Source of the DNA: Metabacillus sediminilitoris
GTDB taxonomy: Bacteria > Bacillota > Bacilli > Bacillales > Bacillaceae
Reading direction: 5' to 3'
Assembly (NCBI RefSeq): GCF_009720625.1
Contig: NZ_CP046266.1
Coordinates: 2,303,501 to 2,367,500 of the forward strand
DNA length: 64,000 nucleotides
Under the pieces are notes generated by a model. The model searched no databases. It saw nothing but the letters and a program-made list of their open reading frames with translations, and was not told where the DNA came from. The position numbers were made by a program, and so were the translations under genes. Below, one piece after another: positions 1-64,000 of this stretch; the first letter of the stretch is position 1; each line of letters begins with the position of its first letter.

Positions 1-2
1 GA

Positions 3-458
3 CGTTTACGATTAAATTGGTATCATGCAGAGGCTCTGCCAGAAGACAAAGCTACTTATGTAAAACACTATGGGAAACGAGGATCTGTCATGATGGTAGG
101 AGATGGAATAAATGATGCACCAGCTCTCGCTCATGCCGATGTAGGAGTCACAATGGGAGCTAAACGAACAGATATTGCATCAGAAGCGAGTGACGTCATT
201 ATTACCTCCGATAACCCAGAAATGCTCTCAGAATTAGTAGGACTTTCTAGAAAAACGATGAATATTATTAAACAAAACTTCATTGTAACCTTTGCAATTA
301 ATGGTCTTGCTATTTTATTTGGAGCATTGGGCATTTTTTCGCCAATCGTTGGAGCAGCTATTCATAATGCAGCTACGATTGGTGTAGTCATAAATAGTGC
401 ACGTATTCTATGGACAGGAGATGAATCGAATGAATCCAAAGTTTTATGTTCTGCATGA
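3..458 (+). CDS. Heavy-metal P1B-type ATPase, C-terminal part (5' end outside window)
   Basis: The reading frame is open from the first bases of the window, so only the last 151 residues or so are present. It contains the P-type ATPase hinge motif GDGINDAPALAHADVG, followed by the ASEASDVII segment and two C-terminal hydrophobic segments, as in heavy-metal (P1B) pumps that move metal ions across the membrane using ATP. The metal-binding CPx-type motif lies upstream, so the metal cannot be told. The stop overlaps the start of the next gene, implying translational coupling. Confidence 0.9.
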   Translation, partial: RLRLNWYHAEALPEDKATYVKHYGKRGSVMMVGDGINDAPALAHADVGVTMGAKRTDIASEASDVIITSDNPEMLSELVGLSRKTMNIIKQNFIVTFAINGLAILFGALGIFSPIVGAAIHNAATIGVVINSARILWTGDESNESKVLCSA

Positions 459-1020
459 TATACCAGGCCGCCTTCGATTACAGATTCCATCCTTACGAGA
501 CAAGACGGATTACAAGGAAATTGAGCATATGTTTTCTTCCCTCAAAGGTATTTTATTTGTGAGGGTAGAACCTACAATTCAAACCATGTTAATTAAATAT
601 GATTTTTCACATCTTTCTCGTAATACTATTTTTCGGTATATATCTATTTTTTTTCAGCAAATTCGCTTAGATCCGTTAGATGATATTATGATTCAGATAG
701 ATCCAACAACTCGAAAAGATTGGTTGCGGACTCTATTTTCTGGATGTTTATTATTGTTAGCAGGTATACGAAAGTCATCCTTCTATAAACCGGATGCTTT
801 AGTATATGGAGCAGTTGTAGCCACTGGATATACTGTATTGTCTCATGGGTCGACGGATAAAATTAAGCATCCAGACATCATAACAGGCATAATTACTTTA
901 TTATCCCTAGGTCCCTCTAATATGCTTTATGTGGCTATGATTACATGGATTGTCAACGTACTAGAGCTATTTCATGAAAAACAAAAATTTCAAACTCAAC
1001 GTCTACACACGATCATCTAG
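430..1020 (+). CDS. HMA-like domain membrane protein coupled to the metal ATPase
   Basis: A protein of about 196 residues. The N-terminus (HDIPGRLRLQIP) looks like a degenerate heavy-metal-associated domain without the usual Cys pair. The C-terminal half has hydrophobic stretches near SGCLLLLAG, YGAVVATGYTV and the last 40 residues. The ATG at 430 is preceded by AGGAG nine bases upstream and overlaps the end of the ATPase gene by 29 bases; an ATG at 421 is a weaker alternative. Position and fold suggest an accessory or regulatory partner of the pump. That role is an inference. Confidence 0.75.
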   Translation: MNPKFYVLHDIPGRLRLQIPSLRDKTDYKEIEHMFSSLKGILFVRVEPTIQTMLIKYDFSHLSRNTIFRYISIFFQQIRLDPLDDIMIQIDPTTRKDWLRTLFSGCLLLLAGIRKSSFYKPDALVYGAVVATGYTVLSHGSTDKIKHPDIITGIITLLSLGPSNMLYVAMITWIVNVLELFHEKQKFQTQRLHTII

Positions 1021-1083
1021 ATATTCATTCATGTCTTTTACATGAATTGATATATACAACTAATTTAATGGGGGAATTATACA

Positions 1084-1314
1084 ATGATTAATCGCGACTT
1101 TTTAATGGGTTTTGTATCAGGCACAGTAGTAGGTGCAGTGGGATACCGTTTGTATGAACAAAATGGAGGTCAATTACAAAGACTTGTACAACCTAATCAA
1201 TCGTTTAGAAGTGTACAAGGAGCAGGAGCACCTTCATATCAGCCTTCTGTAGAAGAGTTAGTAGCACAAAAAGAACGTTTAGAAGATATGATTGCAGAAC
1301 TTCAAGTACAATAA
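1084..1314 (+). CDS. Small membrane-anchored protein of the metal ATPase operon
   Basis: A 76-residue protein. Residues 8-25 form a short glycine-rich transmembrane segment (GFVSGTVVGAVGYRLY) with GxxxG-like spacing. A polar linker follows, and the last 25 residues (VEELVAQKERLEDMIAELQ) should form a helix or coiled coil. A GGGGG-type ribosome binding site precedes the ATG, and a strong terminator follows within 20 bases, so it is the last gene of the ATPase operon. I do not recognise a named family. Confidence 0.7.
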   Translation: MINRDFLMGFVSGTVVGAVGYRLYEQNGGQLQRLVQPNQSFRSVQGAGAPSYQPSVEELVAQKERLEDMIAELQVQ

Positions 1315-1330
1315 AATCTGCAATCATTAA

Positions 1331-1372
1331 AAGAATGAGAAACAGTTCCAGGCTGCTTCTCATTCTTTTTTA
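1331..1372 (+). terminator. Intrinsic terminator of the metal ATPase operon
   Basis: A perfect 11-bp stem (AAGAATGAGAA with TTCTCATTCTT, 1331-1341 and 1357-1367) is followed by a run of T. Confidence 0.85.
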
Positions 1373-1716
1373 TATAAAAAATAGGGGATCACAATAGATA
1401 GAAAAAACTCAATTCATTGACTTTACCTTCATATATAGCTACTTTGAATATTTTTCTATAGACAAACATTTTTACCTGACGTTAAAATGTTTCCTAAAGG
1501 AAAAACTTTATTTTATCATAATGGAATAACAAAAAAAAATCAATATAAAATCTAAAAAATGGTAAAAATGTTAGCATCTAAAGAGGTGTTTTTTGCTCTA
1601 TGGGGCGCTACCCTATATTGAAAATGTAGCTGTTCAAAAAAGGCTTAACATAAAAATAATGCCGGCTTTCTCAATTGGTGATAAAACCTTGTCATTTATC
1701 CGTTATATAAATACCT
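1373..1716. other. Intergenic, no gene seen
   Basis: AT-rich sequence between converging transcription units. I see no open frame with a ribosome binding site and no clear RNA structure. Confidence 0.5.
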
Positions 1717-2064
1717 CTATTTTATTTTTGAGATAATCAACCCAACAATAATAATCGAAAATCCCAATAATGTTTTCCAAGTAGGAATTTCCTTTAGAAA
1801 CATATATCCCATCATCAATGAGATCAGAATTTCTATTCCTTTAGAGGTAACTAAGACATACGTCAGGTTGTCTACAGCTTTAAACCCAAACTTTATTCCA
1901 TAACCGATTAGCATATTTGCGGTTAAAAATAACGGTAAGACAAGGAGCTGGAACTTAAGTGTTTCCCAAAAAGCTGGATCAATGTGTTTGCTTTGATAAG
2001 AAAAAATCAGGTTTACCAGAAATAATCCTGAGAACAAGCACGCTAAACTGTAAATATAATTCAT
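1717..2064 (-). CDS. Small multidrug-resistance/EamA-like membrane protein
   Basis: A 115-residue protein with four predicted transmembrane segments, the last being FSIIIVGLIISKI. Size and topology resemble a half-size drug/metabolite transporter that would pair to form a full unit. The ATG at 2064 has AAAGAGAG seven bases upstream; an in-frame GTG two codons earlier lies against that site and is less likely. The substrate is unknown. It stands alone on the minus strand. Confidence 0.7.
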   Translation of the reverse strand: MNYIYSLACLFSGLFLVNLIFSYQSKHIDPAFWETLKFQLLVLPLFLTANMLIGYGIKFGFKAVDNLTYVLVTSKGIEILISLMMGYMFLKEIPTWKTLLGFSIIIVGLIISKIK

Positions 2065-2202
2065 GGACACACTCTCTTTACTAAACTTCTTGTTTTTAGT
2101 ATGAGTTTACCCTACCATTTTTTCTGTATACCATAAAATTTGTATAAGGTAAAAAAATAGTTATTCCACAAAAAATCATGTCAAGAGTTGAAAAAAGTCA
2201 AG

Positions 2203-2277
2203 AGCATACCCGAAGGTACGCAACTTAGACAACAGAAGTACTTGAATAATATAGTGGAGCAAGATCATCGTTTTATC
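2203..2277 (+). pseudogene. Fragment of an IS6-family (IS240/IS26-like) transposase
   Basis: One frame reads IPEGTQLRQQKYLNNIVEQD followed by HRFI. This matches the segment before the third catalytic residue of IS6-family transposases, which usually read LKYLNNIVEQDHR. No start, stop or inverted repeats remain, so this is a short relic. Recognition is from memory of the family motif. Confidence 0.5.
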
Positions 2278-2356
2278 CCGCTGTCTTTTTATATTCGTTT
2301 CTTGAAATATCTTGGAAATATTTGTTGCTTCTTGAATATATCTAATTTCCAAAAAA

Positions 2357-2365
2357 TGCTATAAT
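2357..2365 (+). promoter_or_regulatory. Extended -10 promoter of the small membrane gene
   Basis: TGCTATAAT is an extended -10 (TGn plus TATAAT) about 39 bases before the start codon at 2404. No good -35 lies at 17 bp, as extended -10 promoters allow. Confidence 0.4.
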
Positions 2366-2403
2366 TATATATGCATTACTAGTAAAAAGGAGAATAAATA
2401 TCT

Positions 2404-2634
2404 ATGAATTCCAGTGGAAAAACAACACCGATTTTTGTCGTGATTTTTATTGTTTCTAGCATTCTAGCTATTTTAAATAACATAAGACCATTAGCAGGCG
2501 AGCTTAGAGTCATTGGTTTTTCAGTTTTCACTTTACTATGTTTAATAATAGCTGTTATGTTTAGAAAAACTGCTTGGAAAGTAATCGCAATTGTCGCCTA
2601 CTGGATTCTTTTTGGTGTAATTCAAATGATATAA
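2404..2634 (+). CDS. Small two- or three-helix membrane protein
   Basis: A 76-residue hydrophobic protein with segments around residues 9-24, 37-52 and 58-74, joined by short polar loops (NNIRPLAGELR and FRKTAWK). AAAAAGGAG precedes the ATG with suitable spacing. No family recognised. It has its own promoter-like sequence and no partner in the same direction. Confidence 0.6.
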   Translation: MNSSGKTTPIFVVIFIVSSILAILNNIRPLAGELRVIGFSVFTLLCLIIAVMFRKTAWKVIAIVAYWILFGVIQMI

Positions 2635-2880
2635 TCCTGTTCTTGCAGCACACAAAGGCTCCTTAAAGGTTCTTATTTTTTTCAACTTTAAGAAGGCAAG
2701 AAAGGTTTTATTTATGAGGAAAAAATAAAAAGAAAACAATTGGTGAAATGACAAAAAGCCGAAAGATGAGAGAATCAATCCTACAACTAGTATTAATAAA
2801 GATGAAGACAAAATTAGTGGATTGATTGCTAGCATACTAATGACAAAGTCGAGTGGGAGTTGCGTTTCATTGTGAATAAA

Positions 2881-2912
2881 AAATGGCAATGCTTAAAGAA
2901 ACATTGCCATTT
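2881..2912 (-). terminator. Bidirectional terminator after dhaS
   Basis: An 11-bp perfect stem (AAATGGCAATG with CATTGCCATTT) with a T run on the minus strand lies about 20 bases past the aldehyde dehydrogenase stop codon. Confidence 0.8.
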
Positions 2913-2932
2913 TCTTAAGAAATTCAGTTGCT

Positions 2933-4417
2933 TTATTTCTTAGAAATCCAAACGCTCTTAACTTCAGTGTAGTTGTTCAATGCGTAAGATCCCATTTCAC
3001 GGCCAATACCCGATTGCTTGTAACCGCCAAATGGTGATGCAGCATCAAAGACATTGTAGCAGTTTACCCATACAGTTCCTGCACGAAGGTTTTCCGCAAT
3101 ATAGTGGGCTTTTGCCACATCCCTTGTCCAAACCCCGGCAGCTAGTCCATATTCACTATTATTTGCACGAGCAATCAGATCATCTACATCATCATAAGGC
3201 ATAGCTGAAATGACTGGACCAAAGATTTCTTCTTTCGCAATCGTCATTTCATCATTAACATTTGCAAAAATAGTAGGAGATACGAAGTAACCTTGTTCAT
3301 ATGGTTTTGTTCCACCTACTAATAGTTCAGCACCTTCATTTACACCTTTTTCAATATAGCCTAATACCCGGTTTTGTTGTTCTGTCGAAACAAGTGGACC
3401 AATTTCTGTATCAGCGTGGATTCCTGATCCTTGTTTAATTTTTTCTGCGTGACTCACCATGTCAGCCACTACATTATCGAATTGTTTCTTTTGAACGAAC
3501 ACGCGAGATCCAGCACAGCAAACTTGCCCCTGGTTAAACATAACCCCGTTTAATGCACCAGGAATGGCTTCTGTAAGGTCTGCATCAGGTAAAATGATGT
3601 TCGGAGATTTTCCGCCTAATTCAAGTGTGACTCGTTTTAACGTTTTAGCTGCCTTTTCCATAATTAGTTTTCCAACTTCAGTTGATCCTGTGAAGGCAAT
3701 TTTATCTACTTTTGGATGATCGACTAGTGGTTGACCTGCCGTCTCACCAAAACCAGGAACAATATTAAGAACTCCTGCTGGGAATCCAGCTTCTTGAGCT
3801 AATTCTGCTAAGTATAGTGCAGATAAAGGTGTTTGTTCTGCAGGCTTTAATACGACTGTACAGCCAGTTGCTAAAGCAGCTCCCAGCTTCCACATTGCCA
3901 TTAATAATGGGAAGTTCCAAGGGATAATCTGCCCGACTACACCAACAGCTTCATGACGGGTAAAGTTAAAATACGGGCCATTGACAGGAATTGTTTGGCC
4001 GACGATCTTTGTCGTCCAACCTGCGTAATAACGCATATGTTCTATAGCTAAAGGAATATCTGCATTCGTTGTTTCTCTAATTGGTTTACCATTATCTAAT
4101 GTTTCTAATTGAGCTAAATCATCTTTATGTTCTTCCATTAAATCTGCCAGCTTGTACATTAAGCGGCTTCTCTCAGCTGTTCCCATCTTAGACCATGGAC
4201 CTTCATCAAAGGCTTTGCGAGCAGCTTTAACAGCTAAATCGATGTCCTCTGGCCCTGCTTCAAATACATGCGCAAGCACTTCACCTGTAGCTGGGTTATA
4301 TGTCTCAAATGTTTTTTGGGAAACACTTTCCACAAACTCTCCATTAATAAAGAGCTTCTTCTTTCCATTCAGAAACTTTTCTACTCTTTCTCTTAATTGA
4401 ACTACTAATTGGCTCAT
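2933..4417 (-). CDS. dhaS: Aldehyde dehydrogenase, DhaS-like
   Basis: A 494-residue NAD(P)-dependent aldehyde dehydrogenase that oxidises aldehydes to carboxylic acids. Visible motifs are the ELGGKSPNI glutamate motif, [11 protein letters not shown] with the catalytic cysteine, FTGSTEVG of the cofactor site and EEIFGPV. It is close to B. subtilis DhaS as I recall that sequence, including [14 protein letters not shown] and [19 protein letters not shown]. The start at 4417 was chosen because AGGAGG lies directly upstream; the open frame extends 20 codons further without a binding site. The gene stands alone on the minus strand. It could take acetaldehyde from the nearby acetoin pathway, which is an inference. 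Confidence 0.92.
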
Positions 4418-4709
4418 GCTATTCCTCCTCATGATTTGTATTATGTAATGGTCGACACAAGAAAAAATAAGTGTCAAAATATTACACTTACAAAACTAGT
4501 TTTACATATTAAGAGGAAGAAACTCAAGGAAAACATTTCCAAACATTCAGATATAATTTGACAAAGAGATTGTGGTTGGGTGCCAGTTACCATCAAGTTT
4601 TGTCGAAGTTGATAGAATATTAGATAGTAAGAGGTAATCATTATGTCATGTAATCGAAAATTGTGAGGGAGGATGGTTATTTTACCAAAAAATCTAAAGG
4701 AGCAAACAT

Positions 4710-4865
4710 ATGCATATAAGATGCCCGGAATGTGAGAATCTATTTAAATATAAAGGAGGTTCTATCAGATATGTATCACAAGATAAGTCCCATTTAAAAG
4801 AGGAAGTAGAAAGAAAATTAGATGAACGATTAAACACTTTTAACAACAAAGATAACACTTATTAG
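4710..4865 (+). CDS. 51-residue protein with an N-terminal CPEC motif
   Basis: The ATG at 4710 has AAAGGAG seven bases upstream and opens a 51-codon frame ending at TAG. The N-terminus (MHIRCPECENLFKYKGG) carries a CxxC pair like one half of a zinc ribbon. The rest is charged and helical (HLKEEVERKLDERLN). I do not recognise a family. Only one Cys pair is present, so it would bind metal as a dimer or be a fragment. Confidence 0.45.
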   Translation: MHIRCPECENLFKYKGGSIRYVSQDKSHLKEEVERKLDERLNTFNNKDNTY

Positions 4866-5063
4866 TAAGTGATGTCTTAGATATAATGGATCGGTTTGTT
4901 AATATTTTATGACCTGATTACGATAAGAAAATCTAATTTATCAACGTTTCTTACATTATGTAATGATCGATTTTTATTTATCACAAATAAAATTCATACA
5001 AAGACATCGTGAACAAATCGTGTGCTAACTGCTTACTGTCATTAATCAAAGAGAAAATATTTC

Positions 5064-5104
5064 GGTGCCTGTCACTTTTTATTTGTGCAAAAGTGACAGG
5101 CACC
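5064..5104. repeat. Perfect 16-bp inverted repeat
   Basis: GGTGCCTGTCACTTTT at 5064-5079 is exactly complementary to 5089-5104, with a 9-base loop. It is followed at once by the DnaB relic. It could be a terminator or a mobile palindromic repeat end. Confidence 0.8.
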
Positions 5105-5108
5105 TCTA

Positions 5109-5637
5109 TTTAAATGGTCGGATGTGATTGGTTATCTAAATGGAACGCATATGCAAATTTTTGATGGTGCTGGACAAACGGTAGCAGAGATGAGAGCGAA
5201 AACGCGAAAATTGATGAATCAATTGCCAAACAAAAAAACCGATTCTTTTTATTGATTACTTAACACTCATCCGTTCTGGTGAGCTTTACGGAGGGAATTC
5301 CCATTTACAGGTGACGGAAATATCCAAATCTCTCAAAACGATGGCAAAGGATTTTCAGTGTTCAGTCGTTTGTCTGGCGCAGCTAAATCGATCGAAGAAT
5401 CAAGAGCCAATAAACACCTGATAATGTAAGATATTCGGGAATCGGAAAGTTTGGAACAAGACGCAGATGTCATTTTGTTCTTGTATCGTGAAGCCTATTA
5501 TGATAAGGACTGGCAGGATCAAACACTTGAAATCATTGTTTTTAAAAACAAATGGTCCAGTTGGAACCGTCGCCGTTCATTACAATAAGTATACAGGAAA
5601 GATTGAGGAGCAAAAGGAAAAGAGGCTTATTCATTGA
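5109..5637 (+). pseudogene. Replicative DNA helicase (DnaB family) relic
   Basis: Three reading frames must be joined to follow a DnaB C-terminal ATPase domain. Recognisable pieces are IFDGAGQTVAEMRAKTRKL, then KKPILFIDYLTLIRSGE (Walker B-like), SVVCLAQLNRSKNQEP, LEQDADVILFLYREAYYD, and GPVGTVAVHYNKYTGKIEE. Frameshifts lie in an A run near 5240, near 5420-5430 and near 5550. The N-terminal half and Walker A are absent. It probably came from a phage or other mobile element. Confidence 0.8.
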
Positions 5638-5789
5638 TAATTTTAAGGACGAAAACTCAATGCGAAAAAATTCTCATATCGAGGTGTTAACACGTGATTG
5701 TGAAGGATCTTTACCTTAATTCGATCCATTTTGAATAATCATCATTGGCACATTATATTCACCATTTACTTAAAGAGGGGAATATATCA

Positions 5790-5924
5790 TTGGATGACAA
5801 CATATCCAAAATAGACTTTGATCAAGCAGATCATCATAAAGTAGAGGAAATGATTGAAAGCAATGTATACCGTACCAGCGTTTTATTTAACGTTGTTACA
5901 ATAATAATAAACATATGTAATTGA
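5790..5924 (+). CDS. Possible 44-residue small protein
   Basis: TTG at 5790 follows GAGGGG at nine bases. The frame encodes an acidic N-terminus (DDNISKIDFDQADHHK) and a hydrophobic tail (TSVLFNVVTIIINICN). It lies just upstream of acoR in the same direction. No family is recognised and the TTG start makes it uncertain. Confidence 0.25.
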   Translation: MDDNISKIDFDQADHHKVEEMIESNVYRTSVLFNVVTIIINICN

Positions 5925-5979
5925 ACCGAACCTATCACAATTATATAATGAAAGGGGATACAAGAGGGGGCTGATGTAC

Positions 5980-7782
5980 ATGAGTATGGAGATTCGGCAA
6001 ACTTGGGAGAAGTATATTCATGAAAATAAACTGGATCCATCTAAAATCGATAAGGTCATTAGCGATTCTTGGAAGCTTAGTAAGAAATTTAAAGTGAACC
6101 CGAATCAGGGGGTCGGCAACCGAATTCTTACGACAAGTGATTTTCAAGAAAAATTGAGAAATAATGAGACTCTGATTTCATTGGCAAAGAGAAGCATGGA
6201 CCGCTTTCGTATACTGTTTAAAAATATGGATTTTATTCTAGTCCTAACAGATGCAGAGGGTTATATTTTATGGCAATCTGGAAATGAGAGATTGAGAGAA
6301 ACTGCGAGAGAAATAGGGTTTTGGGAAGGTTCTCAATGGACCGAATCGGTGGTTGGAACGAATGCGATTGGTGTCGCTTTACGAACAAAAGAGGCGAATA
6401 TCATCCATGGATACGAGCATTTCGCTAAAGCCTCCCAAAGATGGAGCTGTGTGTCTTCTCCTATATTTGGAGAGGATGGGCAAGTTAAAGGGGTAGTAGA
6501 CTTATCAATGCCTGCCCACTATCCAAAAGAATTTGATTTCTTAGTAAGGGTCCAACTGATTGCTGACTATATCTCAGAAGCATTACAAAGAAAGGCATAT
6601 GAAGACCAGAAGTACATGCTGCAATATTACTCTAGTAAAAAACAACCTGGCATTCTGTGCGATTCCTCCATGACCATTCTACATATATCCACTGAACTAA
6701 TAAACGAGCCTGAATCCTATTTAGGAAAAAAACTGAATGATATAAAAACCACTGATTGGCTGATCGGTATACAGGAACCTATTTGGAAGGAAGATGCCTG
6801 TATCGGCTACTTTGTACATGGCTTGAAACAAAGAGTAGCGGATAAAACGTTTGTCTTTCCTTATGTTGCTGGCCGGAGTAAGACGTATCATGAATTATTA
6901 GAGGAAGTAAAAATTGTTGCACCTACTTCAGCACCTATTCATTTATTTGGTGAAACAGGGACGGGGAAAGAAGTGCTGGCAAATACCATCCATGTAAACA
7001 GTCCTTTTTCAGAGGGGAAGCTCGTTAGTGTAAATTGTGGTTCTATCCCGGATAATTTGATGGAAAGTGAATTATTCGGTTACGAAAAGGGCGCTTTTAC
7101 AGGAGCTAATGCTAATGGCTATCAAGGGAAAATTGAGCAGGCCAATAATGGAACCTTATTTCTCGATGAAATAGAGGATATGCCAGCCTCGATGCAGTCT
7201 GACTTGTTGCGGGTTCTTCAAGAAAAGAAGCTGACTCGAATTGGTGGAAATCAAGAAATACAAGTGAATTTTAGACTCATTACAGCAAGCAATCAAGACT
7301 TAAAAACCCTTGTCATAAATGGGGAATTTCGAGAAGATTTGTTTTATCGAGTGTATGTTTGTCCACTTCATATCCCTCCTTTAAGAGAACGTAAAGAAGA
7401 TATACGTGAGTTGATAAAATCTTATGAAGACGCGAACGCATGGTATCCTTTTTGGGAAAAAGAATTAATTGAAGTAGCAGAACAGAACCAATGGAATGGA
7501 AATATACGTGAGCTGAATAACTTTTTGGAAAGGTGTCATGTGTACTACAGAGAAAGGACACCAACTAGGGAACAGTTAATCCAGTTGATTCATAAAGGTG
7601 GATTAATCCTGCAGCATCCAGAGACTAGCAGCGAAGATATAAATTTTAAGGAACAAATAGAAAAAGAACAGATTATGAATGCTTTGATTCAAAACAATGG
7701 GAATATTCCTTTATCAGCCAAACAATTATCAATGTCAAAAAGCACTCTTTATCGAAAAATCACTAAATATAGATTGAATTAA
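5980..7782 (+). CDS. acoR: Sigma-54-dependent activator of acetoin catabolism, AcoR-like
   Basis: A 600-residue enhancer-binding protein. The N-terminal 290 residues hold a GAF-type sensor region (WTESVVGTNAIG, then a ligand-binding region). The AAA+ domain starts near residue 315 with Walker A GETGTGKE at about 324, the sigma-54-contacting GAFTGA loop at about 371, Walker B GTLFLDEIEDM and REDLFYR. A Fis-type helix-turn-helix (IPLSAKQLSMSKSTLYRKI) ends the protein. The ATG at 5980 is nine bases after AGAGGGGG; the ATG at 5974 is too close to it. It should activate the -24/-12 promoter just downstream that drives acoLABC. Confidence 0.92.
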   Translation: MSMEIRQTWEKYIHENKLDPSKIDKVISDSWKLSKKFKVNPNQGVGNRILTTSDFQEKLRNNETLISLAKRSMDRFRILFKNMDFILVLTDAEGYILWQSGNERLRETAREIGFWEGSQWTESVVGTNAIGVALRTKEANIIHGYEHFAKASQRWSCVSSPIFGEDGQVKGVVDLSMPAHYPKEFDFLVRVQLIADYISEALQRKAYEDQKYMLQYYSSKKQPGILCDSSMTILHISTELINEPESYLGKKLNDIKTTDWLIGIQEPIWKEDACIGYFVHGLKQRVADKTFVFPYVAGRSKTYHELLEEVKIVAPTSAPIHLFGETGTGKEVLANTIHVNSPFSEGKLVSVNCGSIPDNLMESELFGYEKGAFTGANANGYQGKIEQANNGTLFLDEIEDMPASMQSDLLRVLQEKKLTRIGGNQEIQVNFRLITASNQDLKTLVINGEFREDLFYRVYVCPLHIPPLRERKEDIRELIKSYEDANAWYPFWEKELIEVAEQNQWNGNIRELNNFLERCHVYYRERTPTREQLIQLIHKGGLILQHPETSSEDINFKEQIEKEQIMNALIQNNGNIPLSAKQLSMSKSTLYRKITKYRLN

Positions 7783-7791
7783 AATGAGACG

Positions 7792-7827
7792 AAATGCGAC
7801 GATCTGAAACGATTGTCGCATTTTTTA
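7792..7827 (+). terminator. Terminator after acoR
   Basis: The stem AAATGCGAC (7792-7800) and GTCGCATTT (7815-7823) with added internal pairing is followed by six T. It lies 45-75 bp upstream of the -24 element, so it may also overlap the activator-binding region. Confidence 0.75.
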
Positions 7828-7870
7828 TTTCTTTATTTAAAACCTCCCCTTCTAGTAGTGGGTTTTGATG

Positions 7871-7887
7871 TTGGCGCGATAATTGCA
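7871..7887 (+). promoter_or_regulatory. Sigma-54 (-24/-12) promoter of the aco operon
   Basis: TTGGCGCGATAATTGCA matches the sigma-54 consensus (YTGGCACG, four bases, TTGCW) with GG and GC exactly ten bases apart. It lies between acoR and acoL, as expected for an AcoR-activated promoter. Confidence 0.9.
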
Positions 7888-7982
7888 TATATGAAAAGTG
7901 AGATCATCAATAAAAACAGTTGATGTCTTCATCACAAACATACTGTAACAGCAGCATTTTTAGGGACAGGAGGGAAGGAATC

Positions 7983-9335
7983 TTGAAGCACTTTGATTTA
8001 ATCGTAATTGGTGCCGGACCAGGTGGGTATGTTGCAGCAATCAGGGCAGCTCAAAAAGGAAAGAAAGTAGCCATCATCGAAAAATCGTCTTTAGGTGGAA
8101 CATGTTTAAATGTTGGGTGCATTCCATCAAAGACATTTTTACAGCACAGCGAATGGCTTGAAAACATTAAAAAAGCGAATCTTTACGGGATCTCAGCTGA
8201 GGTAAAGCATATTGACTATGAGAGGCTTGTAGAACGTAAAGATAAAGTAGTGGGAACATTGGTACACGGCATTGAGTATTTGTTACAAAAAAACAACATC
8301 ACCTTGATTAAGGGTGAAGCAACGATATTGGAAAGCATGGTTGTGATGGTCAATCATCAAGAGTTCAAGAGCAAAGATATCATCCTTGCAACTGGAAGCA
8401 GACCGTATGTTCCGTCTATCAAGGGGCTAGACCAAGTGTTTTACCATACGACAGATAGCTTTTTTGATATAAAAGAACAGCCTAAAGAACTAATCATTAT
8501 TGGTGGGGGAGTAATTGGAATTGAATTAGCCTTTGCGATGGCTCCTCTTGGTACAAAGGTTACGGTCATTGAAGCAGCAGATGACATTCTTTTAACAGAA
8601 GACGACGATGCTCGTGAAATTTTAAAAAAGAAAATGGATCAGCTTGGAATCGCTTACTATACAAAAGCAACGATTCTTGACGTAACACGTACCGATGTAC
8701 ATTTAGAACATCATAAGATTCCTTACACGCATCTGCTTGTGGCAACAGGTAGGAGAGCTAATATCGAAATTGCCGATGCCTTACATTTAGAAATGGATGA
8801 AAACAAGAAATTTATTAAAGTGAATCGTAACTATTTAACGAGTAAAAATCATGTGTATGCCATTGGAGATGTAATAGGGGGCTATCAGCTTGCACATGTG
8901 GCAAGCCAGGAAGGATTAGTAGCTGTCGCGGCCATTCTTAATGAACGTCATTCTACAATAAATCAAGATGACATTCCTAGATGTGTGTACACACATCCTG
9001 AAATCGCCTCGTTTGGCCTTAATGAAAAGCAAGCGAAGGTAAAGGGATATGATGTGTTAACTAAGAAAATGACGTTTAAATCGAATGGAAGAGCAATAGC
9101 AATGGACGAAACAGAAGGATTTGTCAAATTAATCACCGAGAAAAATGATCATGAAATATTAGGGGCAGTTGTGGTTGGGGCAAATGCAACCGAGTTAATC
9201 AATCAAATTCTAGCCGTGAAGCAATCAGAAGGCCGAATTGAAGAACTGAGTTCACTTATATATGGACATCCCAACTTGTCAGAGACGATTGGTGAAACAG
9301 CCGAAAGTATGTTGTTTAAAGCGATTCACGCATAA
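7983..9335 (+). CDS. acoL: Dihydrolipoamide dehydrogenase (E3) of the acetoin complex
   Basis: A 450-residue flavoprotein that reoxidises dihydrolipoamide with NAD+. The N-terminal FAD motif is VIGAGPGGYVAA. The redox disulfide is C41-C46 in GGTCLNVGCIPSK. The NAD-binding motif is IIGGGVIGIELA, and the dimerisation domain ends in HPNLSETIGE with the active-site His-Glu pair. The TTG at 7983 is chosen because GGAGG lies nine bases upstream and the protein then begins with the expected KHFDLIVIG. It is the first gene of the operon, unlike the acoABCL order of B. subtilis. Confidence 0.93.
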   Translation: MKHFDLIVIGAGPGGYVAAIRAAQKGKKVAIIEKSSLGGTCLNVGCIPSKTFLQHSEWLENIKKANLYGISAEVKHIDYERLVERKDKVVGTLVHGIEYLLQKNNITLIKGEATILESMVVMVNHQEFKSKDIILATGSRPYVPSIKGLDQVFYHTTDSFFDIKEQPKELIIIGGGVIGIELAFAMAPLGTKVTVIEAADDILLTEDDDAREILKKKMDQLGIAYYTKATILDVTRTDVHLEHHKIPYTHLLVATGRRANIEIADALHLEMDENKKFIKVNRNYLTSKNHVYAIGDVIGGYQLAHVASQEGLVAVAAILNERHSTINQDDIPRCVYTHPEIASFGLNEKQAKVKGYDVLTKKMTFKSNGRAIAMDETEGFVKLITEKNDHEILGAVVVGANATELINQILAVKQSEGRIEELSSLIYGHPNLSETIGETAESMLFKAIHA

Positions 9336-9353
9336 AGAAGAGGAGGAATTATG

Positions 9354-10310
9354 ATGAAAAAGCAGGATGCGTTATGGATCTACCAAAAAATGAATGAAAT
9401 TCGTCAATTTGAAGACAAAGTTCACGATATATTTGCGAAGGGTGAAATACCTGGTTTTGTGCACTTATATGCAGGTGAGGAAGCTGTTGCAACAGGTTTT
9501 TGTGCCCATTTAACTGATAGCGATTACATTACTAGTACCCATCGAGGACATGGACATTGTATTGCCAAGGGATGTGATTTAGATGGAATGATGGCAGAGA
9601 TTTATGGCAAAGAAACCGGACTTTGTAAAGGAAAAGGCGGTTCCATGCATATTGCGGATATTGACAAAGGGATGCTCGGTGCAAATGGAATGGTTGGTGG
9701 AGGTATTCCTCTCGCTGTAGGAGCGGGACTTAGGAATAAGTATTTAAAGACTGATTCTGTCGTTGTTTGTTTCTTCGGTGATGGTGCGGCAAATGAGGGA
9801 ACATTCCATGAAGGTCTTAATTTAGCATCTATTTGGAAACTGCCTGTTATCTTCGTTTGTGAAAATAATATGTTTGCTGAGGCAACACCACAAACCTATT
9901 CTTCAGGCTCAAAAACGATTGCTGAAAGAAGCGCAGCGTATAACATGCCTGGAGTTAGGGTTGATGGAAAAGATGTGCTTGAAGTCTATAAGGAAGCGGA
10001 GAAAGCGATCGAGCGTGCGAGACGTGGGGAAGGACCGACTTTAATCGAATGTGTGACTTATCGTAACTATGGTCATTTTGAGGGAGATGAACAAAAGTAT
10101 AAAGCAAAGGATGGAGCAGAAAAAGAGCTTGCTGATAAAGATTGTATTTCCCTTTTCCGTAAGCAGGCCATTGAGCTAAATCTCATCTCAGAGATCGAAG
10201 CAGATGAAATTGAGAAAGTTTCGGAAGAAAAGATTATTGAAGCGATTAAATTTGCTGAGAATAGTCCGGAGCCAAGAGCAGAATCTTTATATGAAGATGT
10301 ATATGCTTAA
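9354..10310 (+). CDS. acoA: Acetoin dehydrogenase E1 component, alpha subunit
   Basis: Thiamine-diphosphate-dependent E1 alpha subunit, 318 residues. It shows GDGAANEGTFHEGLNLASIWKLP-type TPP/Mg binding (GDGAAN with the ENN motif in VCENNMF) and HRGHGHCIAKG. With the beta subunit it cleaves acetoin into acetaldehyde and an acetyl group passed to lipoate. AGGAGG lies seven bases before the ATG at 9354; another ATG sits at 9351. It starts 18 bases after acoL and is co-transcribed with it. Confidence 0.93.
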   Translation: MKKQDALWIYQKMNEIRQFEDKVHDIFAKGEIPGFVHLYAGEEAVATGFCAHLTDSDYITSTHRGHGHCIAKGCDLDGMMAEIYGKETGLCKGKGGSMHIADIDKGMLGANGMVGGGIPLAVGAGLRNKYLKTDSVVVCFFGDGAANEGTFHEGLNLASIWKLPVIFVCENNMFAEATPQTYSSGSKTIAERSAAYNMPGVRVDGKDVLEVYKEAEKAIERARRGEGPTLIECVTYRNYGHFEGDEQKYKAKDGAEKELADKDCISLFRKQAIELNLISEIEADEIEKVSEEKIIEAIKFAENSPEPRAESLYEDVYA

Positions 10311-10334
10311 TCATTTGAAAGGGAGTGTCGAGAA

Positions 10335-11372
10335 ATGGAAAGAAAAATAACGATGATGCAAGCAATCAATGAGGCGTTGGATATAGCGATGGCTCAAGAT
10401 GAACGAGTGATCCTGCTTGGTGAGGATATAGCGGGTGGTGCCACTGTCGAGCACTTAAATGAAACAGGAGCTTGGGGAGGTGTATTCGGCTTAACGAAAG
10501 GGTTAGTGGAAAAGTATGGAACAGAACGTGTGATCGATACACCGATTTCTGAAATGGGTTATATGGGAGCAGCAGTAGGGGCTGCAGCAACAGGCTTAAG
10601 ACCTATCCCGGAATTAATGTTTAATGACTTTCTTGGGTTCTGCTTTGACACCATCCTTGGACAAGGATCGAAAATGCGTTACATGTTCGGAGGAAAAGCA
10701 ACCATTCCAATGACGGTTCGAACAAATCATGGAGCAGGTGCATCAGCTGCAGCACAGCATTCAGGCTGTTATTACGGGATTCTTGGGTCCATTCCAGGAG
10801 TTAAGGTCGTTGTTCCTTCCAATCCATATGATGCAAAAGGATTACTGCTTTCATCTATTAAGGATGATAACATCGTTGTATTCTCAGAGGATAAAACCAT
10901 TTATGGTCTAAAAGGTGAAGTTCCTGAAGGATATTATACGGTTGAAATTGGAAAAGCAAAGGTGAAAAGAGAAGGTACTGACTTAACGATTGTTTCAATC
11001 GGAAAAATGTTCTATGTAGCGGAAGAGGTGGCAGATCGTTTAGCAAAGCAGGATATCTCAGTAGAAGTCATCGATCTGTTAACGGTGGCTCCATGGGATC
11101 AGGAGACTGTTATCAATTCTGTTAAAAAGACCAACCGATTAATCGTGATTGATGAATCGAATCCACACAATAATACGGCTACTGATATTGCGAGTGTCGT
11201 ATCAGATAAAGCGTTTGATTATTTGGATGCTCCAGTTAAATGTGTATGTGCACCGAACACACCTGTTCCATTTGCAAAGAACCTTGAGGACCTATATATT
11301 CCAAATGTAGATAAAGTCTTAAAGGTAGCAGAAGAAATTATCTTTGATTTAAATAAGAGAATCTTAGTTTAA
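10335..11372 (+). CDS. acoB: Acetoin dehydrogenase E1 component, beta subunit
   Basis: A 345-residue transketolase-like E1 beta subunit, with the TPP-binding glutamate region GEDIAGGATVEHLN, IDTPISEMGYMGAAVG and the C-terminal domain (IGKMFYVAEEVADRL, VIDLLTVAPWD). It forms the alpha2beta2 E1 with AcoA. It starts 24 bases after acoA with a GGGAG site. Confidence 0.93.
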   Translation: MERKITMMQAINEALDIAMAQDERVILLGEDIAGGATVEHLNETGAWGGVFGLTKGLVEKYGTERVIDTPISEMGYMGAAVGAAATGLRPIPELMFNDFLGFCFDTILGQGSKMRYMFGGKATIPMTVRTNHGAGASAAAQHSGCYYGILGSIPGVKVVVPSNPYDAKGLLLSSIKDDNIVVFSEDKTIYGLKGEVPEGYYTVEIGKAKVKREGTDLTIVSIGKMFYVAEEVADRLAKQDISVEVIDLLTVAPWDQETVINSVKKTNRLIVIDESNPHNNTATDIASVVSDKAFDYLDAPVKCVCAPNTPVPFAKNLEDLYIPNVDKVLKVAEEIIFDLNKRILV

Positions 11373-11386
11373 GGTGGTGAATAATC

Positions 11387-12628
11387 ATGGCAACAGATGT
11401 TTTAATGCCTAAGTTGGGGTTAACGATGACTAGTGGAAATGTGGATGAATGGTTCAAAAAAGAAGGAGAACCCGTTAAAAAGGGAGAGCCTATCTGCACG
11501 ATCAGTTCTGAAAAATTAACAATGGATGTAGAAGCACCAGCAGATGGGGTGTTATTAAAAGTCATTGCACAACAGGGGGCGGAAGTACCGGTTAAAGAAG
11601 TAATTGGAATTGTTGCTCAAGATGGTGAAGCAATCCTTTCTCAGCCTGCCGAAATAGCCCCAGAAGACAAGCTAGAAGGTAAAGAAATAGAACAGAAGAA
11701 TGTGCCTCAAATCGAAAAACCAATCGAATCGCACTCAGGACGTATTTTTGCTAGTCCACTTGCTAGGAAATTAGCAAAAGAGAAGAATATTAATCTCGCT
11801 TTGGTTAGAGGTACAGGTGGAAATAATCGGATTACCAGAAGAGATATAGAAGCTTATGAAATTTCTTCTTCTAAGGAAGTAGCTCCTGCGGTTGAAATTC
11901 ATTCTTTCCCGGTCAACACGGCTGACCGAAACCTTGGTACAGGACTCACGGGTATGCGTATGGTTATTGCCAAAAGAATGAGAAATAGTTTAGCTCAATC
12001 GGCTCAATTAACGATTCATAGAAAAGCTGATTTAACTGCTTTTATGTTGTTTAAACAGACTATTAAGGGCCATCTTACCGAAACAGAAATCGCTGGTAGT
12101 CTTAGTCTTACTGTTTGTGTTGCCAAAGCGACGATTCTAGCATTAAGAGAGTTTCCTGAGATGAATAGTTGGTATGAACTGGATATGAATGGCTTCCAAA
12201 CCTTTGAAGAAGTCCATCTTGGAATGGCAACTGCTTTATCGGACGGACTGATGGTACCGGTCATACGGAATGCTCACCAGATGAGCTTAAAGGAATTAAG
12301 TGGAAACATCACAAGGACTACACAAGCGGCACGAGAAGGAAGCCTTGAAAACGATCTCGTAACGGGTTCAACATTTACCATTACAAATCTAGGGCAAAGT
12401 GGTGTCGAATACTTTACTCCAATTTTAAATACACCTGAATCTGGCATTTTAGGGATAGGAAGTCTTCAAGACAAACTAACTCTGGATGAAGAAGGCCAAG
12501 TGGTTAAGAGCAAAGAACTGCCATTAAGCTTAACTTTTGATCACCAAATCATAGATGGAGCACCAGCAGCTGAGTTTCTGGCAAGGGTCATCTATTATTT
12601 AGAGAACCCTTATTCACTTATATTATAG
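11387..12628 (+). CDS. acoC: Acetoin dehydrogenase E2 (dihydrolipoamide acetyltransferase)
   Basis: A 413-residue E2 core enzyme that moves the acetyl group to CoA. It has an N-terminal lipoyl domain with Lys43 in SSEKLTMDV as the likely lipoylation site. The peripheral-subunit-binding domain is around residues 120-160 (FASPLARKLAKEKNI, RITRRDIEAY). The catalytic domain ends in LTFDHQIIDGAPAAEF with the HxxxDG motif. It is the last gene of the aco operon, 14 bases after acoB. Confidence 0.93.
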   Translation: MATDVLMPKLGLTMTSGNVDEWFKKEGEPVKKGEPICTISSEKLTMDVEAPADGVLLKVIAQQGAEVPVKEVIGIVAQDGEAILSQPAEIAPEDKLEGKEIEQKNVPQIEKPIESHSGRIFASPLARKLAKEKNINLALVRGTGGNNRITRRDIEAYEISSSKEVAPAVEIHSFPVNTADRNLGTGLTGMRMVIAKRMRNSLAQSAQLTIHRKADLTAFMLFKQTIKGHLTETEIAGSLSLTVCVAKATILALREFPEMNSWYELDMNGFQTFEEVHLGMATALSDGLMVPVIRNAHQMSLKELSGNITRTTQAAREGSLENDLVTGSTFTITNLGQSGVEYFTPILNTPESGILGIGSLQDKLTLDEEGQVVKSKELPLSLTFDHQIIDGAPAAEFLARVIYYLENPYSLIL

Positions 12629-12817
12629 GTAATTGAGATATCATCTTCTAAAGTAGAGGAACCAACATGATTCAAACAAATATGTCCGCTTTGATATTGA
12701 AGCTTAGGAACCCCTTAAGGAAATTGTAAAGCCTGTTGGGTACGGAATTTCAGTCTATACCTTAACTTAACAACACTGAATACGTTTTAGCAGGCAAAAG
12801 AGCTCCCTGAAATATTT

Positions 12818-13000
12818 ATGAAATTTGCGTTGTGGAGAATGCTAAGACGAATTTCAGACAGAGTTCAATTTGTTCTAGATGACCAACATTTGGATAAAGC
12901 GACTAGGATTGAAAGCTACCGTATTAAGCATTTAACGATCGAAATAAATGCAATACAAAAGACGCTTTTAATAAACAAAGGATCTGAAACGAAGGCTTAG
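12818..13000 (+). CDS. Hypothetical 60-residue basic protein
   Basis: The frame encodes a charged helical protein (RRISDRVQFVLDDQHLDKA, TIEINAIQKTLLINKG). No convincing ribosome binding site precedes the ATG, and the sequence between acoC and here holds stop-interrupted coding-like sequence, so it may be a remnant. Its stop codon coincides with the start of a dispersed repeat. Confidence 0.3.
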   Translation: MKFALWRMLRRISDRVQFVLDDQHLDKATRIESYRIKHLTIEINAIQKTLLINKGSETKA

Positions 13001-13098
13001 ATTTTGAGGGCTTGTTAAAAAATCCCTCTATGTATTTAAAGAGATAGTAAGTTACATTTAGTAAATACATCTTAAGAGATCATATAGAGGGAACCTTA
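12998..13098. repeat. Dispersed repeat, copy 1 (related to 26264-26370)
   Basis: About 100 bp beginning TAGATTTTGAGGGCTTGTTA, with short complementary ends CCCTCTAT (13024-13031) and ATAGAGGG (13084-13091). A diverged copy lies 13 kb away. It looks like a small palindromic mobile repeat. Confidence 0.6.
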
Positions 13099-13392
13099 AA
13101 TAATAATAAAAAGTATTTAAACGGAGAATTATTGGAAATATTCAATAATCATAAAAGTGAAGAAAAAGCTTAATAAGTTTGCTAATACCTGGTTTATTTT
13201 ATTCATCAGGTGAATATCGCCAAAAATAAAGTAAATGTATACGTAAGAGTATAGCTGTGCGTTAATTGCGCAAGAACGGTTCTGTATGGGGAAGGTGTCT
13301 AATTTACCCTAAGAAAGAAAAACTTCCTTGAATAAAAACTTACTTTTCATTTGGTTTTTATAATAAATGGGAATTGTAAACGATATGTGATG

Positions 13393-13421
13393 TTGTTTTC
13401 CATAAAAAAAATTGTTAAGAT
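13393..13421 (+). promoter_or_regulatory. Promoter of the ABC-F leader
   Basis: TTGTTT (13393-13398), a 17-base spacer and TAAGAT (13416-13421). Transcription would begin near 13428, just before the short upstream frames and the attenuator hairpins. Confidence 0.5.
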
Positions 13422-13430
13422 TAAAATACA

Positions 13431-13468
13431 ATGATGAGAGGACTGATGGATGGACAATGATTAACTAA
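13431..13468 (+). CDS. Candidate upstream mini-ORFs of the attenuator
   Basis: Two overlapping frames precede the first hairpin. One encodes MDGQ (or MMRGLMDGQ from 13431) and ends at 13460. The other is ATG-ATT-AAC-TAA at 13457-13468 (M-I-N-stop). The ATGA overlap suggests coupling. A ribosome stopped on the three-codon frame would cover 13464-13468, the 5' arm of hairpin 1. Purely sequence-based. Confidence 0.4.
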
Positions 13469-13641
13469 TCTATATTTTTATTTGAAATGAATAACTTCAA
13501 ACTACAAAATATAGGATTAGTCTATCCATTTTTATAAATCAATTTACACTTTATTTGTCATGATTCCAATGGCAAAAAAGCACCTTATTTACTATAAGTG
13601 AAAGACTAATCCTTCCAATTACAAATTGGGAGGATTTTTTT
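13464..13641 (+). promoter_or_regulatory. Transcription attenuator upstream of the ABC-F gene
   Basis: Three mutually exclusive pairings are visible. Hairpin 1 pairs 13464-13478 with 13506-13521 (one bulge). An antiterminator pairs GGATTAGTC (13514-13522) with GACTAATCC (13604-13612). The terminator pairs AATCCTTCCAATT (13608-13620) with 13624-13636 and is followed by seven T. Hairpin 1 consumes the antiterminator's first arm, and the antiterminator consumes the terminator's first arm. No gene precedes the terminator, so it acts on the leader itself. Confidence 0.75.
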
Positions 13642-13691
13642 ATTCTCTCATTGATAAGATTTTATATCGAATAAATAAAGGAGGGAGAGAC

Positions 13692-13745
13692 ATGAGCAAT
13701 TCAGATACGATTGTTACGCATGTAATACTCCGTATAAGTCGTTAA
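13692..13745 (+). CDS. 17-residue leader peptide of the ABC-F gene
   Basis: AAAGGAGGG with a six-base spacer precedes ATG, encoding MSNSDTIVTHVILRISR and stop. The last codons overlap CTCCGTATAAG (13728-13738), which is perfectly complementary to 13757-13767. A second pairing (ATCCATC at 13747-13753 with GATGGAT at 13779-13785) crosses the first. This is the layout of drug-responsive translational leaders. Confidence 0.65.
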   Translation: MSNSDTIVTHVILRISR

Positions 13746-13828
13746 TATCCATCAACCTTATACGGAGAAATGAGAATCGATGGATGTGCCGACTTTGTAT
13801 GAAAAGTAAAAAGTGTTGATATACAAAG
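13728..13828 (+). promoter_or_regulatory. Translational leader structures next to the ABC-F start
   Basis: Besides the two leader pairings, CTTTGTAT (13793-13800) is perfectly complementary to ATACAAAG (13821-13828). The latter runs into the ABC-F ribosome binding site AAAGGAGG (13825-13832), so the hairpin would mask initiation until leader translation rearranges the RNA. Confidence 0.6.
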
Positions 13829-13839
13829 GAGGAATGATC

Positions 13840-15318
13840 ATGTCAATGATACAAGTACAAAACTTAACTTTTTCTTATCCAGGAAGCTTTGACAATATTT
13901 TTGAAGATGTAAACTTTCAAATCGATACAGATTGGAAACTTGGATTTATCGGCAGAAATGGCCGAGGTAAAACAACATTCTTTCATTTACTATTAGGGAA
14001 TTATGAGTATCGTGGAAAAATCATTTTCTCGGTAGAATTTAATTATTTCCCTTATCCAGTTTCGGATAAAAACAAGTATACTCATGAAATCTTAGATGAA
14101 ATTTGCCCCCAAGCAGAAGATTGGGAATTTCTTCGTGAAATATCCTACCTAAATATAGATGCCGAGGTCATGTACCGACCATTTAAAACATTATCAAATG
14201 GAGAACAAACAAAGGTGTTGCTTGCTGCACTTTTTTTGAATGAGGGTCAATTTCTATTGATTGATGAGCCAACCAATCATCTAGACACTGATGCACGAAA
14301 GATAGTCTCTGATTATCTAAGGCAGAAAAAAGGGTTTATCTTAATTTCACATGACAGAATCTTTTTAGATGGATGTGTTGACCATATCTTATCTATAAAT
14401 CGAGCAAATATTGAAGTTCAAAGTGGTAACTATTCTTCTTGGAAGTTAAATTTTGATCGACAGCAGGAACACGAAGAGGCAACAAATCAACGTCTGCAAA
14501 AAGATATCGGGAGATTAAAACAGTCTTCAAAGCGCTCAGCAGGTTGGTCTAATCAAGTGGAATCTTCCAAAAATGGAACAACGAATTCGGGTTCTAAGTT
14601 GGATAAGGGGTATGTAGGACATAAAGCGGCAAAGATGATGAAGAGAGCGAAGAACCTTGAATCAAGGCAACAAAAAGCGATTGAGGAAAAGTCTAAGCTG
14701 CTAAAAAATGTGGAAAAAACAGATTCATTAAAATTAGAACCATTAGAATTTCAATCAAATGAATTGATTAATTTGACTAATGTGTCTGTTAAGTACGATG
14801 ACCAAATAGTGAATAAGCCAATTAGCTTTAAAGTTGAACAAGGTGACCGCATTGTACTTGATGGAAAGAATGGAAGCGGAAAAAGCAGTATCCTAAAACT
14901 AATTCTAGGAAAACCGATACAGCATACAGGCTCAATGAATGTAAGTTCAGGCCTCATTATTTCCTATGTCCAACAAGATACCTCTCATTTAAAGGGACTG
15001 TTATCTGACTTTATTGAAGAGCATGAGATTGATGAAACGTTATTTAAATCCATCCTGCGTAAGCTGGATTTTGACCGAATTCAATTTGCGAAAGATCTAT
15101 CTCATTATTCTGGTGGACAAAAGAAAAAGCTGCTTATTGCCAAAAGTTTATGTGAAAAAGCTCATTTATATATTTGGGATGAACCATTAAACTTTATAGA
15201 TATTTATTCGCGCATGCAGATTGAAGAGCTTATTCAGAGTTTTAATCCTACAATGGTTATTGTTGAACATGATCAAGCATTTCAACAAACAGTTGCAACA
15301 AAAGTACTATCAATGTAG
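13840..15318 (+). CDS. ABC-F ribosome-protection protein, Lsa-like
   Basis: A 492-residue protein with two ATP-binding cassettes and no membrane segments, as in the ABC-F class that displaces antibiotics from the ribosome. Walker A motifs are GRNGRGKT (residues 38-45) and GKNGSGKS; signatures are LSNGEQTKVLL and YSGGQKKKLL; Walker B regions are LLIDEPTNHLD and LYIWDEPLNFID. The interdomain linker is long and basic (HKAAKMMKRAKNLESRQQ). Wording and length are closest to Lsa(A), which gives lincosamide, streptogramin A and pleuromutilin resistance; this drug profile is an inference. The ATG at 13840 has AAAGGAGG seven bases upstream. Confidence 0.88.
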   Translation: MSMIQVQNLTFSYPGSFDNIFEDVNFQIDTDWKLGFIGRNGRGKTTFFHLLLGNYEYRGKIIFSVEFNYFPYPVSDKNKYTHEILDEICPQAEDWEFLREISYLNIDAEVMYRPFKTLSNGEQTKVLLAALFLNEGQFLLIDEPTNHLDTDARKIVSDYLRQKKGFILISHDRIFLDGCVDHILSINRANIEVQSGNYSSWKLNFDRQQEHEEATNQRLQKDIGRLKQSSKRSAGWSNQVESSKNGTTNSGSKLDKGYVGHKAAKMMKRAKNLESRQQKAIEEKSKLLKNVEKTDSLKLEPLEFQSNELINLTNVSVKYDDQIVNKPISFKVEQGDRIVLDGKNGSGKSSILKLILGKPIQHTGSMNVSSGLIISYVQQDTSHLKGLLSDFIEEHEIDETLFKSILRKLDFDRIQFAKDLSHYSGGQKKKLLIAKSLCEKAHLYIWDEPLNFIDIYSRMQIEELIQSFNPTMVIVEHDQAFQQTVATKVLSM

Positions 15319-15364
15319 TTAAATATGAAGAATTGAAGGTATAATCATAAATCAGGTTATTAAA

Positions 15365-15440
15365 CGATGGGGGGCGTTAATCCAAGAAAGGGGTTAGCGA
15401 AAGTAGTTAAGATGTTCAATAATCAGGCGCAATTGTTAAT
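15365..15440. repeat. Possible dispersed-repeat copy
   Basis: GATGGGGGGCGTTAATCC and a downstream partly complementary GGGGTTAGCG resemble the CTAACGGGTGCG-type repeats seen at 39-44 kb. Weak similarity only. Confidence 0.25.
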
Positions 15441-15445
15441 TTAAT

Positions 15446-15489
15446 AAATCCCAATTTCTCATTTTTGACACTGAGAGATTGGGTTTTTT
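15446..15489 (+). terminator. Terminator after the ABC-F gene
   Basis: A stem of about 15 bp (15446-15461 with 15472-15486, one wobble) is followed by TTTTTT. Confidence 0.8.
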
Positions 15490-15718
15490 ATACTGGAATA
15501 TCCTTAACGTTGTAAATTTGAATGATGAAACTTTTTGATAAAAGAATGATTCAATTGAATCTATTATTTCAAAACATGCTTTTTCTTTTTACTCTTTTAT
15601 CAAGGTTTATAAAGTGAATTTAATCAAATTTTATTTCAAGGTTCACTTAATGTTACCTAATCCATCTATAATCATGGTATATTATGGAAGTGTCGATATT
15701 TCGAAAGGGGAGAAAGGT

Positions 15719-16189
15719 ATGACTAACTTAGTGTTTAAACAATTTGGGATGACAAGAGGTTATTTTATTAAAAATGTAGAATCAGTTTCGAAGGAAATAG
15801 TAAATGTACAACCAGACTGTTTTAACAATACGATTCAATGGCATATCGGCCATGTATTAACGGTTACTGAACAGTTTATGTTCGGCTTCCCCCACAAAAC
15901 GACCCATCTTCCAACAAACTATCTCGAATTATTTGGGAACGGCACAAAGCCGGCTGATTGGAAAGGCGAGGTACCTACCGTAGATGAGCTCGTTATACAG
16001 TTGAAAGATCAGTTAGTTCGTCTTCAACAAATTCCTGCTGAACGGTTAAATGAAACGCTGGAAAAACCAATTATGGGACTTGAAACCTTTGGAGAATTAG
16101 CAGGTATGGCGTTACTGCACGAAGCAAACCATTTGGGACGAATTCAAACGATGAAGCGTGTCATTGAACATACAGGAGTAAAGAATTAG
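15719..16189 (+). CDS. DinB/YfiT-like putative metal-dependent protein
   Basis: A 156-residue four-helix-bundle protein of the DinB superfamily. Histidines expected to bind a divalent metal lie in WHIGHVL and LLHEANHLGRI. Members act as thiol transferases or hydrolases; the substrate here is unknown. The start at 15719 is chosen for the upstream AAAGGGGAGAAAGG. The open frame extends upstream without a binding site. Confidence 0.8.
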   Translation: MTNLVFKQFGMTRGYFIKNVESVSKEIVNVQPDCFNNTIQWHIGHVLTVTEQFMFGFPHKTTHLPTNYLELFGNGTKPADWKGEVPTVDELVIQLKDQLVRLQQIPAERLNETLEKPIMGLETFGELAGMALLHEANHLGRIQTMKRVIEHTGVKN

Positions 16190-16261
16190 GTATGCTTCTT
16201 CAACGAAAGGGCGATTTTCTGTAACAAGGATCAGCGCTCAAGTGTTTTGTGATAATAAAGT

Positions 16262-16321
16262 TTCAAAAGGAATTAGCGTACCATGATGTGAAAACACTAA
16301 GGCACGCTAATTCCTTTTGAA
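16262..16321. repeat. Perfect 18-bp inverted repeat
   Basis: TTCAAAAGGAATTAGCGT (16262-16279) is exactly complementary to 16304-16321. It lies between the DinB gene and the truncated transporter and may act as terminator of the former; the following T content is poor. Confidence 0.75.
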
Positions 16322-16336
16322 GGTGTTTTAAAAACA

Positions 16337-17164
16337 ATGAAGAATAACCCATATAGGTTAGCAAATGCTATCTTGCCTATTTATGGATGGCGTCCACTTT
16401 ACTTTATCTCTATTATACCTGTGGTATTAGCAATTTATATCAGACGTAAGATACCAGAACCTCAAGGATGGTTAGAAGCTAAAAAACAACCTAAAAATGA
16501 CAAGAAAAATGAATGGTTTGCGATTTATAAAGATCCTAAAATCAGGACCATTTTCTTGTTCTGGATTTTCACTTCAACCTTTTTACAATTTGGTTTTTAT
16601 GGAGTAGGGACTTGGTTGCCAACGTATCTTGTTCAAGAATTAGGATTCGATTTTAAAAAGATGACAGGATATCTTGTTGGAACTTATACAGCATTGATCT
16701 TTGGTAAGATCCTCGCAGGATGGTTAGCAGATTTAATTGGCCGACGAGCAGTTTACGCCATTGGTGGTCTATCTACTGCAATTTTCTTGCCGTTCCTGAT
16801 CATGTATCATACTCCAGGCAATATTATTATTTTACTGACTATTTTTGGTTTTCTCTATGGTACACCATATGGGGTAAATGGTACGTACATGAGCGAAAGT
16901 TTCCCTACACATATTCGTGGTACGGCTGTAGGAGGCGCATACAACATCGGACGCTTTGGAGCAGCTATAGCACCAATAAGTATTGGCATTATTTCGCAAG
17001 CCCAATCAATTGGCTTCGGTTTAGCTATACTGGGGGTAGCTTATGCATTAGCCGGAATTATCCCTGCTCTTTTTATCCGAGAAAAAATGTATGATCCATT
17101 TCAAAATAAAACAAGTGCACCGACACCACAAGGAGAAAGCAACACTGAAAATCATTCAGCGTAA
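16337..17164 (+). pseudogene. MFS transporter lacking its N-terminal half
   Basis: A 275-codon frame starts at the region corresponding to transmembrane helix 5-6 of sugar or aromatic-acid:H+ symporters (GWRPLYFISIIPVVLAIYI then RRKIPEP). It continues through helices 7-12, including the GWLADLIGRR loop. About 150 N-terminal residues are missing. No ribosome binding site precedes the ATG, and a perfect inverted repeat abuts the broken end. It is most likely a deletion remnant. Confidence 0.75.
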
Positions 17165-17173
17165 ATTGGGGAG

Positions 17174-17206
17174 TGAAGCAGGAGACGTTTCTCCTGCTTC
17201 ATTTAA
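17174..17206 (+). terminator. Terminator after the MFS remnant
   Basis: A perfect 12-bp stem, TGAAGCAGGAGA with TCTCCTGCTTCA, separated by four bases, then ATTTAAAA. Confidence 0.7.
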
Positions 17207-17570
17207 AAAGTAAATACTAAAGGGTCACGGTATTATCCTACTAGGAAACTTGTTTCTACTTTCGTTCAAATCAATTAATAACAAACGTAGATGTTTCATG
17301 CTACGTATCTATGTTCCTAGGCTACATTGGTTCATGTTCATAAAGAGATTGTAGAAAAGGGAAGAACAGAACTGTAATTATAGTTGTACATGTGGATTGA
17401 ATCATACCTAGGACATCACCAATACACTTGCTGCTTAAAAATAACGAGTGGAAACAGTTTTGACTCAAATTATTATACTCCTAGACCCTTATATTTTTCA
17501 TAATTTAACCAACTTATAAATAAACTCTATTTCGTCTATTAACTGAAGGGGGATAAAAATAATCAATAGA
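17207..17570. other. Intergenic, no gene seen
   Basis: About 360 AT-rich bases upstream of the LacI-type regulator. No open frame with a binding site and no strong hairpin noticed. Confidence 0.5.
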
Positions 17571-17580
17571 GAAACGTTTC
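17571..17580. promoter_or_regulatory. Palindrome upstream of the LacI-type regulator
   Basis: GAAACGTTTC is a LacI/CcpA-type half-site palindrome 35 bases before the start codon. It resembles the two operators upstream of the transport genes, suggesting autoregulation or CcpA control. Confidence 0.5.
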
Positions 17581-17614
17581 CACATATGATATGATTTTAA
17601 TTGGGGGTGAAATC

Positions 17615-18580
17615 ATGGCAACAATAAAGGATGTAGCAAAATTAGCTGGAGTAGGCTTAGGAACTGCTTCACGTGTTATTAATGATTCAGGATATGTAAG
17701 TGAAGAAACGAAAAAAAAAGTACTAGAAGCAATAAATAAATTAGGCTATGTTCCAAATGAAACGGCAAGAGCATTCGTGACACAAGATAACAAGACTGTT
17801 GCGTTATTTCTGCCTTCTATTCATCATGCCTTCTTTTCAGAACTAGCCTACTATATTGAAGATGAGCTTGATAAAAAAGGCTACAAAATGATTCTCTGTA
17901 ATTCCAGTGGACAGAAAGAGAAGGAGCTTAAGTATATTAACATGCTTAAGCAAAACAAAGTTTCGGGAATTATTGGCATTTCATATAACCCGATAGAAAA
18001 TGAAATCAATCATTCAATGCCAATTGTTTTAGTTGATCGCCATATTGGAGAGATACCCTATGTGTCTAGTGATAATTATGGTGGTGGAAAGATGGCTTTA
18101 CAGGTGTTGAAAGAAACTGGGTGTAATCATGTTGCATATATGGGAACTTACTCCAAAACCATATTTACTGAAGTAGAAAAAAGGTTAAAAGGTTTTGAAG
18201 ATGCAGCGAAGGAAAATGGAATAAATTATACACTTTATATTGAAGAGGATCCGATTAAGGACCAAACCACATTTTTACATACATTCTTAAATAACTACAA
18301 GAATATAGATGGGGTATTTGTTGAGAATGATATGATGGCACTGGAACTCGTGCAACTTGCACAGGATAGAAAGATAAGTATTCCAGAAGAGCTTTCAATT
18401 ATAGGGTATGATGGCATTCAGACATATGCAATGCTAAGGCCAAAACTTTCTACCATTAGACAACCTGTCGAATTAATGGGGAGAAGTTTAGTGGACCTGC
18501 TGATCAAGAAATTAAATGGAGAACAGGTGACACCTGAAATACATCCCGTACAGTTTTTAAAGGGTGAAACAACACGTTAA
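17615..18580 (+). CDS. LacI-family regulator of the fructan operon
   Basis: A 321-residue repressor. The N-terminal helix-turn-helix is ATIKDVAKLAGVGLGTASRV, followed by the hinge (NETARAFV) and a periplasmic-binding-protein-like sensor domain with SIIGYDGIQTYAMLRPKLST. A GGGGG-type site precedes the ATG at 17615. It lies directly upstream of the importer and GH32 genes and probably binds the palindromes in front of them, releasing them in the presence of a fructose-containing sugar. The inducer is unknown. Confidence 0.9.
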   Translation: MATIKDVAKLAGVGLGTASRVINDSGYVSEETKKKVLEAINKLGYVPNETARAFVTQDNKTVALFLPSIHHAFFSELAYYIEDELDKKGYKMILCNSSGQKEKELKYINMLKQNKVSGIIGISYNPIENEINHSMPIVLVDRHIGEIPYVSSDNYGGGKMALQVLKETGCNHVAYMGTYSKTIFTEVEKRLKGFEDAAKENGINYTLYIEEDPIKDQTTFLHTFLNNYKNIDGVFVENDMMALELVQLAQDRKISIPEELSIIGYDGIQTYAMLRPKLSTIRQPVELMGRSLVDLLIKKLNGEQVTPEIHPVQFLKGETTR

Positions 18581-18609
18581 TTTAATATTTAGAATATTTT
18601 TAAAACGGA

Positions 18610-18638
18610 TTGACAAACATGGGGCTGTTTACTATACT
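18610..18638 (+). promoter_or_regulatory. Sigma-A promoter of the fructan transport operon
   Basis: TTGACA (18610-18615), a 17-base spacer and TATACT (18633-18638), with both operators immediately downstream. Confidence 0.8.
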
Positions 18639-18648
18639 GAGTTTAAAG

Positions 18649-18664
18649 ATGGAAACATTTCCAT
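18649..18664. promoter_or_regulatory. Operator 1
   Basis: ATGGAAACATTTCCAT is a 16-bp palindrome (symmetric apart from the centre) positioned over the start of transcription. Confidence 0.75.
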
Positions 18665-18683
18665 ACCTTTATTTTTTTCTAAT

Positions 18684-18699
18684 ATGGAAACATTTCCAT
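18684..18699. promoter_or_regulatory. Operator 2
   Basis: An identical copy of ATGGAAACATTTCCAT, 35 bp from operator 1 (about 3.3 helical turns), just before the ribosome binding site of the binding-protein gene. Confidence 0.75.
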
Positions 18700-18722
18700 A
18701 AATAAAAAAGGGGGGACAGAAT

Positions 18723-20048
18723 ATGAGGAAGATTGTAAGCCTTTTCATGATTTCGATACTAGTTTTTGGTTTAGCAGCTTGTTCTGATTCTGCAACTAAT
18801 CAAGCAGCTTCTAACGATAAGGCAAATTCAGGCGATGAAGTAAAAGAATTGAAGGTATGGGTACATGTTGCTGCAGAAGATCCAGAGGGTTTAAACTATG
18901 ATTTACGTGCTAAGGAATTTGAAGAAAAACATGAAAATGTAAATGTTACAGTCGAACACATCGTAAAAACCGGTGAGGGAAGCGGCTATAATGACAGAAT
19001 CAACGCTGCAATAACGACGGGAGAACTGCCAGATGTGATTACACTAGAAAGTGTACATACGGCATCTTACGTCGATTCAGAACTTCTTTTACCCTTGAAT
19101 GAATATTTAGATGAAGCTACTGTTGACTCTTATTTAGATGCAATCGTAAAAGCAGGTAGTGTAGGCGATAATCTTTATGCGTTACAATCTTTTGACTTAT
19201 CTTCACCTGTTTTCTACAACCCAGATATATTTAAAGCTGCTGGAATAGAAATTCCTGCTGATGCAAATGGAAATTGGACGTTGGATTTAGCGTGGAGCTA
19301 CGATGAGTTTTTAAAGAATGCTAAGATTCTTAAGGAGTATATGGGACAAGAGCCTGTGCATATGTTCCCTGATAACAGCGGGTGGCAAATGTATGCGCAT
19401 TCACCAATCATTTTTTCAAATGATGGACAATTGGTTGGAGAAAATGGATTAGATACAGACGGTTATTTAAATAGCAAAAATACAATTGAAGCTTTAAAGT
19501 TTATGGAGACTCTTTTTAGAGATGGAATTGTGTCTCCGACTGCACGGGAAAATGCATTTGCTTTAGAAAAAGCAGCAATTAGTTTTGAAGGGCCTTGGAC
19601 GATTGATGTATTAACGAAAGAGTATCCTGATTTGAATTGGTCCTTGATGCCTTATCCATATGGAAAAGAAGGACATAATTCTGCACCACATGGAAGCTGG
19701 TATGTAGCTGCTACAAAAGATACAAAATATCCAGAACTTACATCTGAACTAGTTGCTTATCTAACTAATAAGGACAGTGCTAAGGCGATGGAAGAAGCTG
19801 CAGGACTGATCCCAGGTCATAAAGAGTTACTTGCTTCTTCAGAAAAATATAGTGAGTATCCTAGAAAACTAATGTTAGATCAGTTAGTAGAATCTGAACA
19901 TGTGAAGCCGAAATCACCAATCTTCCCAGTGATTGAGGATGTACTCGGTGATATTGTGGAAGGAATAGCGTTAGAAAAGGATTCTGTTGAGAATTTAGTT
20001 GAGGATGCTATTGAAAAAGCCGAAAGAGAAGCTGCTAGATTTAAGTAA
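18723..20048 (+). CDS. Sugar ABC transporter substrate-binding lipoprotein
   Basis: A 441-residue extracellular solute-binding protein (family 1). The signal peptide ends with the lipobox LAAC at residues 17-20. The mature protein has the maltose-type fold signature (DVITLESVHTA, EKAAISFEGPWTID, PYPYGKEGHNSAPHG). It would capture the oligosaccharide for the two permeases that follow. No ATPase gene is nearby, so a shared MsmX-type ATPase encoded elsewhere is likely (inference). Confidence 0.9.
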   Translation: MRKIVSLFMISILVFGLAACSDSATNQAASNDKANSGDEVKELKVWVHVAAEDPEGLNYDLRAKEFEEKHENVNVTVEHIVKTGEGSGYNDRINAAITTGELPDVITLESVHTASYVDSELLLPLNEYLDEATVDSYLDAIVKAGSVGDNLYALQSFDLSSPVFYNPDIFKAAGIEIPADANGNWTLDLAWSYDEFLKNAKILKEYMGQEPVHMFPDNSGWQMYAHSPIIFSNDGQLVGENGLDTDGYLNSKNTIEALKFMETLFRDGIVSPTARENAFALEKAAISFEGPWTIDVLTKEYPDLNWSLMPYPYGKEGHNSAPHGSWYVAATKDTKYPELTSELVAYLTNKDSAKAMEEAAGLIPGHKELLASSEKYSEYPRKLMLDQLVESEHVKPKSPIFPVIEDVLGDIVEGIALEKDSVENLVEDAIEKAEREAARFK

Positions 20049-20070
20049 AAGCTAATGATGATAATAAAAT

Positions 20071-20100
20071 AGAAAGTGTACGATCGTTCGTACACTTTCT
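20071..20100 (+). promoter_or_regulatory. Intra-operon hairpin after the binding-protein gene
   Basis: A perfect 13-bp stem (AGAAAGTGTACGA with TCGTACACTTTCT) and a four-base loop. No T run follows, so it more likely stabilises the upstream message and lowers downstream expression than ends transcription. Confidence 0.7.
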
Positions 20101-20121
20101 GTTCTATTAAGGGGTTTTTAT

Positions 20122-21018
20122 ATGAACAAGATCAGAAGAATAAATAAAAATGGGTCTTTAGGTTTCTTTTTAAGTAGTAAATTTCTATTTTTACTTCCTG
20201 CATTTATTTTAATTGGTATGTTTGTTATTTACCCGCTAATTCTCGCAGTGGGCTATTCATTTACAGATTATTATCTTCTGAAACCAGATAATATCTCATT
20301 TGTCGGTCTTGATAACTACTTTGGGATTATAGAAGATAAATACGCCAAGCAATCTTTCTTTAACTCTACCAAATATGTCATTTATATTGTGCCTCTACAA
20401 GTCGCATTGTCCTTATTTTTAGCCATTCTAATTGCAAAAAAATCAAAACTTAATACCTTTTTTAGAACGGCATTCTTTTCACCATACATTTTATCTATTA
20501 TTGTCGTTTCCTTACTTTGGAAAAATATCCTGGATCCAGAACTAGGTATTGTTAACGTATTTTTAGCTGAATTAGGCTTCTCGAAACAAGAATTTTTCGG
20601 TAATCCAGATTTAGCACTCCAAACCATTTCTTTTATTATTCTTTGGCAAGGGATAAGCTTTCAAATGTTAATAATAATGGCTGCACTTCAGGAAATTCCA
20701 TCATCATTGTATGAAGCAGCAGATATAGAAGGTGCGAATGCTTGGCAAAAGTTTAGGCATATTACTGTTCCTAGTATAAAAGATCAGCTTGTTTTTGTGC
20801 TAATTGTAGTGACTACAGGGACATTTAAAATCATCATTGAACCGTTAGTGTTAACAAATGGAGGTCCCCAAGGCAGTACATCTAGTATTCTCTTATATAT
20901 GTTTGAACAAGGAACTAGATACCGCCAAATCGGATACTCAAGTGCTATAACAGTTGTATTCGCATTAATATTGATTATTATCGCATTTGTTCAAAGAAAA
21001 TTGGTTAAGGAGGAATAA
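20122..21018 (+). CDS. Sugar ABC transporter permease, MalF-type
   Basis: A 298-residue inner-membrane permease with six predicted helices. The EAA loop, which docks the ATPase, reads LYEAADIEGANAWQKFRHIT. It follows the binding protein after a stabilising hairpin and is four bases from the second permease. Confidence 0.9.
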   Translation: MNKIRRINKNGSLGFFLSSKFLFLLPAFILIGMFVIYPLILAVGYSFTDYYLLKPDNISFVGLDNYFGIIEDKYAKQSFFNSTKYVIYIVPLQVALSLFLAILIAKKSKLNTFFRTAFFSPYILSIIVVSLLWKNILDPELGIVNVFLAELGFSKQEFFGNPDLALQTISFIILWQGISFQMLIIMAALQEIPSSLYEAADIEGANAWQKFRHITVPSIKDQLVFVLIVVTTGTFKIIIEPLVLTNGGPQGSTSSILLYMFEQGTRYRQIGYSSAITVVFALILIIIAFVQRKLVKEE

Positions 21019-21021
21019 AAA

Positions 21022-21864
21022 TTGAGGGAATTTAATGTGATTAAATCTCTAAAGATTCTTTTATTAATTGCATTTACGATTTTGTTCCTATTCCCCACTG
21101 TCTGGATGTTTGTAAGTAGCACAAAATCGGTAGCAGAGATATCAAAAGAAATTGGAACAATTAATAGTTTTATACCAAATTTCAGTCATATAGGTTCTTG
21201 GTTAGATCCTTATAAGGAAATGTTTAGTAGATTTAATTTTGGGCTTCATTTCTTTAATAGTGTTTTTTATAGTTTAGTGATTGTTTTTGGAAGTTTATTG
21301 GTTAACTCACTAGCGGGATATGCGTTGGCCACCTTTGATATACCTTTTAAAAAGTATATTACTGGTACGCTGCTTATTTTAATCATATTCCCGTTTCAGT
21401 CTGTTCTAATCCAAATTTTTATCATCATCAATGAAATGAACCTTACAAATACTGTTTGGGGATTAGCATTACCACATATCGGAAGTGCATTTAATATCTA
21501 CCTCTTTATGGTATTTTTCAAGAAGATTCCTAAAGAGTTAAGCGAGTCTGCATATATGGATGGTGCTTCGGACTGGCAAATATTCACGAAAATTGCTATC
21601 CCCATCTCTAAACCGATCTTCATGACAATTGGGATACTTGTCTTTGTTGGATCTTGGAATGATTATGTATGGCCCCTTATGATTTTCACTGAAACAGACA
21701 AATATCCATTATCAGTAGCTGTAAATATTTTGAATGAAACGAAACCTATCTTTTTAAACCAGGTGATGGCGGGGTTAACCATTACAACGATTCCCATTCT
21801 ACTCGTTTATATTTTTTGTCAAAAATACATTATGCCACAAAACTCAACAACTGGAATTAAATAA
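21022..21864 (+). CDS. Sugar ABC transporter permease, MalG-type
   Basis: A 280-residue permease with six helices and the EAA loop SESAYMDGASDWQIFTKIAI. TTG start with AAGGAGG eight bases upstream. It forms a heterodimer with the preceding permease. Confidence 0.9.
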   Translation: MREFNVIKSLKILLLIAFTILFLFPTVWMFVSSTKSVAEISKEIGTINSFIPNFSHIGSWLDPYKEMFSRFNFGLHFFNSVFYSLVIVFGSLLVNSLAGYALATFDIPFKKYITGTLLILIIFPFQSVLIQIFIIINEMNLTNTVWGLALPHIGSAFNIYLFMVFFKKIPKELSESAYMDGASDWQIFTKIAIPISKPIFMTIGILVFVGSWNDYVWPLMIFTETDKYPLSVAVNILNETKPIFLNQVMAGLTITTIPILLVYIFCQKYIMPQNSTTGIK

Positions 21865-21884
21865 AATTCGATTAGAGGTAACTT

Positions 21885-24083
21885 ATGAGTTTACTATATG
21901 ACCTTAGCTTGAATGAGGGAAAGGGGAGTGTAACCAAAGAGCGTATACGGGGCAATCTGTTGCCTATTGAATATGTCTTTAATCATGCAAGGTATAAGGA
22001 GAGTTGTTCCCCAAGATGGGTCACGTCTGCACTTGAAGGTTACGCTTTAGATTTTGACGGATATTCAACGTATATAAAGGATGAATCAATAGAAGTAAAT
22101 GGATCCTTGACGATCGTTACTCTTATTGCACCGCGTTGTTTTGAAGCTTGTCATGGAGAAGTGTCTACAACGATCATTGATCAATTAGATAAAGCAGGGA
22201 AAAAAGGATTTGCGTTAAGCCTTTATCAGCATGGGGAAGTCCAATTTGAAATAGGGAATGGGAACCGTATAGATACATTTAGGAGTAATGAACAACTGGA
22301 ATTGTTCAAGAAATCCTTCATTACGGTTACCTTTAATCATGAAACCAACTGGATATCGATCTATATTAATTCCAAGCGGGTAATGTGTGAATTAATAGAT
22401 GGATTTGAGAATGCTGATATTCCATTATCAATCGGATTAAATAATACCCCATTCGAAATTAGCGACATTTTTAAGGGCGGAATGTTTTCTGGATTAGTCG
22501 ACTTTATACGAATTTATGATGAAGCTTGGTTATCAGAAAAAATTCAAAATAACTTTATATGTATCAAAGATAAGCTTTCACTTGATTTTCAGGACATAGA
22601 TCTTGATGAAAATAAACTTTTAGATGATATTCATCGGCCGCAATATCATGCAATACCGCCGCAACATTGGATGAATGAACCTCATGCTCCTTTTTATTAC
22701 AAAGGAAAGTATCACTTGTTTTACCAGAAAAATGCAACAGGTCCTTACTTTTCAAACTTACATTGGGGGCATTGGACAAGTGATGATTTAGTTTTCTGGA
22801 AAAATGAAAAAACAGCTTTATTTCCCCAAAGAGGTGAATTAACACCATCAGGGGTGTGGTCTGGTTCAGCTGCCATTGGTCCAAAGAGTATTCCGTATCT
22901 GTTTTATACTTCCGCCAATTTGGCGAAGGATTATAACCAAGGTGTTGCCATCGCTCGCCCGAAAAATTTAGACGACATACACCTAGTGGATTGGGAAATG
23001 GACGATCAGAGTACCATTACTCAAACTGATAAACAAGGAATGCCTTCTCAATTCAGGGATCCTTTTGTCTGGAAAGATGACAAGGAAGAGATATGGTACC
23101 TCATCATAGGCGGTGGAATGGAAGATAAAGGGCCAACAGCATGGATCTATGCATCGACTGATTGTGAAAATTGGCAGTTTAAAGGAGATTTTTTTACTGT
23201 AGACAGTGAGGATTTTCCTTATTTAGGAACGAATTGGGAGTTACCTGTTTTGCTGCCGGTGTCTGACGATAAAGGAAATACAAAGTACGTCTTTCTGTTT
23301 ATGAGCTACTTTAACAAGGAAGAAAAATATCAAGTAGATACTTATTTTTACCTTGGCCAATTTGATAAGGAAAACCTTAGGTTTATTCCTGATTCACTGG
23401 AACCACAATTGTTGGATTATGGGAAGTTTAAATTCAGCGGACCAAGTGGTTTTGTTGATCCAGTTACGAACAAATCGATTGTTTTCTCCATCCTTCAAGG
23501 TAACCGAAATGAGCAGGAAGAGTACGAGTCTGGTTGGGCTCATAATGCTGGGCTTCCCATTGAACTTTATTTAGAAAACAATGAGCTTAGAATGAAGCCG
23601 ATAGAAAATTTAGTGGCTTTGAGAAACAAAGTACTAGTGAATGAAAGGGATAAACCATTAGTTCAAATAAATGAAAAACTTAAAGAAATAAGTGGAAAAA
23701 TGCTTGAGGTTATTGTGGAGTTTGATCATACGGAAAAATTGGTTGGTTTTGAGTGTAAAAAGGATCCTAAGAATCAAGAAAAAACAAGCCTATTATATGA
23801 AAAGGAAAAAAAGCAAGTTTGGATCGATCGAAGTAAAAGCTTTTTGGGTCGTGAAGGTGATATACAAGGTGGCATACTTGATATTGATGAAGGCTTTTCT
23901 GCCCATATTTATATTGATCACTCGGCAATTGAATGCTACTTAAATAACAAAAAAATGATTTCAAGCAGGGCATATCCCACATTAAAAAACAGTGATGATA
24001 TCTCTTTAATTGGTGAAAAAGATATCATCATCAAATCAATGAAAGTCTTTGAGCTTAAATCAATTTGGAAAAAGGAGGATTGA
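21885..24083 (+). CDS. GH32-family protein with an N-terminal lectin-like domain and atypical WMNEP motif
   Basis: A 732-residue protein without a signal peptide. Residues 1-230 look like a concanavalin/LamG-like beta-sandwich (LDFDGYSTYIKD, GLVDFIRIYDEAW). Residues 255 onward form the GH32 five-bladed propeller, then a C-terminal beta-sandwich. The usual nucleophile motif WMNDPNG reads WMNEPHA, placing Glu265 where the catalytic Asp is expected. The FRDP aspartate (D392) and the acid/base glutamate (E452 in NWELP, normally WECPD) are kept. It probably acts on imported fructo-oligosaccharides, but specificity or activity may differ from classical invertases. Confidence 0.85.
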   Translation: MSLLYDLSLNEGKGSVTKERIRGNLLPIEYVFNHARYKESCSPRWVTSALEGYALDFDGYSTYIKDESIEVNGSLTIVTLIAPRCFEACHGEVSTTIIDQLDKAGKKGFALSLYQHGEVQFEIGNGNRIDTFRSNEQLELFKKSFITVTFNHETNWISIYINSKRVMCELIDGFENADIPLSIGLNNTPFEISDIFKGGMFSGLVDFIRIYDEAWLSEKIQNNFICIKDKLSLDFQDIDLDENKLLDDIHRPQYHAIPPQHWMNEPHAPFYYKGKYHLFYQKNATGPYFSNLHWGHWTSDDLVFWKNEKTALFPQRGELTPSGVWSGSAAIGPKSIPYLFYTSANLAKDYNQGVAIARPKNLDDIHLVDWEMDDQSTITQTDKQGMPSQFRDPFVWKDDKEEIWYLIIGGGMEDKGPTAWIYASTDCENWQFKGDFFTVDSEDFPYLGTNWELPVLLPVSDDKGNTKYVFLFMSYFNKEEKYQVDTYFYLGQFDKENLRFIPDSLEPQLLDYGKFKFSGPSGFVDPVTNKSIVFSILQGNRNEQEEYESGWAHNAGLPIELYLENNELRMKPIENLVALRNKVLVNERDKPLVQINEKLKEISGKMLEVIVEFDHTEKLVGFECKKDPKNQEKTSLLYEKEKKQVWIDRSKSFLGREGDIQGGILDIDEGFSAHIYIDHSAIECYLNNKKMISSRAYPTLKNSDDISLIGEKDIIIKSMKVFELKSIWKKED

Positions 24084-25589
24084 GTGAACAGAATGACAAT
24101 ACAAACACATGGAATGAATAAAACTTATCGACATAACTATCATCTAATGCCTGAGTGTGGTTGGATGAATGACCCAAATGGTTTTTCATACTTTAATAAT
24201 GAATATCATCTCTTTTATCAGCATTATCCTCATGATACAGTTTGGGGTCCTATGCATTGGGCCCATGCTGTAAGTTCTGATCTTATCAAATGGAGTCATA
24301 AAAAAATTGCATTAAAACCAGGGAGAGATTATGACCGAAATGGTGTCTTTTCTGGTTCTGGAATTCAAGTCGGCAATGAGCATTGGCTATTTTATACGGG
24401 CCATATTGATTCACAGCTTGACGCCGTATATGATGAGAATTTTAAAAAGAAACCACTCCCTGAAAGTCAAGAAACCATTCCCTATATTAGACAAGTGCAG
24501 TGTCTAGCAAAATCTGTAGATGGGGTAACTTACGAAAAGTATGAAAATAATCCGGTTATTTCTTCTAAACAGGTACCCGCGGGGATTAGGGTTGAAGATT
24601 TCAGAGACCCAAAAGTATGGATCTGCGAAGGTAAGTTTTATATGACAGTTGGGGCAAAGAGTAGGGAGAATATCGGGCATGTATTATTCTATACGTCAAC
24701 AGATGGAATGAAATGGGAATATTTAAATCAGTTATCACTAGGTAGGAAATATGGAACTGTTTGGGAATGTCCAGATTTATTCGAACTGGATGGCAAACAT
24801 GTTTTGCTTTTTTCACCTCAGGAAAAACCGCGTGTTGGGAATAGGTTTGAAAATGTACATTCGACAATGGCTTTAATTGGAGAGTTCAAATACTCTACAG
24901 GTGAATTTAAAGTGGAGAGTGAGCAAGAACTTGACCAGGGCTTTGACTTTTATGCCCCGCAATCCCTTTTAACTACTGAAGGAAAGAGAGTTATTATCGC
25001 ATGGATGAATATGTGGGAAAGAAGATATCTCTTGCATGAGCTTGGGCATGGATGGAACGGGTCAATGACTCTTCCGAGAGAATTATCAATAAAAAATGGA
25101 AGGCTCATCCAAAAGCCTTATCATAAAATAGAAACGTATCAAAAAAATGGCGTAGAATTGAAGGATTTCTCGATAAGCGGAAATTATGAGAATACTAGTC
25201 TGAATGGGAATAGCCAAAGACTTGACATTCAATTTGAGATGAAGGAAAGCAATCAGTTTACAATCGAGTTTTTCAGAGATACAAATGAAAAACTATCATT
25301 CATTTTTGATAAGAGTAAAAATGAAATGGTTTTAGATCGTAGCGAATCAGAGTATGCAATAGAGAATACGGGAGACAAGAATGACTTTACAAGAAGTCAG
25401 TTGATTGATCTAACAAATCCTGTTCATCTAACCATCTTTTTAGATGTATCATCCATTGAGATTTTTGTCAATGACGGGGAACATGTATTTACTTCACTGT
25501 ACTTTTCGAAGGAATTAAGTGAAAGAATTTTGTTTCAATCTCAAGGTGCGACACATATAAATAAACTTTTGAAATGGGAACTTGTTTAA
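24084..25589 (+). CDS. GH32 beta-fructofuranosidase (sucrose/fructan hydrolase)
   Basis: A 501-residue cytoplasmic GH32 enzyme with all three catalytic motifs: GWMNDPNG (nucleophile Asp30), FRDPKVW and WECPDLF. GTG start at 24084, five bases after AAGGAGG and directly after the previous stop. It resembles SacA-type hydrolases. Because the operon carries an ABC importer rather than a PTS, it should cleave unphosphorylated sugars, releasing fructose. Confidence 0.9.
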   Translation: MNRMTIQTHGMNKTYRHNYHLMPECGWMNDPNGFSYFNNEYHLFYQHYPHDTVWGPMHWAHAVSSDLIKWSHKKIALKPGRDYDRNGVFSGSGIQVGNEHWLFYTGHIDSQLDAVYDENFKKKPLPESQETIPYIRQVQCLAKSVDGVTYEKYENNPVISSKQVPAGIRVEDFRDPKVWICEGKFYMTVGAKSRENIGHVLFYTSTDGMKWEYLNQLSLGRKYGTVWECPDLFELDGKHVLLFSPQEKPRVGNRFENVHSTMALIGEFKYSTGEFKVESEQELDQGFDFYAPQSLLTTEGKRVIIAWMNMWERRYLLHELGHGWNGSMTLPRELSIKNGRLIQKPYHKIETYQKNGVELKDFSISGNYENTSLNGNSQRLDIQFEMKESNQFTIEFFRDTNEKLSFIFDKSKNEMVLDRSESEYAIENTGDKNDFTRSQLIDLTNPVHLTIFLDVSSIEIFVNDGEHVFTSLYFSKELSERILFQSQGATHINKLLKWELV

Positions 25590-25597
25590 GGGGGAAT

Positions 25598-25666
25598 ATG
25601 GGGAAAGTAATAACAATTGGAGAGGTTTTATTTGACTTTATCCCAACATCAAAGGTGGACAGCTGA
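25598..25666 (+). pseudogene. Fructokinase, N-terminal stub
   Basis: The frame MGKVITIGEVLFDFIPTSKV plus two residues matches the start of PfkB-type fructokinases, then ends at TGA after 22 codons. It follows the GH32 gene with a normal binding site (GGGGAA). The rest of the gene is gone; the sequence changes to a tRNA/5S region. Confidence 0.75.
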
Positions 25667-25751
25667 GCTAATCCTCCGAAGTATAGGTAATAAAAGTGTA
25701 TGGGTGGCGATTGAAGTCGCTCATTTAACATGCCGAATTAATATTTTTTAC

Positions 25752-25826
25752 TGGTGACCCGTACGGGATTCGAACCCGTGTTACCGCCGTGAAAGGACGG
25801 TGTCTTAACCGCTTGACCAACGGGCC
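25752..25826 (-). tRNA. tRNA-Glu (UUC)
   Basis: The minus strand reads a complete cloverleaf: acceptor GGCCCGT paired with ACGGGTC, anticodon loop CTTTCAC giving UUC, the GGTTCGAATCC T-arm, and an encoded CCA end. One anticodon-stem position is T where relatives have C, leaving a G-U pair. It lies downstream of a 5S rRNA relic, so it was once part of an rRNA-tRNA operon. Confidence 0.92.
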
Positions 25827-25870
25827 AACTATATAAATTGACAAAATAATAGCCCCAAATAAGGGCTTTA

Positions 25871-25940
25871 CCTGGCAACGCCCTACTCTCACAAGGGGAA
25901 ACCCCTAACACTACCATTGAAGAGCTTAACTTCCGTGTTC
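25871..25940 (-). rRNA. 5S rRNA 3' fragment (degenerate)
   Basis: The minus strand contains GAACACGGAAGTTAAGCTCT, then TGGTAGT and GGGGTTTCCCCTTGTGAGAG, the second half of a Bacillus 5S rRNA. A few bases are missing in the middle (the GCGCCG segment), and the 5' part is absent. It cannot be a functional 5S rRNA. Confidence 0.8.
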
Positions 25941-26032
25941 AAGAACAATTGTCGAAAGCATTTCAAAATTCATGAAAATCCTTAATAGTAATAATATAGC
26001 TTGATCTTACATTTGATTAGGGGATATGGCCG

Positions 26033-26206
26033 ATGACTATACAAGTAGTACATTCTGAATTAGCAAATAAAATCAGTCTAATTAGAAGACTAATGATTGT
26101 AACTGCCCAAACAAAAGGAATCAATAATCCTGAAACAATTAAATATAGTCAGGAATTGGACAAATTAATTTTTGAAACTCAACTATTATTAAAATCTTGT
26201 AGTTAA
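26033..26206 (+). CDS. Spo0E-like aspartyl-phosphate phosphatase
   Basis: A 57-residue helical-hairpin protein. It carries the family signature SQELDKLI at residues 39-46, where SxELD is needed to dephosphorylate Spo0A~P and so delay sporulation. AGGGGAT lies about seven bases before the ATG. It is short and easily missed. It stands alone between the 5S relic and a dispersed repeat. Confidence 0.8.
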   Translation: MTIQVVHSELANKISLIRRLMIVTAQTKGINNPETIKYSQELDKLIFETQLLLKSCS

Positions 26207-26263
26207 CACCATCAGACTGTATTGTTGTTTTATATCTTCACACCCAAAAAAAACCTAAGAGTA

Positions 26264-26370
26264 TAGATTTTAAGAGCTTGTTAAAAAAACCTTTCTATGT
26301 ATTTAAGGAGATATTAGATGATCTTAAATAAGAATCTTGAAAATATAGCTTAAGAGATCATAAAAAACTT
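26264..26370. repeat. Dispersed repeat, copy 2
   Basis: TAGATTTTAAGAGCTTGTTA, then CTATGTATTTAAGGAGATA, and finally CTTAAGAGATCATA follow the same order as copy 1 at 12998-13098. Confidence 0.6.
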
Positions 26371-26649
26371 CAGCTATATTTGCCAGAGGGACAGGTTCCT
26401 TTGCTCACAGTAACGAAGATACGTCTCTGACCCAGAAGCAACCGAACATGAAAAAGTCGAACAGCAGTAACATGATTTAAGTTGAACTAAGGATAAACAC
26501 AGCATAATTTTAAATGAAAAGTTTGCGAAAACAGCCTTTTTGATAAAACCATACCTATTTTACAAGCTTCATTGATAACTTAGTGGGAAGTTGAATAAAA
26601 GTCCCTGTCCACTTAAGCAGCTAGCATTTAAAGTCTCCCATTTCATTTC

Positions 26650-26678
26650 AGCACCTGTTCAACCTATAGGTGCTTTTT
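26650..26678 (+). terminator. Orphan terminator
   Basis: AGCACCT (26650-26656) pairs with AGGTGCT (26668-26674), followed by TTTTT. No intact gene ends just before it. Confidence 0.5.
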
Positions 26679-26781
26679 GTTCTGAAGAAAAGTTAAACTG
26701 CTGTAAATCTAATGTTTTATCATATTAAAAGGAAAAAGGACCGAAACAGTCCTCTTTCTGAAATTCTGGCACCCGTTTACG

Positions 26782-28455
26782 TTAATCACAATTCTTTTCA
26801 GTAATAATCAATGGTCTCATCATGTCATGATCCTCATGTTCAAGAATGTGGCAATGCCATACATATTCTCCTGTGTAGTTTTTAAAGGGGACAATGATCC
26901 TCGTCACTTTGCCAGGTTCAACCCTTACCGTATCTTTCCAGCCTATTTCACTTGGATCTGGGGGGTGTTTTTTTCCAAGTTTGATCCCTTTGCCATTGTT
27001 AATCCATTCCTGTTCATTAAAATCGTTTATATCAAAATCCTGGCGTTCAAGTATCTGGAATTGGACAAGATGAGGATGAATTGGGTGAGTAATGTTTGGA
27101 GGAATGCCAAGAGGACTATTAGGATTAAAAATAGGGCTTGCAAATTCCCAAATTTCAACACTATCAATCTCAGGGGTTTCTGTTGCAGGATCATGAAACA
27201 TTAAGTGATTTATAGTCAACATAAGCCTTGATTGAGCATCTTGATCTTCAGTCATGACAAATCTTCTTGTTTTTGGTTTTGGATCCATCTTTTTGGGTTT
27301 CAATTTTTCAAAATGGCGAAGTTTTATTGGTATTTTACTTTCATCTTCACATTCAACTTCAAGCCCTACTCTAAACTCCATAACATCTTCTTTAAAGGTC
27401 TCTGGAAACCCTTGAAGATTCAATTCTTCTGTTCGAAGTGTTATCGTCTGGCCGGCGAATTTTGAAAAATCGATGATAACATCTAATCGTTCAGCAGGAT
27501 CCAGCGGAAATTCTATTAGTCGCTTCGTTTTTCTTATCATTCCGCCATCTGTGCCTATTTGCAAGAAGGGCTGCCGTTTGTTGTTTTCGTCTAAGAGATA
27601 GAAAGTAAATCCGTTTGTATTTGAAGCATTTAACATTCTAAAGCGGTATTTTCTGGGCTCGACGTTAAGATACGGCCATACCTTTCCGTTGACCACCATG
27701 GTATTCCCAATAAAAGCACGAACGACTGATGGATGTACGGATGCTGGAGGGACTGTATTTGCAGGGTAAAAAAGTGAACCATCTGCTCTAAAGGTTTTAT
27801 CTTGTATCATAAGCGGTATATCATATTTTCCTTTAGGAAGATCAAGGCTCAGCTCATGTTCATCGTGAATAAGGTAGAAACCTGCCAGTCCCGCATAAAG
27901 ATTAAGTCTTGTAACTCCCAATGCATGATCATGATACCAAAGGGTTGTTGCCTGTTGATCATTAGGATATTCAAAAACTTGCCTGCTATATTTCGGTCCT
28001 ACATCTGCGAAGTTGCGTGTAAACCAGGCTTCAGGATGACCATCACTGTCAGGTGCTACATTCGCACCATGAAGATGCACGACCGTTCGCACCTCAGGAT
28101 TATTCATAGCACCGGGTAACGTTTTATCTACCGGTAAAAAGTGATCCAATGGCAAATGATTAATCCATTTAACATTAACGGTTTGTCCTCTCATTGTCTC
28201 AATCGTTGGACCAGGATATATGCCATTATAGCCATAGATAATCGTTTCATTAAAGTCTCGATGAAATTTATGGCTTCCGCACTTCATTTCAACCTCATAA
28301 TAGGCAGAATCATTTCCTTGTGACACAGGATTTAACACCTGTGGAATTGGAAGCTCATCAACAAATTTTTCTATTGTACCTGGGAGTTTTACTGGTACAT
28401 TGGCATTATACTCAGGACAATTATTTGTTACAGAAGTTCCGGAATTTTCAATCAT
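26782..28455 (-). CDS. cotA: CotA-type multicopper oxidase (laccase)
   Basis: A 557-residue three-domain copper oxidase of the spore coat. It has all four copper-ligand motifs: VHLHG, WYHDHA, HPIHPHLVQF and WHCHILEHEDHDMM. CotA oxidises phenolics with O2 and takes part in spore pigment formation. It is longer than B. subtilis CotA (513 residues) because of an N-terminal extension of about 25 residues and small insertions. The ATG at 28455 is preceded by GAAGGTGAG; the in-frame GTG three codons earlier lies inside that site. It is monocistronic. Confidence 0.92.
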   Translation of the reverse strand: MIENSGTSVTNNCPEYNANVPVKLPGTIEKFVDELPIPQVLNPVSQGNDSAYYEVEMKCGSHKFHRDFNETIIYGYNGIYPGPTIETMRGQTVNVKWINHLPLDHFLPVDKTLPGAMNNPEVRTVVHLHGANVAPDSDGHPEAWFTRNFADVGPKYSRQVFEYPNDQQATTLWYHDHALGVTRLNLYAGLAGFYLIHDEHELSLDLPKGKYDIPLMIQDKTFRADGSLFYPANTVPPASVHPSVVRAFIGNTMVVNGKVWPYLNVEPRKYRFRMLNASNTNGFTFYLLDENNKRQPFLQIGTDGGMIRKTKRLIEFPLDPAERLDVIIDFSKFAGQTITLRTEELNLQGFPETFKEDVMEFRVGLEVECEDESKIPIKLRHFEKLKPKKMDPKPKTRRFVMTEDQDAQSRLMLTINHLMFHDPATETPEIDSVEIWEFASPIFNPNSPLGIPPNITHPIHPHLVQFQILERQDFDINDFNEQEWINNGKGIKLGKKHPPDPSEIGWKDTVRVEPGKVTRIIVPFKNYTGEYVWHCHILEHEDHDMMRPLIITEKNCD

Positions 28456-28689
28456 AATACTCACCTTCTTCTTTAGTAAATTTTATTCACTTGAAGCATT
28501 GATTCTAGTATAGTAAATGAAAATAATAGAAGCTGGTGTCGGCCGATATTGATAGAACTGTAAAATGTGCGATGATCTTTCCCTACCTAGAAAAATAGAG
28601 TTGGAAATTAGCAGCTTTCACTAAACTGCCCGGTTTCTTAATAAAAAACAGCCGCCAGTACCGACAGCTGATTTGGGAGGTAGGCTCAA

Positions 28690-28975
28690 ATGGCTAAATA
28701 TGACCGTAGAGAGCATTTAAAACAGATTCATGAAAAAAAGCTATGACTTACCAAAAAATTGAAGAAGCGATAAAACACTTATAACAGCTAAAGAGAGAAT
28801 CAATTTTAATAGCGTTTCTCAGGAAGCGAAAGTAAGTAAAGCGACACTTTACAACAACAACGAAAGTAGATTACGAATCGAATTATTACGTCAGCAACAG
28901 GCTCAAGTCCCTACTCCAAAGCAAATCAAACTTCAGATGGATGATACCAACAAAGATGCAATAATAGTATCTTAG
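28690..28975 (+). pseudogene. Tn554 TnpC-like (DUF6262) relic
   Basis: Pieces in successive frames read AKYDRREHLKQIHEKK, YQKIEEAIKHL and ITAKERINFNSVSQEAKVSK, followed by ATLYNN and ELLRQQQ. This is the pattern of the small DNA-binding TnpC protein of Tn554-type elements. At least two frameshifts are present. No tnpA or tnpB lies nearby. Confidence 0.65.
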
Positions 28976-29007
28976 TAGTTCAAGAACTTTGGAAAAAGAA
29001 ATGCAAA

Positions 29008-29057
29008 AATAAGGTCGTTTACTGGATAATATTTTTCAGGCAGTAAGCGACCTTATT
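29008..29057 (+). terminator. 17-bp hairpin after the TnpC relic
   Basis: AATAAGGTCGTTTACTG (29008-29024) pairs with 29041-29057 with a single G-T wobble, then GTTTG. Probably the original terminator of the transposon gene. Confidence 0.65.
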
Positions 29058-29251
29058 GTTTGTGTGGGTTAATTTAAATGTTTTTTTTATACTACAATTC
29101 TTCTGAAACAAGGAAGCCCATCCCGTGCGTTACAAATGGCATAGCCATTTGTATATATTCTTCTGGTGGCACAGTTATCCTTTTTCACTACCGTTAATAC
29201 CTGATTATGTTAAGTTTATTTCAAAATCATCTCGAAATATAATACAACATC

Positions 29252-29449
29252 TTAAGAAATATTTTTCAATTCCTCTGTTAATCGCAGGAATTCTTCTTTG
29301 TTTCGATCCTGTAATGACTGGTCAATCTTTTTTCGGATTTGCTCTTTTCGGAAATTACGAAGGGCTTTGTTTAATACCATTTCAGCAAATTTAGAACCCA
29401 TGACGTTTACTTCAGGTTGTGGTGGTGTATTAAATAAATTCCTTTCCAT
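29252..29449 (-). CDS. IDEAL-domain small protein
   Basis: A 65-residue protein whose C-terminus (RKKIDQSLQDRNKEEFLRLT followed by EELK) matches the IDEAL domain of Firmicutes, in which IDEAL is here IDQSL. The ATG at 29449 has AAGGAG about ten bases upstream; the frame extends further without a binding site. Some IDEAL proteins bind stress proteases or regulators (such as ComK in YjbA/YpiB-type proteins); the role here is unknown. Confidence 0.7.
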   Translation of the reverse strand: MERNLFNTPPQPEVNVMGSKFAEMVLNKALRNFRKEQIRKKIDQSLQDRNKEEFLRLTEELKNIS

Positions 29450-29625
29450 AGGAAACCAACTCCTTAACCTTTTTTCTATTATACTAACGGTTTCCAGACT
29501 ATTCAAATATTTTGCTTAGTAGTTCTATGGTATTTATTAGACAATATGACTGAAAATTCAAAAAATATATTGATCTTTTACTTATATTAATAGATAATGT
29601 TCTTATAAAAAAGGGGGAATGTATT

Positions 29626-29766
29626 GTGAGTTTAGGTAAAGTATTTCGAGTGACTATTGGAGCAAATGCGCTTCTTTTATTAACAGTTCTATTTCTTCCT
29701 GCACTATTGATTACTAATGATATTAGTATTATTCAATCAGCTATTGATTTTATAAATAAAGATTAA
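29626..29766 (+). CDS. 46-residue single-span membrane protein
   Basis: GTG start eight bases after AAGGGGG. A basic N-terminus (MSLGKVFRV) is followed by one long hydrophobic stretch (ANALLLLTVLFLPALLI) and a polar tail. No family recognised. The good binding site and clean topology make it a plausible gene. Confidence 0.5.
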   Translation: MSLGKVFRVTIGANALLLLTVLFLPALLITNDISIIQSAIDFINKD

Positions 29767-29861
29767 CTTATAAAACTCTCTAATAATAAAACCATCCAAT
29801 ATAAAGTGAACCCACAAAGTTAGACAAATATTTTAAGCAACTATCTGACCTGAATATCTCT

Positions 29862-30052
29862 TTGGAGCAGATGTCGGAAACAGCACTTCGCTTTTCCTAA
29901 GTCATCCGGCAGTGTCAACTGTCATCCCTGGGATGCGTTCGATTCGTCATGCCGAAATGAACTGTCAAGTAGGGGGTGGAAAGGGGCTACCGAAAGAGCA
30001 ACTTGAACAGCTTAAATCTCATCGCTGGATTCGGAATTTCTATAAGGCTTGA
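29862..30052 (+). pseudogene. Aldo/keto reductase, C-terminal relic
   Basis: After a frameshift near 29898 the sequence reads [20 protein letters not shown], then [20 protein letters not shown] and stop, the typical end of aldo/keto reductases. The N-terminal barrel is missing. Confidence 0.75.
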
Positions 30053-30085
30053 AAATCTTAAGTTGAATTTGATATAAACACTAAA

Positions 30086-30131
30086 AGGAGCTGAATCAAA
30101 AGCCTAATTAGGCATTGAGTCAGCTCTTTTT
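30086..30131 (+). terminator. Terminator after the reductase relic
   Basis: GAGCTGAATCAA (30088-30099) pairs with TTGAGTCAGCTC, with an inner GCCT-AATT-AGGC, followed by TTTTT. Confidence 0.75.
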
Positions 30132-30209
30132 GATTTCTCATTTATTAAGTTTCAACTTCATCTAAACTCTAATAGCTTCTATTGAAATATTTTTTAGGAC
30201 TTAAGTCTG

Positions 30210-30239
30210 TTGACAATGGGAATCATTATCAATTATTAT
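30210..30239 (+). promoter_or_regulatory. Siderophore operon promoter
   Basis: TTGACA (30210-30215), an 18-base spacer and TATTAT (30234-30239). A Fur box overlaps the -35 and spacer. Confidence 0.65.
30212..30230. promoter_or_regulatory. Fur box 1
   Basis: GACAATGGGAATCATTATC matches 16 of 19 bases of the classical Fur box (GATAATGATAATCATTATC) and sits within the promoter. Confidence 0.75.
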
Positions 30240-30258
30240 AAAACTCAGATAAGTTGTT

Positions 30259-30277
30259 GAGAACAATTATCATTATC
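30259..30277. promoter_or_regulatory. Fur box 2
   Basis: GAGAACAATTATCATTATC matches about 15 of 19 Fur-box bases, downstream of the transcription start. Confidence 0.65.
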
Positions 30278-30306
30278 ATTAAAATTTCTGGTAAAGGAAC
30301 AGTGAA

Positions 30307-32301
30307 ATGAGCGCGATACATACCGAATATACGAGAATTATACAAAAAGAGGTTTTTGATGAGGAAGAATCAAAAACGTTAACTTACATTAGGAGCGAAG
30401 AGCCTGAATTGGAAGAACTGTATCTAATGAATCTTCAGGCAGGAAGAAGAGGTATCTTTCAACGTCTATTTCAGGCACTCATACGAGAAAAGCTAATCGA
30501 CGAAGAGAGAGTTTCATGGATAGAAGGAACAAGGATCTATATTAAGCTTCCCGGTGAAAAAACGCTGCAGGCTGCCGTCAAGAAGCGACATTCACTTGGA
30601 AGATTTGATGTAGAAGGGGATGCTATTGTTGAAAGTTGTGGGTCCTCTAGAGTACTTACACATCCTGTTGAACTACTAGAGTTGTTAAGGCAAGAAGGAT
30701 TGTTAAAAGAAGCAACGGAAGAGCAGTTTCAACGATTCAAAATGGAAATTAAAAACGGAGTAGCGAATCTAACCTTAGCATTGGCAGGTGCTGCTCGAAG
30801 GAAAAGAGAGTTAGCTGCTATTGCTAAATTAGAAGATATACAGACCTCCTTAGAATGGGTGGTCAAACAGAGTAAGGACAACAAGAACTTTAGTCCACTT
30901 GCTTTTTATGAACAATGGGTTGTTGAAGGTCATCCCCTGCATCCTGGAGCTAAGACAAAGTTTGGTCTTGAGGTAGCCGATGTCATACGTTATTCACCAG
31001 AATGGGGTGCCACTCCAGAGGTAGCTCTTGCGGCGGTTGCAAAAAACGATTGTCAAACCACATCTATCGATGAACATACAGTGACAACTCGTCTGTACCA
31101 AGAATATGAATGCTTACAATTATTTGTTGAAAAAACATTACAAGAGCAGGGATTAGATCATACCCAGTTCGAGTTGATTCCCGTTCACCCATGGCAGTTT
31201 GATCATACTTTATGCACTCTGTACAAAGAAGAGATAGAACAGAAAAGGATCGTTCCTATTTCGGATTTTCGTATTCCGACACTGTCATTGGTTTCTTTTC
31301 GCTCGTTAGCTCCCATCCAAAACCGCGGGCAGAGAAAGCATCATATAAAAACAGCAGTCAATGTACAAACAACCAGTGCTGTACGTACCGTTTCACCTAA
31401 TTCCGTGGAAAATGGGCCAATTCTTTCGAAAATATTAGCCAACATTCAAGAAAAAGAGAATGATTTTGCGGGAAGCTTTGTTGTACTTCAAGAACGAGCG
31501 GGTACTTATTTTCAACCAGCAAATCAAGCGTTGTCGGAAGATGAGCGCTGGACACTACAAGCAAATTTAGCGTCTATCCTGCGGGAGAATCCTGAGAACC
31601 ATGTCAAAAACGAGGAGGAAATCCCCATGGCTGCTGCAGCGCTTTTAGCGGATTCACCGATTAGCGGTAAGCCTATTGCGGTTGAATTAGTAGAGGAACT
31701 AGCTGGCTACTATGGTTTATCTGATTTAGCAGAGGCGGCAGCCTTATTTATACAAAGATATGCACAAACATCGTTACCAGGCTTTTTAACCTTGATGGTA
31801 CGGTATGGAATTAGTTTAGAAGGTCATATGCAGAATAGTGTCTCTGTTTTTCGTAATGGAGAGCTGGTGCGTATTCTTTTAAGAGACTTTGGCGGTGTGC
31901 GTATTCTACCAGAAAGATTGAAGAAGCAAGGATTTCAAGCAGAATTTTATCCTGGCTCATCAATAGTAACGGAAAAAGTAGACCAATTGCGAAATATTAT
32001 CTCTTATTCCGTCATGCAGAACCATTTTGCTGAATTAATCACATGCATCGTTCGTGCCCTAGGAATCGATGAGGAGAAGCTTTGGAAGCAGGTTGTTGCA
32101 GTATGTAAAGCTGTTTTTGAAGAACTGAAGAAAGATCCTTCCATTGCAGAACAGGCTTCAGCAGACGAGCAAGCTCTTTTTCAACCTATGATTGACTTAA
32201 AGGCACTAACAACTATGAGACTACGAGGAGATATTACAGCCTATTCGTTTATGCAAGTTCCAAATCCTATAACGGAATGGAAAGGAGAGATCCAGTCATG
32301 A
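30307..32301 (+). CDS. IucA/IucC-family NRPS-independent siderophore synthetase 1
   Basis: A 664-residue NIS synthetase that adenylates a carboxylate such as citrate and condenses it with an amine or hydroxyl. Signature pieces are VEGHPLHPGAKTKFG (near residue 210), VHPWQFDH, KTAVNVQTTSAVRTVSP, SLEGHMQNSVSVF and RDFGGVR. It overlaps the next synthetase by the ATGA of stop and start. Fur boxes upstream predict induction by iron limitation. Length is nearer to the staphyloferrin A enzymes than to the shorter AsbA/AsbB type. Confidence 0.9.
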   Translation: MSAIHTEYTRIIQKEVFDEEESKTLTYIRSEEPELEELYLMNLQAGRRGIFQRLFQALIREKLIDEERVSWIEGTRIYIKLPGEKTLQAAVKKRHSLGRFDVEGDAIVESCGSSRVLTHPVELLELLRQEGLLKEATEEQFQRFKMEIKNGVANLTLALAGAARRKRELAAIAKLEDIQTSLEWVVKQSKDNKNFSPLAFYEQWVVEGHPLHPGAKTKFGLEVADVIRYSPEWGATPEVALAAVAKNDCQTTSIDEHTVTTRLYQEYECLQLFVEKTLQEQGLDHTQFELIPVHPWQFDHTLCTLYKEEIEQKRIVPISDFRIPTLSLVSFRSLAPIQNRGQRKHHIKTAVNVQTTSAVRTVSPNSVENGPILSKILANIQEKENDFAGSFVVLQERAGTYFQPANQALSEDERWTLQANLASILRENPENHVKNEEEIPMAAAALLADSPISGKPIAVELVEELAGYYGLSDLAEAAALFIQRYAQTSLPGFLTLMVRYGISLEGHMQNSVSVFRNGELVRILLRDFGGVRILPERLKKQGFQAEFYPGSSIVTEKVDQLRNIISYSVMQNHFAELITCIVRALGIDEEKLWKQVVAVCKAVFEELKKDPSIAEQASADEQALFQPMIDLKALTTMRLRGDITAYSFMQVPNPITEWKGEIQS

Positions 32302-34421
32302 GTGCAAGTTCAACTCAGCTTCTTGAAAGAGATGTTCTACATACGGTATATAGGAATTTCCGACAGGAATATATGCTGGAAGATGAATTAAAAGTCCTCA
32401 CTTTTTTAGAAACCAATTATCCTGATATGGTTCCTGCATATGTGTTTTCTCTTGCAAGAGGGCGTCAAGGGATTTTGCGTCGGCTAGCAGGGGCCATGTT
32501 GCGTGAAGATATCATGGGACTTACTTCAAGTTCGTATGATCTGTACATTATTGACTCCATTCAGGCTTTAAATGTTCCAGCTATTGATGAGTATTGGCAG
32601 ATGGTTATTCGAACACTCCATACATATGGCTTAGAAAGTGGAAAAATCTATAAATTATATCCTCTTTGTGAGAGAGAATGTCTTGTTATTCCGGTAACTC
32701 GAACTTATGCCTTTAACCGAGTAGAAGTAGATGGTGTTATTTTACATGTTTCTGAAGATGGAGTTAGAACAATAGAACACGCTGTTGAATTGCTCCAGTT
32801 GATGCGCCATAAGGAAGAAGCTCACAATGAAATAGGGCAAAGTGCATGGGTGAAGCTAGCTGAAGAATTAGTAAATGGAAGTGCGAATCTGGCACTTTCC
32901 TATGCCTATTGGAAGCAGAAGAAAAAAGAACTTCAGAAAAAAGCTGATGAACACGGAATTACGACTACCATTGATTGGGTACTGTTACAAAAGATGCAAG
33001 ATCGTGAATTTGATTCAAGTTTGTTTTTTGAACAATTATCCGTAGAAGGACATAATCTTCATCCAGGTACCAAAACAAAAATAGGCATGGAACCAGAAGA
33101 TGTGTTTCGTTATGCACCAGAATTTGATGGAGTAGCCGATATTCATTTTGTCGGAATTCATAAGGATTATGCGGAGTGGGTCGTTATAGAGGAAAATGAA
33201 GAGGATGCGAATGCATTTCTCTTTAAAGAGTATCCAGAATTACCAAAGGCAGTTAAACGAGAATTTGCAGAACACGAACTCAGCGTTAACGATTATGTAT
33301 TGGTCCCTGTGCATCCTTGGCAGCTGGAAAAAGCACTACCAGACATCTACCACCAAGAAATCAAGGAACAGATTGTGGTTCCTATACGTGGCATGATGGT
33401 TCGAAGTGGGGCAACATCTTCTTTCAGAACAGTAGTACCTTTTGCGAATGGGGAGACGCCTAAACATGCGATAAAAGTAGCTGTCAACAGTCAGATGACT
33501 TCTACTGTTCGCTCTATATCCGCAAATACCACAAATAACGCTACGGTCTTTACTCGACTCATTCGTTCCATTATGCAGCAGGAACAAGACTTGGTTGAGA
33601 AGTTTGTACCTGTGTGTGAATGCGCAGGATTTAATTTCAAAATCAAAGAAACAGAAGGACTTACAGGTAATCATAAGCTAAAAAGCAGAAATCTATCTGC
33701 TGTGTTACGTGAGAATGTAGAATCATTTGTAGCGTTGGACGAAGTAGCCATTGTTGGCAGCTCACTTTTTGCTGAATCACCAATCACGGAAAAGTTGATT
33801 CTTGTCGAATTAATTGAAATGTATGCTGAAAAAAGGAAAGAAACGTCACTTCGGAAGGCTGCGTTTCAGTTCGTCTCAGAGTATGTTTCAATCGCACTTC
33901 CAGGCTTCCTTACCCTCATGGTAAAGTACGGAATTGGTTTAGAAGGTCATTTACAAAACAGTGTGATGGTATTTAAAGATGGTCGCCCTGTTCGAATGCT
34001 GTTTCGCGATTGGGGAGGAACTAGAATATATCGAAGCAGACTACAACAACATCAAGAACAAGTGCAATTTTATCCTGGTTCCGTCACGGTGACGGATAGT
34101 CTAAAGGAAATGCATAATAAGGTATTTTATACGGTATTACAGAATCACTGCGGTGAGTTAGTTCTGCAAGTATGCAAGCATTTTGGCTTAGGGGAAGGAG
34201 AGTTGTGGCAGGAGATTCATCGGATTTGCAAAAAAGTCTTTGATCAACTTGAGTCCTTACCCCACTATTCCGAAAGTGTACGCATAGACAGGAAAGCATT
34301 ATATCAAGCAGAAGTAGATCACAAGGCACTTGCAAAAATGCGTTTAGAACCCGAAGGGAAAGAATATTCCTACGCAATCGTCCCTAATCCTCTTCACGAA
34401 TTTAGTCGGAAGGAAGAATAA
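32298..34421 (+). CDS. IucA/IucC-family NRPS-independent siderophore synthetase 2
   Basis: A 707-residue paralog with the same motifs: VEGHNLHPGTKTKIG, VHPWQLEK, KVAVNSQMTSTVRSIS, GLEGHLQNSVMVF and RDWGGTR. The ATG at 32298 follows AAAGGAGAG at a good distance and overlaps the previous stop. Two synthetases imply two successive condensations, for example two citrates on a diamine. Confidence 0.9.
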   Translation: MSASSTQLLERDVLHTVYRNFRQEYMLEDELKVLTFLETNYPDMVPAYVFSLARGRQGILRRLAGAMLREDIMGLTSSSYDLYIIDSIQALNVPAIDEYWQMVIRTLHTYGLESGKIYKLYPLCERECLVIPVTRTYAFNRVEVDGVILHVSEDGVRTIEHAVELLQLMRHKEEAHNEIGQSAWVKLAEELVNGSANLALSYAYWKQKKKELQKKADEHGITTTIDWVLLQKMQDREFDSSLFFEQLSVEGHNLHPGTKTKIGMEPEDVFRYAPEFDGVADIHFVGIHKDYAEWVVIEENEEDANAFLFKEYPELPKAVKREFAEHELSVNDYVLVPVHPWQLEKALPDIYHQEIKEQIVVPIRGMMVRSGATSSFRTVVPFANGETPKHAIKVAVNSQMTSTVRSISANTTNNATVFTRLIRSIMQQEQDLVEKFVPVCECAGFNFKIKETEGLTGNHKLKSRNLSAVLRENVESFVALDEVAIVGSSLFAESPITEKLILVELIEMYAEKRKETSLRKAAFQFVSEYVSIALPGFLTLMVKYGIGLEGHLQNSVMVFKDGRPVRMLFRDWGGTRIYRSRLQQHQEQVQFYPGSVTVTDSLKEMHNKVFYTVLQNHCGELVLQVCKHFGLGEGELWQEIHRICKKVFDQLESLPHYSESVRIDRKALYQAEVDHKALAKMRLEPEGKEYSYAIVPNPLHEFSRKEE

Positions 34422-34427
34422 GGAGTT

Positions 34428-35651
34428 ATGGCACAAATAGAAGTTCAGTTTCAGCAGCCATCACGCTTTGCTCTTCACTCAAGAATGTTTAGAATTTTCA
34501 TGTCTGGAAGCTTGGTGACACGAGTAGGGGATTGGATGGATTTAGTCGCCTTAAACTGGGCGGTATTACAGTTTACGAACTCTCCACTCCATTTAGGATT
34601 GGTGAATGCTTGCCGTTTAGTGCCTACTTTTTTACTGAGTGTACCGGCAGGCATATTGGCTGATCGATATGATCGACGAAAATTATTAATTTTGCTTCAA
34701 ATAGGTATGATGTTGTTGACGTTTTTCCTGGGCTATCTTATCGAGGCAAGACAGTCATTTTGGTTTTTTGCATTCATTGTCACGCTAAGGTCTATGCTGG
34801 CAGCTATGGACTCGCCTATTCGAAATGCATTAGTGCCAAATCTTGTACCTCAGAGCTCTATGGCAAGTGCAATCGCTATTAATACGATGGTCATTAATCT
34901 TTCTCGTATTATCGGACCAGCGATTGCAGGAGTATTGCTTACAATCATCGACATTGCCAATTTATTTTATATTAACGCGTGGGGTACGTTAGGTGTACTA
35001 TTATCGTTACTTATGATTCGTTCTTATTCTTTTCCAACCCCTGATAAAAAGGAAAGAGAGAAAACAACGCTTCGAGAGGCAGCGGATTATATAAAAAGTC
35101 AACCCTCCGTTCAATCTTTACTTATTTTAGCTATTGTACCGATGATATTTGGGTTTCCTTACACAACGATGATGCCCTTATTTGCTAAGGATCTTTTAAA
35201 GCTTGGACCTGAAGGATTTGGGATGCTTCTATCTGTTTCATCTGTCGGTGCATTAGTTGGGACAACTTGGCTTTCTCTTGGTAAAGAAATCAAGGGTGCG
35301 GGAAAGTGGTTGATTTATTCCATTATGGGATTTGGAGTATCTTTGCTTTTATTTATAGGAACCAAAAACGTGTTCATAGCAGGAACAGCTATGTTTCTTG
35401 TCGGATTAACGAGTCAGACCTACCGAACGATGAGCCGCATTACTTTACAGATTCACGTTCCCGATCAATTGCGAGGCAGGATATTGAGCATTGCCTTAAT
35501 GGATAGAGGATTTATTCCGTTAGGAGCGATACTCATAGGGGCTATTGCGGCATGGGCAGGTGCTTTATGGGCAGGCGTCATAATGGGGTTAGGCTGTATT
35601 GTAACAACCTTAGTTATCGTAGCAAGAAGACGACAAATTTGGCAATTGTAA
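34428..35651 (+). CDS. MFS exporter of the siderophore operon
   Basis: A 407-residue major facilitator protein with about 12 membrane segments and the loop ADRYDRRKLL after helix 2, in the group of EntS/SbnD/SfaA-type siderophore exporters. It begins six bases after the second synthetase. AAGGAG is only two bases before the ATG, so initiation may be coupled to the upstream gene. Confidence 0.85.
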   Translation: MAQIEVQFQQPSRFALHSRMFRIFMSGSLVTRVGDWMDLVALNWAVLQFTNSPLHLGLVNACRLVPTFLLSVPAGILADRYDRRKLLILLQIGMMLLTFFLGYLIEARQSFWFFAFIVTLRSMLAAMDSPIRNALVPNLVPQSSMASAIAINTMVINLSRIIGPAIAGVLLTIIDIANLFYINAWGTLGVLLSLLMIRSYSFPTPDKKEREKTTLREAADYIKSQPSVQSLLILAIVPMIFGFPYTTMMPLFAKDLLKLGPEGFGMLLSVSSVGALVGTTWLSLGKEIKGAGKWLIYSIMGFGVSLLLFIGTKNVFIAGTAMFLVGLTSQTYRTMSRITLQIHVPDQLRGRILSIALMDRGFIPLGAILIGAIAAWAGALWAGVIMGLGCIVTTLVIVARRRQIWQL

Positions 35652-35677
35652 TTATATATGGGAGTGGACAAATAAAG

Positions 35678-36925
35678 ATGGAAAATATCGTGCAATCTCT
35701 CAGAATGGAACGAGAGAAACCTTTTTGTGCCTATTTATATGACTTATCGAAACTGCGTCACCATGTGAATCAATTAATGACAACTCTTCCTTCAGCATGT
35801 CGTTTATTTTATGCGATTAAAGCAAACTCAGATGCAAATCTACTTACAACTTTAGCTCCAATGGTTCATGGGTTTGAAGTAGCTTCATTAGGGGAGATAG
35901 AGAAAGTCCGGGCTGTGGATGCGAAAATTCCTATCCTGTTCGGTGGACCTGGAAAAACACAGGAAGAGATTGAAGGGGCTATTCATCACGGAGTCACTTT
36001 GCTTCATGTTGAGAGCATACATGAATTGCAGTTGGTCAATCACATTGCCAGTCAAAAAGGGACAACCGTATCCATTTTGCTGCGTGTCAATTTGCGTAGT
36101 TCCGTTCCAAACGCACAATTGAAAATGGCAGGTGTACCGACACAATTTGGAATTGATGAAGTAGAAGTGCCCAATGCAATTGCTTTAGCAAAAAGTTTGC
36201 CGAATGTGAAGCTCCTAGGTTTTCATTTTCACGCAATGTCTAATAATGGTGATTCTAAGACCCACGTGTACTTTGTAGACCATTGCTTTGAAATGGCAAA
36301 AACATGGGGAAAAGAGTGGAATATAGATATCTCTTATATAAATGTAGGCGGAGGTATTGGGATTAACTACCAAGATGTAGAAAATCAGTTTGATTGGGTC
36401 GACTTTATGGAGGGTTTAGAAAAAGTATTAGAAAAGCACAACAATACCAATTGGCAGACGTTGTTTGAATGTGGTCGTTACATCACTTCTTCGTGCGGCT
36501 ACTACGCAGCAGAGGTATTAGATATCAAACAAAATCATGGTAAATCTTTTTGTGTGATTCGTGGGGGAAGCCATCACTTAAGACTCCCGGCAGCTTGGAA
36601 ATCGAGTCACCCTTTTACAATCGTACCAGTAGAAAAGTGGTCATATCCCTTCGCGCGCCCTGAATTAAACGATTCTGTGATTACTGTGGCAGGGGAGCTG
36701 TGTACTCCTAATGATGTACTTGCAAGAGATATATCTGTTCCACGTATTCGGGTTGGAGATATTCTTCTTTTCAGTTATGCAGGAGCTTATGGTTGGGCTA
36801 TTTCCCATCATGATTTTCTCAGTCATCCGCATCCAGAGCACCTCTACATAGAATCTGACTCAATCAACGGTTCCGGTGCAAAAACGGAGGACAAAAGACT
36901 ACAAATAAAAATAAGTGTTGTGTAG
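35678..36925 (+). CDS. PLP-dependent decarboxylase/racemase, SbnH-like
   Basis: A 415-residue fold-type III PLP enzyme. The PLP lysine is Lys48 in FYAIKANSD. Other motifs are HGFEVASLGE, GFHFHAMSNN, NVGGGIGINY, GELCTPNDVLARD (Cys shared by the two half-sites) and GAYGWAISHHDFLSHPHP. It resembles staphyloferrin B SbnH, which decarboxylates a citryl-diaminopropionate intermediate, and also the SfaC group. It probably supplies or processes the amine part of the siderophore. The ATG at 35678 gives the expected N-terminus; the frame extends upstream inside the MFS gene. Confidence 0.85.
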   Translation: MENIVQSLRMEREKPFCAYLYDLSKLRHHVNQLMTTLPSACRLFYAIKANSDANLLTTLAPMVHGFEVASLGEIEKVRAVDAKIPILFGGPGKTQEEIEGAIHHGVTLLHVESIHELQLVNHIASQKGTTVSILLRVNLRSSVPNAQLKMAGVPTQFGIDEVEVPNAIALAKSLPNVKLLGFHFHAMSNNGDSKTHVYFVDHCFEMAKTWGKEWNIDISYINVGGGIGINYQDVENQFDWVDFMEGLEKVLEKHNNTNWQTLFECGRYITSSCGYYAAEVLDIKQNHGKSFCVIRGGSHHLRLPAAWKSSHPFTIVPVEKWSYPFARPELNDSVITVAGELCTPNDVLARDISVPRIRVGDILLFSYAGAYGWAISHHDFLSHPHPEHLYIESDSINGSGAKTEDKRLQIKISVV

Positions 36926-36933
36926 AAAAACAA

Positions 36934-36980
36934 AAACGAGCCGGTTTCCCTTTAACGGGGTAAAACCCGGCTTGTTTTTT
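36934..36980 (+). terminator. Terminator of the siderophore operon
   Basis: A GC-rich stem (ACGAGCCGG with CCGGCTTGT, extended inward) followed by TTTTTT. Confidence 0.8.
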
Positions 36981-37028
36981 GTCGAAATTTGCTTAACGTG
37001 GTTTTTTTCCGATTTGCTGGTAGTACTC

Positions 37029-37239
37029 CATGCCCATCAAGCTAAGGCAAATCATTATCCCCAAAACGAAAAAAACGCTATTCTTTCTGTAATATGATGG
37101 AAAGGATGGTGTTTTTATGTGTCGTGAGGTTTCAAATGAACTTACTCTCTTTTCTCAGGAAATACAATGACCTTTGTCCCCACAGGCTCTCCAACAGCCG
37201 GCCAAAAAGGTGGGTTTTGTTCAATGGACGAGTAAATAG
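37029..37239 (+). mobile_element. Left end of an IS231/IS4-family element (relic)
   Basis: CATGCCCATCAAGCTAAGG (37029-37047) resembles the terminal inverted repeat of IS231 elements as I recall it. A frame from 37117 reads ELTLFSQEIQ, an in-frame TGA, then LSPQALQQPAKKVGFVQ, the start of IS4-family transposases, ending at a second stop. The remainder of the element is missing. Confidence 0.6.
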
Positions 37240-37265
37240 AATATGACCAGTTAAAAGGTGATGAT

Positions 37266-37669
37266 ATGAAAAAAGTTAATTCAAAAACGATTCATCCATC
37301 AATTAGGAAACTACTATCCTTCGCTACCTCGGATATAAAAATTGACCAAGAATACGAAATATATTTGAATTCACTAAACCGAAAATTATTTAGGTATGAG
37401 TCTAAAGGGGAAATTGTTGGTTGTATAGGTATTGAAATTATGAGTTTAAATAGGTGCGAAATTAAACATATTGCAGTATCTCCATTCAAAAGAGGAAAAG
37501 GTAATGGTAGTAAAATGGTTAAGATATTTCTGATAAATATCCATTGATTACTGCTGAAACTGATAAAGAAGCAGTTGTTTTTTATCGGAATTATGGTTTT
37601 AAAATAACAAGCCTTGGTGAAAAGTATCCAGGTGTCGAGAGATTTCTATGTGAGTATAAAAAACAATGA
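37266..37669 (+). pseudogene. GNAT acetyltransferase with one frameshift
   Basis: The first frame encodes 93 residues with the GNAT acetyl-CoA motif AVSPFKRGKGNGSKMVK. A frameshift near 37525 leads into the second part (YPLITAETDKEAVVFYRNYG, ending VERFLCEYKKQ at 37669). Joined, it is a normal length of about 134 residues. AAAAGGTGATG precedes the ATG. The frameshift could be real or a sequencing error. Confidence 0.75.
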
Positions 37670-37847
37670 CCTTATTGAACAAGTGCAGGTTAGTTGAACA
37701 AGGAAATACAAAAAAGAACTGTATTTCACCGGTTAATTTTGGGATGATAATGTATTGGTTGTATGGCGAAAAAAGAGTCACACGTCGTCTGCCTCAATGA
37801 AATTTGTAATGGATGAAGTTACCTTGCGACTGTGTTTAGCTAAGAAG

Positions 37848-37948
37848 GGTGAGACTGGAAGCCGGTAATCGATATTTCCAGTTTCTAGACATTATCATTT
37901 TTTGTAGGGCAGCATTGCTACATGGCTGTCTATAGGGGCAAGTTAGTA
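37848..37948. repeat. Diverged repeat, copy 1 (related to 40102-40205)
   Basis: GGGTGAGACTGGA, ATCATTTTTTGTAGGGCAGC and the end CTATAGGGGCAAGTTAG run parallel to the second copy with small gaps. It includes part of the CTAACGGGTGCG-type repeat. Confidence 0.45.
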
Positions 37949-38040
37949 CAAAAAGAATGCTTAGGACGCATATAACCATTCTGACCAGTGTGTGTTGGAA
38001 CAGTTCGGAGGGATTTCTGTTTAAAAATTGTTAAGATAAA

Positions 38041-38079
38041 ACAAACCTAAGGGTCTAGCAACTCGACTCTTAGATTTGT
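38041..38079 (-). terminator. Terminator of the metallophosphoesterase gene
   Basis: ACAAACCTAAGGGTC (38041-38055) pairs with GACTCTTAGATTTGT (38065-38079); a T-rich stretch follows on the minus strand. Confidence 0.75.
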
Positions 38080-38108
38080 TTCCATCTTTAAAAATATGTT
38101 ATCTATTC

Positions 38109-39152
38109 CTAATTGTTTTCGTTCTGGTGATCATCCCGGTCATTGTTATGATTGTCATTTTCGTCATCATGTTGGTCATCATCGTCTTCCTTGTGATTCT
38201 CCACATGGATGGTGAGGTCTGGCTGTCGGCCGAAACCATCAACCTCAAGGCGATCTTTGAAAGCCTGGATGACAGCGAACGCACTGCTGTCGGCAGTATC
38301 CAGCATACCATGGAAATTCACATATTTGATTCCGTTGTTCTCCCCGTAATTGCCGGCATGGTTATGACCATTAAAGTAAGCTACTACGTTGCCCGCAGAC
38401 TCAAGCTCCCGCATGATGTCAGCATCATTCCATGCGTTGTGCTCGTTCGCAGGATATACCGGATGATGGCCAAGCACAACCACTTTTTCGCCCTTTTTCT
38501 TTGATTTTTGAAGCACGTTATGTAACCATTTCATTTGTTCCGGCCCGACTCCTCCGTTCCAGGTCTGGGCGTTGTTTGCCCCGGTTGCCTTCAGTTGGTT
38601 ATACAACTGTTCGGATTGCTGGTATTTCGGAGTTCCCGGTTCGTTGGCATACAGGCTCATATCGTTTGTATCCAAGACGATGAAACGCCATCCATCTTCC
38701 GCGAAGTCATAATATTGATTCTTCATGCCCAGAATGTCTACCGTCTGGTCGGATGAACTATTCGGGTAGTCGTAGTCATGGTTCCCCAACATATGATATT
38801 TTTTGCTATTTATCTGATTGAAATATGGAAGAATAGTGTCGAAACTCTCCCTGTTCCTGTCAATTAAATCACCCGTCTGTATGGTGAACTCCAGGTCGTG
38901 TTTATTCAGTTCCGCCGTTGCATCCTGCAGTTTGCTGATGGAATTGCGGTAAAAGCGAACCCCATTTGTATCACAATCACAATATTGAATATCGGAAATG
39001 AGGCCGAATTCAAAAGATGGCTTTTGATGTTTACGTTCGTTTTTTTCTGCAGAGGCAGACGTGCTCGTGAATAAAGATAGCCCCAATGCGACACTGGCAC
39101 CTGTAAACACCAGTTTTTGGGCCAGGTTTCGTTTTCTTGGTTTGGTTTTCAT
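38109..39152 (-). CDS. Secreted metallophosphoesterase with Asp/His/Asn-rich tail
   Basis: A 347-residue protein. The N-terminus is a signal peptide ending near TSASAEK. The calcineurin-like core has GLISDIQYCD, QTGDLIDRN, LGNHDYD, VVLGHHPVY and NGHNHAGN, the two-metal site of this fold, and looks like the ADP-ribose/CDP-alcohol phosphatase group. The last 28 residues are almost only Asp, His, Asn, Glu and Gln. The ATG at 39152 follows GAGAGGGG. Codon use is richer in G+C than its neighbours, hinting at transfer. Confidence 0.85.
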   Translation of the reverse strand: MKTKPRKRNLAQKLVFTGASVALGLSLFTSTSASAEKNERKHQKPSFEFGLISDIQYCDCDTNGVRFYRNSISKLQDATAELNKHDLEFTIQTGDLIDRNRESFDTILPYFNQINSKKYHMLGNHDYDYPNSSSDQTVDILGMKNQYYDFAEDGWRFIVLDTNDMSLYANEPGTPKYQQSEQLYNQLKATGANNAQTWNGGVGPEQMKWLHNVLQKSKKKGEKVVVLGHHPVYPANEHNAWNDADIMRELESAGNVVAYFNGHNHAGNYGENNGIKYVNFHGMLDTADSSAFAVIQAFKDRLEVDGFGRQPDLTIHVENHKEDDDDQHDDENDNHNNDRDDHQNENN

Positions 39153-39361
39153 GGATAATTCCCCTCTCAATTTATCATTGCTTTTTCATGATAAAGCATA
39201 AAATGGCAGAAGTGTTTCCATTTACCAAAACTTTAAGAATCGTTAAATAACTTAATGTGGCATTTACAATCTTTTATCGAGCGTAGAATAAAGAGAGGGC
39301 ATGACAATGGAACGTGTAATATGTGAATAAGGGGATGAACAATAACATTTGCCTTGTTCAA

Positions 39362-39424
39362 GCTAACGGGTCCTTTTGTGGCGAACAGGGAGATGCTGCG
39401 ATAGCTCCCTTTGTTTATTGTGCT
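39362..39424. repeat. CTAACGGGT-type dispersed repeat
   Basis: GCTAACGGGTCC, an internal hairpin (AGGGAG ... CTCCCT) and TATTGTGCTAAA. This is the same layout as the copies at 40193 and 43745. Confidence 0.5.
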
Positions 39425-39508
39425 AAAGGGGCAGGTTAATTGAATAAGAAAGGCGAATAAAATAGGTTTAAAACCAATTTTTATTGCATTCTTTAAGGGG
39501 GACTACCA

Positions 39509-39991
39509 ATGAGTTCTATTAAAGGCAAATTAGACTTGTTACGCAATGATATAAAAGAAATGGGTGGAATAATTGACTTAGATTGGTGTGGCGAATTGTT
39601 TTACCCTTATTATGAACACTTTAATGATGATAATTTAAGATATAGAGGGGGTTCACTTATTGCATTTTGGGGTCTTCTTTTAGAGTGGGAAGACGGTAGT
39701 GGATTTCCATTCTATACAGGTGTTGAAGAATATGACTGCCATCATTTTGATAAAAATCTAGAAGAGTTTCTTAAGTATGCTTCCGACATTAAGATTCAAT
39801 ACCCAAACATATTTTTAGCTATCATTGATTCACTAAGGTTTTTAGATGAAAATGAGGATTTTGAAAACGAATTTCCTAACATTTCAAGTGACCTATTTAG
39901 TACCATTAGGGATAAGTTACTGCAGACAGATGTTCAAAAATTAAGTGATATTTATCAACTTGCATTACAAGAAGCAGGACTGTCTTTTTAA
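39509..39991 (+). CDS. Hypothetical acidic 160-residue protein
   Basis: AAGGGGG precedes the ATG. The protein is acidic and soluble, with DLDWCGELFYPYYEHFNDD, LLLEWEDGSGFPFYTGVEEY and a helical C-terminus. The composition and isolated position in a relic-rich zone resemble orphan immunity proteins, but I do not recognise a family. Confidence 0.65.
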   Translation: MSSIKGKLDLLRNDIKEMGGIIDLDWCGELFYPYYEHFNDDNLRYRGGSLIAFWGLLLEWEDGSGFPFYTGVEEYDCHHFDKNLEEFLKYASDIKIQYPNIFLAIIDSLRFLDENEDFENEFPNISSDLFSTIRDKLLQTDVQKLSDIYQLALQEAGLSF

Positions 39992-40101
39992 ACTACCATG
40001 AAAATAAGTTTCTTCAAGAATAGAAAAATGACAATATTGAAGAAGACCCTACTCAATCGTTAAAAAAAGAGGAGAGCGGTAATTAAAAAGTCTATGGATT
40101 A

Positions 40102-40260
40102 GGGTAGACTGGATTAAGGTCAGTATCAGTATTGACACTTCCTAACCATTTTCATTCTTTGTGGTGCAGCACTGGTTTTGAGCTGCATGGATGGCTAACG
40201 GGTGCAATACTTAAGATAAGAACTGTCATTTTGACAGCTCTTATTGTGCTAACAGATAGG
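40102..40260. repeat. Diverged repeat copy 2 plus CTAACGGGTGC element
   Basis: 40102-40205 parallels 37848-37948. It ends in GGCTAACGGGTGCAATAC (40193-40210), followed by the hairpin AGAACTGTCATTTTGACAGCTCT and TATTGTGCTAACA. Confidence 0.5.
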
Positions 40261-40327
40261 ATAATCGAAATAGTTTTTTAGAACTTCGGGTCAAAATAGT
40301 AAATATTGAGTTATTAGGAGATAGAGG

Positions 40328-40480
40328 ATGAAAATCAGGAAAGAGAAAAAGAATGGTCAGGGCGGCATTTTTAAAGACATACTTATTGAAATTCGAGATT
40401 CAATCTTATTTGAATTAGTTTGGAACATCTTAATGTTTATACCGAGAATGATGATTCGTTTAATCAAGAATATATTTTAA
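40328..40480 (+). CDS. 50-residue basic/hydrophobic small protein
   Basis: ATG seven bases after AGGAG. The N-terminus is MKIRKEKKNGQGGIFKD and the C-terminus is amphipathic to hydrophobic (LFELVWNILMFIPRMMIRLI). Likely a peripheral membrane protein. No family recognised; the strong binding site supports it. Confidence 0.5.
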   Translation: MKIRKEKKNGQGGIFKDILIEIRDSILFELVWNILMFIPRMMIRLIKNIF

Positions 40481-40562
40481 CTAGTCTAAATGAGTGCGAT
40501 TCTTTAAAGGTATCGCCTTTTTTGGTTTGATTAACGAAGCAGATTGTGAAGTATAGTACTTA

Positions 40563-40625
40563 AAGTAACGGGTGCGATAGTCAAATAAAGGCAGTCGCTT
40601 TCCTTGTTCCGCTAATGGGCAGCAT
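40563..40625. repeat. CTAACGGGTGCG-type dispersed repeat
   Basis: AAGTAACGGGTGCGATAG (40563-40580) followed by CTTGTTCCGCTAATGGGCAG, again with a short hairpin between. Confidence 0.5.
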
Positions 40626-40738
40626 TCCTGTAATGAAGAAAAATGGAGTTTGAGCATTAAAAAACCTCTTGGTATTATATGAATGTCCCAAGCTTGGCGG
40701 CAAATAGGACAAAAAACATATAAACCAGGAGGCTCAAA

Positions 40739-42025
40739 ATGAATTATAACCAAAATAAAAAGATTGCTCAAATTACTTCTCAAACTCTAATTATAGGTGT
40801 AGATATAGCGAAATTCAAGCACGTTGCCCGTGCCCAAGACTTTAGAGGCTTGGAGTTTGGGGCACCTATACACTTTGAAAATACGAAATGTAGTTTTGAA
40901 AGTTTTCTAGAATGGATAAAAGAATTACAAAGTCAAAACGACTTGGATAAGGTAATCATTGGTATGGAACCTACGGGACATTATTGGCTTAATTTAGCTC
41001 ATTATCTAAAAGAGAATAATCTCAAATTTGTCGTTGTAAATCCAATGCACGTTAAGAAGACTAAGGAATTAGATGATAATTCCCCAACAAAAAATGATGT
41101 AAAGGATGCGAGAGTTATCGCACAGCTTGTTAAAGATGGAAGATACGCCGAACCTAATATTCCAGAAGGAGTATATGCCGACCTTCGGGTCGCACGTAAA
41201 ATACGCGATCTTTTATCTGTTGATCTTCAGGCTGTACAAGGGCAAATTCATAATTGGATTGATCGATATTTCCCCGAATTCCTTAATGTATTTAAGGACT
41301 GGGAAGGTCAATCAGCTCTTCAAATGTTGAAACTTAACTTGTTACCCCATGAGTTAGTAAAGTTATCAGATCAGGAGATTTTAACTCATCTCAGAAAAGC
41401 TGTGACACGTGCAGTAGGTATAAGTAGAATACAAAAATTGAAACAAGCAGCTAGTGAATCTATTGGAATCCGGGAGGGTTCTGAATTAGCTAGATTAGAA
41501 TTAAGCACCTTATTAGATAAATATGAATTAATTATTCAGAAATTCGAACAACTTGAGGCTAAGAGGGATGAATTACTAGAACAAATACCAGGTGTACAAC
41601 AAATGTTAGCGATTACTGGTATAGGAAAAGATACGATAGCAGGCTTTTTTGCAGAGGTCGGAGACCTTAGTTTTTACTCACATCCTCGGCAAATTATCAA
41701 ACTTGCAGGATTAAGCTTGAAGGAGAACACTTCAGGTAAGCATAAGGGACAAACGAAAATTACAAAGAGAGGCAGGAAAAACCTAAGAGCCCTTTTGTTT
41801 CGTGTAGTCATGCCCCTTGTTGCCAAGAATTCAGCCTTTAAAGCCTTACATGAGTATTATACAAAACGCCCTGGCAATCCATTGAAAAAGATGCAGTCCC
41901 TTATAGCTTTATGTAATAAATTAATACGTGTCTTATTCGCTATTGGTAAAAAACAATTTGAGTTTAGTGAAGAAAGAATGTTAAAGGATATTCCTCATAT
42001 GGAGGGATTACAGAAAGCTTCTTAG
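40739..42025 (+). CDS. IS110-family transposase (RuvC-like DEDD recombinase)
   Basis: A 428-residue recombinase. The N-terminal RuvC-like domain has IIGVDIAK, IGMEPTGHYW and KNDVKDARVIAQL (DEDD acidic residues). The C-terminal Tnp domain has IPGVQQMLAITGIG, LAGLSLKENTSGKHKGQ and KITKRGRKNLRALL, with the region around the active serine. AGGAGG precedes the ATG. The frame is full length with no disruption, so it may be active. These recombinases work with a bridge RNA encoded in the element's flank. Confidence 0.9.
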   Translation: MNYNQNKKIAQITSQTLIIGVDIAKFKHVARAQDFRGLEFGAPIHFENTKCSFESFLEWIKELQSQNDLDKVIIGMEPTGHYWLNLAHYLKENNLKFVVVNPMHVKKTKELDDNSPTKNDVKDARVIAQLVKDGRYAEPNIPEGVYADLRVARKIRDLLSVDLQAVQGQIHNWIDRYFPEFLNVFKDWEGQSALQMLKLNLLPHELVKLSDQEILTHLRKAVTRAVGISRIQKLKQAASESIGIREGSELARLELSTLLDKYELIIQKFEQLEAKRDELLEQIPGVQQMLAITGIGKDTIAGFFAEVGDLSFYSHPRQIIKLAGLSLKENTSGKHKGQTKITKRGRKNLRALLFRVVMPLVAKNSAFKALHEYYTKRPGNPLKKMQSLIALCNKLIRVLFAIGKKQFEFSEERMLKDIPHMEGLQKAS

Positions 42026-42089
42026 ATTTCTCATACAATTTATTGTCTCTATTGATAGTAATAGTTTAATTAAATGATTATTGACATTT

Positions 42090-42335
42090 GAAGCACGGAT
42101 TAGTCAGTAAAACAACTAAAATACGGACATTGATCCTGTCGGGCAGCATAACTGACATCTACCTCATGGAAAGGTTGGACGAAGGAATTTTGGAGCATAG
42201 ACTCTGTGAGAAATGGGAGGGTTGACCTCCATGAGAGTTGTAGAGATCCTCCAGTGCGACCATACTTTAACTTGATATCCACTTTTTGGATAGAAGTGGT
42301 TAGGTAGCTATGGTCCTTTTTTGCTTCTTGACTCC
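42090..42335 (+). ncRNA. Candidate bridge RNA region of the IS110 element
   Basis: The sequence downstream of the transposase has no open frame but many pairings: GGAGG-GTTGA-CCTCC (42216-42230), GACCATA (42258-42264) with TATGGTC (42309-42315) enclosing ATATCC/GGATAG. In the IS1111 group of IS110 elements the bridge RNA lies in this right flank. The boundaries are a guess. Confidence 0.4.
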
Positions 42336-42545
42336 AAAATTAACCTATAATACAGCATTATTCCATTAAATCAAAGTCTATTAAAACTGAATGACTATGA
42401 AATCGTGAGAAAACTTGAGAAATCGTAAGATTATCCTTTATTTATAGAGGGAGTTTAGTTAAAGAGTATTTGGAGAAAATAACTTCAAAAAGAACATTTT
42501 TATTTAAGATTAATACTTTTACTTGATTATAGAAGGAGTTTTTAG

Positions 42546-43575
42546 GTGGATATTCTCGACGATATAAAGAATAAAGTAAAGGACTTGCCAGAACAGGAAG
42601 TAAGGTCATACTTGCAATTTATTCTTTATAGGATTGCGTTGTTAGAGGATAAAGAGAATTCTTTAGTTGAGTTTGCAAAAGATCTTAAAGAAATTTTGAA
42701 TGAAATTCTCTATCCAAAAGTTACAGACTCAGATCTATTTGGAAAAAGTAATTACAAAAAAATTCATATACAATTTGGATACCCATATTTAAGACAACCA
42801 TTAAAAGAATTAAACATCCTTGAAGAAGAGTTTATTATAGCTTTCCACGAAAATTTCTCTATTGCTCCTATAACCAGTTTAGATACCGAAAAGGGACAAA
42901 CAGATAGATTTGATTGGTTAAAAAACAACTTATCTAATGAATATGAAGTTGAATTTTATAAAGAAAGTTTGCCGAAAGTCATTTCTCAAGTATTATCAAT
43001 TCATGATGATCTCCCAATTTACATATGGGTATCAGAAAATGCAAATGAACAAACAGCACTTCTTTTTTACAATGTATTTGTTGCGGGAACGAAAGAATAA
43101 TATTTGTATCATTGATACCGCAGCATTGTACAGGAAATTGTTTGAAAAAAAGGCTAAGAAGTATGTACCTTTTTTTTCGGGTGAAATCCCTTTAAAAGAA
43201 TTACAAACCATATATAAATATAGCCAAGATGAAAACCAGATTTTATCTCACATAGAGCGTAAGCATTATGAAAAAAAGTGGTTAGACCTCTCCACGAATC
43301 CTGGTACATTAAGAATATGGGAAAATGAAGAAATAAAAGTTGTACCTGAAGACTATTTCGATGATTTTATAATCGAAAAAGCGAAGAAGCTGATTGGGAA
43401 GAAAAAAGGGTTTATTATGAGTGCAAGATTAATTGGTGAAGTTTATGGACATATTCTTCAGTATATAGGTGACAGCTTCTTGGAATATAGGGTTAGGAAA
43501 TTAATCGAAAAGGGAATTTTTGAATATGAAGGTAGCCTAGAGGCAATGCGCTATTACGGTATTAAGTTTAAATAA
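42546..43575 (+). pseudogene. DUF1835/DUF3658 protein with one frameshift
   Basis: GTG start seven bases after AAGGAG. The first frame runs to 43100 and reads WVSENANEQTALLF before going out of phase at a run of six T (43064-43069). The correct continuation, MYLLRERKNNICIIDTAALY to EAMRYYGIKFK at 43575, is in another frame. Removing one T restores a single protein of about 343 residues with the family motifs GQTDRFDWL, IYIWVSENA and SARLIGEVYGH. Function of the family is unknown. Confidence 0.8.
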
Positions 43576-43691
43576 ATATTTTATTGAAAAGCAGAATGAA
43601 AAGATACATTGAGGGAAGCTCAGAAAATGAGCCTCTCTTTTTTAATGGTTCCATCTATAACTTTCGTAAAATTATTTGTGAAGAAATGTAC

Positions 43692-43810
43692 TTAAGCTAA
43701 CGGGGGCGTTATTTAGATATATAAATGCTGGGAGCTTAAGAGAATCTTAAACTAATGGGTGCGATTGTTCTATATGATGATCAGCCCTTCTTGTGTTAAC
43801 AAAGCAGTTT
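43692..43810. repeat. Two CTAACGGGTGCG-type repeats
   Basis: CTTAAGCTAACGGGGGCGTT (43692) and CTTAAACTAATGGGTGCGAT (43745), the second followed by CTTGTGTTAACAAAGCAG. Confidence 0.5.
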
Positions 43811-44001
43811 AGTTGAAGAACGGTGTTTAACTTGTGTACAACAATCGGGCCATTTAATGGAGGAAGTGATATATACATTTGACTTTTTCTAAAGGGCACT
43901 CAATGGCCAACTGGACTTGGCATGGTCCAAAAATGTCCTAAATGATGACCTAGGAGAGATCTACTATTCTCTATAATTGCTTCAAATCCAATAAAAAATC
44001 A

Positions 44002-44039
44002 AAAAGGGGTTCGGAATAAGACCATTCCGAACCCCTTTT
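44002..44039. terminator. Strong bidirectional hairpin terminator
   Basis: A perfect 16-bp stem, AAAAGGGGTTCGGAAT with ATTCCGAACCCCTTTT. No intact gene is adjacent; it probably ended the minus-strand gene of which 44141-44250 is a remnant. Confidence 0.75.
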
Positions 44040-44140
44040 CTACAAACTGCCACCAAGATTATCTTGGTGATGATCTTCTAATTGTTCATTTTTATAATTT
44101 TTCACTATGAAATGGGATTAACATATTACAACTACTCTTC

Positions 44141-44250
44141 TTAATTGTGCGTTAATTCTTCTATTCCTTGCAACTTGCTTTCATATGATCCTTCTTTGGC
44201 AAAAAGTTCGGTATCCCACTCATATTTATAAGGCCCTGAGGAGTCGTATC
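44141..44250 (-). pseudogene. C-terminal remnant of an unidentified gene
   Basis: The minus strand has an open coding-like tail, SSGPYKYEWDTELFAKEGSY, then ESKLQGIEELTHN and stop, with no start or upstream body. I do not recognise the family. A strong terminator lies 100 bases downstream. Confidence 0.3.
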
Positions 44251-44430
44251 AAACTTTTAAATAATTTTACTGTTTTGATTGTTACTTTCTGTAGCTTTTA
44301 GTAGAATGCTTTTATAATTTAATTAACAATTAAATGAATCCCACCTTGTATTTCAGTTTCGGAAGGATTTAACTTTTAAAAGAGTCTCAACGTCATAGAA
44401 TCCCGATCGTCCATAGTAGGAGGGAGAATA

Positions 44431-45414
44431 TTGAAAAAGAAATGGATCGTTTCATTACTATGTCTTACAGTTTTAATAAGCTTTATCGTTCATTTTTTAA
44501 AAGAAGATGAGAAGCTTAAAGTGGTAGTTGTTGCAAAAAGTTTAGACTTAGAGTATTGGAAAATTTTTGAATCAGGAGCTAAAAAAGCGTTTCATGATTT
44601 TGACATAGATGGACAAGTGATAGCACCTAATTCCATCTATCCCATTTCAAATGAAGTGGATACATTAAAAAAAGTTTTAAGACAACATCCGGATGCACTG
44701 ATCGTTACTCCCATACATCCCTCCGTTACCATTCCAGTATTGATGGAATATAAGAAAAATAACATTCCTGTATTGTTTGCTGGTAGAGACGCTGACTGGG
44801 AAGACAAAGTCACGTATATAGGAACAGACCACCTTAAATTGGGCATAATGGCAGGACAATTGCTAGGATCCATGCTGCAGCCAGGCGATCAAGTAGCAAT
44901 TATTCATGGAACTTTAAAAGATCATGCTGAGGTAGAGCGGATAAAGGGAGCGAAGGAGGCCTTAGGAAAAGCCGGAATCGAGATTACGACAGAACAGTTA
45001 GGAGAAGATCGATATGGAAAGACAATATCTGTATTCGAAAATATTTTGCAGAATCATCCAGATATCCAAGGGGTATTTGCTACTGACGATTTAATTGCCC
45101 TAAATGTATTAAAAACAGTAGAAAAAGAAGGCTTGATGATTCCTATCATTGGAACGGATGGCATTACCGATATGATAGATGTTGTAAATGAAGGAAAGCT
45201 AAGCGCTACCATAGCACAGAATCCTTATGATATGGCTTATTTAAGCGTAGTACAAGCAATAAAAGCAGTTAACGGGGAACATGTCCCAGAAAGGATTGAT
45301 AGTGGGGTTGATATTTTAACGAAAGATAACGCAAGAGACAGATTAGCGTTTCAGAACAATATATTCTATAGCAGAGTTGAGAAATTCAAACATTTTTTAC
45401 ATGAACTATTATGA
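44431..45414 (+). CDS. Sugar-type substrate-binding protein, membrane-anchored
   Basis: A 327-residue Peripla_BP_4-type protein related to ribose/galactose binding proteins (PIIGTDGITDMIDVVNEGKL, GRDADWEDKVTYIGTD). The N-terminus is a hydrophobic signal anchor without a lipobox cysteine, so it probably stays tethered as a sensor or binding subunit. TTG start seven bases after GGAGG. There are no permease or kinase genes beside it. A terminator follows, so it is monocistronic. Confidence 0.8.
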   Translation: MKKKWIVSLLCLTVLISFIVHFLKEDEKLKVVVVAKSLDLEYWKIFESGAKKAFHDFDIDGQVIAPNSIYPISNEVDTLKKVLRQHPDALIVTPIHPSVTIPVLMEYKKNNIPVLFAGRDADWEDKVTYIGTDHLKLGIMAGQLLGSMLQPGDQVAIIHGTLKDHAEVERIKGAKEALGKAGIEITTEQLGEDRYGKTISVFENILQNHPDIQGVFATDDLIALNVLKTVEKEGLMIPIIGTDGITDMIDVVNEGKLSATIAQNPYDMAYLSVVQAIKAVNGEHVPERIDSGVDILTKDNARDRLAFQNNIFYSRVEKFKHFLHELL

Positions 45415-45421
45415 AAGTAGC

Positions 45422-45454
45422 AAACTGTTTTTCTAAACAAAAAACAGTTTTTTT
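45422..45454 (+). terminator. Terminator after the binding protein
   Basis: AAACTGTTTTT pairs with AAAAACAGTTT, followed by a T run. Confidence 0.8.
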
Positions 45455-45509
45455 ACGTGAAGAATAATCACCATACATAAACATGGTCTAATATTTATCT
45501 ACTAATACT

Positions 45510-45950
45510 CTAAAGGGAATTATATTCTTTTTCGTCTTTTAAAACTTTATCTAATGCTTGCCAAGTCATTAATGCACAATTATGTCTTGCTTTTAACTTA
45601 TGGACTCCTTGTAAAGATAAACTATCACCTAAATCTATTTTATCTGTTACATTTCCATGGCGAATTAAATCCTCAAATGCTTTTCTTAGGGACGCAATCT
45701 CTTTTAAAGACTTGTTTTCGATAAGTTCTGTCATCATAGATGCAGACGCCATACTAATGCTGCAGCCTTCACCAAGGAAGGCTGCTTTCCGAACTCGATC
45801 TTGTTCAAGGTCTAAAAATAACGTCATGACATCGCCGCAAGTAGGGTTTTTATAATGTATTTTTCGTATATTTTCTCCCTTTATTTCTTCAAAATTTCTC
45901 TTTTGTCTATAGTGATCCATGATAACTTGTCTGTACAGGTTATCGAGCAT
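45510..45950 (-). CDS. SufU-like Fe-S/zinc sulfurtransferase paralog
   Basis: A 146-residue IscU/SufU-fold protein. The zinc/cluster ligands are kept: Cys38 and Asp40 in NPTCGD, Cys63 in GEGCSIS and Cys125 in HNCAL. The SufU-specific insertion before the last Cys is present (SLSLQGVHKLKARHNC). SufU accepts sulfur from SufS in a zinc-dependent way. This copy is not in a suf operon but lies downstream of the COG0523 GTPase and ferredoxin genes on the same strand, 120 bases away. That suggests a zinc- or iron-sulfur-related duplicate. Confidence 0.85.
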   Translation of the reverse strand: MLDNLYRQVIMDHYRQKRNFEEIKGENIRKIHYKNPTCGDVMTLFLDLEQDRVRKAAFLGEGCSISMASASMMTELIENKSLKEIASLRKAFEDLIRHGNVTDKIDLGDSLSLQGVHKLKARHNCALMTWQALDKVLKDEKEYNSL

Positions 45951-46071
45951 GGTAGTAGACCTCCGCCTTCATTAAGATACAATAGCTCAACTAGAGTACT
46001 TCATAATGATTTTTTAGTATCTTAATTCGTTTTTCTCATGTGGTTGAAAACGAAATAATTAGTTGAGAGGG

Positions 46072-47061
46072 TTAGTTTGCTATACAATTTTTAAATTGTT
46101 GCTCCAACTCCTCTTTATTTAAGTCCTTACCAATAAAAACAAGTTCACTTAATCTTGTTTCATTTTCTTTCCATTTCCGATCTGGGTTTCCTGAAAACAA
46201 CATATGAAGTCCCTGAAATACGATTCGATGTTCCATCCCTTTAATATGAAGAATGCCTTTGTAACGCAATAAATCTTCCCCTTTTTCCCGAACAAGGTAA
46301 TCCATCCAATGATCAACTTTTTCTAAATCAAGAGGTTTCTCTTCTCGAAAAGCAATAGAAGACACCTTATCATCATGATCGTGATGGTGATGATCTTCTA
46401 GAAAGTGGGGGTCAATTTCAAGTTTGCGATTAACATCAAACGTATTAATACCTAATATATCTCTTAAATTAATATTACAATTTTGTGCATGAATCCTCTT
46501 AGCCGCCGGGTTCATATTTGTTATTCTTTTCTCCAAAGAGTTCAGGCCGTTCTCAGAAACTAAATCTGTTTTATTTAAAATAATGACATCAGCAAAAGCA
46601 ATTTGCTCTTGTGCCTCATCATGACCATCAAGGTGCCTAGTGATATGTTTACTGTCTACTACGGTAATAATACTATCTACATTAAATTTTTCTGAAAGTA
46701 ACTCATCCATAAAAAATGTCTGGGCAACAGGTGCCGGATCAGCGAGACCTGTTGTTTCAATTAAGACTCGGTCAAATTTAACTTTACCTTGATTCATTGA
46801 AAATACAAGGGTGCGCAAAATACGGATTAAATCTCCTCGAACTGTGCAGCAGATACAACCATTATTCATTTCCAAAATTTCCTCGTCAGCATCAACGACG
46901 AGCTGATTATCGATCCCAACTTCTCCATACTCATTGACAATGACCGCAATCTTTTGATGATGTTTTTCTGTTAGTATTCGATTTAAAAGCGTGGTTTTCC
47001 CAGCTCCTAAATATCCAGTTAAAATAGTGACAGGAATTTTATTAGGTTTAATTAAAGTCAT
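46072..47061 (-). CDS. COG0523 GTPase/zinc metallochaperone 1
   Basis: A 329-residue G3E GTPase with Walker [11 protein letters not shown], the metal-binding CxCC motif in [13 protein letters not shown], the NKTDL base motif, and a His-rich loop ([13 protein letters not shown]) before the C-terminal CobW_C domain. Such proteins (ZagA/YciC type) deliver zinc to client enzymes under starvation. It follows the ferredoxin-like gene by 13 bases and shares its Zur box. Confidence 0.9.
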
Positions 47062-47074
47062 GTTTTCTCTCCAT

Positions 47075-47467
47075 TTAGAGTATTTTTGATACTTTGTTTA
47101 CTTTTTCTTTATCTTTAAAAACCCCCGTAATGACTTCAGGTGAACGATCGAAGCCTTGGCCATGAAATGAATGGCTTACTTTTTCTGTGTAATCTTCATT
47201 GGCAAGAAGCGAATCAACAAAAAGGGGGGCATCCTCAGGTTTTAAATCCTTATACCATGTGCCTTTCGGATAGTTGATGACAACGCACTTATCATGGCAT
47301 CTTCCATTACACCGTGTGCGCGTTGTGTGAATCATATCGTCTAGCTCTCTTCTTGAGATTTCTTTTCGGATTGATTGTGTGAGTTCCTCAGCTCCGACCC
47401 GGTTGCAACTGCTGCCGTTGCAGATGAGAATATGATGCTTCGTATTACTTAAATTCCATGTCGCCAT
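47075..47467 (-). CDS. 2Fe-2S thioredoxin-like ferredoxin, COG0523-associated
   Basis: A 130-residue protein with a thioredoxin-like ferredoxin core. Four cysteines are placed as in 2Fe-2S ferredoxins of this fold: Cys16 and Cys21 in ICNGSSCNR, and a second pair in CNGRCHDKC (three Cys, one extra). It is first in an operon with COG0523 GTPase 1 behind a near-perfect Zur box. The electron-transfer partner is unknown. Confidence 0.8.
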
Positions 47468-47487
47468 GTGTGTTTTACCTCCAAGTT

Positions 47488-47508
47488 AAAACGTAATAAT
47501 TACGATTT
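47488..47508. promoter_or_regulatory. Zur box, ferredoxin-COG0523 operon
   Basis: AACGTAATAATTACGATTT lies within the 21-bp site and matches the Bacillus Zur consensus (AAATCGTAATNATTACGATTT) except at one end. Confidence 0.85.
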
Positions 47509-47607
47509 GAAACTTATAATTATGTGTATTTTATTTTCAAACGATATAAAATTCATTTTTATGATAAAGAACAATCTCCAGTCGGAAAATTTTCGATTGC
47601 TGACGGT

Positions 47608-47877
47608 TTACCAACTTGATTTTTTAATGCCTGGAAGCTGCCCTTTATGTGCTAACTCTCGAAAGGCAATTCTAGACATTTTAAACTTTCTTAAATATCC
47701 TCTAGGTCTTCCTGAAATTTCACAACGATTATGCAAACGAGTAGGGGAGGAATCTCTCGGTAACTTCCGCAGTGCATCATAGTCACCTTTTGCTTTTAAT
47801 TCCTTTCGTAGCACTGCATATTTTTCAACCATTTCTTGGCGTTGTTTTTCTTTAGCTACCTTTGATTTTTTTGCCAA
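47608..47877 (-). CDS. rpsN: Ribosomal protein S14, zinc-free paralog 1
   Basis: An 89-residue S14 of the long, zinc-free type: it lacks the CxxC-CxxC zinc ribbon of the housekeeping form and has only one Cys in [16 protein letters not shown]. It begins with a TTG start after AAAGGAG. A Zur box 40 bases upstream predicts expression when zinc is scarce, freeing zinc from ribosomes. Confidence 0.92.
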
Positions 47878-47916
47878 ATTTTTTCTCCTTTCGTATCAAA
47901 CAGTGTGGGGATGAAT

Positions 47917-47937
47917 AAAACGTAATGATTACGATTT
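47917..47937. promoter_or_regulatory. Zur box, rpsN paralog 1
   Basis: ACGTAATGATTACGATTT plus three A residues; near-perfect Zur palindrome. Confidence 0.85.
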
Positions 47938-47995
47938 GTATTTTAATAATATCTCTTTTTAAAGCTAAATGCAAATAGAAAGGATGCAAATGTTA

Positions 47996-48931
47996 CTAAT
48001 GACCTAATTGCATGCTATTTTTCTCTATGTTACACAGCGTTTTCTGAAGTTTGTTATGATCTAAATTATCACCGATAAACACAAGTGTATTTTTCATCTT
48101 TAATCCTGATTTTGTTTGAAATGGCATCCCATAAGCATATTGAAAAAGAAATGTGTCTGGAATGCCAATAAATCGGATATATCCTTTAATGCGATAGATT
48201 GTATCCGGCATTGTCCTTAAGAATTCTTCAAATAGCTTCTCACTAATAGGGTGTAAGAAAGTATGAACGTATGTTTTCATATGTAGATGTTGGATAGCGT
48301 GCACTTTCTCATATTCGCCTCTTTCTTTTGTTTGCAGACTTATAACTGTATTAATATCGATGTTAGCGAATTCTGCCGGAATCACTTTACCTGTAGGATT
48401 AATACTACGTAACTCCTCTTCGATACTCTTTTGGCTTTTCTTTGATATACAATCAATCTTATTTAATACGATAAGATCCGCATGTTTTACTTGTTCAGCA
48501 ATTAGCTTTTGAAGGGGTATTTTTAGTTTTTTACGTTCCATCCAACAAACAGCGTCTAAAAGAGTGATAATGGAGTGAATTCTCACTTTTTTAGCTAAAA
48601 GAGGTGATAAACAAGTGTCCAACACTTCAACCGGATGAGCAACCCCCGTAGTTTCAATATAGATCACATCTAGATCATACTGACTTAAAAGTTCAGATAT
48701 CTGAACTTCGAGTTTATCCGACAGTGTACAGCACACACATCCATTTAGAAGTTCTTTTAAAGGCATGTCTTTAGGAACAGAATCTGAATCAATAGAAATT
48801 TGACCCATTTCATTCATAACGACAGCTACATTTTTTCCTTTTCTTTGTTCTTTTTCTAGAATTTTTTGAAGAAGAGTTGTTTTTCCTGAGCCAAGGAAAC
48901 CTGATAAAATATTTATTTCAACGATTGGCAT
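47996..48931 (-). CDS. COG0523 GTPase/zinc metallochaperone 2
   Basis: A 311-residue GTPase with GFLGSGKTTLL, CxCC in LLNGCVCCTLSDKL, TTGVAHP, and NKIDC. Unlike the two neighbours it has no His-rich loop; that region is short (IQHLHMKTYVHTFLHP). ATG at 48931 chosen for AAAGGA eight bases upstream. Under its own Zur box and transcribed alone. Confidence 0.88.
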   Translation of the reverse strand: MPIVEINILSGFLGSGKTTLLQKILEKEQRKGKNVAVVMNEMGQISIDSDSVPKDMPLKELLNGCVCCTLSDKLEVQISELLSQYDLDVIYIETTGVAHPVEVLDTCLSPLLAKKVRIHSIITLLDAVCWMERKKLKIPLQKLIAEQVKHADLIVLNKIDCISKKSQKSIEEELRSINPTGKVIPAEFANIDINTVISLQTKERGEYEKVHAIQHLHMKTYVHTFLHPISEKLFEEFLRTMPDTIYRIKGYIRFIGIPDTFLFQYAYGMPFQTKSGLKMKNTLVFIGDNLDHNKLQKTLCNIEKNSMQLGH

Positions 48932-49011
48932 TATTATCATCCTTTCATAAATTTAATCATAACAAGAAACGATTTTGTAAGATGTTGTAAAGTAACTGAT
49001 TTGAATCATAT

Positions 49012-49032
49012 AAAAAGTAATCGTTACGATTT
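49012..49032. promoter_or_regulatory. Zur box, COG0523 gene 2
   Basis: AAGTAATCGTTACGATTT; the right half is perfect and the left half slightly degenerate. Confidence 0.75.
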
Positions 49033-49172
49033 ATTAGTATAAAGTGAATAGAAGTTTTCTACAAGTTAGGTATTCTATAACATAAAGTAACGGATATATA
49101 CTTAATCAATATTTTTGAATTTTGATGAATAGTCTATTTTCTAAAACATACACATGAACTAGTGCATCGGTT

Positions 49173-49193
49173 AAATCGTAATGATTACGAATA
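49173..49193. promoter_or_regulatory. Zur box, COG0523 gene 3
   Basis: AAATCGTAATGATTACGAAT; near-perfect. It lies between divergent COG0523 genes 2 and 3, each with its own box. Confidence 0.85.
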
Positions 49194-49217
49194 TTTAGTT
49201 TGAGGGGAGATAAGAAA

Positions 49218-50177
49218 ATGAGGAAAATACCGGTTTTTATTTTAAATGGTTTCTTAGGAAGTGGGAAAACAACTGTATTGTTAAAGATGATAGAACAATA
49301 CAAAAGTGAAAATAAGAAAGTTGCCATCATATTAAATGAATTAGGGGCAGTCAATGTCGAGGCACATTTGTTTAAGGATCAACAATTAACCGAGCTTTTA
49401 AATGGTTGCATTTGTTGTACGATTCAGAATGATTTACATCAAACACTTAAGGCGCTAGCTGTTCAGCACGAAAAGGAGCCTATTGAAGTTTTATTAATAG
49501 AAGGAACAGGAGTAGCCCATCCACTTGAGATAGCTGAAGTGTTTACTAACGGTCATATGCAACAAGTATTTGATTTGGAATCGGTGATTGGAGTAGTAGA
49601 TGCCAGTCACTTTCTAGAATATTTAAGTATCTTTGATAGTACAAAAGAAATTCGAACTTTAATGAAAGAGCAGGTACTGCATTCATCTATTGTTCTACTA
49701 AATAAAATAGACTGTGTGAATGATCAAAAACTTGCAAAAATCAACAGAAAAGTTGACTCCTTAAAAAAGGATGAAGTACCCGTATTGATGACTTCTTATG
49801 GTGATGTTGATTTTGAGATGCTACGAAAAAAACGCATAGGACAAATAGACTTTCAACTCAAAAATAATCACCATGGAGATCACCAGCATCACGAACCACA
49901 TCACGGGACTATTAAGACGGTGAAAATTGAACAAGTACCAGTGATAGATAAACGTACATTAACCAACTGGTTAATCAATCTACCGAATGATGTTATCCGT
50001 GCGAAGGGTCTTGTACAATTAACAGGTGATTCAACACTTACACATGTTCAGTTTGCAGACAAGCTTGTACGTTATACAAAAATGGGGAAAAATGACGAGA
50101 GACAATCTATATTTGTATTTATCGGTAAAGATTTGAACGAAGAGATGTTTCAAGAGTTTTCGCAGGGGATTTTTTAA
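49218..50177 (+). CDS. COG0523 GTPase/zinc metallochaperone 3
   Basis: A 319-residue GTPase with GFLGSGKTTVL, CxCC in LLNGCICCTIQNDL, EGTGVAHP, NKIDC, and a His-rich loop (NNHHGDHQHHEPHHG) before the C-terminal domain. ATG at 49218 with GGGGAGA upstream. The Zur box 25 bases before the gene predicts induction on zinc depletion. Closer to gene 2 than to gene 1 in the G-domain wording. Confidence 0.9.
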   Translation: MRKIPVFILNGFLGSGKTTVLLKMIEQYKSENKKVAIILNELGAVNVEAHLFKDQQLTELLNGCICCTIQNDLHQTLKALAVQHEKEPIEVLLIEGTGVAHPLEIAEVFTNGHMQQVFDLESVIGVVDASHFLEYLSIFDSTKEIRTLMKEQVLHSSIVLLNKIDCVNDQKLAKINRKVDSLKKDEVPVLMTSYGDVDFEMLRKKRIGQIDFQLKNNHHGDHQHHEPHHGTIKTVKIEQVPVIDKRTLTNWLINLPNDVIRAKGLVQLTGDSTLTHVQFADKLVRYTKMGKNDERQSIFVFIGKDLNEEMFQEFSQGIF

Positions 50178-50222
50178 AATTACTTATTAAACCAGGTGAT
50201 TCCTCAATTGTTCTTTACTATT

Positions 50223-50255
50223 GAAACCCATCGTTTATCGGTGGGTTTCAATTTT
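50223..50255 (+). terminator. Terminator after COG0523 gene 3
   Basis: GAAACCCATCG pairs with CGGTGGGTTTC (one wobble), then ATTTTTAT. Confidence 0.8.
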
Positions 50256-50331
50256 TATCTATTTCTAGAAATATACTTGTTCTTTCTTGAAAAAAGTGAT
50301 AAGTTATCTATGGTCAAATACAAATCGTAAT

Positions 50332-50352
50332 AGTTACGATTTGATGATTGTG
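50332..50352. promoter_or_regulatory. Zur box, znuACB-dcd-moaB operon
   Basis: A 21-bp palindrome, AAATCGTAA-TAG-TTACGATTT, with perfect arms; the best site in the window. Confidence 0.9.
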
Positions 50353-50387
50353 TACAATTGTTAGTTTAATAGAGAAGAGGAGAAAAA

Positions 50388-51395
50388 ATGAATCAACCTA
50401 AAGTAAGAGCAATATTGGTAATGGTTCTGGCTTGTTTTATAGTCATAGCAGGATGTAGCAATAAAGAAGATGTTGGATCAAATCAGAAGGAAAGTACCGA
50501 AAATCAACTACATATTGTTACAACTTTTTATCCTATGTATGAATTTACTAAAAACATTACAAATGAAAATGCTCAAGTGGATCTCTTAATTCCTTCCAAT
50601 ATCGAACCACATGATTGGGAGCCTACTCCTAAAGATATGGCAATGATCCAAAAAGCAGATGTTCTCATTTATAACAGTGACTTTATGGAAACATGGATTT
50701 CCTCTATCAAAGAAAGTTTAGGGAAAGAACAACCACAGTTTGTAGAAGCGAGTAAGGGGATTCCTCTAATGAAAGGAGACGAACACGATCACCATGAGGA
50801 AGAAGGCGACCACGATGACGTAGAAACAGACCATCTTGATGAGGGAGAAGTTCATGAAGAAGGGAATGAGCAGTTAGATCCACATGTATGGTTAAGTCCT
50901 GTGCTTGCTCAACAAGAGGTACAAACAATTACAGAGGCCATTGTAAAACAAGATCCCAAAAACAAGGACGATTATGAAAGCAATAGTCAAGAATATATTC
51001 AAAAATTAAAAGATCTAGACGAACTTTTCAGGAAAACGTTACAACATGTTTCGAGTAAGGAAATCATTACACAGCATGCTGCTTTTGGATATTTAGCAAA
51101 AGAGTATGGTCTTATTCAAATCCCGATTGCAGGGTTATCTCCATCAGAAGAACCAAGTCCGTCTAAACTTGCTGAACTTAAGGAATTTGCTAAAGAGCAT
51201 CATATTAATGTGATTTACTTTGAGGAGACAACTTCCCCTAAAGTTGCTATAACACTAGCTGCTGAATTGGGAGCTGAGACTGAGATATTAAATACAATAG
51301 AAGGTTTAAGTAAGGAAGATCAAGAGGAAGGTCTAAGTTATATTGAAGTCATGAAGAATAACTTAAAATCCCTTGAGAAATCACTTGTAAAATAA
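50388..51395 (+). CDS. znuA: Zinc ABC transporter, binding lipoprotein
   Basis: A 335-residue cluster A-I binding protein (ZnuA/AdcA). Lipobox IAGC with Cys23. Zinc ligands lie in IEPHDWEP, LDPHVWLSP, TQHAAFGYL and the C-terminal EETTSP region. A long His/Asp/Glu loop (residues about 126-160, DEHDHHEEEGDHDD) is typical for zinc capture. First gene of the operon, 35 bases after its Zur box. Confidence 0.93.
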   Translation: MNQPKVRAILVMVLACFIVIAGCSNKEDVGSNQKESTENQLHIVTTFYPMYEFTKNITNENAQVDLLIPSNIEPHDWEPTPKDMAMIQKADVLIYNSDFMETWISSIKESLGKEQPQFVEASKGIPLMKGDEHDHHEEEGDHDDVETDHLDEGEVHEEGNEQLDPHVWLSPVLAQQEVQTITEAIVKQDPKNKDDYESNSQEYIQKLKDLDELFRKTLQHVSSKEIITQHAAFGYLAKEYGLIQIPIAGLSPSEEPSPSKLAELKEFAKEHHINVIYFEETTSPKVAITLAAELGAETEILNTIEGLSKEDQEEGLSYIEVMKNNLKSLEKSLVK

Positions 51396-51472
51396 TTGAT
51401 CTAGGCTTAAATGTCCATTATAAGTGCGTCTTATAGTAAGGCGTACTTATTTCTAGGGAGAGGAGTGGAAAA

Positions 51473-52180
51473 TTGAAACTCGTTTCTATGCAAAATATCG
51501 TATTTGGTTATACACATACTCCTTCATTAAACGGAGTATCCTTTGAGATAAAAAGTGGAGAGTTTGTGGGGGTTACGGGCCCAAATGGTGCGTCTAAATC
51601 AACAATGCTTCGTATTATGCTGGGGTTGCTAAAGCCTTGGGAAGGTTTTGTTACTGTAAGTAAAAGGAATGCAGAAGGAAAATCTCTTACAATTGGTTAT
51701 GTGCCGCAACAAATTGCTTCTTTTAATACAGGTTTCCCAAGTACAGTTCTAGAATTGGTACGGTCCGGGAGATATAAAAAAGGGAAATGGTTAAAAAAAT
51801 TAGACCATGATGATAAACAAAAAATAGAAAATGCCTTAAAGATGGTTGGGATGTGGGACTTTCGATTTCATAAAATTGGTGCCTTATCCGGTGGTCAAAA
51901 ACAGAAACTAATGATTGCGAGAGTTCTCGCTTCCGACCCTGATCTTTTAGTGTTAGATGAACCGACAACGGGCATGGATACAGAGAGTAGAAGAGGCTTT
52001 TATAAATTTATGTACCATCAAGTTAAAAAACACAATAAAACTGTGGTGATGGTCACCCATGAACAGGATGAAGTACAGAAATACTTAGATAAAATTCTCC
52101 GTTTAGAGAAGGGGGAACAAGGTGGTTGGAAATGTTTAACTTGGAATTCATGCAGCGAGCATTTTGGGCAGGTGGATTAA
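51473..52180 (+). CDS. znuC: Zinc ABC transporter, ATPase
   Basis: A 235-residue ATPase with signature [10 protein letters not shown], Walker [13 protein letters not shown] and H-loop VTHEQDE. The P-loop reads GPNGASKST rather than GPNGAGKST, a Gly-to-Ser change also present in B. subtilis ZnuC as I remember it. TTG start after GAGAGGAG. It overlaps znuB by 49 bases. Confidence 0.92.
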
Positions 52181-52962
52181 TTGCCATTATTGCCCCTTTG
52201 CTAGGAGTATTCCTTGTCTTAAGAAGACAAGCCTTAATGGCAGATACGCTATCTCATATTTCTTTGGCAGGAGTAGCTATTGGTTTTTTTATTCATAAAG
52301 ATATTACCTTATCAAGCATTCTTGTCGTTATAGCAGGGGCAGTAGGAGTTGAATATATGAGGCGGGCATATAAAACCTATTCAGAGGTTTCGATTGCCAT
52401 TCTAATGGCCGCCGGACTATCTTTTGCTTTAGTTATGTTAAGTATAAGTGAGGGTGGGATGACACCTAGTATCGAGCAGTATTTATTTGGTTCCATTGTA
52501 ACTATTAGCACAGAACAGCTTTTTGTGTTAGCAGGGGTAACAGCAATTATACTACTATACTTCTTTTTTTTAAGGAGACTTTTATATTTGATGACATTTG
52601 ATGAAGATTCTGCCTTTACAAGTGGCATTAACACAAATTTATTATCCCTATCATTTAGTATGTTGGTTGGTTTAGCTATTTCAGTTATTATCCCAGCAAT
52701 AGGAGTTCTTTTAGTATCTGCTTTATTAATTTTGCCGGCTGCTTTTGCCATAAGGTTTGGAAAAGGTTTTAAAGTGGTTATTGTGACTGCTATTCTAATT
52801 GCTTCTTTTAGTATTTTCTTGGGACTAGTCTCCTCCTATGGGTTAGGAACTCCACCAGGTGCTACTATTAGTTTACTTTTAGTTATCATTTTATTTATTG
52901 GTTTACTTAGTCAAAAATTAGTAGAAATTTTGTATAGAAAAATGAGGAGAATAATTCGTTAG
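52132..52962 (+). CDS. znuB: Zinc ABC transporter, permease
   Basis: A 276-residue ABC-3 family permease with about eight helices ([52 protein letters not shown]). The ATG at 52132, six bases after AAGGTGG, lies within znuC, so the two are translationally coupled. Confidence 0.92.
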
Positions 52963-53021
52963 GAAAGCTTATAGATAGAATTCACTTAGTTATATAAAAG
53001 ATGAATCGGGAGGTACAGCTT

Positions 53022-53594
53022 GTGATTCTTTCCAGTAAAACAATCCTAAACAAAATAAAAGAGCAAGAACTTATGATTGAACCGCTTACGTCATCCCAAG
53101 TTCAACCTGCATCAATTGATTTACGGATCGGGAACCATTTCATGATAATGGATGAGTATTCAACACCTTTTATTTCACTAGAAAAACCAGCTAGTTATAA
53201 AGAAGTTTACCAAGAAACGATTATCATTCCTCCCCAAGGTTTTGTACTAGGCACAACAATTGAATATATTAATCTACCCAATGATATGACTGCCTTTGTT
53301 GAAGGAAGGAGCTCCATTGGAAGGTTGGGTTTATTTATTCAAAATGCTGGATGGGTTGATCCAGGGTTTAAGGGGCATTTAACATTAGAGTTATACAATG
53401 CAAATCGTATACCAATTGAGTTAAAAGCAGGGAGACGAGTTTGCCAGTTGGTCTTAGCTCATTTAGATCAAAAAGGTTTGTCGTATATAGGGAAGTATAA
53501 CTGTCAGGATAGAGCAACCGGGAGTCGGATCTATCTCGACGAGGACTGCGAAAAATCATATTCTAGTAGCAAAAAGTTTAAGGAATTTGATTAA
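53022..53594 (+). CDS. dcd: dCTP deaminase-like protein
   Basis: A 190-residue trimeric dUTPase-fold enzyme of the Dcd type, which deaminates dCTP to dUTP without a zinc ion. Motifs are QPASIDLRIG, EGRSSIGRLG, NAGWVDPGFKGHLTLEL and a C-terminal TGSRIYLD. GTG start at 53022 eight bases after GGGAGG. It sits 59 bases after znuB in the Zur-controlled operon. Most bacilli make dUMP with a zinc-dependent dCMP deaminase, so this may be a zinc-sparing replacement (inference). Confidence 0.85.
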   Translation: MILSSKTILNKIKEQELMIEPLTSSQVQPASIDLRIGNHFMIMDEYSTPFISLEKPASYKEVYQETIIIPPQGFVLGTTIEYINLPNDMTAFVEGRSSIGRLGLFIQNAGWVDPGFKGHLTLELYNANRIPIELKAGRRVCQLVLAHLDQKGLSYIGKYNCQDRATGSRIYLDEDCEKSYSSSKKFKEFD

Positions 53595-53660
53595 CTTATA
53601 AGTCAATTTCTATTTAAGTTTATTAAGTAATGTCAAAAAAATAGGAAAAGAGGATCATTA

Positions 53661-54176
53661 ATGAGTGTTAGTCAACATAAGAAAGAAGCACCTAAAAGGG
53701 TGAATTGCAAAGTCATTACAGTCAGTGACACACGTTCGAAGGAGACAGATAAAAGTGGGAGCTTAATTATAAATATGTTGCAAGATTCCTCACATTCTGT
53801 ACAGGATTATCAAATTGTAACTGATGATTATGAGGTCATTTATGAAGCTATAAAGACCGGATGTTTAGACAAAGAAATAGATGTCATCCTGTTAAATGGT
53901 GGAACAGGTATAGCAAAACGTGATGTTACCATTGAGGTTGTTCAAAGTTTAGTAGAAAAGCAGATTACAGGGTTTGGTGAGATTTTCCGTATGCTGAGCT
54001 ATTTAGAGGATATTGGATCTGCAGCAATTTTAAGTAGATCTATTGCAGGCGTATACAATGATACAGCTATTTTTTCTATGCCAGGTTCTAGAGGGGCGGT
54101 TAAATTAGCTATGGAAAAGATGATTATTCCCGAGATATCTCATGTAGTGAGGGAAATACGGAAAGACTTAAAATAA
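53661..54176 (+). CDS. moaB: MoaB/MogA-type molybdopterin protein
   Basis: A 171-residue MoCF-fold protein with ITVSDTRS, LLNGGTGIAKRDVTIE and GFGEIFRMLSY, the molybdopterin-binding signature. Family members adenylylate molybdopterin during cofactor synthesis. Here it is the last gene of the zinc operon, away from other moa genes. Its link to zinc is unexplained. AAGAGGATCATTA precedes the ATG. Confidence 0.85.
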   Translation: MSVSQHKKEAPKRVNCKVITVSDTRSKETDKSGSLIINMLQDSSHSVQDYQIVTDDYEVIYEAIKTGCLDKEIDVILLNGGTGIAKRDVTIEVVQSLVEKQITGFGEIFRMLSYLEDIGSAAILSRSIAGVYNDTAIFSMPGSRGAVKLAMEKMIIPEISHVVREIRKDLK

Positions 54177-54434
54177 GAAGATAATAGTAGAGTGAGTAGA
54201 TGATTTTATTCTAACAAATTGTTTTGAATAAACGACCTAAAATTAGGAGCAGTACAATCCTGAACTGACCCCTGACAAGTAAACAGTAAATAAAAAAGTA
54301 AATTAAACAGCCTGAGTTCTATATGTATGAGGACAAAGGGAAAACTACTTTAAAAAACAACCACATATTCGACATAGCTCTTTTTTTGACGATTTTTCCC
54401 TATTATATATAGGATCTTTCCTTAATCGATTATT
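54177..54434. other. Intergenic, possible IS3 end relic
   Basis: TGAACTGACCCCTGACAAGT at 54261-54280, then AAACAG, resembles the terminal repeat of some IS3-family elements as I remember them. No transposase sequence accompanies it. Otherwise nothing seen. Confidence 0.25.
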
Positions 54435-54455
54435 AAAACGTAATCTTTACGTTTT
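54435..54455. promoter_or_regulatory. Zur box A, rpmG
   Basis: AAAACGTAA-TCT-TTACGTTTT is a symmetric palindrome upstream of the -35. Confidence 0.8.
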
Positions 54456-54458
54456 AAG

Positions 54459-54487
54459 TTGACAATTCTACTATTAACAATTACTAT
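54459..54487 (+). promoter_or_regulatory. rpmG promoter
   Basis: TTGACA (54459-54464), a 17-base spacer and TACTAT (54482-54487), flanked by two Zur boxes. Confidence 0.75.
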
Positions 54488-54495
54488 TTATTTAT

Positions 54496-54516
54496 TAATA
54501 GTAATTGTTACGATTT
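54496..54516. promoter_or_regulatory. Zur box B, rpmG
   Basis: AATAGTAATTGTTACGATTT overlaps the predicted transcription start. Confidence 0.75.
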
Positions 54517-54537
54517 AAACATAAGGAGTAACTATAA

Positions 54538-54687
54538 ATGCGTGTGAAAATTACGATAGCTTGTACTGAAACTGGAGATCGTAATTCTATCACAACAAAA
54601 AACAAACGAAATAACCCAGACCGTTTAGAATGAATGAAATATTCACTTCGTTTAAAAAGAAAAACCCTTCATAGGGAAACAAAATAA
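54538..54687 (+). pseudogene. rpmG: Ribosomal protein L33, zinc-free type, interrupted by UGA
   Basis: A 49-residue L33 of the zinc-free type: ACTETGDRN and KYSLRLKR replace the two Cys pairs. AAGGAG precedes the ATG. Codon 32 (54631-54633) is TGA where the family has a Leu or Lys codon (DRLELKKYS). The frame then continues perfectly to TLHRETK and TAA at 54687. Either one point mutation has just killed the gene or UGA is read through. Two Zur boxes and a promoter remain intact. Confidence 0.85.
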
Positions 54688-54696
54688 GTAATATTG

Positions 54697-54727
54697 AAGC
54701 ATTCATGAATAACATGAGTGCTTTTTT
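54697..54727 (+). terminator. Terminator after rpmG
   Basis: AAGCATTCATG pairs with CATGAGTGCTT (one wobble), followed by six T. It separates rpmG from the FAD gene. Confidence 0.75.
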
Positions 54728-54757
54728 AAACTCCATTAAAGAAAAGAGCTGATAGAC

Positions 54758-55927
54758 GTGTACGATTGGATTATCATTGGCGGAGGCATTCAAGGATGTA
54801 CTCTTGCTGTTTCATTGATTAAAAGTGGAAAGGTTTCTGCTGATAATCTTATGATCATTGATCCGTATGAAGAACCAATTTCACAGTGGAAACGAAATAC
54901 AGAAAGGATTGAAATGAAATTTTTACGGTCTCCATCTGTTCACCATCTTGATTTAGCACCGTTTAGCCTGCAAAAGTTTGCCCGAAAAGCAAACTTCTCT
55001 CAGTCTTTTTACGGTTACTATAAAAGGCCTTCACTTTCACTCTTTCATGAACATTGTGATTCTATCTTTCGTGAAATTGACCTGAAACGATCATGGCATA
55101 TAGGAAGAGTTTCTAATTTAGAAAGAAAAGCTAACGGGTGGTGGATTAAAACCGAAGAAAACTCTTGGTTTAATACTAAAAATGTTGCAATTGCATCTGG
55201 ATTCACAGAGGCATTAAACTACCCAACTTGGTCAAAGGAAGTAAAGGAAATTCATCCTCATCTCATCTGCCATATTTTTGAAAAGGAAGTGCCTGAAACA
55301 TTTGATGGAAATAAACCTTTGGTAATTGTAGGAGCTGGCATTACCGCTGCCCATCTTTCTATAAAGCTTAGCAAAAAACACGAGCAGGTGGTGTTAATAA
55401 CAAGACACCCTTTTCGTGTCCACGATTTTGATAGTGATCCAGGATGGCTTGGACCTAAAAAGATGAACTCCTTCTCTAAAATCAAAGATTATAACATTAG
55501 AAGAAGAACGATTACTATTGCAAGGTATCGGGGATCTTTTCCCAAAGAGCTTTCACTGGAGTTATCTCGATTAATCCAGAAAAATAAACTAAAAGTAATA
55601 AAAGGAGAAATTGAAAGATGTTCAAACTATGACGAATCATCACTCCAATTGAACCTAAAAAATTCTGTAGAAAAGATAGAGACTTCACAAATTCTTCTTG
55701 CTACTGGGTTTGAATCAAATATGGAATATCTAACCTGGCTTCAGCCAGTTATCAAAAATGAAAAGCTTTTATGTTCTAAATGTGGTTTCCCAATTGTCTC
55801 GAAAAACCTAGAATGGGGGGAAAATCTTTATGTAGTAGGAGCTCTTGCAGAATTAGAAGTAGGACCTACAGCTCGAAATATATCGGGAGCTAGAACAGCC
55901 GCCCATAAGATTGTCAGCTCCTTATAA
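54758..55927 (+). CDS. FAD/NAD(P)-binding oxidoreductase of the zinc locus
   Basis: A 389-residue flavoprotein with an N-terminal FAD motif IIGGGIQGCTLA, a second nucleotide motif VIVGAGITAAHLS near residue 190, and the flavin-monooxygenase-like ATGFE motif (ILLATGFES). Resembles the YpdA/lysine-N-oxygenase-like group. GTG start with only a weak binding site, 30 bases after the rpmG terminator, so it probably depends on read-through from the Zur-controlled promoter. One CxxC (LLCSKCGF) near residue 335 could bind metal. Substrate unknown. Confidence 0.75.
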   Translation: MYDWIIIGGGIQGCTLAVSLIKSGKVSADNLMIIDPYEEPISQWKRNTERIEMKFLRSPSVHHLDLAPFSLQKFARKANFSQSFYGYYKRPSLSLFHEHCDSIFREIDLKRSWHIGRVSNLERKANGWWIKTEENSWFNTKNVAIASGFTEALNYPTWSKEVKEIHPHLICHIFEKEVPETFDGNKPLVIVGAGITAAHLSIKLSKKHEQVVLITRHPFRVHDFDSDPGWLGPKKMNSFSKIKDYNIRRRTITIARYRGSFPKELSLELSRLIQKNKLKVIKGEIERCSNYDESSLQLNLKNSVEKIETSQILLATGFESNMEYLTWLQPVIKNEKLLCSKCGFPIVSKNLEWGENLYVVGALAELEVGPTARNISGARTAAHKIVSSL

Positions 55928-56110
55928 TTAGTATCAATAAGTATCACACTGTTTCACTAAAGGTGCTGTTTAAGAGGTTCATTAAATATACCTAAAAAGA
56001 GCCTGCAAAAAATTATGCAGCCTAAAATTGACTCAGAATTCGAATAGGGAATCATTATGCACCATAACTGATTTCATGATATCTCTTTTAGAGGTAAGTT
56101 ATTTACTTGC

Positions 56111-56131
56111 AAAACGTAATGATTTCGATTA
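56111..56131. promoter_or_regulatory. Zur box, rpmE2
   Basis: AAAACGTAATGATTTCGATT; one mismatch in the right arm. Confidence 0.75.
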
Positions 56132-56167
56132 TCATTAATAAGAAAAATTTTATCCTGAGGTGATAGC

Positions 56168-56422
56168 ATGAAACCAAACATACATCCAAACTATGGGAAA
56201 GTAGTATTTATGGACATAAACAGTGGCTATAAGTTCTTAACGGGTTCTACCAAAAAATCGAATGAAACCATCGTATGGGAAGACGGAAATACGTATCCAC
56301 TAATTAAGGTAGAGATCAGCTCTGATACGCACCCGTTTTACACAGGAAAGCAGAAATTTGCAGATAAAGGCGGAAGAGTGGATCGCTTCCTTCAAAAATA
56401 TAATATGAAAGAAAAGAAATAA
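56168..56422 (+). CDS. rpmE2: Ribosomal protein L31 type B (zinc-free)
   Basis: An 84-residue L31 of the B type, without the CxxC/Cys zinc site of RpmE. It begins [16 protein letters not shown] and contains [16 protein letters not shown]. Replaces zinc-containing L31 on the ribosome when zinc is scarce. Its own Zur box lies 40 bases upstream. Confidence 0.92.
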
Positions 56423-56517
56423 TCCATTCACTTAATATCCAAGTTAACTATTTGTTAATCTAGATAGTTGATAAAGGGAGTTAACATCGTCTTTTAACTT
56501 TAAAGAGTCTGATCTTT

Positions 56518-56538
56518 AAATCGTAAGCGTTATGATTA
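56518..56538. promoter_or_regulatory. Zur box, rpsN paralog 2
   Basis: AAATCGTAAGCGTTATGATT; the right arm is degenerate. Confidence 0.6.
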
Positions 56539-56566
56539 TTTAAGAACATTTAGGAGGCAAACATAA

Positions 56567-56836
56567 GTGGCAAAGAAATCCAAAGTTGCAAAAGAGCTCA
56601 AAAGACAAAAAATGGTAGAAAAATATGCAGATTTAAGAAGAGAACTAAAAGAAAAGGGAGATTATGCTGCATTAAGTAAGCTTCCTCGTGACTCAGCACC
56701 TTCTAGGCTTCATAACCGTTGCCAAGTTACTGGGAGACCTAGAGGCTACTTAAGAAAGTTTAAGATGTCTCGTATCACTTTTCGTGAATTAGCACATAAG
56801 GGGCAGATCCCTGGAGTTAAAAAATCTAGCTGGTAA
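56567..56836 (+). CDS. rpsN: Ribosomal protein S14, zinc-free paralog 2
   Basis: An 89-residue S14, roughly four-fifths identical to the copy at 47608-47877 when compared by eye, again with no zinc ribbon. GTG start nine bases after AGGAGG. A degenerate Zur box lies upstream. Having two zinc-free S14 genes within 9 kb is unusual. Confidence 0.92.
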
Positions 56837-56982
56837 GCATTGGAACGACAGGAACATCGTGAGTGTCGTGCTTACAAGTTCCTGTTTGATTTATAGTAAG
56901 AATGCCTTTGAAGATTTAGAAAGGCCAGCCAAAACATGAGTATAAATGATTTTGAACACTAAGGGAAAGATGGTCGTTTGTT

Positions 56983-57339
56983 ATGAATGAGAAAATGATG
57001 GAGATTTTTGCGAGGGATATTGTGGCTTCTCTACCAAGGAAGAAAAGAAAGCTTTATCAATTTATTGAAGGTATTGAAGATAGTTTAGCACAGCAATCCG
57101 AAACGAAGAAGCAATTTTTAACCCTTCTCAAAGAACAATTACCCCACCTTCAGGCAGCCAATCGCTTTAATATGCAGTTAGATGAAATAGTGAAATTGAT
57201 GCACGAAATTGAAGATGAAATAAACGAAAAATTAGACAGCAGAATAAAGAATTATAAGTGGATTGACTACACAGAACAAGTACATGGTAATCAAGTTGAG
57301 ACAATTAAGAACACACAGTATTTCCTTGTTTTATCATAG
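56983..57339 (+). CDS. Hypothetical 118-residue helical protein
   Basis: A helix-rich protein (MMEIFARDIVASLPRKKRKL, QLDEIVKLMHEIEDEINEKL) with strong coiled-coil potential. The upstream binding site is weak. No family recognised. Not obviously part of the zinc regulon: I see no Zur box. Confidence 0.5.
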   Translation: MNEKMMEIFARDIVASLPRKKRKLYQFIEGIEDSLAQQSETKKQFLTLLKEQLPHLQAANRFNMQLDEIVKLMHEIEDEINEKLDSRIKNYKWIDYTEQVHGNQVETIKNTQYFLVLS

Positions 57340-57578
57340 ATAATGATTTATGTAGTCATTTTCTTCTTTTATTGAAGTGAAACAGATGAACATAGAGCTA
57401 TTTAGAGGGAGAGCCTATAAACAAACATCAACTGGCAAAATGTTGTGTGTGATAAAAGGTTTCAGAAAAGATAAAGTCATACTGTCTATCCAATAAGAAG
57501 TTAAAAGGGAAATTATATGTTTTGAACATCAGAAGAGCTTAGGATGAAGTACCTTTTGGAACTTTAATAACTCTTTTA

Positions 57579-57612
57579 AAAGACCTCCTCATATAAAGTT
57601 TTGAAGAGGTCT
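57579..57612. terminator. Terminator between converging genes
   Basis: AGACCTC (57581-57587) pairs with GAGGTCT (57606-57612), with a T-rich downstream on the plus strand. Confidence 0.55.
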
Positions 57613-57613
57613 G

Positions 57614-57805
57614 TTATTTATTGTACGGAAACAAGTTACTATAGTAATGATATAGCTGCTCCATCTGCTCAACAATCCCCGCACTAATCCTAACCAAGTC
57701 CAATATTCTTACACAAATCAGATTCTCACCAATCAGATAGTGCTGAACATGGGTAATCTCTTCATCAATCTTTGAATACAAAAGTACGCACTTACATCTC
57801 CCCAT
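57614..57805 (-). CDS. Hypothetical small protein (uncertain start)
   Basis: The frame encodes up to 63 residues. The region SKIDEEITHVQHYLIGENLI and AGIVEQMEQLYHYYSNLFPY look like a real helical protein. It is followed directly by a terminator. The first ATG lacks a binding site; a TTG at 57781 is an alternative. No family recognised. Confidence 0.4.
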   Translation of the reverse strand: MGRCKCVLLYSKIDEEITHVQHYLIGENLICVRILDLVRISAGIVEQMEQLYHYYSNLFPYNK

Positions 57806-57927
57806 AAAAATGGGCCTAAAATTAGGCTTTTTATTGGAGAGTTCTTATCACTAGACGGGCTCCAAATTTGTCTAAACGTATATACTATTGTGTCTTAGCT
57901 TTTTACAAAAGAAAGGAAGATGTTTAT

Positions 57928-58140
57928 ATGTTCAGAAACGAAAACTATCCAAATGTTGCAGGAGCAAACTTTCCACATGTTGGTGGTGCAAATGTTCCTC
58001 ACCAGCCTATGATGCCTTACAGTTATGCTGCACCTGCTTATGACCATTGCCCTCCGTATCGAGATACTTTTGTGCTCATCGTCGTGTTGTTTATCTTGTT
58101 AATTATCATTGGCGCGTCGTTCTACGGTAATAAATGTTAA
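57928..58140 (+). CDS. YjcZ-family sporulation protein
   Basis: A 70-residue protein ending in the family's hydrophobic motif TFVLIVVLFILLIIIGASF, preceded by a Pro/Tyr/Gly-rich segment. The family is made during sporulation; its role is unclear. The ATG at 57928 follows AAAGGAAG. The open frame extends upstream without a binding site. Confidence 0.8.
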   Translation: MFRNENYPNVAGANFPHVGGANVPHQPMMPYSYAAPAYDHCPPYRDTFVLIVVLFILLIIIGASFYGNKC

Positions 58141-58154
58141 CCACATACCACCTG

Positions 58155-58186
58155 AAAAAAAGACACTTTGAAAAGTGTCTTTTTTC
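58155..58186 (+). terminator. Terminator after the YjcZ-like gene
   Basis: AAAAAAGACACTT pairs with AAGTGTCTTTTTT. Confidence 0.85.
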
Positions 58187-58368
58187 TTTGTGTGCCAGGA
58201 TTTTTTAGTTAAATAAAAGGGCAAACTCCCATTTGTAGTTGGAATACGTAGTTTTCAATATGGCTGCTATAAATTTACTATTTCTTAGAATTTCATGATT
58301 TTGGTTGAAAATGGTATACTATGCTTTGGAAATATAAAATCAAAAACATGAAAATCGGAGGAGAAAAA

Positions 58369-58872
58369 ATGTACACGACTATAGCCGAATTTATCGAAGA
58401 ATGGAATCAAGAAGCAGCTTCAACGCAAAAGATTTTGGATGCACTGACAGATGCTTCTCTAGAGCAAAAGGTTTCGTCTGAGGATCGTACGTTAGGTGCC
58501 ATTGCATGGCATATTGTATCGAGTACACCTGGAATGCTTGTGGAGTTTGGCATAAAGGTGAAAGAGTTGAAAGACCCAGCCACAATCCCAGCTTCAGCTA
58601 GGGAAATCGCTGAGACCTTTCGTAGTGTAAGTGCCGACACAAGTGATGCTGTGAAACAACAGTGGACAGATCAATCTTTAAGTGAAATGCAAAATGTGTT
58701 TGGAAGAGAGATGCCAAAAGCTGTAACCCTTTCACTGCTTATCAAGCATATTATTCATCATCGCGGTCAAATGACGATTCTTATGCGCCAAGCAGGACTG
58801 CAGGTGCCAGGAGTGTATGGACCATCAAGAGAAGAATGGAGCCAAATGGGAATGGAAGCTCCATCAATTTAA
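58369..58872 (+). CDS. DinB-family putative metal-dependent protein
   Basis: A 167-residue DinB-superfamily protein. The three metal-ligand histidines are in AWHIVSS and LIKHIIHHRGQM. ATG at 58369 after GGAGGAG. Not closely similar to the DinB-like protein at 15.7 kb. Substrate unknown. Monocistronic with a terminator. Confidence 0.85.
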   Translation: MYTTIAEFIEEWNQEAASTQKILDALTDASLEQKVSSEDRTLGAIAWHIVSSTPGMLVEFGIKVKELKDPATIPASAREIAETFRSVSADTSDAVKQQWTDQSLSEMQNVFGREMPKAVTLSLLIKHIIHHRGQMTILMRQAGLQVPGVYGPSREEWSQMGMEAPSI

Positions 58873-58891
58873 GTATTACATATGACACTAG

Positions 58892-58919
58892 AGCACACTG
58901 GAAACAGTGTGCTTTTTTA
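58892..58919 (+). terminator. Terminator after the DinB gene
   Basis: AGCACACTG pairs with CAGTGTGCT across GAAA, followed by TTTTT. Confidence 0.85.
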
Positions 58920-58965
58920 ACGATTAGCTCATTCTGATTTCATCACTTGGAAAACAAGGGTACAA

Positions 58966-58987
58966 AACAGTAACGAGTGCGGTTTTC
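58966..58987. repeat. Degenerate CTAACGGGTGCG-type repeat
   Basis: CAGTAACGAGTGCGGTTTTC resembles the dispersed repeat with one or two changes. Confidence 0.3.
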
Positions 58988-59029
58988 GAGTAGAAAACTT
59001 TAATTCGCAACCCATAAAATTAGCAATAG

Positions 59030-59066
59030 AAAAAGCAATGGAATTTATACTCCCATTGCTTTTTTA
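59030..59066 (+). terminator. Hairpin terminator
   Basis: AAAAGCAATGG pairs with CCATTGCTTTT, followed by T residues. No intact gene directly precedes it. Confidence 0.6.
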
Positions 59067-59160
59067 TTTAAATTTTCAAAAACTGCATATGTAATAGATA
59101 AATTGATGGTAAAATTATACTAAAAATAGAGGTTTTAAATTAATAAAATAGGAGTTTATT

Positions 59161-59727
59161 ATGGAAATTTCGCTAATCAGACACGGTAAATCTCTGTGGA
59201 CTGTAAATAATCCTATAACATGTAAAGAGTTTAAAGATTGGATTGAAAACTATGATTGCAATGGGGTTTATGAAGAGAATTCATACCCACCAGAAACGAT
59301 TAAAACGATTTCAAATGCGAAGGTTGTAATTACAAGCGATTTAAAAAGGTCTATCGATTCTGCAAGATATTTAAATCCAAACATAAAAACAATTTCAGAC
59401 CCATTGTTTCGTGAAATAGAGTTTCCTATCCCTCCAACAAAATTATGGGGAGTAAAGCTAAACCCAAATACTTGGGCAGTATTTTTGAGATGCTTGTGGT
59501 TTAGCGGCTATTCAAGTGGTTGCGAATCTTTAAACGATGCAAAAAACAGAGCAAAAAAAGCATCGAAACGTTTAGTGGTAAATGCAAAAGAAAATGATGT
59601 CGCAGTATTAGTTGGGCACGGATTTTTTAATATGATGATTGCGAAAGAACTTCAAAAATTAGGTTGGATAGGTTATCGAAAAATAAGTTCTAAGCATTGG
59701 CACTCAACTACATATTCGTTTAAGTAA
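59161..59727 (+). CDS. Histidine phosphatase family protein
   Basis: A 188-residue PGAM-like phosphatase. Catalytic LIRHGKS at the N-terminus (His8), a second Arg/Glu region, and VLVGHGFFNMM with the second histidine. AGGAG precedes the ATG. The physiological substrate cannot be predicted. Confidence 0.85.
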   Translation: MEISLIRHGKSLWTVNNPITCKEFKDWIENYDCNGVYEENSYPPETIKTISNAKVVITSDLKRSIDSARYLNPNIKTISDPLFREIEFPIPPTKLWGVKLNPNTWAVFLRCLWFSGYSSGCESLNDAKNRAKKASKRLVVNAKENDVAVLVGHGFFNMMIAKELQKLGWIGYRKISSKHWHSTTYSFK

Positions 59728-59905
59728 CGATTACTATCCTTTGTTATTCAATTAATGCAAATTCTTAAGGCATAAATTTAGTCGTCCACTTAACACCCAT
59801 TTTTAGTACATATTTTGGAGATTGTCTGCTGGACAGCATACTGTTGCTAATTAATATGCAAATTGGATTTCAAATTATATTGCTAATTTTATTTTTCTAC
59901 TTCAT

Positions 59906-59932
59906 AACCGCACCCGTTAACAAAACAGATGC
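59906..59932 (-). repeat. CTAACGGGTGCG-type repeat, reverse orientation
   Basis: The minus strand reads CTGTTTTGTTAACGGGTGCG, matching the dispersed repeat. Confidence 0.4.
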
Positions 59933-60026
59933 TCCTTTTTCTGGAAGAAACGGTTTACAAGCTCAAGAAAAGGAGTGAAAGAATATAAATACATAAGAAA
60001 CATTTGGACTGGAGTGAACAAGAAAC

Positions 60027-61478
60027 ATGTCTTCCAATCGATCTCGTATTTATATTAATCATATTCTTGAGCCTGGCTACAATTTTACAAAAACACATTT
60101 TCAAACATTTATGTTAGAAATTAATATTGCTCATGCCGCTATGCTGGCACATACAAACATTTTACAGGAGCATGATGCGAAAAAAATCATCCAAGCCAAT
60201 CAACAGCTATTAGTGAAAGGGTTCCAAAAAGAGTATAACCCCGCATATGAAGATTTATTTTTTATGATAGAAGCGGAGTTAAAAAAGGAAATTGGTGATG
60301 AATTAGTTGGGAATATGCATATCGCATTTAGTCGAAACGATATGGATGCAACGATGTACCGGATGTTATGGCGTGAACAGCTTGTCCATTGGATGGGTCT
60401 GCTTACCGACTTGAAAAAACAACTTCTTCAGCTTGCGAAGGAGCATGAACTGACAGTCATGCCGGCATATACACATAACCAGCAAGCGCAACCGACGACA
60501 TTTGCTCATTATCTTCTTGCCATTGACAAACACCTAGAAAGAGATCTCGATCGAGGATTTGGTTTACTTAACCGAATCAACCAATCTCCAATGGGAGCTG
60601 CAGCTTTAGGGACGACAGGCTTTCCAATAGACCGCCATTTTATCTCCAAAAAATTAGCCTTTGATCAGCCTCTAGATAATTCCTACGATTCGATTAGTGC
60701 GGCAGATTATATGCTTGAAATCGTCAGCACATTATCCATCACCTTAAGTACATTGTCTCGTTTTGTCTACGACTTAATGTTTTTGGCAACAAATGAGGTT
60801 GATGCGATAAGATTGGATGAAAGCTTAGTCCAAACCTCAAGCATCATGCCGCAAAAACGTAATCCTTCATCACTCGAACATACCCGATCCATGATTAGTA
60901 GAACGATAGGGGAATTGCAATCTGCATTTATGATGACTCATAGTGTGCCTTTCGGTGATATTGTCGATATTGGTGATGATATTCAGCCAATGATCGAACA
61001 TGGTTTTTCTCAATCTGTTAAAATTGTCGAGTTATTAATGGAAATTCTCAGGAATATGATGATCAATAAAGATAAATTATTAAAACGTTGTCAAGACGGG
61101 TTCTCTACTGTCACTGAATTAGCAGACGTTCTTGTAAGAGAATACAAGCTTTCGTTTCGTCAATCACATCAGCTTGTTCATATGTATGTAAAAATGTTAG
61201 TTGATAACGGGAGAACCTTGAATGATGGAAATGTGGAGCTAATCAAGGATATTGCGAAAAAAAGCTTTAATCTTGCATTACCATTAACTGAGGAACATTA
61301 TAAAAAGGCGATTGATCCTTATCATTTTATTCTTGTTCGTTCTGTCATGGGAGGGCCTAATCCGAAAGAAACAGAAAAACAGCGGATGTTATCAGCTCAG
61401 CGATTAGAAATGTTTATCAGTGAATTGGATGGTTGGAAAGATAAATTTAGATTGTATAAAGATAAATTGAGAAAATAG
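60027..61478 (+). CDS. argH: Argininosuccinate lyase family protein
   Basis: A 483-residue member of the fumarase/aspartase superfamily, closest in motifs to argininosuccinate lyase. The signature SSIMPQKRNPSSLEHTRS holds the catalytic serine; substrate-binding FSRNDMDATMYRM and AYTHNQQAQPTTFAHY are present. ASL splits argininosuccinate into arginine and fumarate. No argG is next to it. The nearby arginase and rocE suggest arginine-related metabolism, but an ASL-like enzyme for another substrate is possible. Confidence 0.8.
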   Translation: MSSNRSRIYINHILEPGYNFTKTHFQTFMLEINIAHAAMLAHTNILQEHDAKKIIQANQQLLVKGFQKEYNPAYEDLFFMIEAELKKEIGDELVGNMHIAFSRNDMDATMYRMLWREQLVHWMGLLTDLKKQLLQLAKEHELTVMPAYTHNQQAQPTTFAHYLLAIDKHLERDLDRGFGLLNRINQSPMGAAALGTTGFPIDRHFISKKLAFDQPLDNSYDSISAADYMLEIVSTLSITLSTLSRFVYDLMFLATNEVDAIRLDESLVQTSSIMPQKRNPSSLEHTRSMISRTIGELQSAFMMTHSVPFGDIVDIGDDIQPMIEHGFSQSVKIVELLMEILRNMMINKDKLLKRCQDGFSTVTELADVLVREYKLSFRQSHQLVHMYVKMLVDNGRTLNDGNVELIKDIAKKSFNLALPLTEEHYKKAIDPYHFILVRSVMGGPNPKETEKQRMLSAQRLEMFISELDGWKDKFRLYKDKLRK

Positions 61479-61518
61479 TAGTTTGGTGCAAACAGTCATT
61501 TTAGTTTACTATGAGATG

Positions 61519-61550
61519 GGCACAATTCTGCAAATGAATTGCGCCTTTTT
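61519..61550 (+). terminator. Terminator after the ASL gene
   Basis: GGCACAATTC pairs with GAATTGCGCC (one mismatch), followed by TTTTT. Confidence 0.7.
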
Positions 61551-61740
61551 CTATGCCTAATAAAGAATAGGAGGGAAAAAGAGTAAATGGAGTCGATTGT
61601 GAAAAAAACGATTAAATTTCTAAATATATAAAACAAGATGCCTAAAGACAGAAAAGTTGGCTAAAACGGATCTTAAGGTTGATTGTGCCCTATTTTACAT
61701 TAGCAACATCGTTTACGACGGCAGCCAATTATAAAGTAAA
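61551..61740. other. Intergenic with possible relic
   Basis: A 13-codon frame after AGGAGGG (MESIVKKTIKFLNI) stops early. Nothing else supported. Confidence 0.3.
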
Positions 61741-61792
61741 AAGGCATGATAAAGTGCGTTCAATGGAACTTTATCATGCCTTATAATTTTTT
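61741..61792. terminator. Strong hairpin between converging units
   Basis: A perfect 15-bp stem, AAGGCATGATAAAGT with ACTTTATCATGCCTT, with T runs on both strands. Confidence 0.75.
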
Positions 61793-61895
61793 CAGTGCCC
61801 TCGTTTTTTAACAGGAAGTAATACCCCACCTCTAAGCTTAAGTTATACAAGAAGCGAAGGGGGGAACTTCCCGTAAAAGTCCGATAAGTCTCGCT

Positions 61896-63332
61896 TTAAA
61901 TGATCATTTTTTGTTCTGATTTTAATTGTAGTTCTTGTTGCAGATTATCTGGTTTCATTTTTTTCTTTATCTTGACGTGATAGATGACGTAGCAACTCAA
62001 CATAAATGGAATACCACAGTAAAGAGCAATTCTTTGCTCAGAATCAAATGCTAAGCTGATCATGACGATACTATTCAAGACTAATGCTAACAATGGCAGA
62101 AATGGATAAAGCGGTGTTTTAAATTTTAGATCCTCAATTTTACCGCCATTGCGAATATATTTTCTTCGGAAGGCTAATTGTGAAGCTGAGATCGCAATCC
62201 AGCCAATTTGCGCTCCAAGTCCTGCAATGGAAAGCAACCAGACGAAAACAGTTTCGGCAGCTACTACACTGGTTAAGAGCGACAATCCTGAGATACCGAG
62301 TGTGATCAAGAGGGCATTCATTGGAACTCCTCTTTTATTGACTTTTGCTAAAGATGGGCTTGCCATTCCTTCTTTTGAAAGAGAATAAAGCATACGAGTT
62401 GCTGCATAAAGGCCTGAATTACCTACAGATAGCAGGGCAGTTAAAATAACGAAGTTCATAATATCTGCTGCATACGGTATCCCAATGCTGTCAAAAACAA
62501 CAACGAACGGACTTTCAACAACGCCTGCCTGTTCTCTTGGAATAAGTCCAGCTAAAACAAAGATGGCTAATACGAAAAAGAAAAGGGTCCGCCAAACGGT
62601 TTGTTTAATCGATCTTGGAATCGTTTTTTCCGGATTTTCACTTTCACCTGCTGCGATCCCAATCAACTCAGTTCCTTGGAAAGAAAAGTTGACGGTAATC
62701 ATCGTAATTAATAAAGCTGTTATTCCGTTAGGGAGAAGACCTTCAGCAAAGAAATTTGAAAAAAACGGTGCTTCTTGTCCATTTTTCAAATCAATGAATC
62801 CGAACATTGCAGCGCCGCCAAGAATGATAAACATGACGATTGCAAGCACTTTAATACTAGAAAACCAAAATTCTGCTTCACCAAAAGCTTTGGCAGAAAG
62901 GGCATTTAATAAAAATAAGGCAATGGCAAAGATGGCACACCACATCCAAATTGGCGATTCAGGGAACCAACGCTGCATCAATTGTCCAGCTGATAAGAAT
63001 TCCAGTGCAACTGTTACGGCCCAACCTAACCAATATAACCAACCGATGGCAAACCCTGTTGCAGGTCCGATGAATTTTGTCGTATAGGTCTGAAAGGATC
63101 CGGAAACAGGCATCGCAACAGAAAGTTCACCAAGACAAAGCATCGTCAAAAACATGATAAAACCGCCGACTAAGAATGAAAGAATGGCACCTGTGGGGCC
63201 TGCTTGGTTGATCGTATAACCGGTACCTAAGAAAAAGCCTGTACCGATCACACCTCCTAGTGAAATCATGAATAAATGCCTCGATGTCATACTTCTTTTT
63301 AATTCATGTTGTTCATTGTGTGCTGTTTTCAT
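61896..63332 (-). CDS. rocE: Arginine/ornithine-type amino acid permease
   Basis: A 478-residue APC-family permease with 12 membrane segments. It is close to B. subtilis RocE in wording: [61 protein letters not shown]. Imports arginine or ornithine by proton symport. AAAGGAG lies before the ATG. Downstream of rocF on the same strand, with a 300-base gap. Confidence 0.9.
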
Positions 63333-63632
63333 TAAAATTCTCCTTTAGATTAAGGTAAGGGAAAATGATCGAACCACTGATAAATAGGAATTCAAAACAG
63401 TGTTGTGTCGGGTGAGGGCACATACCATATTAAGTAAGATCTGAATGTTTTTGTTAAAGCTCCTCATATAATATCCAGCTAAAATGGACGTTGTAATTCC
63501 GTCATCTAGCCATGATGCTCAACATTCAATTGATAACGACCAGGTTATTTAAATAGCAGTCTATGTACTGGCTTTTCCATAGCATGCACCCCTGCGACCT
63601 TGACTGTTAAAAACTAAGATAGAAAAATTCTA
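63333..63632. other. rocF-rocE intergenic region
   Basis: 300 bases with no gene. I searched the minus strand for a -24/-12 promoter and saw none convincing, so rocE may be read from the rocF promoter or use a sigma-A promoter I cannot pick out. Confidence 0.4.
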
Positions 63633-64000
63633 TTATAATAACTTTTCACCAAAAAGAGAACCCATTAATGCAACTGCTACCTCAGCCGTTTTATTTTTTT
63701 CATCCAAGATCGGATTAATCTCAACAAATTCAGCAGAAGTAATGATTTTTGATTCCTCAAGAATTTCCATCGCCAAGTGGCTTTCTCGGTAACTAATCCC
63801 GCCTAAAACAGGTGTACCAACACCAGGTGCATCACTCGGATCAAGTCCATCTAAATCAAGAGAGAGGTGAACGCCATCAGTTTTTTCTTTTAAATATTTG
63901 ACCGCTTCTTCCATCACCTTCGTCATTCCGAGACGGTCAATTTCGTGCATTGTATACACCTTTATTCCTTTGTCACGGATCAGCAGTCTTTCTCCTTCAT
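63633..64000 (-). CDS. rocF: Arginase, C-terminal part (5' end outside window)
   Basis: The minus-strand frame is open to the window edge (GERLLIRDKGIKVYTMHEID). The ureohydrolase manganese motif is present as HLSLDLDGLDPSDAPGVGTP, and the C-terminus has SAEFVEINPILDEKN. Arginase hydrolyses arginine to ornithine and urea. With rocE this is the roc arginine-degradation locus. Confidence 0.92.
   Translation of the reverse strand, partial: EGERLLIRDKGIKVYTMHEIDRLGMTKVMEEAVKYLKEKTDGVHLSLDLDGLDPSDAPGVGTPVLGGISYRESHLAMEILEESKIITSAEFVEINPILDEKNKTAEVAVALMGSLFGEKLL

Follow-up and report, generated by a model that had tools for sequence, protein, structure and literature searches.

Two probable ribosome-operated attenuators in series ahead of an lsa gene in Metabacillus sediminilitoris

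The mRNA of an Lsa-family ABC-F gene in Metabacillus sediminilitoris probably carries two ribosome-operated attenuators in series. The gene lies in the window analysed here (64,000 nucleotides of contig NZ_CP046266.1, assembly GCF_009720625.1), and the elements ahead of it are collected in Table 1. Judged by its sequence, module 1 is a well-preserved leader of the ncr1575 family (RF02452) ahead of an Lsa gene. Module 2 (13677-13842) is a putative translational module which the first-pass annotation of this DNA had overlooked. It fills the space between the module-1 terminator and the lsa start codon, 199 nt beyond 13641, with a leader ORF and a switch of its own. That module 2 exists is well supported by sequence comparison, which also supports its OFF-state helices, the helix B:B' and the coding character of its leader; we further infer a stall at Val-Thr-His (VTH), an inducer, an open form in which the 3' half of arm A pairs arm C (A3':C), and kinetic trapping of that form. 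Module 2 is apparently undescribed; no description of it was found among open-licence papers.

Table 1. Features of the lsa leader and gene (positions in the window).
Feature	Position	Strand	Evidence
Module 1, ncr1575 (vmlR-like) transcription attenuator	13424..13641	+	RF02452 match
Putative Shine-Dalgarno of uORF, GAGAGG	13436..13441	+	Sequence; presumed from vmlR-like position before SL-1 (PMC9226507, in part)
SL-1, anti-antiterminator hairpin	13445..13530	+	Fold; pairing in 28 leaders
uORF Met-Ile-Asn-stop	13457..13468	+	Read in sequence; a three-codon uORF is common to leaders
Antiterminator 5' arm, also part of SL-1	13513..13523	+	Fold; pairing in leaders
SL-2, putative pause hairpin	13549..13580	+	Fold; presumed by analogy with vmlR SL-2 (PMC9226507, in part)
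TTATTT, candidate NusG pause motif (TTNTTT)	13585..13590	+	TTNTTT counts in leaders
Antiterminator 3' arm, overlapping terminator	13603..13613	+	Fold; pairing in leaders
Intrinsic terminator stem-loop, then T-rich run to 13641	13608..13636	+	Terminator scan, fold, pairing in leaders
Shine-Dalgarno of second leader ORF	13677..13685	+	Sequence, conservation
Module 2 leader ORF, MSNSDTIVTHVILRISR*, 17 codons	13692..13745	+	Third-position-biased variation in 62 sequences; predicted ORF
Codons Val8-Thr9-His10, predicted stall motif	13713..13721	+	V/T/H conservation; stall presumed
Arm A, pairs A'; 3' part 13736-13741 can pair arm C	13728..13738	+	
Arm B	13745..13753	+	B:B' complementarity survives sequence replacement
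Arm A'	13757..13767	+	A:A' pairing, 62 sequences
Arm B'	13779..13787	+	B:B' complementarity
Arm C, anti-Shine-Dalgarno	13789..13800	+	C:D pairing, 62 sequences
Arm D, with lsa Shine-Dalgarno 13826-13832	13821..13832	+	
Lsa-family (Lsa(B)-like) ABC-F ribosomal protection gene, 492 aa	13840..15318	+	NF000167

The whole of module 1 matched RF02452 with 159.9 bits (gathering cut-off 60, E 7e-27) in an Rfam scan. When the entire window was scanned against 4227 Rfam families, only a tRNA and RF02452 reached the gathering level. The first-pass annotation had taken the attenuator for an independent or diverged example of a control similar to that of the Listeria ABC-F gene lmo0919. With RF02452 the only one of the 4227 families to match this region at gathering level, and found in relatives in front of further ABC-F genes, independence is not supported, and a separate origin of module 1 was rejected on the strength of that match. 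The overlapping arms of hairpin 1 (SL-1), antiterminator and terminator that it described were all found with small shifts in coordinates, hairpin 1 being larger than drawn there. The uORF reads ATG-ATT-AAC-TAA, and the inner 5' arm of hairpin 1 begins with its stop codon (13466-13468), in agreement with the earlier reading; the uORF sits in the SL-1 bulge, as expected of the ncr1575 leader family. The TTNTTT of ncr1575 leaders is present as TTATTT after SL-2, and the order AUGAUUAAC, TTATTT, CCUUCC is that of the elements of the vmlR leader (PMC9226507, in part). Ribosome-controlled transcription attenuation ahead of an ABC-F gene, the central claim of the first-pass annotation, is well supported by kinship to the dissected vmlR leader (PMC9226507, in part). 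It appears that ncr1575 is the same element as the vmlR leader of Bacillus subtilis, the match in B. subtilis having been scored per genome. The fold of 13393-13645 had a z of -3.65, with equal stability in none of 200 dinucleotide shuffles. The terminator scan by itself was not significant (2 found against a shuffle mean of 1.0, sd 1.0), and no promoter-like site was found on the + strand of 13300-13424. The block 13393-13418 is common to 7 of 10 compared relatives and is perhaps a promoter.

Module 1 was aligned in 28 leaders, 24 ahead of lsa and four ahead of other ABC-F genes. Covariation among homologous leaders, which had been named as a check, was found for hairpin 1 (88.5% of cells paired, 8 doubly changed cells, matched by 1 of 500 shuffles) and not for the antiterminator (95.4% paired, no double changes); the terminator (98.6% paired) showed one double change. 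A three-codon uORF was present within the first 60 nt in 57/57 leaders, a set in which two loci are counted twice and cfr-side copies are left out, and TTNTTT lay between SL-1 and the terminator in 46 of the 57 (mononucleotide shuffles: mean 25.7, maximum 35). The earlier expectation that a stalled ribosome would favour the antiterminator was borne out by modelled folding of nascent RNA ending at 13616, where placing a ribosome on the first, second or third uORF codon lifts the predicted antiterminator probability from 0.00 to 0.89. Once the RNA extends to 13641, the terminator prevails at equilibrium whether a ribosome is present or not (0.90-0.95); the module-1 switch must therefore work during transcription.

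The ncr1575 family was detected in 22 of 41 genomes (the window's own and 40 relatives) at 25 places, 7 above and 18 below the gathering cut-off. At all 25, the window included, the next gene reads as ABC-F or transporter-like, as judged by BLASTP to the window's protein for + strand loci and by eye from the N-terminus for the others. ABC-F was confirmed by NCBIfam for 8 of 10 tested proteins next to ncr1575. Among 14 control genomes, the family was found in B. subtilis only. Two sub-gathering ncr1575-like leaders with three-codon uORFs (L011 in G010, 51.6 bits; L024 in G032, 44.6 bits) precede genes that read as MFS-type transporters, not ABC-F; in NCBIfam the L011 protein matched TIGR00900 below its cut-off and the L024 protein had no match at the limit used. 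The attenuator may therefore have spread to another gene class.

The downstream gene was correctly called an ABC-F resistance gene (NF000167, 811.1 bits, cut-off 750). Its protein shares as much as 94% identity with Lsa-like proteins from Bacillus and Cytobacillus and groups in the protein tree with a plasmid copy of Priestia megaterium. The Lsa(B) annotation covers lincosamides and streptogramins, to which one predictor adds pleuromutilins. Both modules were found ahead of lsa(B) in the stretch examined of the Staphylococcus aureus plasmid pGMI17-006 (L027). Of 72,556 plasmid records, 11 contain module-2-like DNA: seven from Staphylococcus, two from Priestia, and one each from Lysinibacillus and Enterococcus. 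The Lysinibacillus capsici plasmid NZ_CP106866.1 has 6 places like module 2 and 12 like the longer query, which suggests that the lsa(B) segment was amplified. A decayed copy of the ncr1575 leader (110.7 bits) lies immediately 3' of cfr on the S. aureus plasmids pMSA16 and pGMI17-006 (L026:2685-2902, L027:1515-1732); an intact uORF was not seen in these copies by eye, and on pMSA16 no lsa-like sequence was found in the 600 bases compared after the copy. DNA like module 1 (42% of the query) was also seen at unannotated places on more plasmids, including those of Escherichia coli and Klebsiella. Elsewhere in the window, four ORFs at 7920-12628 resemble by eye an acetoin/2-oxoacid dehydrogenase operon (E3, E1 alpha, E1 beta, E2), and the intergenic stretch 13030-13418 contains an inverted repeat around CCCTCTATG as well as, by eye, a group II intron-like string near 13255-13290. 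Rfam lent no support, in 12600-13900 at E up to 1, to an intron remnant suspected there (about 13250-13310), and this reading was rejected.

The second leader ORF is constrained in its first part and free in the rest. Across 62 sequences V is kept in 60, T in 60, and H in 61, mostly via synonymous codons, the exceptions being Val-Val-His in L055 and L119 and Val-Thr-Tyr in L108. In every row an in-frame ATG lies 9 or 10 codons back, His included, and D or E stands five codons ahead of His. Over the six codons that end at His, non-major bases numbered 47, 37, and 103 at codon positions 1, 2, and 3. The residues after His are freely variable (49 different peptides of 13 to 36 residues in the 62 rows), and 60 rows have 6 nt between the His codon and arm A, the other two having 5. 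One base lost after His in L061 and L066 gives tails ending in DSV, in which LRISR is gone and VTH retained. LRISR was considered as a stall motif and rejected, since it is lost in these two sequences while VTH stays and since a ribosome edge at or beyond A+14 abolishes A3':C.

The repressed-state helices of module 2 were compared in the same 62 sequences. C:D joins CUUUGUAU to AUACAAAG and, across a GA/GA internal loop, CC to the last GG of GGAGG; folds of relatives and the pairs of the window have this helix burying the lsa Shine-Dalgarno. The fold of 13676-13870 had a z of -2.98, and 2 of 200 shuffles were equally stable. Doubly changed cells numbered 13 in A:A' (98.7% of cells paired) and 10 in C:D (98.5% paired), counts that 0 of 500 shuffles reached in either helix and that are inflated by relatedness, which shuffling destroys. 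Pairs with double changes were not unusually many (3 in A:A', 63/500 shuffles; 1 in C:D, 358/500 shuffles). For A3':C, 99.5% of cells were paired, with one doubly changed cell and no excess over shuffles (175/500). B:B' was compared cell by cell in 42 sequences (92.0% of cells paired; 5 doubly changed cells, reached by 27/500 shuffles). On the Clostridia side the B:B' sequence is replaced by CGGTGA/TCACCG or TTTGGTGAA/TTCACCGAA with complementarity kept; in L108 the helix is down to 4 bp. The best B:B' helix, picked per sequence and in the shuffles likewise, averaged 8.26 bp, while the shuffles averaged 5.16 bp and reached 5.53 bp at most. The corresponding base is altered jointly in A, A', C, and D in L117, L118, and L131. 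A short form of module 2, in which A' itself holds the lsa Shine-Dalgarno, was identified in L038, L039, L052, and L132. These four short variants were left out of A1/A2, as were L035 and L084-L088 (which nearly duplicate kept rows or score the same), repeats among L109-L133, L125, and the loci without a module-2 leader (L069, L071, L072, L077, and L092).

Among 51 lsa upstream regions, full module 2 was present in 43, the short form in 3 (L038, L039, and L052), and neither in 5. A covariance model of module 2 (R1), built from 42 sequences, gave matches in 17 of the 397 genomes from the order and in 11 of the 398 from the class, three genomes belonging to both sets. Its 25 loci, which include the window itself and several repeats of known loci, lie ahead of an Lsa-like ORF (judged by N-terminus and length) in 24 cases, the exception being L125 (36 bits). 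The search of distant, Clostridia-side lsa homologues (66-69% protein identity) gave R1 scores of 46-77 bits in 13 of 32 loci and nothing credible in 19; these records are mostly labelled Clostridia or unspecified Bacillota, with Bacteroidia given for one MAG. At gathering level, RF02452 was present in 33 of 60 loci scanned (18, 7, and 8 per 20) and in 0/20 further distant loci. In the protein tree of 62 selected rows, which has a midpoint root only, 28 rows have both modules and 22 only module 2; three have only module 1, six have neither, and the short module 2 is found with module 1 in 2 rows and without it in 1. The rows with module 2 alone include L040, which is cut by a contig end, and L051, with a 58.1-bit RF02452 match just under gathering. 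The 12 rows of the Clostridia/Anaeroplasma side, all of them scanned, have module 1 in 0/12 and module 2 in 7/12. This distribution suggests that module 2 has accompanied this lsa lineage for longer and that module 1 joined it later or has been lost repeatedly. In L040 (Gottfriedia endophytica), a group II intron match (RF00029, 48.2 bits, gathering 40) at L040:52-122 adjoins module 2 upstream, roughly at the expected site of module 1.

The behaviour of module 2 was modelled by folding. With RNA lacking arm D, the mean probability of A3':C in the 62 sequences was 0.51 without a ribosome, 0.62 with the ribosome edge at A+0, 0.93-0.98 with the edge at A+2 to A+10, 0.80 at A+11, and 0.00 at A+14 or beyond. 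The leading edge of a ribosome usually lies at P+16/17; it would then fall at A+2 when Val occupies the P site, at A+5 for Thr, and at A+8 for His, and the ribosome positions that favour A3':C therefore coincide with the conserved VTH motif. Three results argue against a plain switch by stalling. In the complete RNA at equilibrium, C:D (OFF) was preferred at all stall positions (0.78-0.96, 62 sequences), so the open state would have to be trapped as the RNA emerges, like that of module 1. Mean exposure of the Shine-Dalgarno against stall codon in 43 homologues was nearly flat (0.34-0.44) and gave no consistent signal; in the window it was 0.90, 0.36, and 0.61 at codons 8, 9, and 10, 0.28-0.59 at codons 1-7, and 0.29-0.30 at codons 12-18. 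The window's nascent RNA before D forms A3':C with a probability of 1.00 without a ribosome and with the VTH stall alike and is closed only by a ribosome edge at A+14 or later; a stall is therefore unnecessary for opening in the window. Its free RNA (13676-13880) had A:C at 0.83 against C:D at 0.22, with the Shine-Dalgarno 0.68 unpaired. According to these models, lsa of this species may be turned off by translating ribosomes that pass through arm A.

In the mechanism that we propose, SL-1 would form in the absence of drug and RNA polymerase would stop at about 13636-13641. A peptidyl-transferase drug would hold a ribosome on the Met-Ile-Asn uORF, whereupon SL-1 would open, the antiterminator form, and transcription continue; this antitermination by a stalled ribosome is proposed from homology with B. 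subtilis vmlR. Module 2 would then control translation. In the OFF state A:A' and C:D would be paired, C:D hiding the lsa Shine-Dalgarno. A ribosome stalled with its P site at Val8-Thr9-His10 would mask the 5' half of arm A and block A:A', leaving the 3' half and arm B free, and B:B' and A3':C could form ahead of the transcription of D, with the lsa Shine-Dalgarno left open. We suggest only tentatively, and with some doubt, that the second leader is a new drug-dependent arrest peptide with a VTH core, spread over Bacilli and part of the Clostridia, and that it forms a two-input gate with the MIN uORF. If so, an initiation-stalled ribosome would permit the transcript and a second, elongation-stalled ribosome its translation, and the step or drug class sensed by the VTH leader would differ from that sensed by the MIN uORF.

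Module 2 might instead work without any sequence-specific arrest, which we regard as rather unlikely. Ribosomes that reach the leader stop would clear arm A and reset the OFF state (C:D with A:A'), a drug hold at the start codon or lost leader translation would give A3':C and B:B' (ON), and VTH would be used otherwise. This reading fits the reports that LSAP drugs stall ribosomes at the start codon of ABC-F uORFs (PMC12421871, in part) and that vmlR is induced by arrest at initiation (PMC9226507, in part). It also fits the ribosome-free A3':C of the folding models (mean 0.51 in the 62 sequences, 1.00 in the window), which an edge past A+14 abolishes. However, it leaves unexplained why V-T-H is fixed 9-10 residues from the start and 6 nt from arm A. 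Moreover, arm A pairs the Shine-Dalgarno directly in the four short variants, so an early stall would keep the gene OFF there. An improbable alternative is a classical erm-type attenuator in which A' pairs C (2:3) when a ribosome masks arm A. The geometry of module 2 resembles that of erm leaders, and across 42 sequences A':C is possible in 96.7% of cells; yet it shows no double changes, one of its pairs is broken in 8 of the 42, its probability in the window never exceeds 0.02 under any stall tried, and it competes with the conserved B:B'.

That module 1 alone is regulatory and module 2 a passive or decaying relic seems very improbable to us. Three loci (L069, L072, and L077) do have module 1 without module 2, but covariation and coding constraint extend across Bacilli and part of the Clostridia, and module 2 stands without a gathering-level module 1 in 22 of the 62 selected tree rows. 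Hardly credible is the reading of 13424-13641 as a free-standing small RNA. RF02452 is typed 'Gene; sRNA' in Rfam, and the terminated product would be ~200 nt long; against this stand the ABC-F or transporter-like gene downstream at 25/25 places, the uORF and antiterminator, and the genetics of vmlR (PMC9226507, in part). The Rfam label of ncr1575 would probably be better given as cis-regulatory leader.

Two ribosome-operated attenuators in series remain our preferred account. Gates on transcription and on translation would help explain the silence of mobile lsa(B) in the absence of drug and would make the inducing drugs and their stall codons testable. As a candidate arrest peptide the VTH leader is compact and new, and its natural variants (VVH, VTY, one-base-shifted tails, short two-arm versions) provide ready comparisons.

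In B. subtilis, the vmlR leader has a uORF (MIN) in the bulge of SL-1, an SL-2 with the NusG pause motif TTNTTT, a terminator stem SL-3 with CCUUCC, and an SL-4 that leaves the Shine-Dalgarno of vmlR partly hidden (Takada et al., 2022; PMC9226507, in part). Mutations of the start codon, the Shine-Dalgarno, and the stems support antitermination by a stalled ribosome in that leader (PMC9226507, in part). The window shares with it the MIN uORF inside SL-1, the anti-antiterminator, the antiterminator, the CCUUCC terminator, TTNTTT after SL-2, and an ABC-F gene downstream, which is of the Lsa family, unlike vmlR. SL-4 is close to its gene in vmlR, whereas in the window terminator and gene are some 200 nt apart, with a second leader ORF and a distinct switch that would hide the Shine-Dalgarno in between; an SL-4 of the vmlR type, hiding the Shine-Dalgarno after the terminator and sharing the first uORF, was not found in the window. 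Since a separate leader ORF and switch take the place of SL-4, only module 1 is classed with the vmlR leader.

Module 2 is like erm-type attenuators in its leader of ~9-10 residues before the putative stall point, its mutually exclusive helices, and its hidden Shine-Dalgarno. It has a predicted coding leader ahead of that Shine-Dalgarno, and the erm repressed-state helices 1:2 and 3:4 are represented by A:A' and C:D. To our knowledge, VTH is not a known erm arrest motif. Unlike the erm type, module 2 lies downstream of a transcription attenuator, and its opening partner is probably the 3' half of arm A with B:B' as helper helix. Two leader peptides have been reported for ermB (PMC8274638, in part), and in Streptomyces ABC-F leaders LSAP drugs stall ribosomes at the start codon (PMC12421871, in part). 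LsaA has a uORF with the consensus MAGN; like the window's gene it is of the Lsa family with a short uORF, but that uORF differs, and the part of the source drawn on here does not mention a second leader (PMC10201436). In the mefA/msrD operon, two erythromycin-sensing leader peptides govern msrD by transcriptional attenuation (PMC10314930, in part). Two leader peptides thus act on a resistance gene in mefA/msrD, as proposed for the window, but there both act on transcription. The cplR leader of Clostridioides shows dual attenuation with a single uORF and shares with the window the combination of transcriptional and translational attenuation ahead of an ABC-F gene; in cplR one uORF and one terminator hairpin do both jobs, whereas the window has two uORFs and two predicted RNA switches (PMC10201436, in part).
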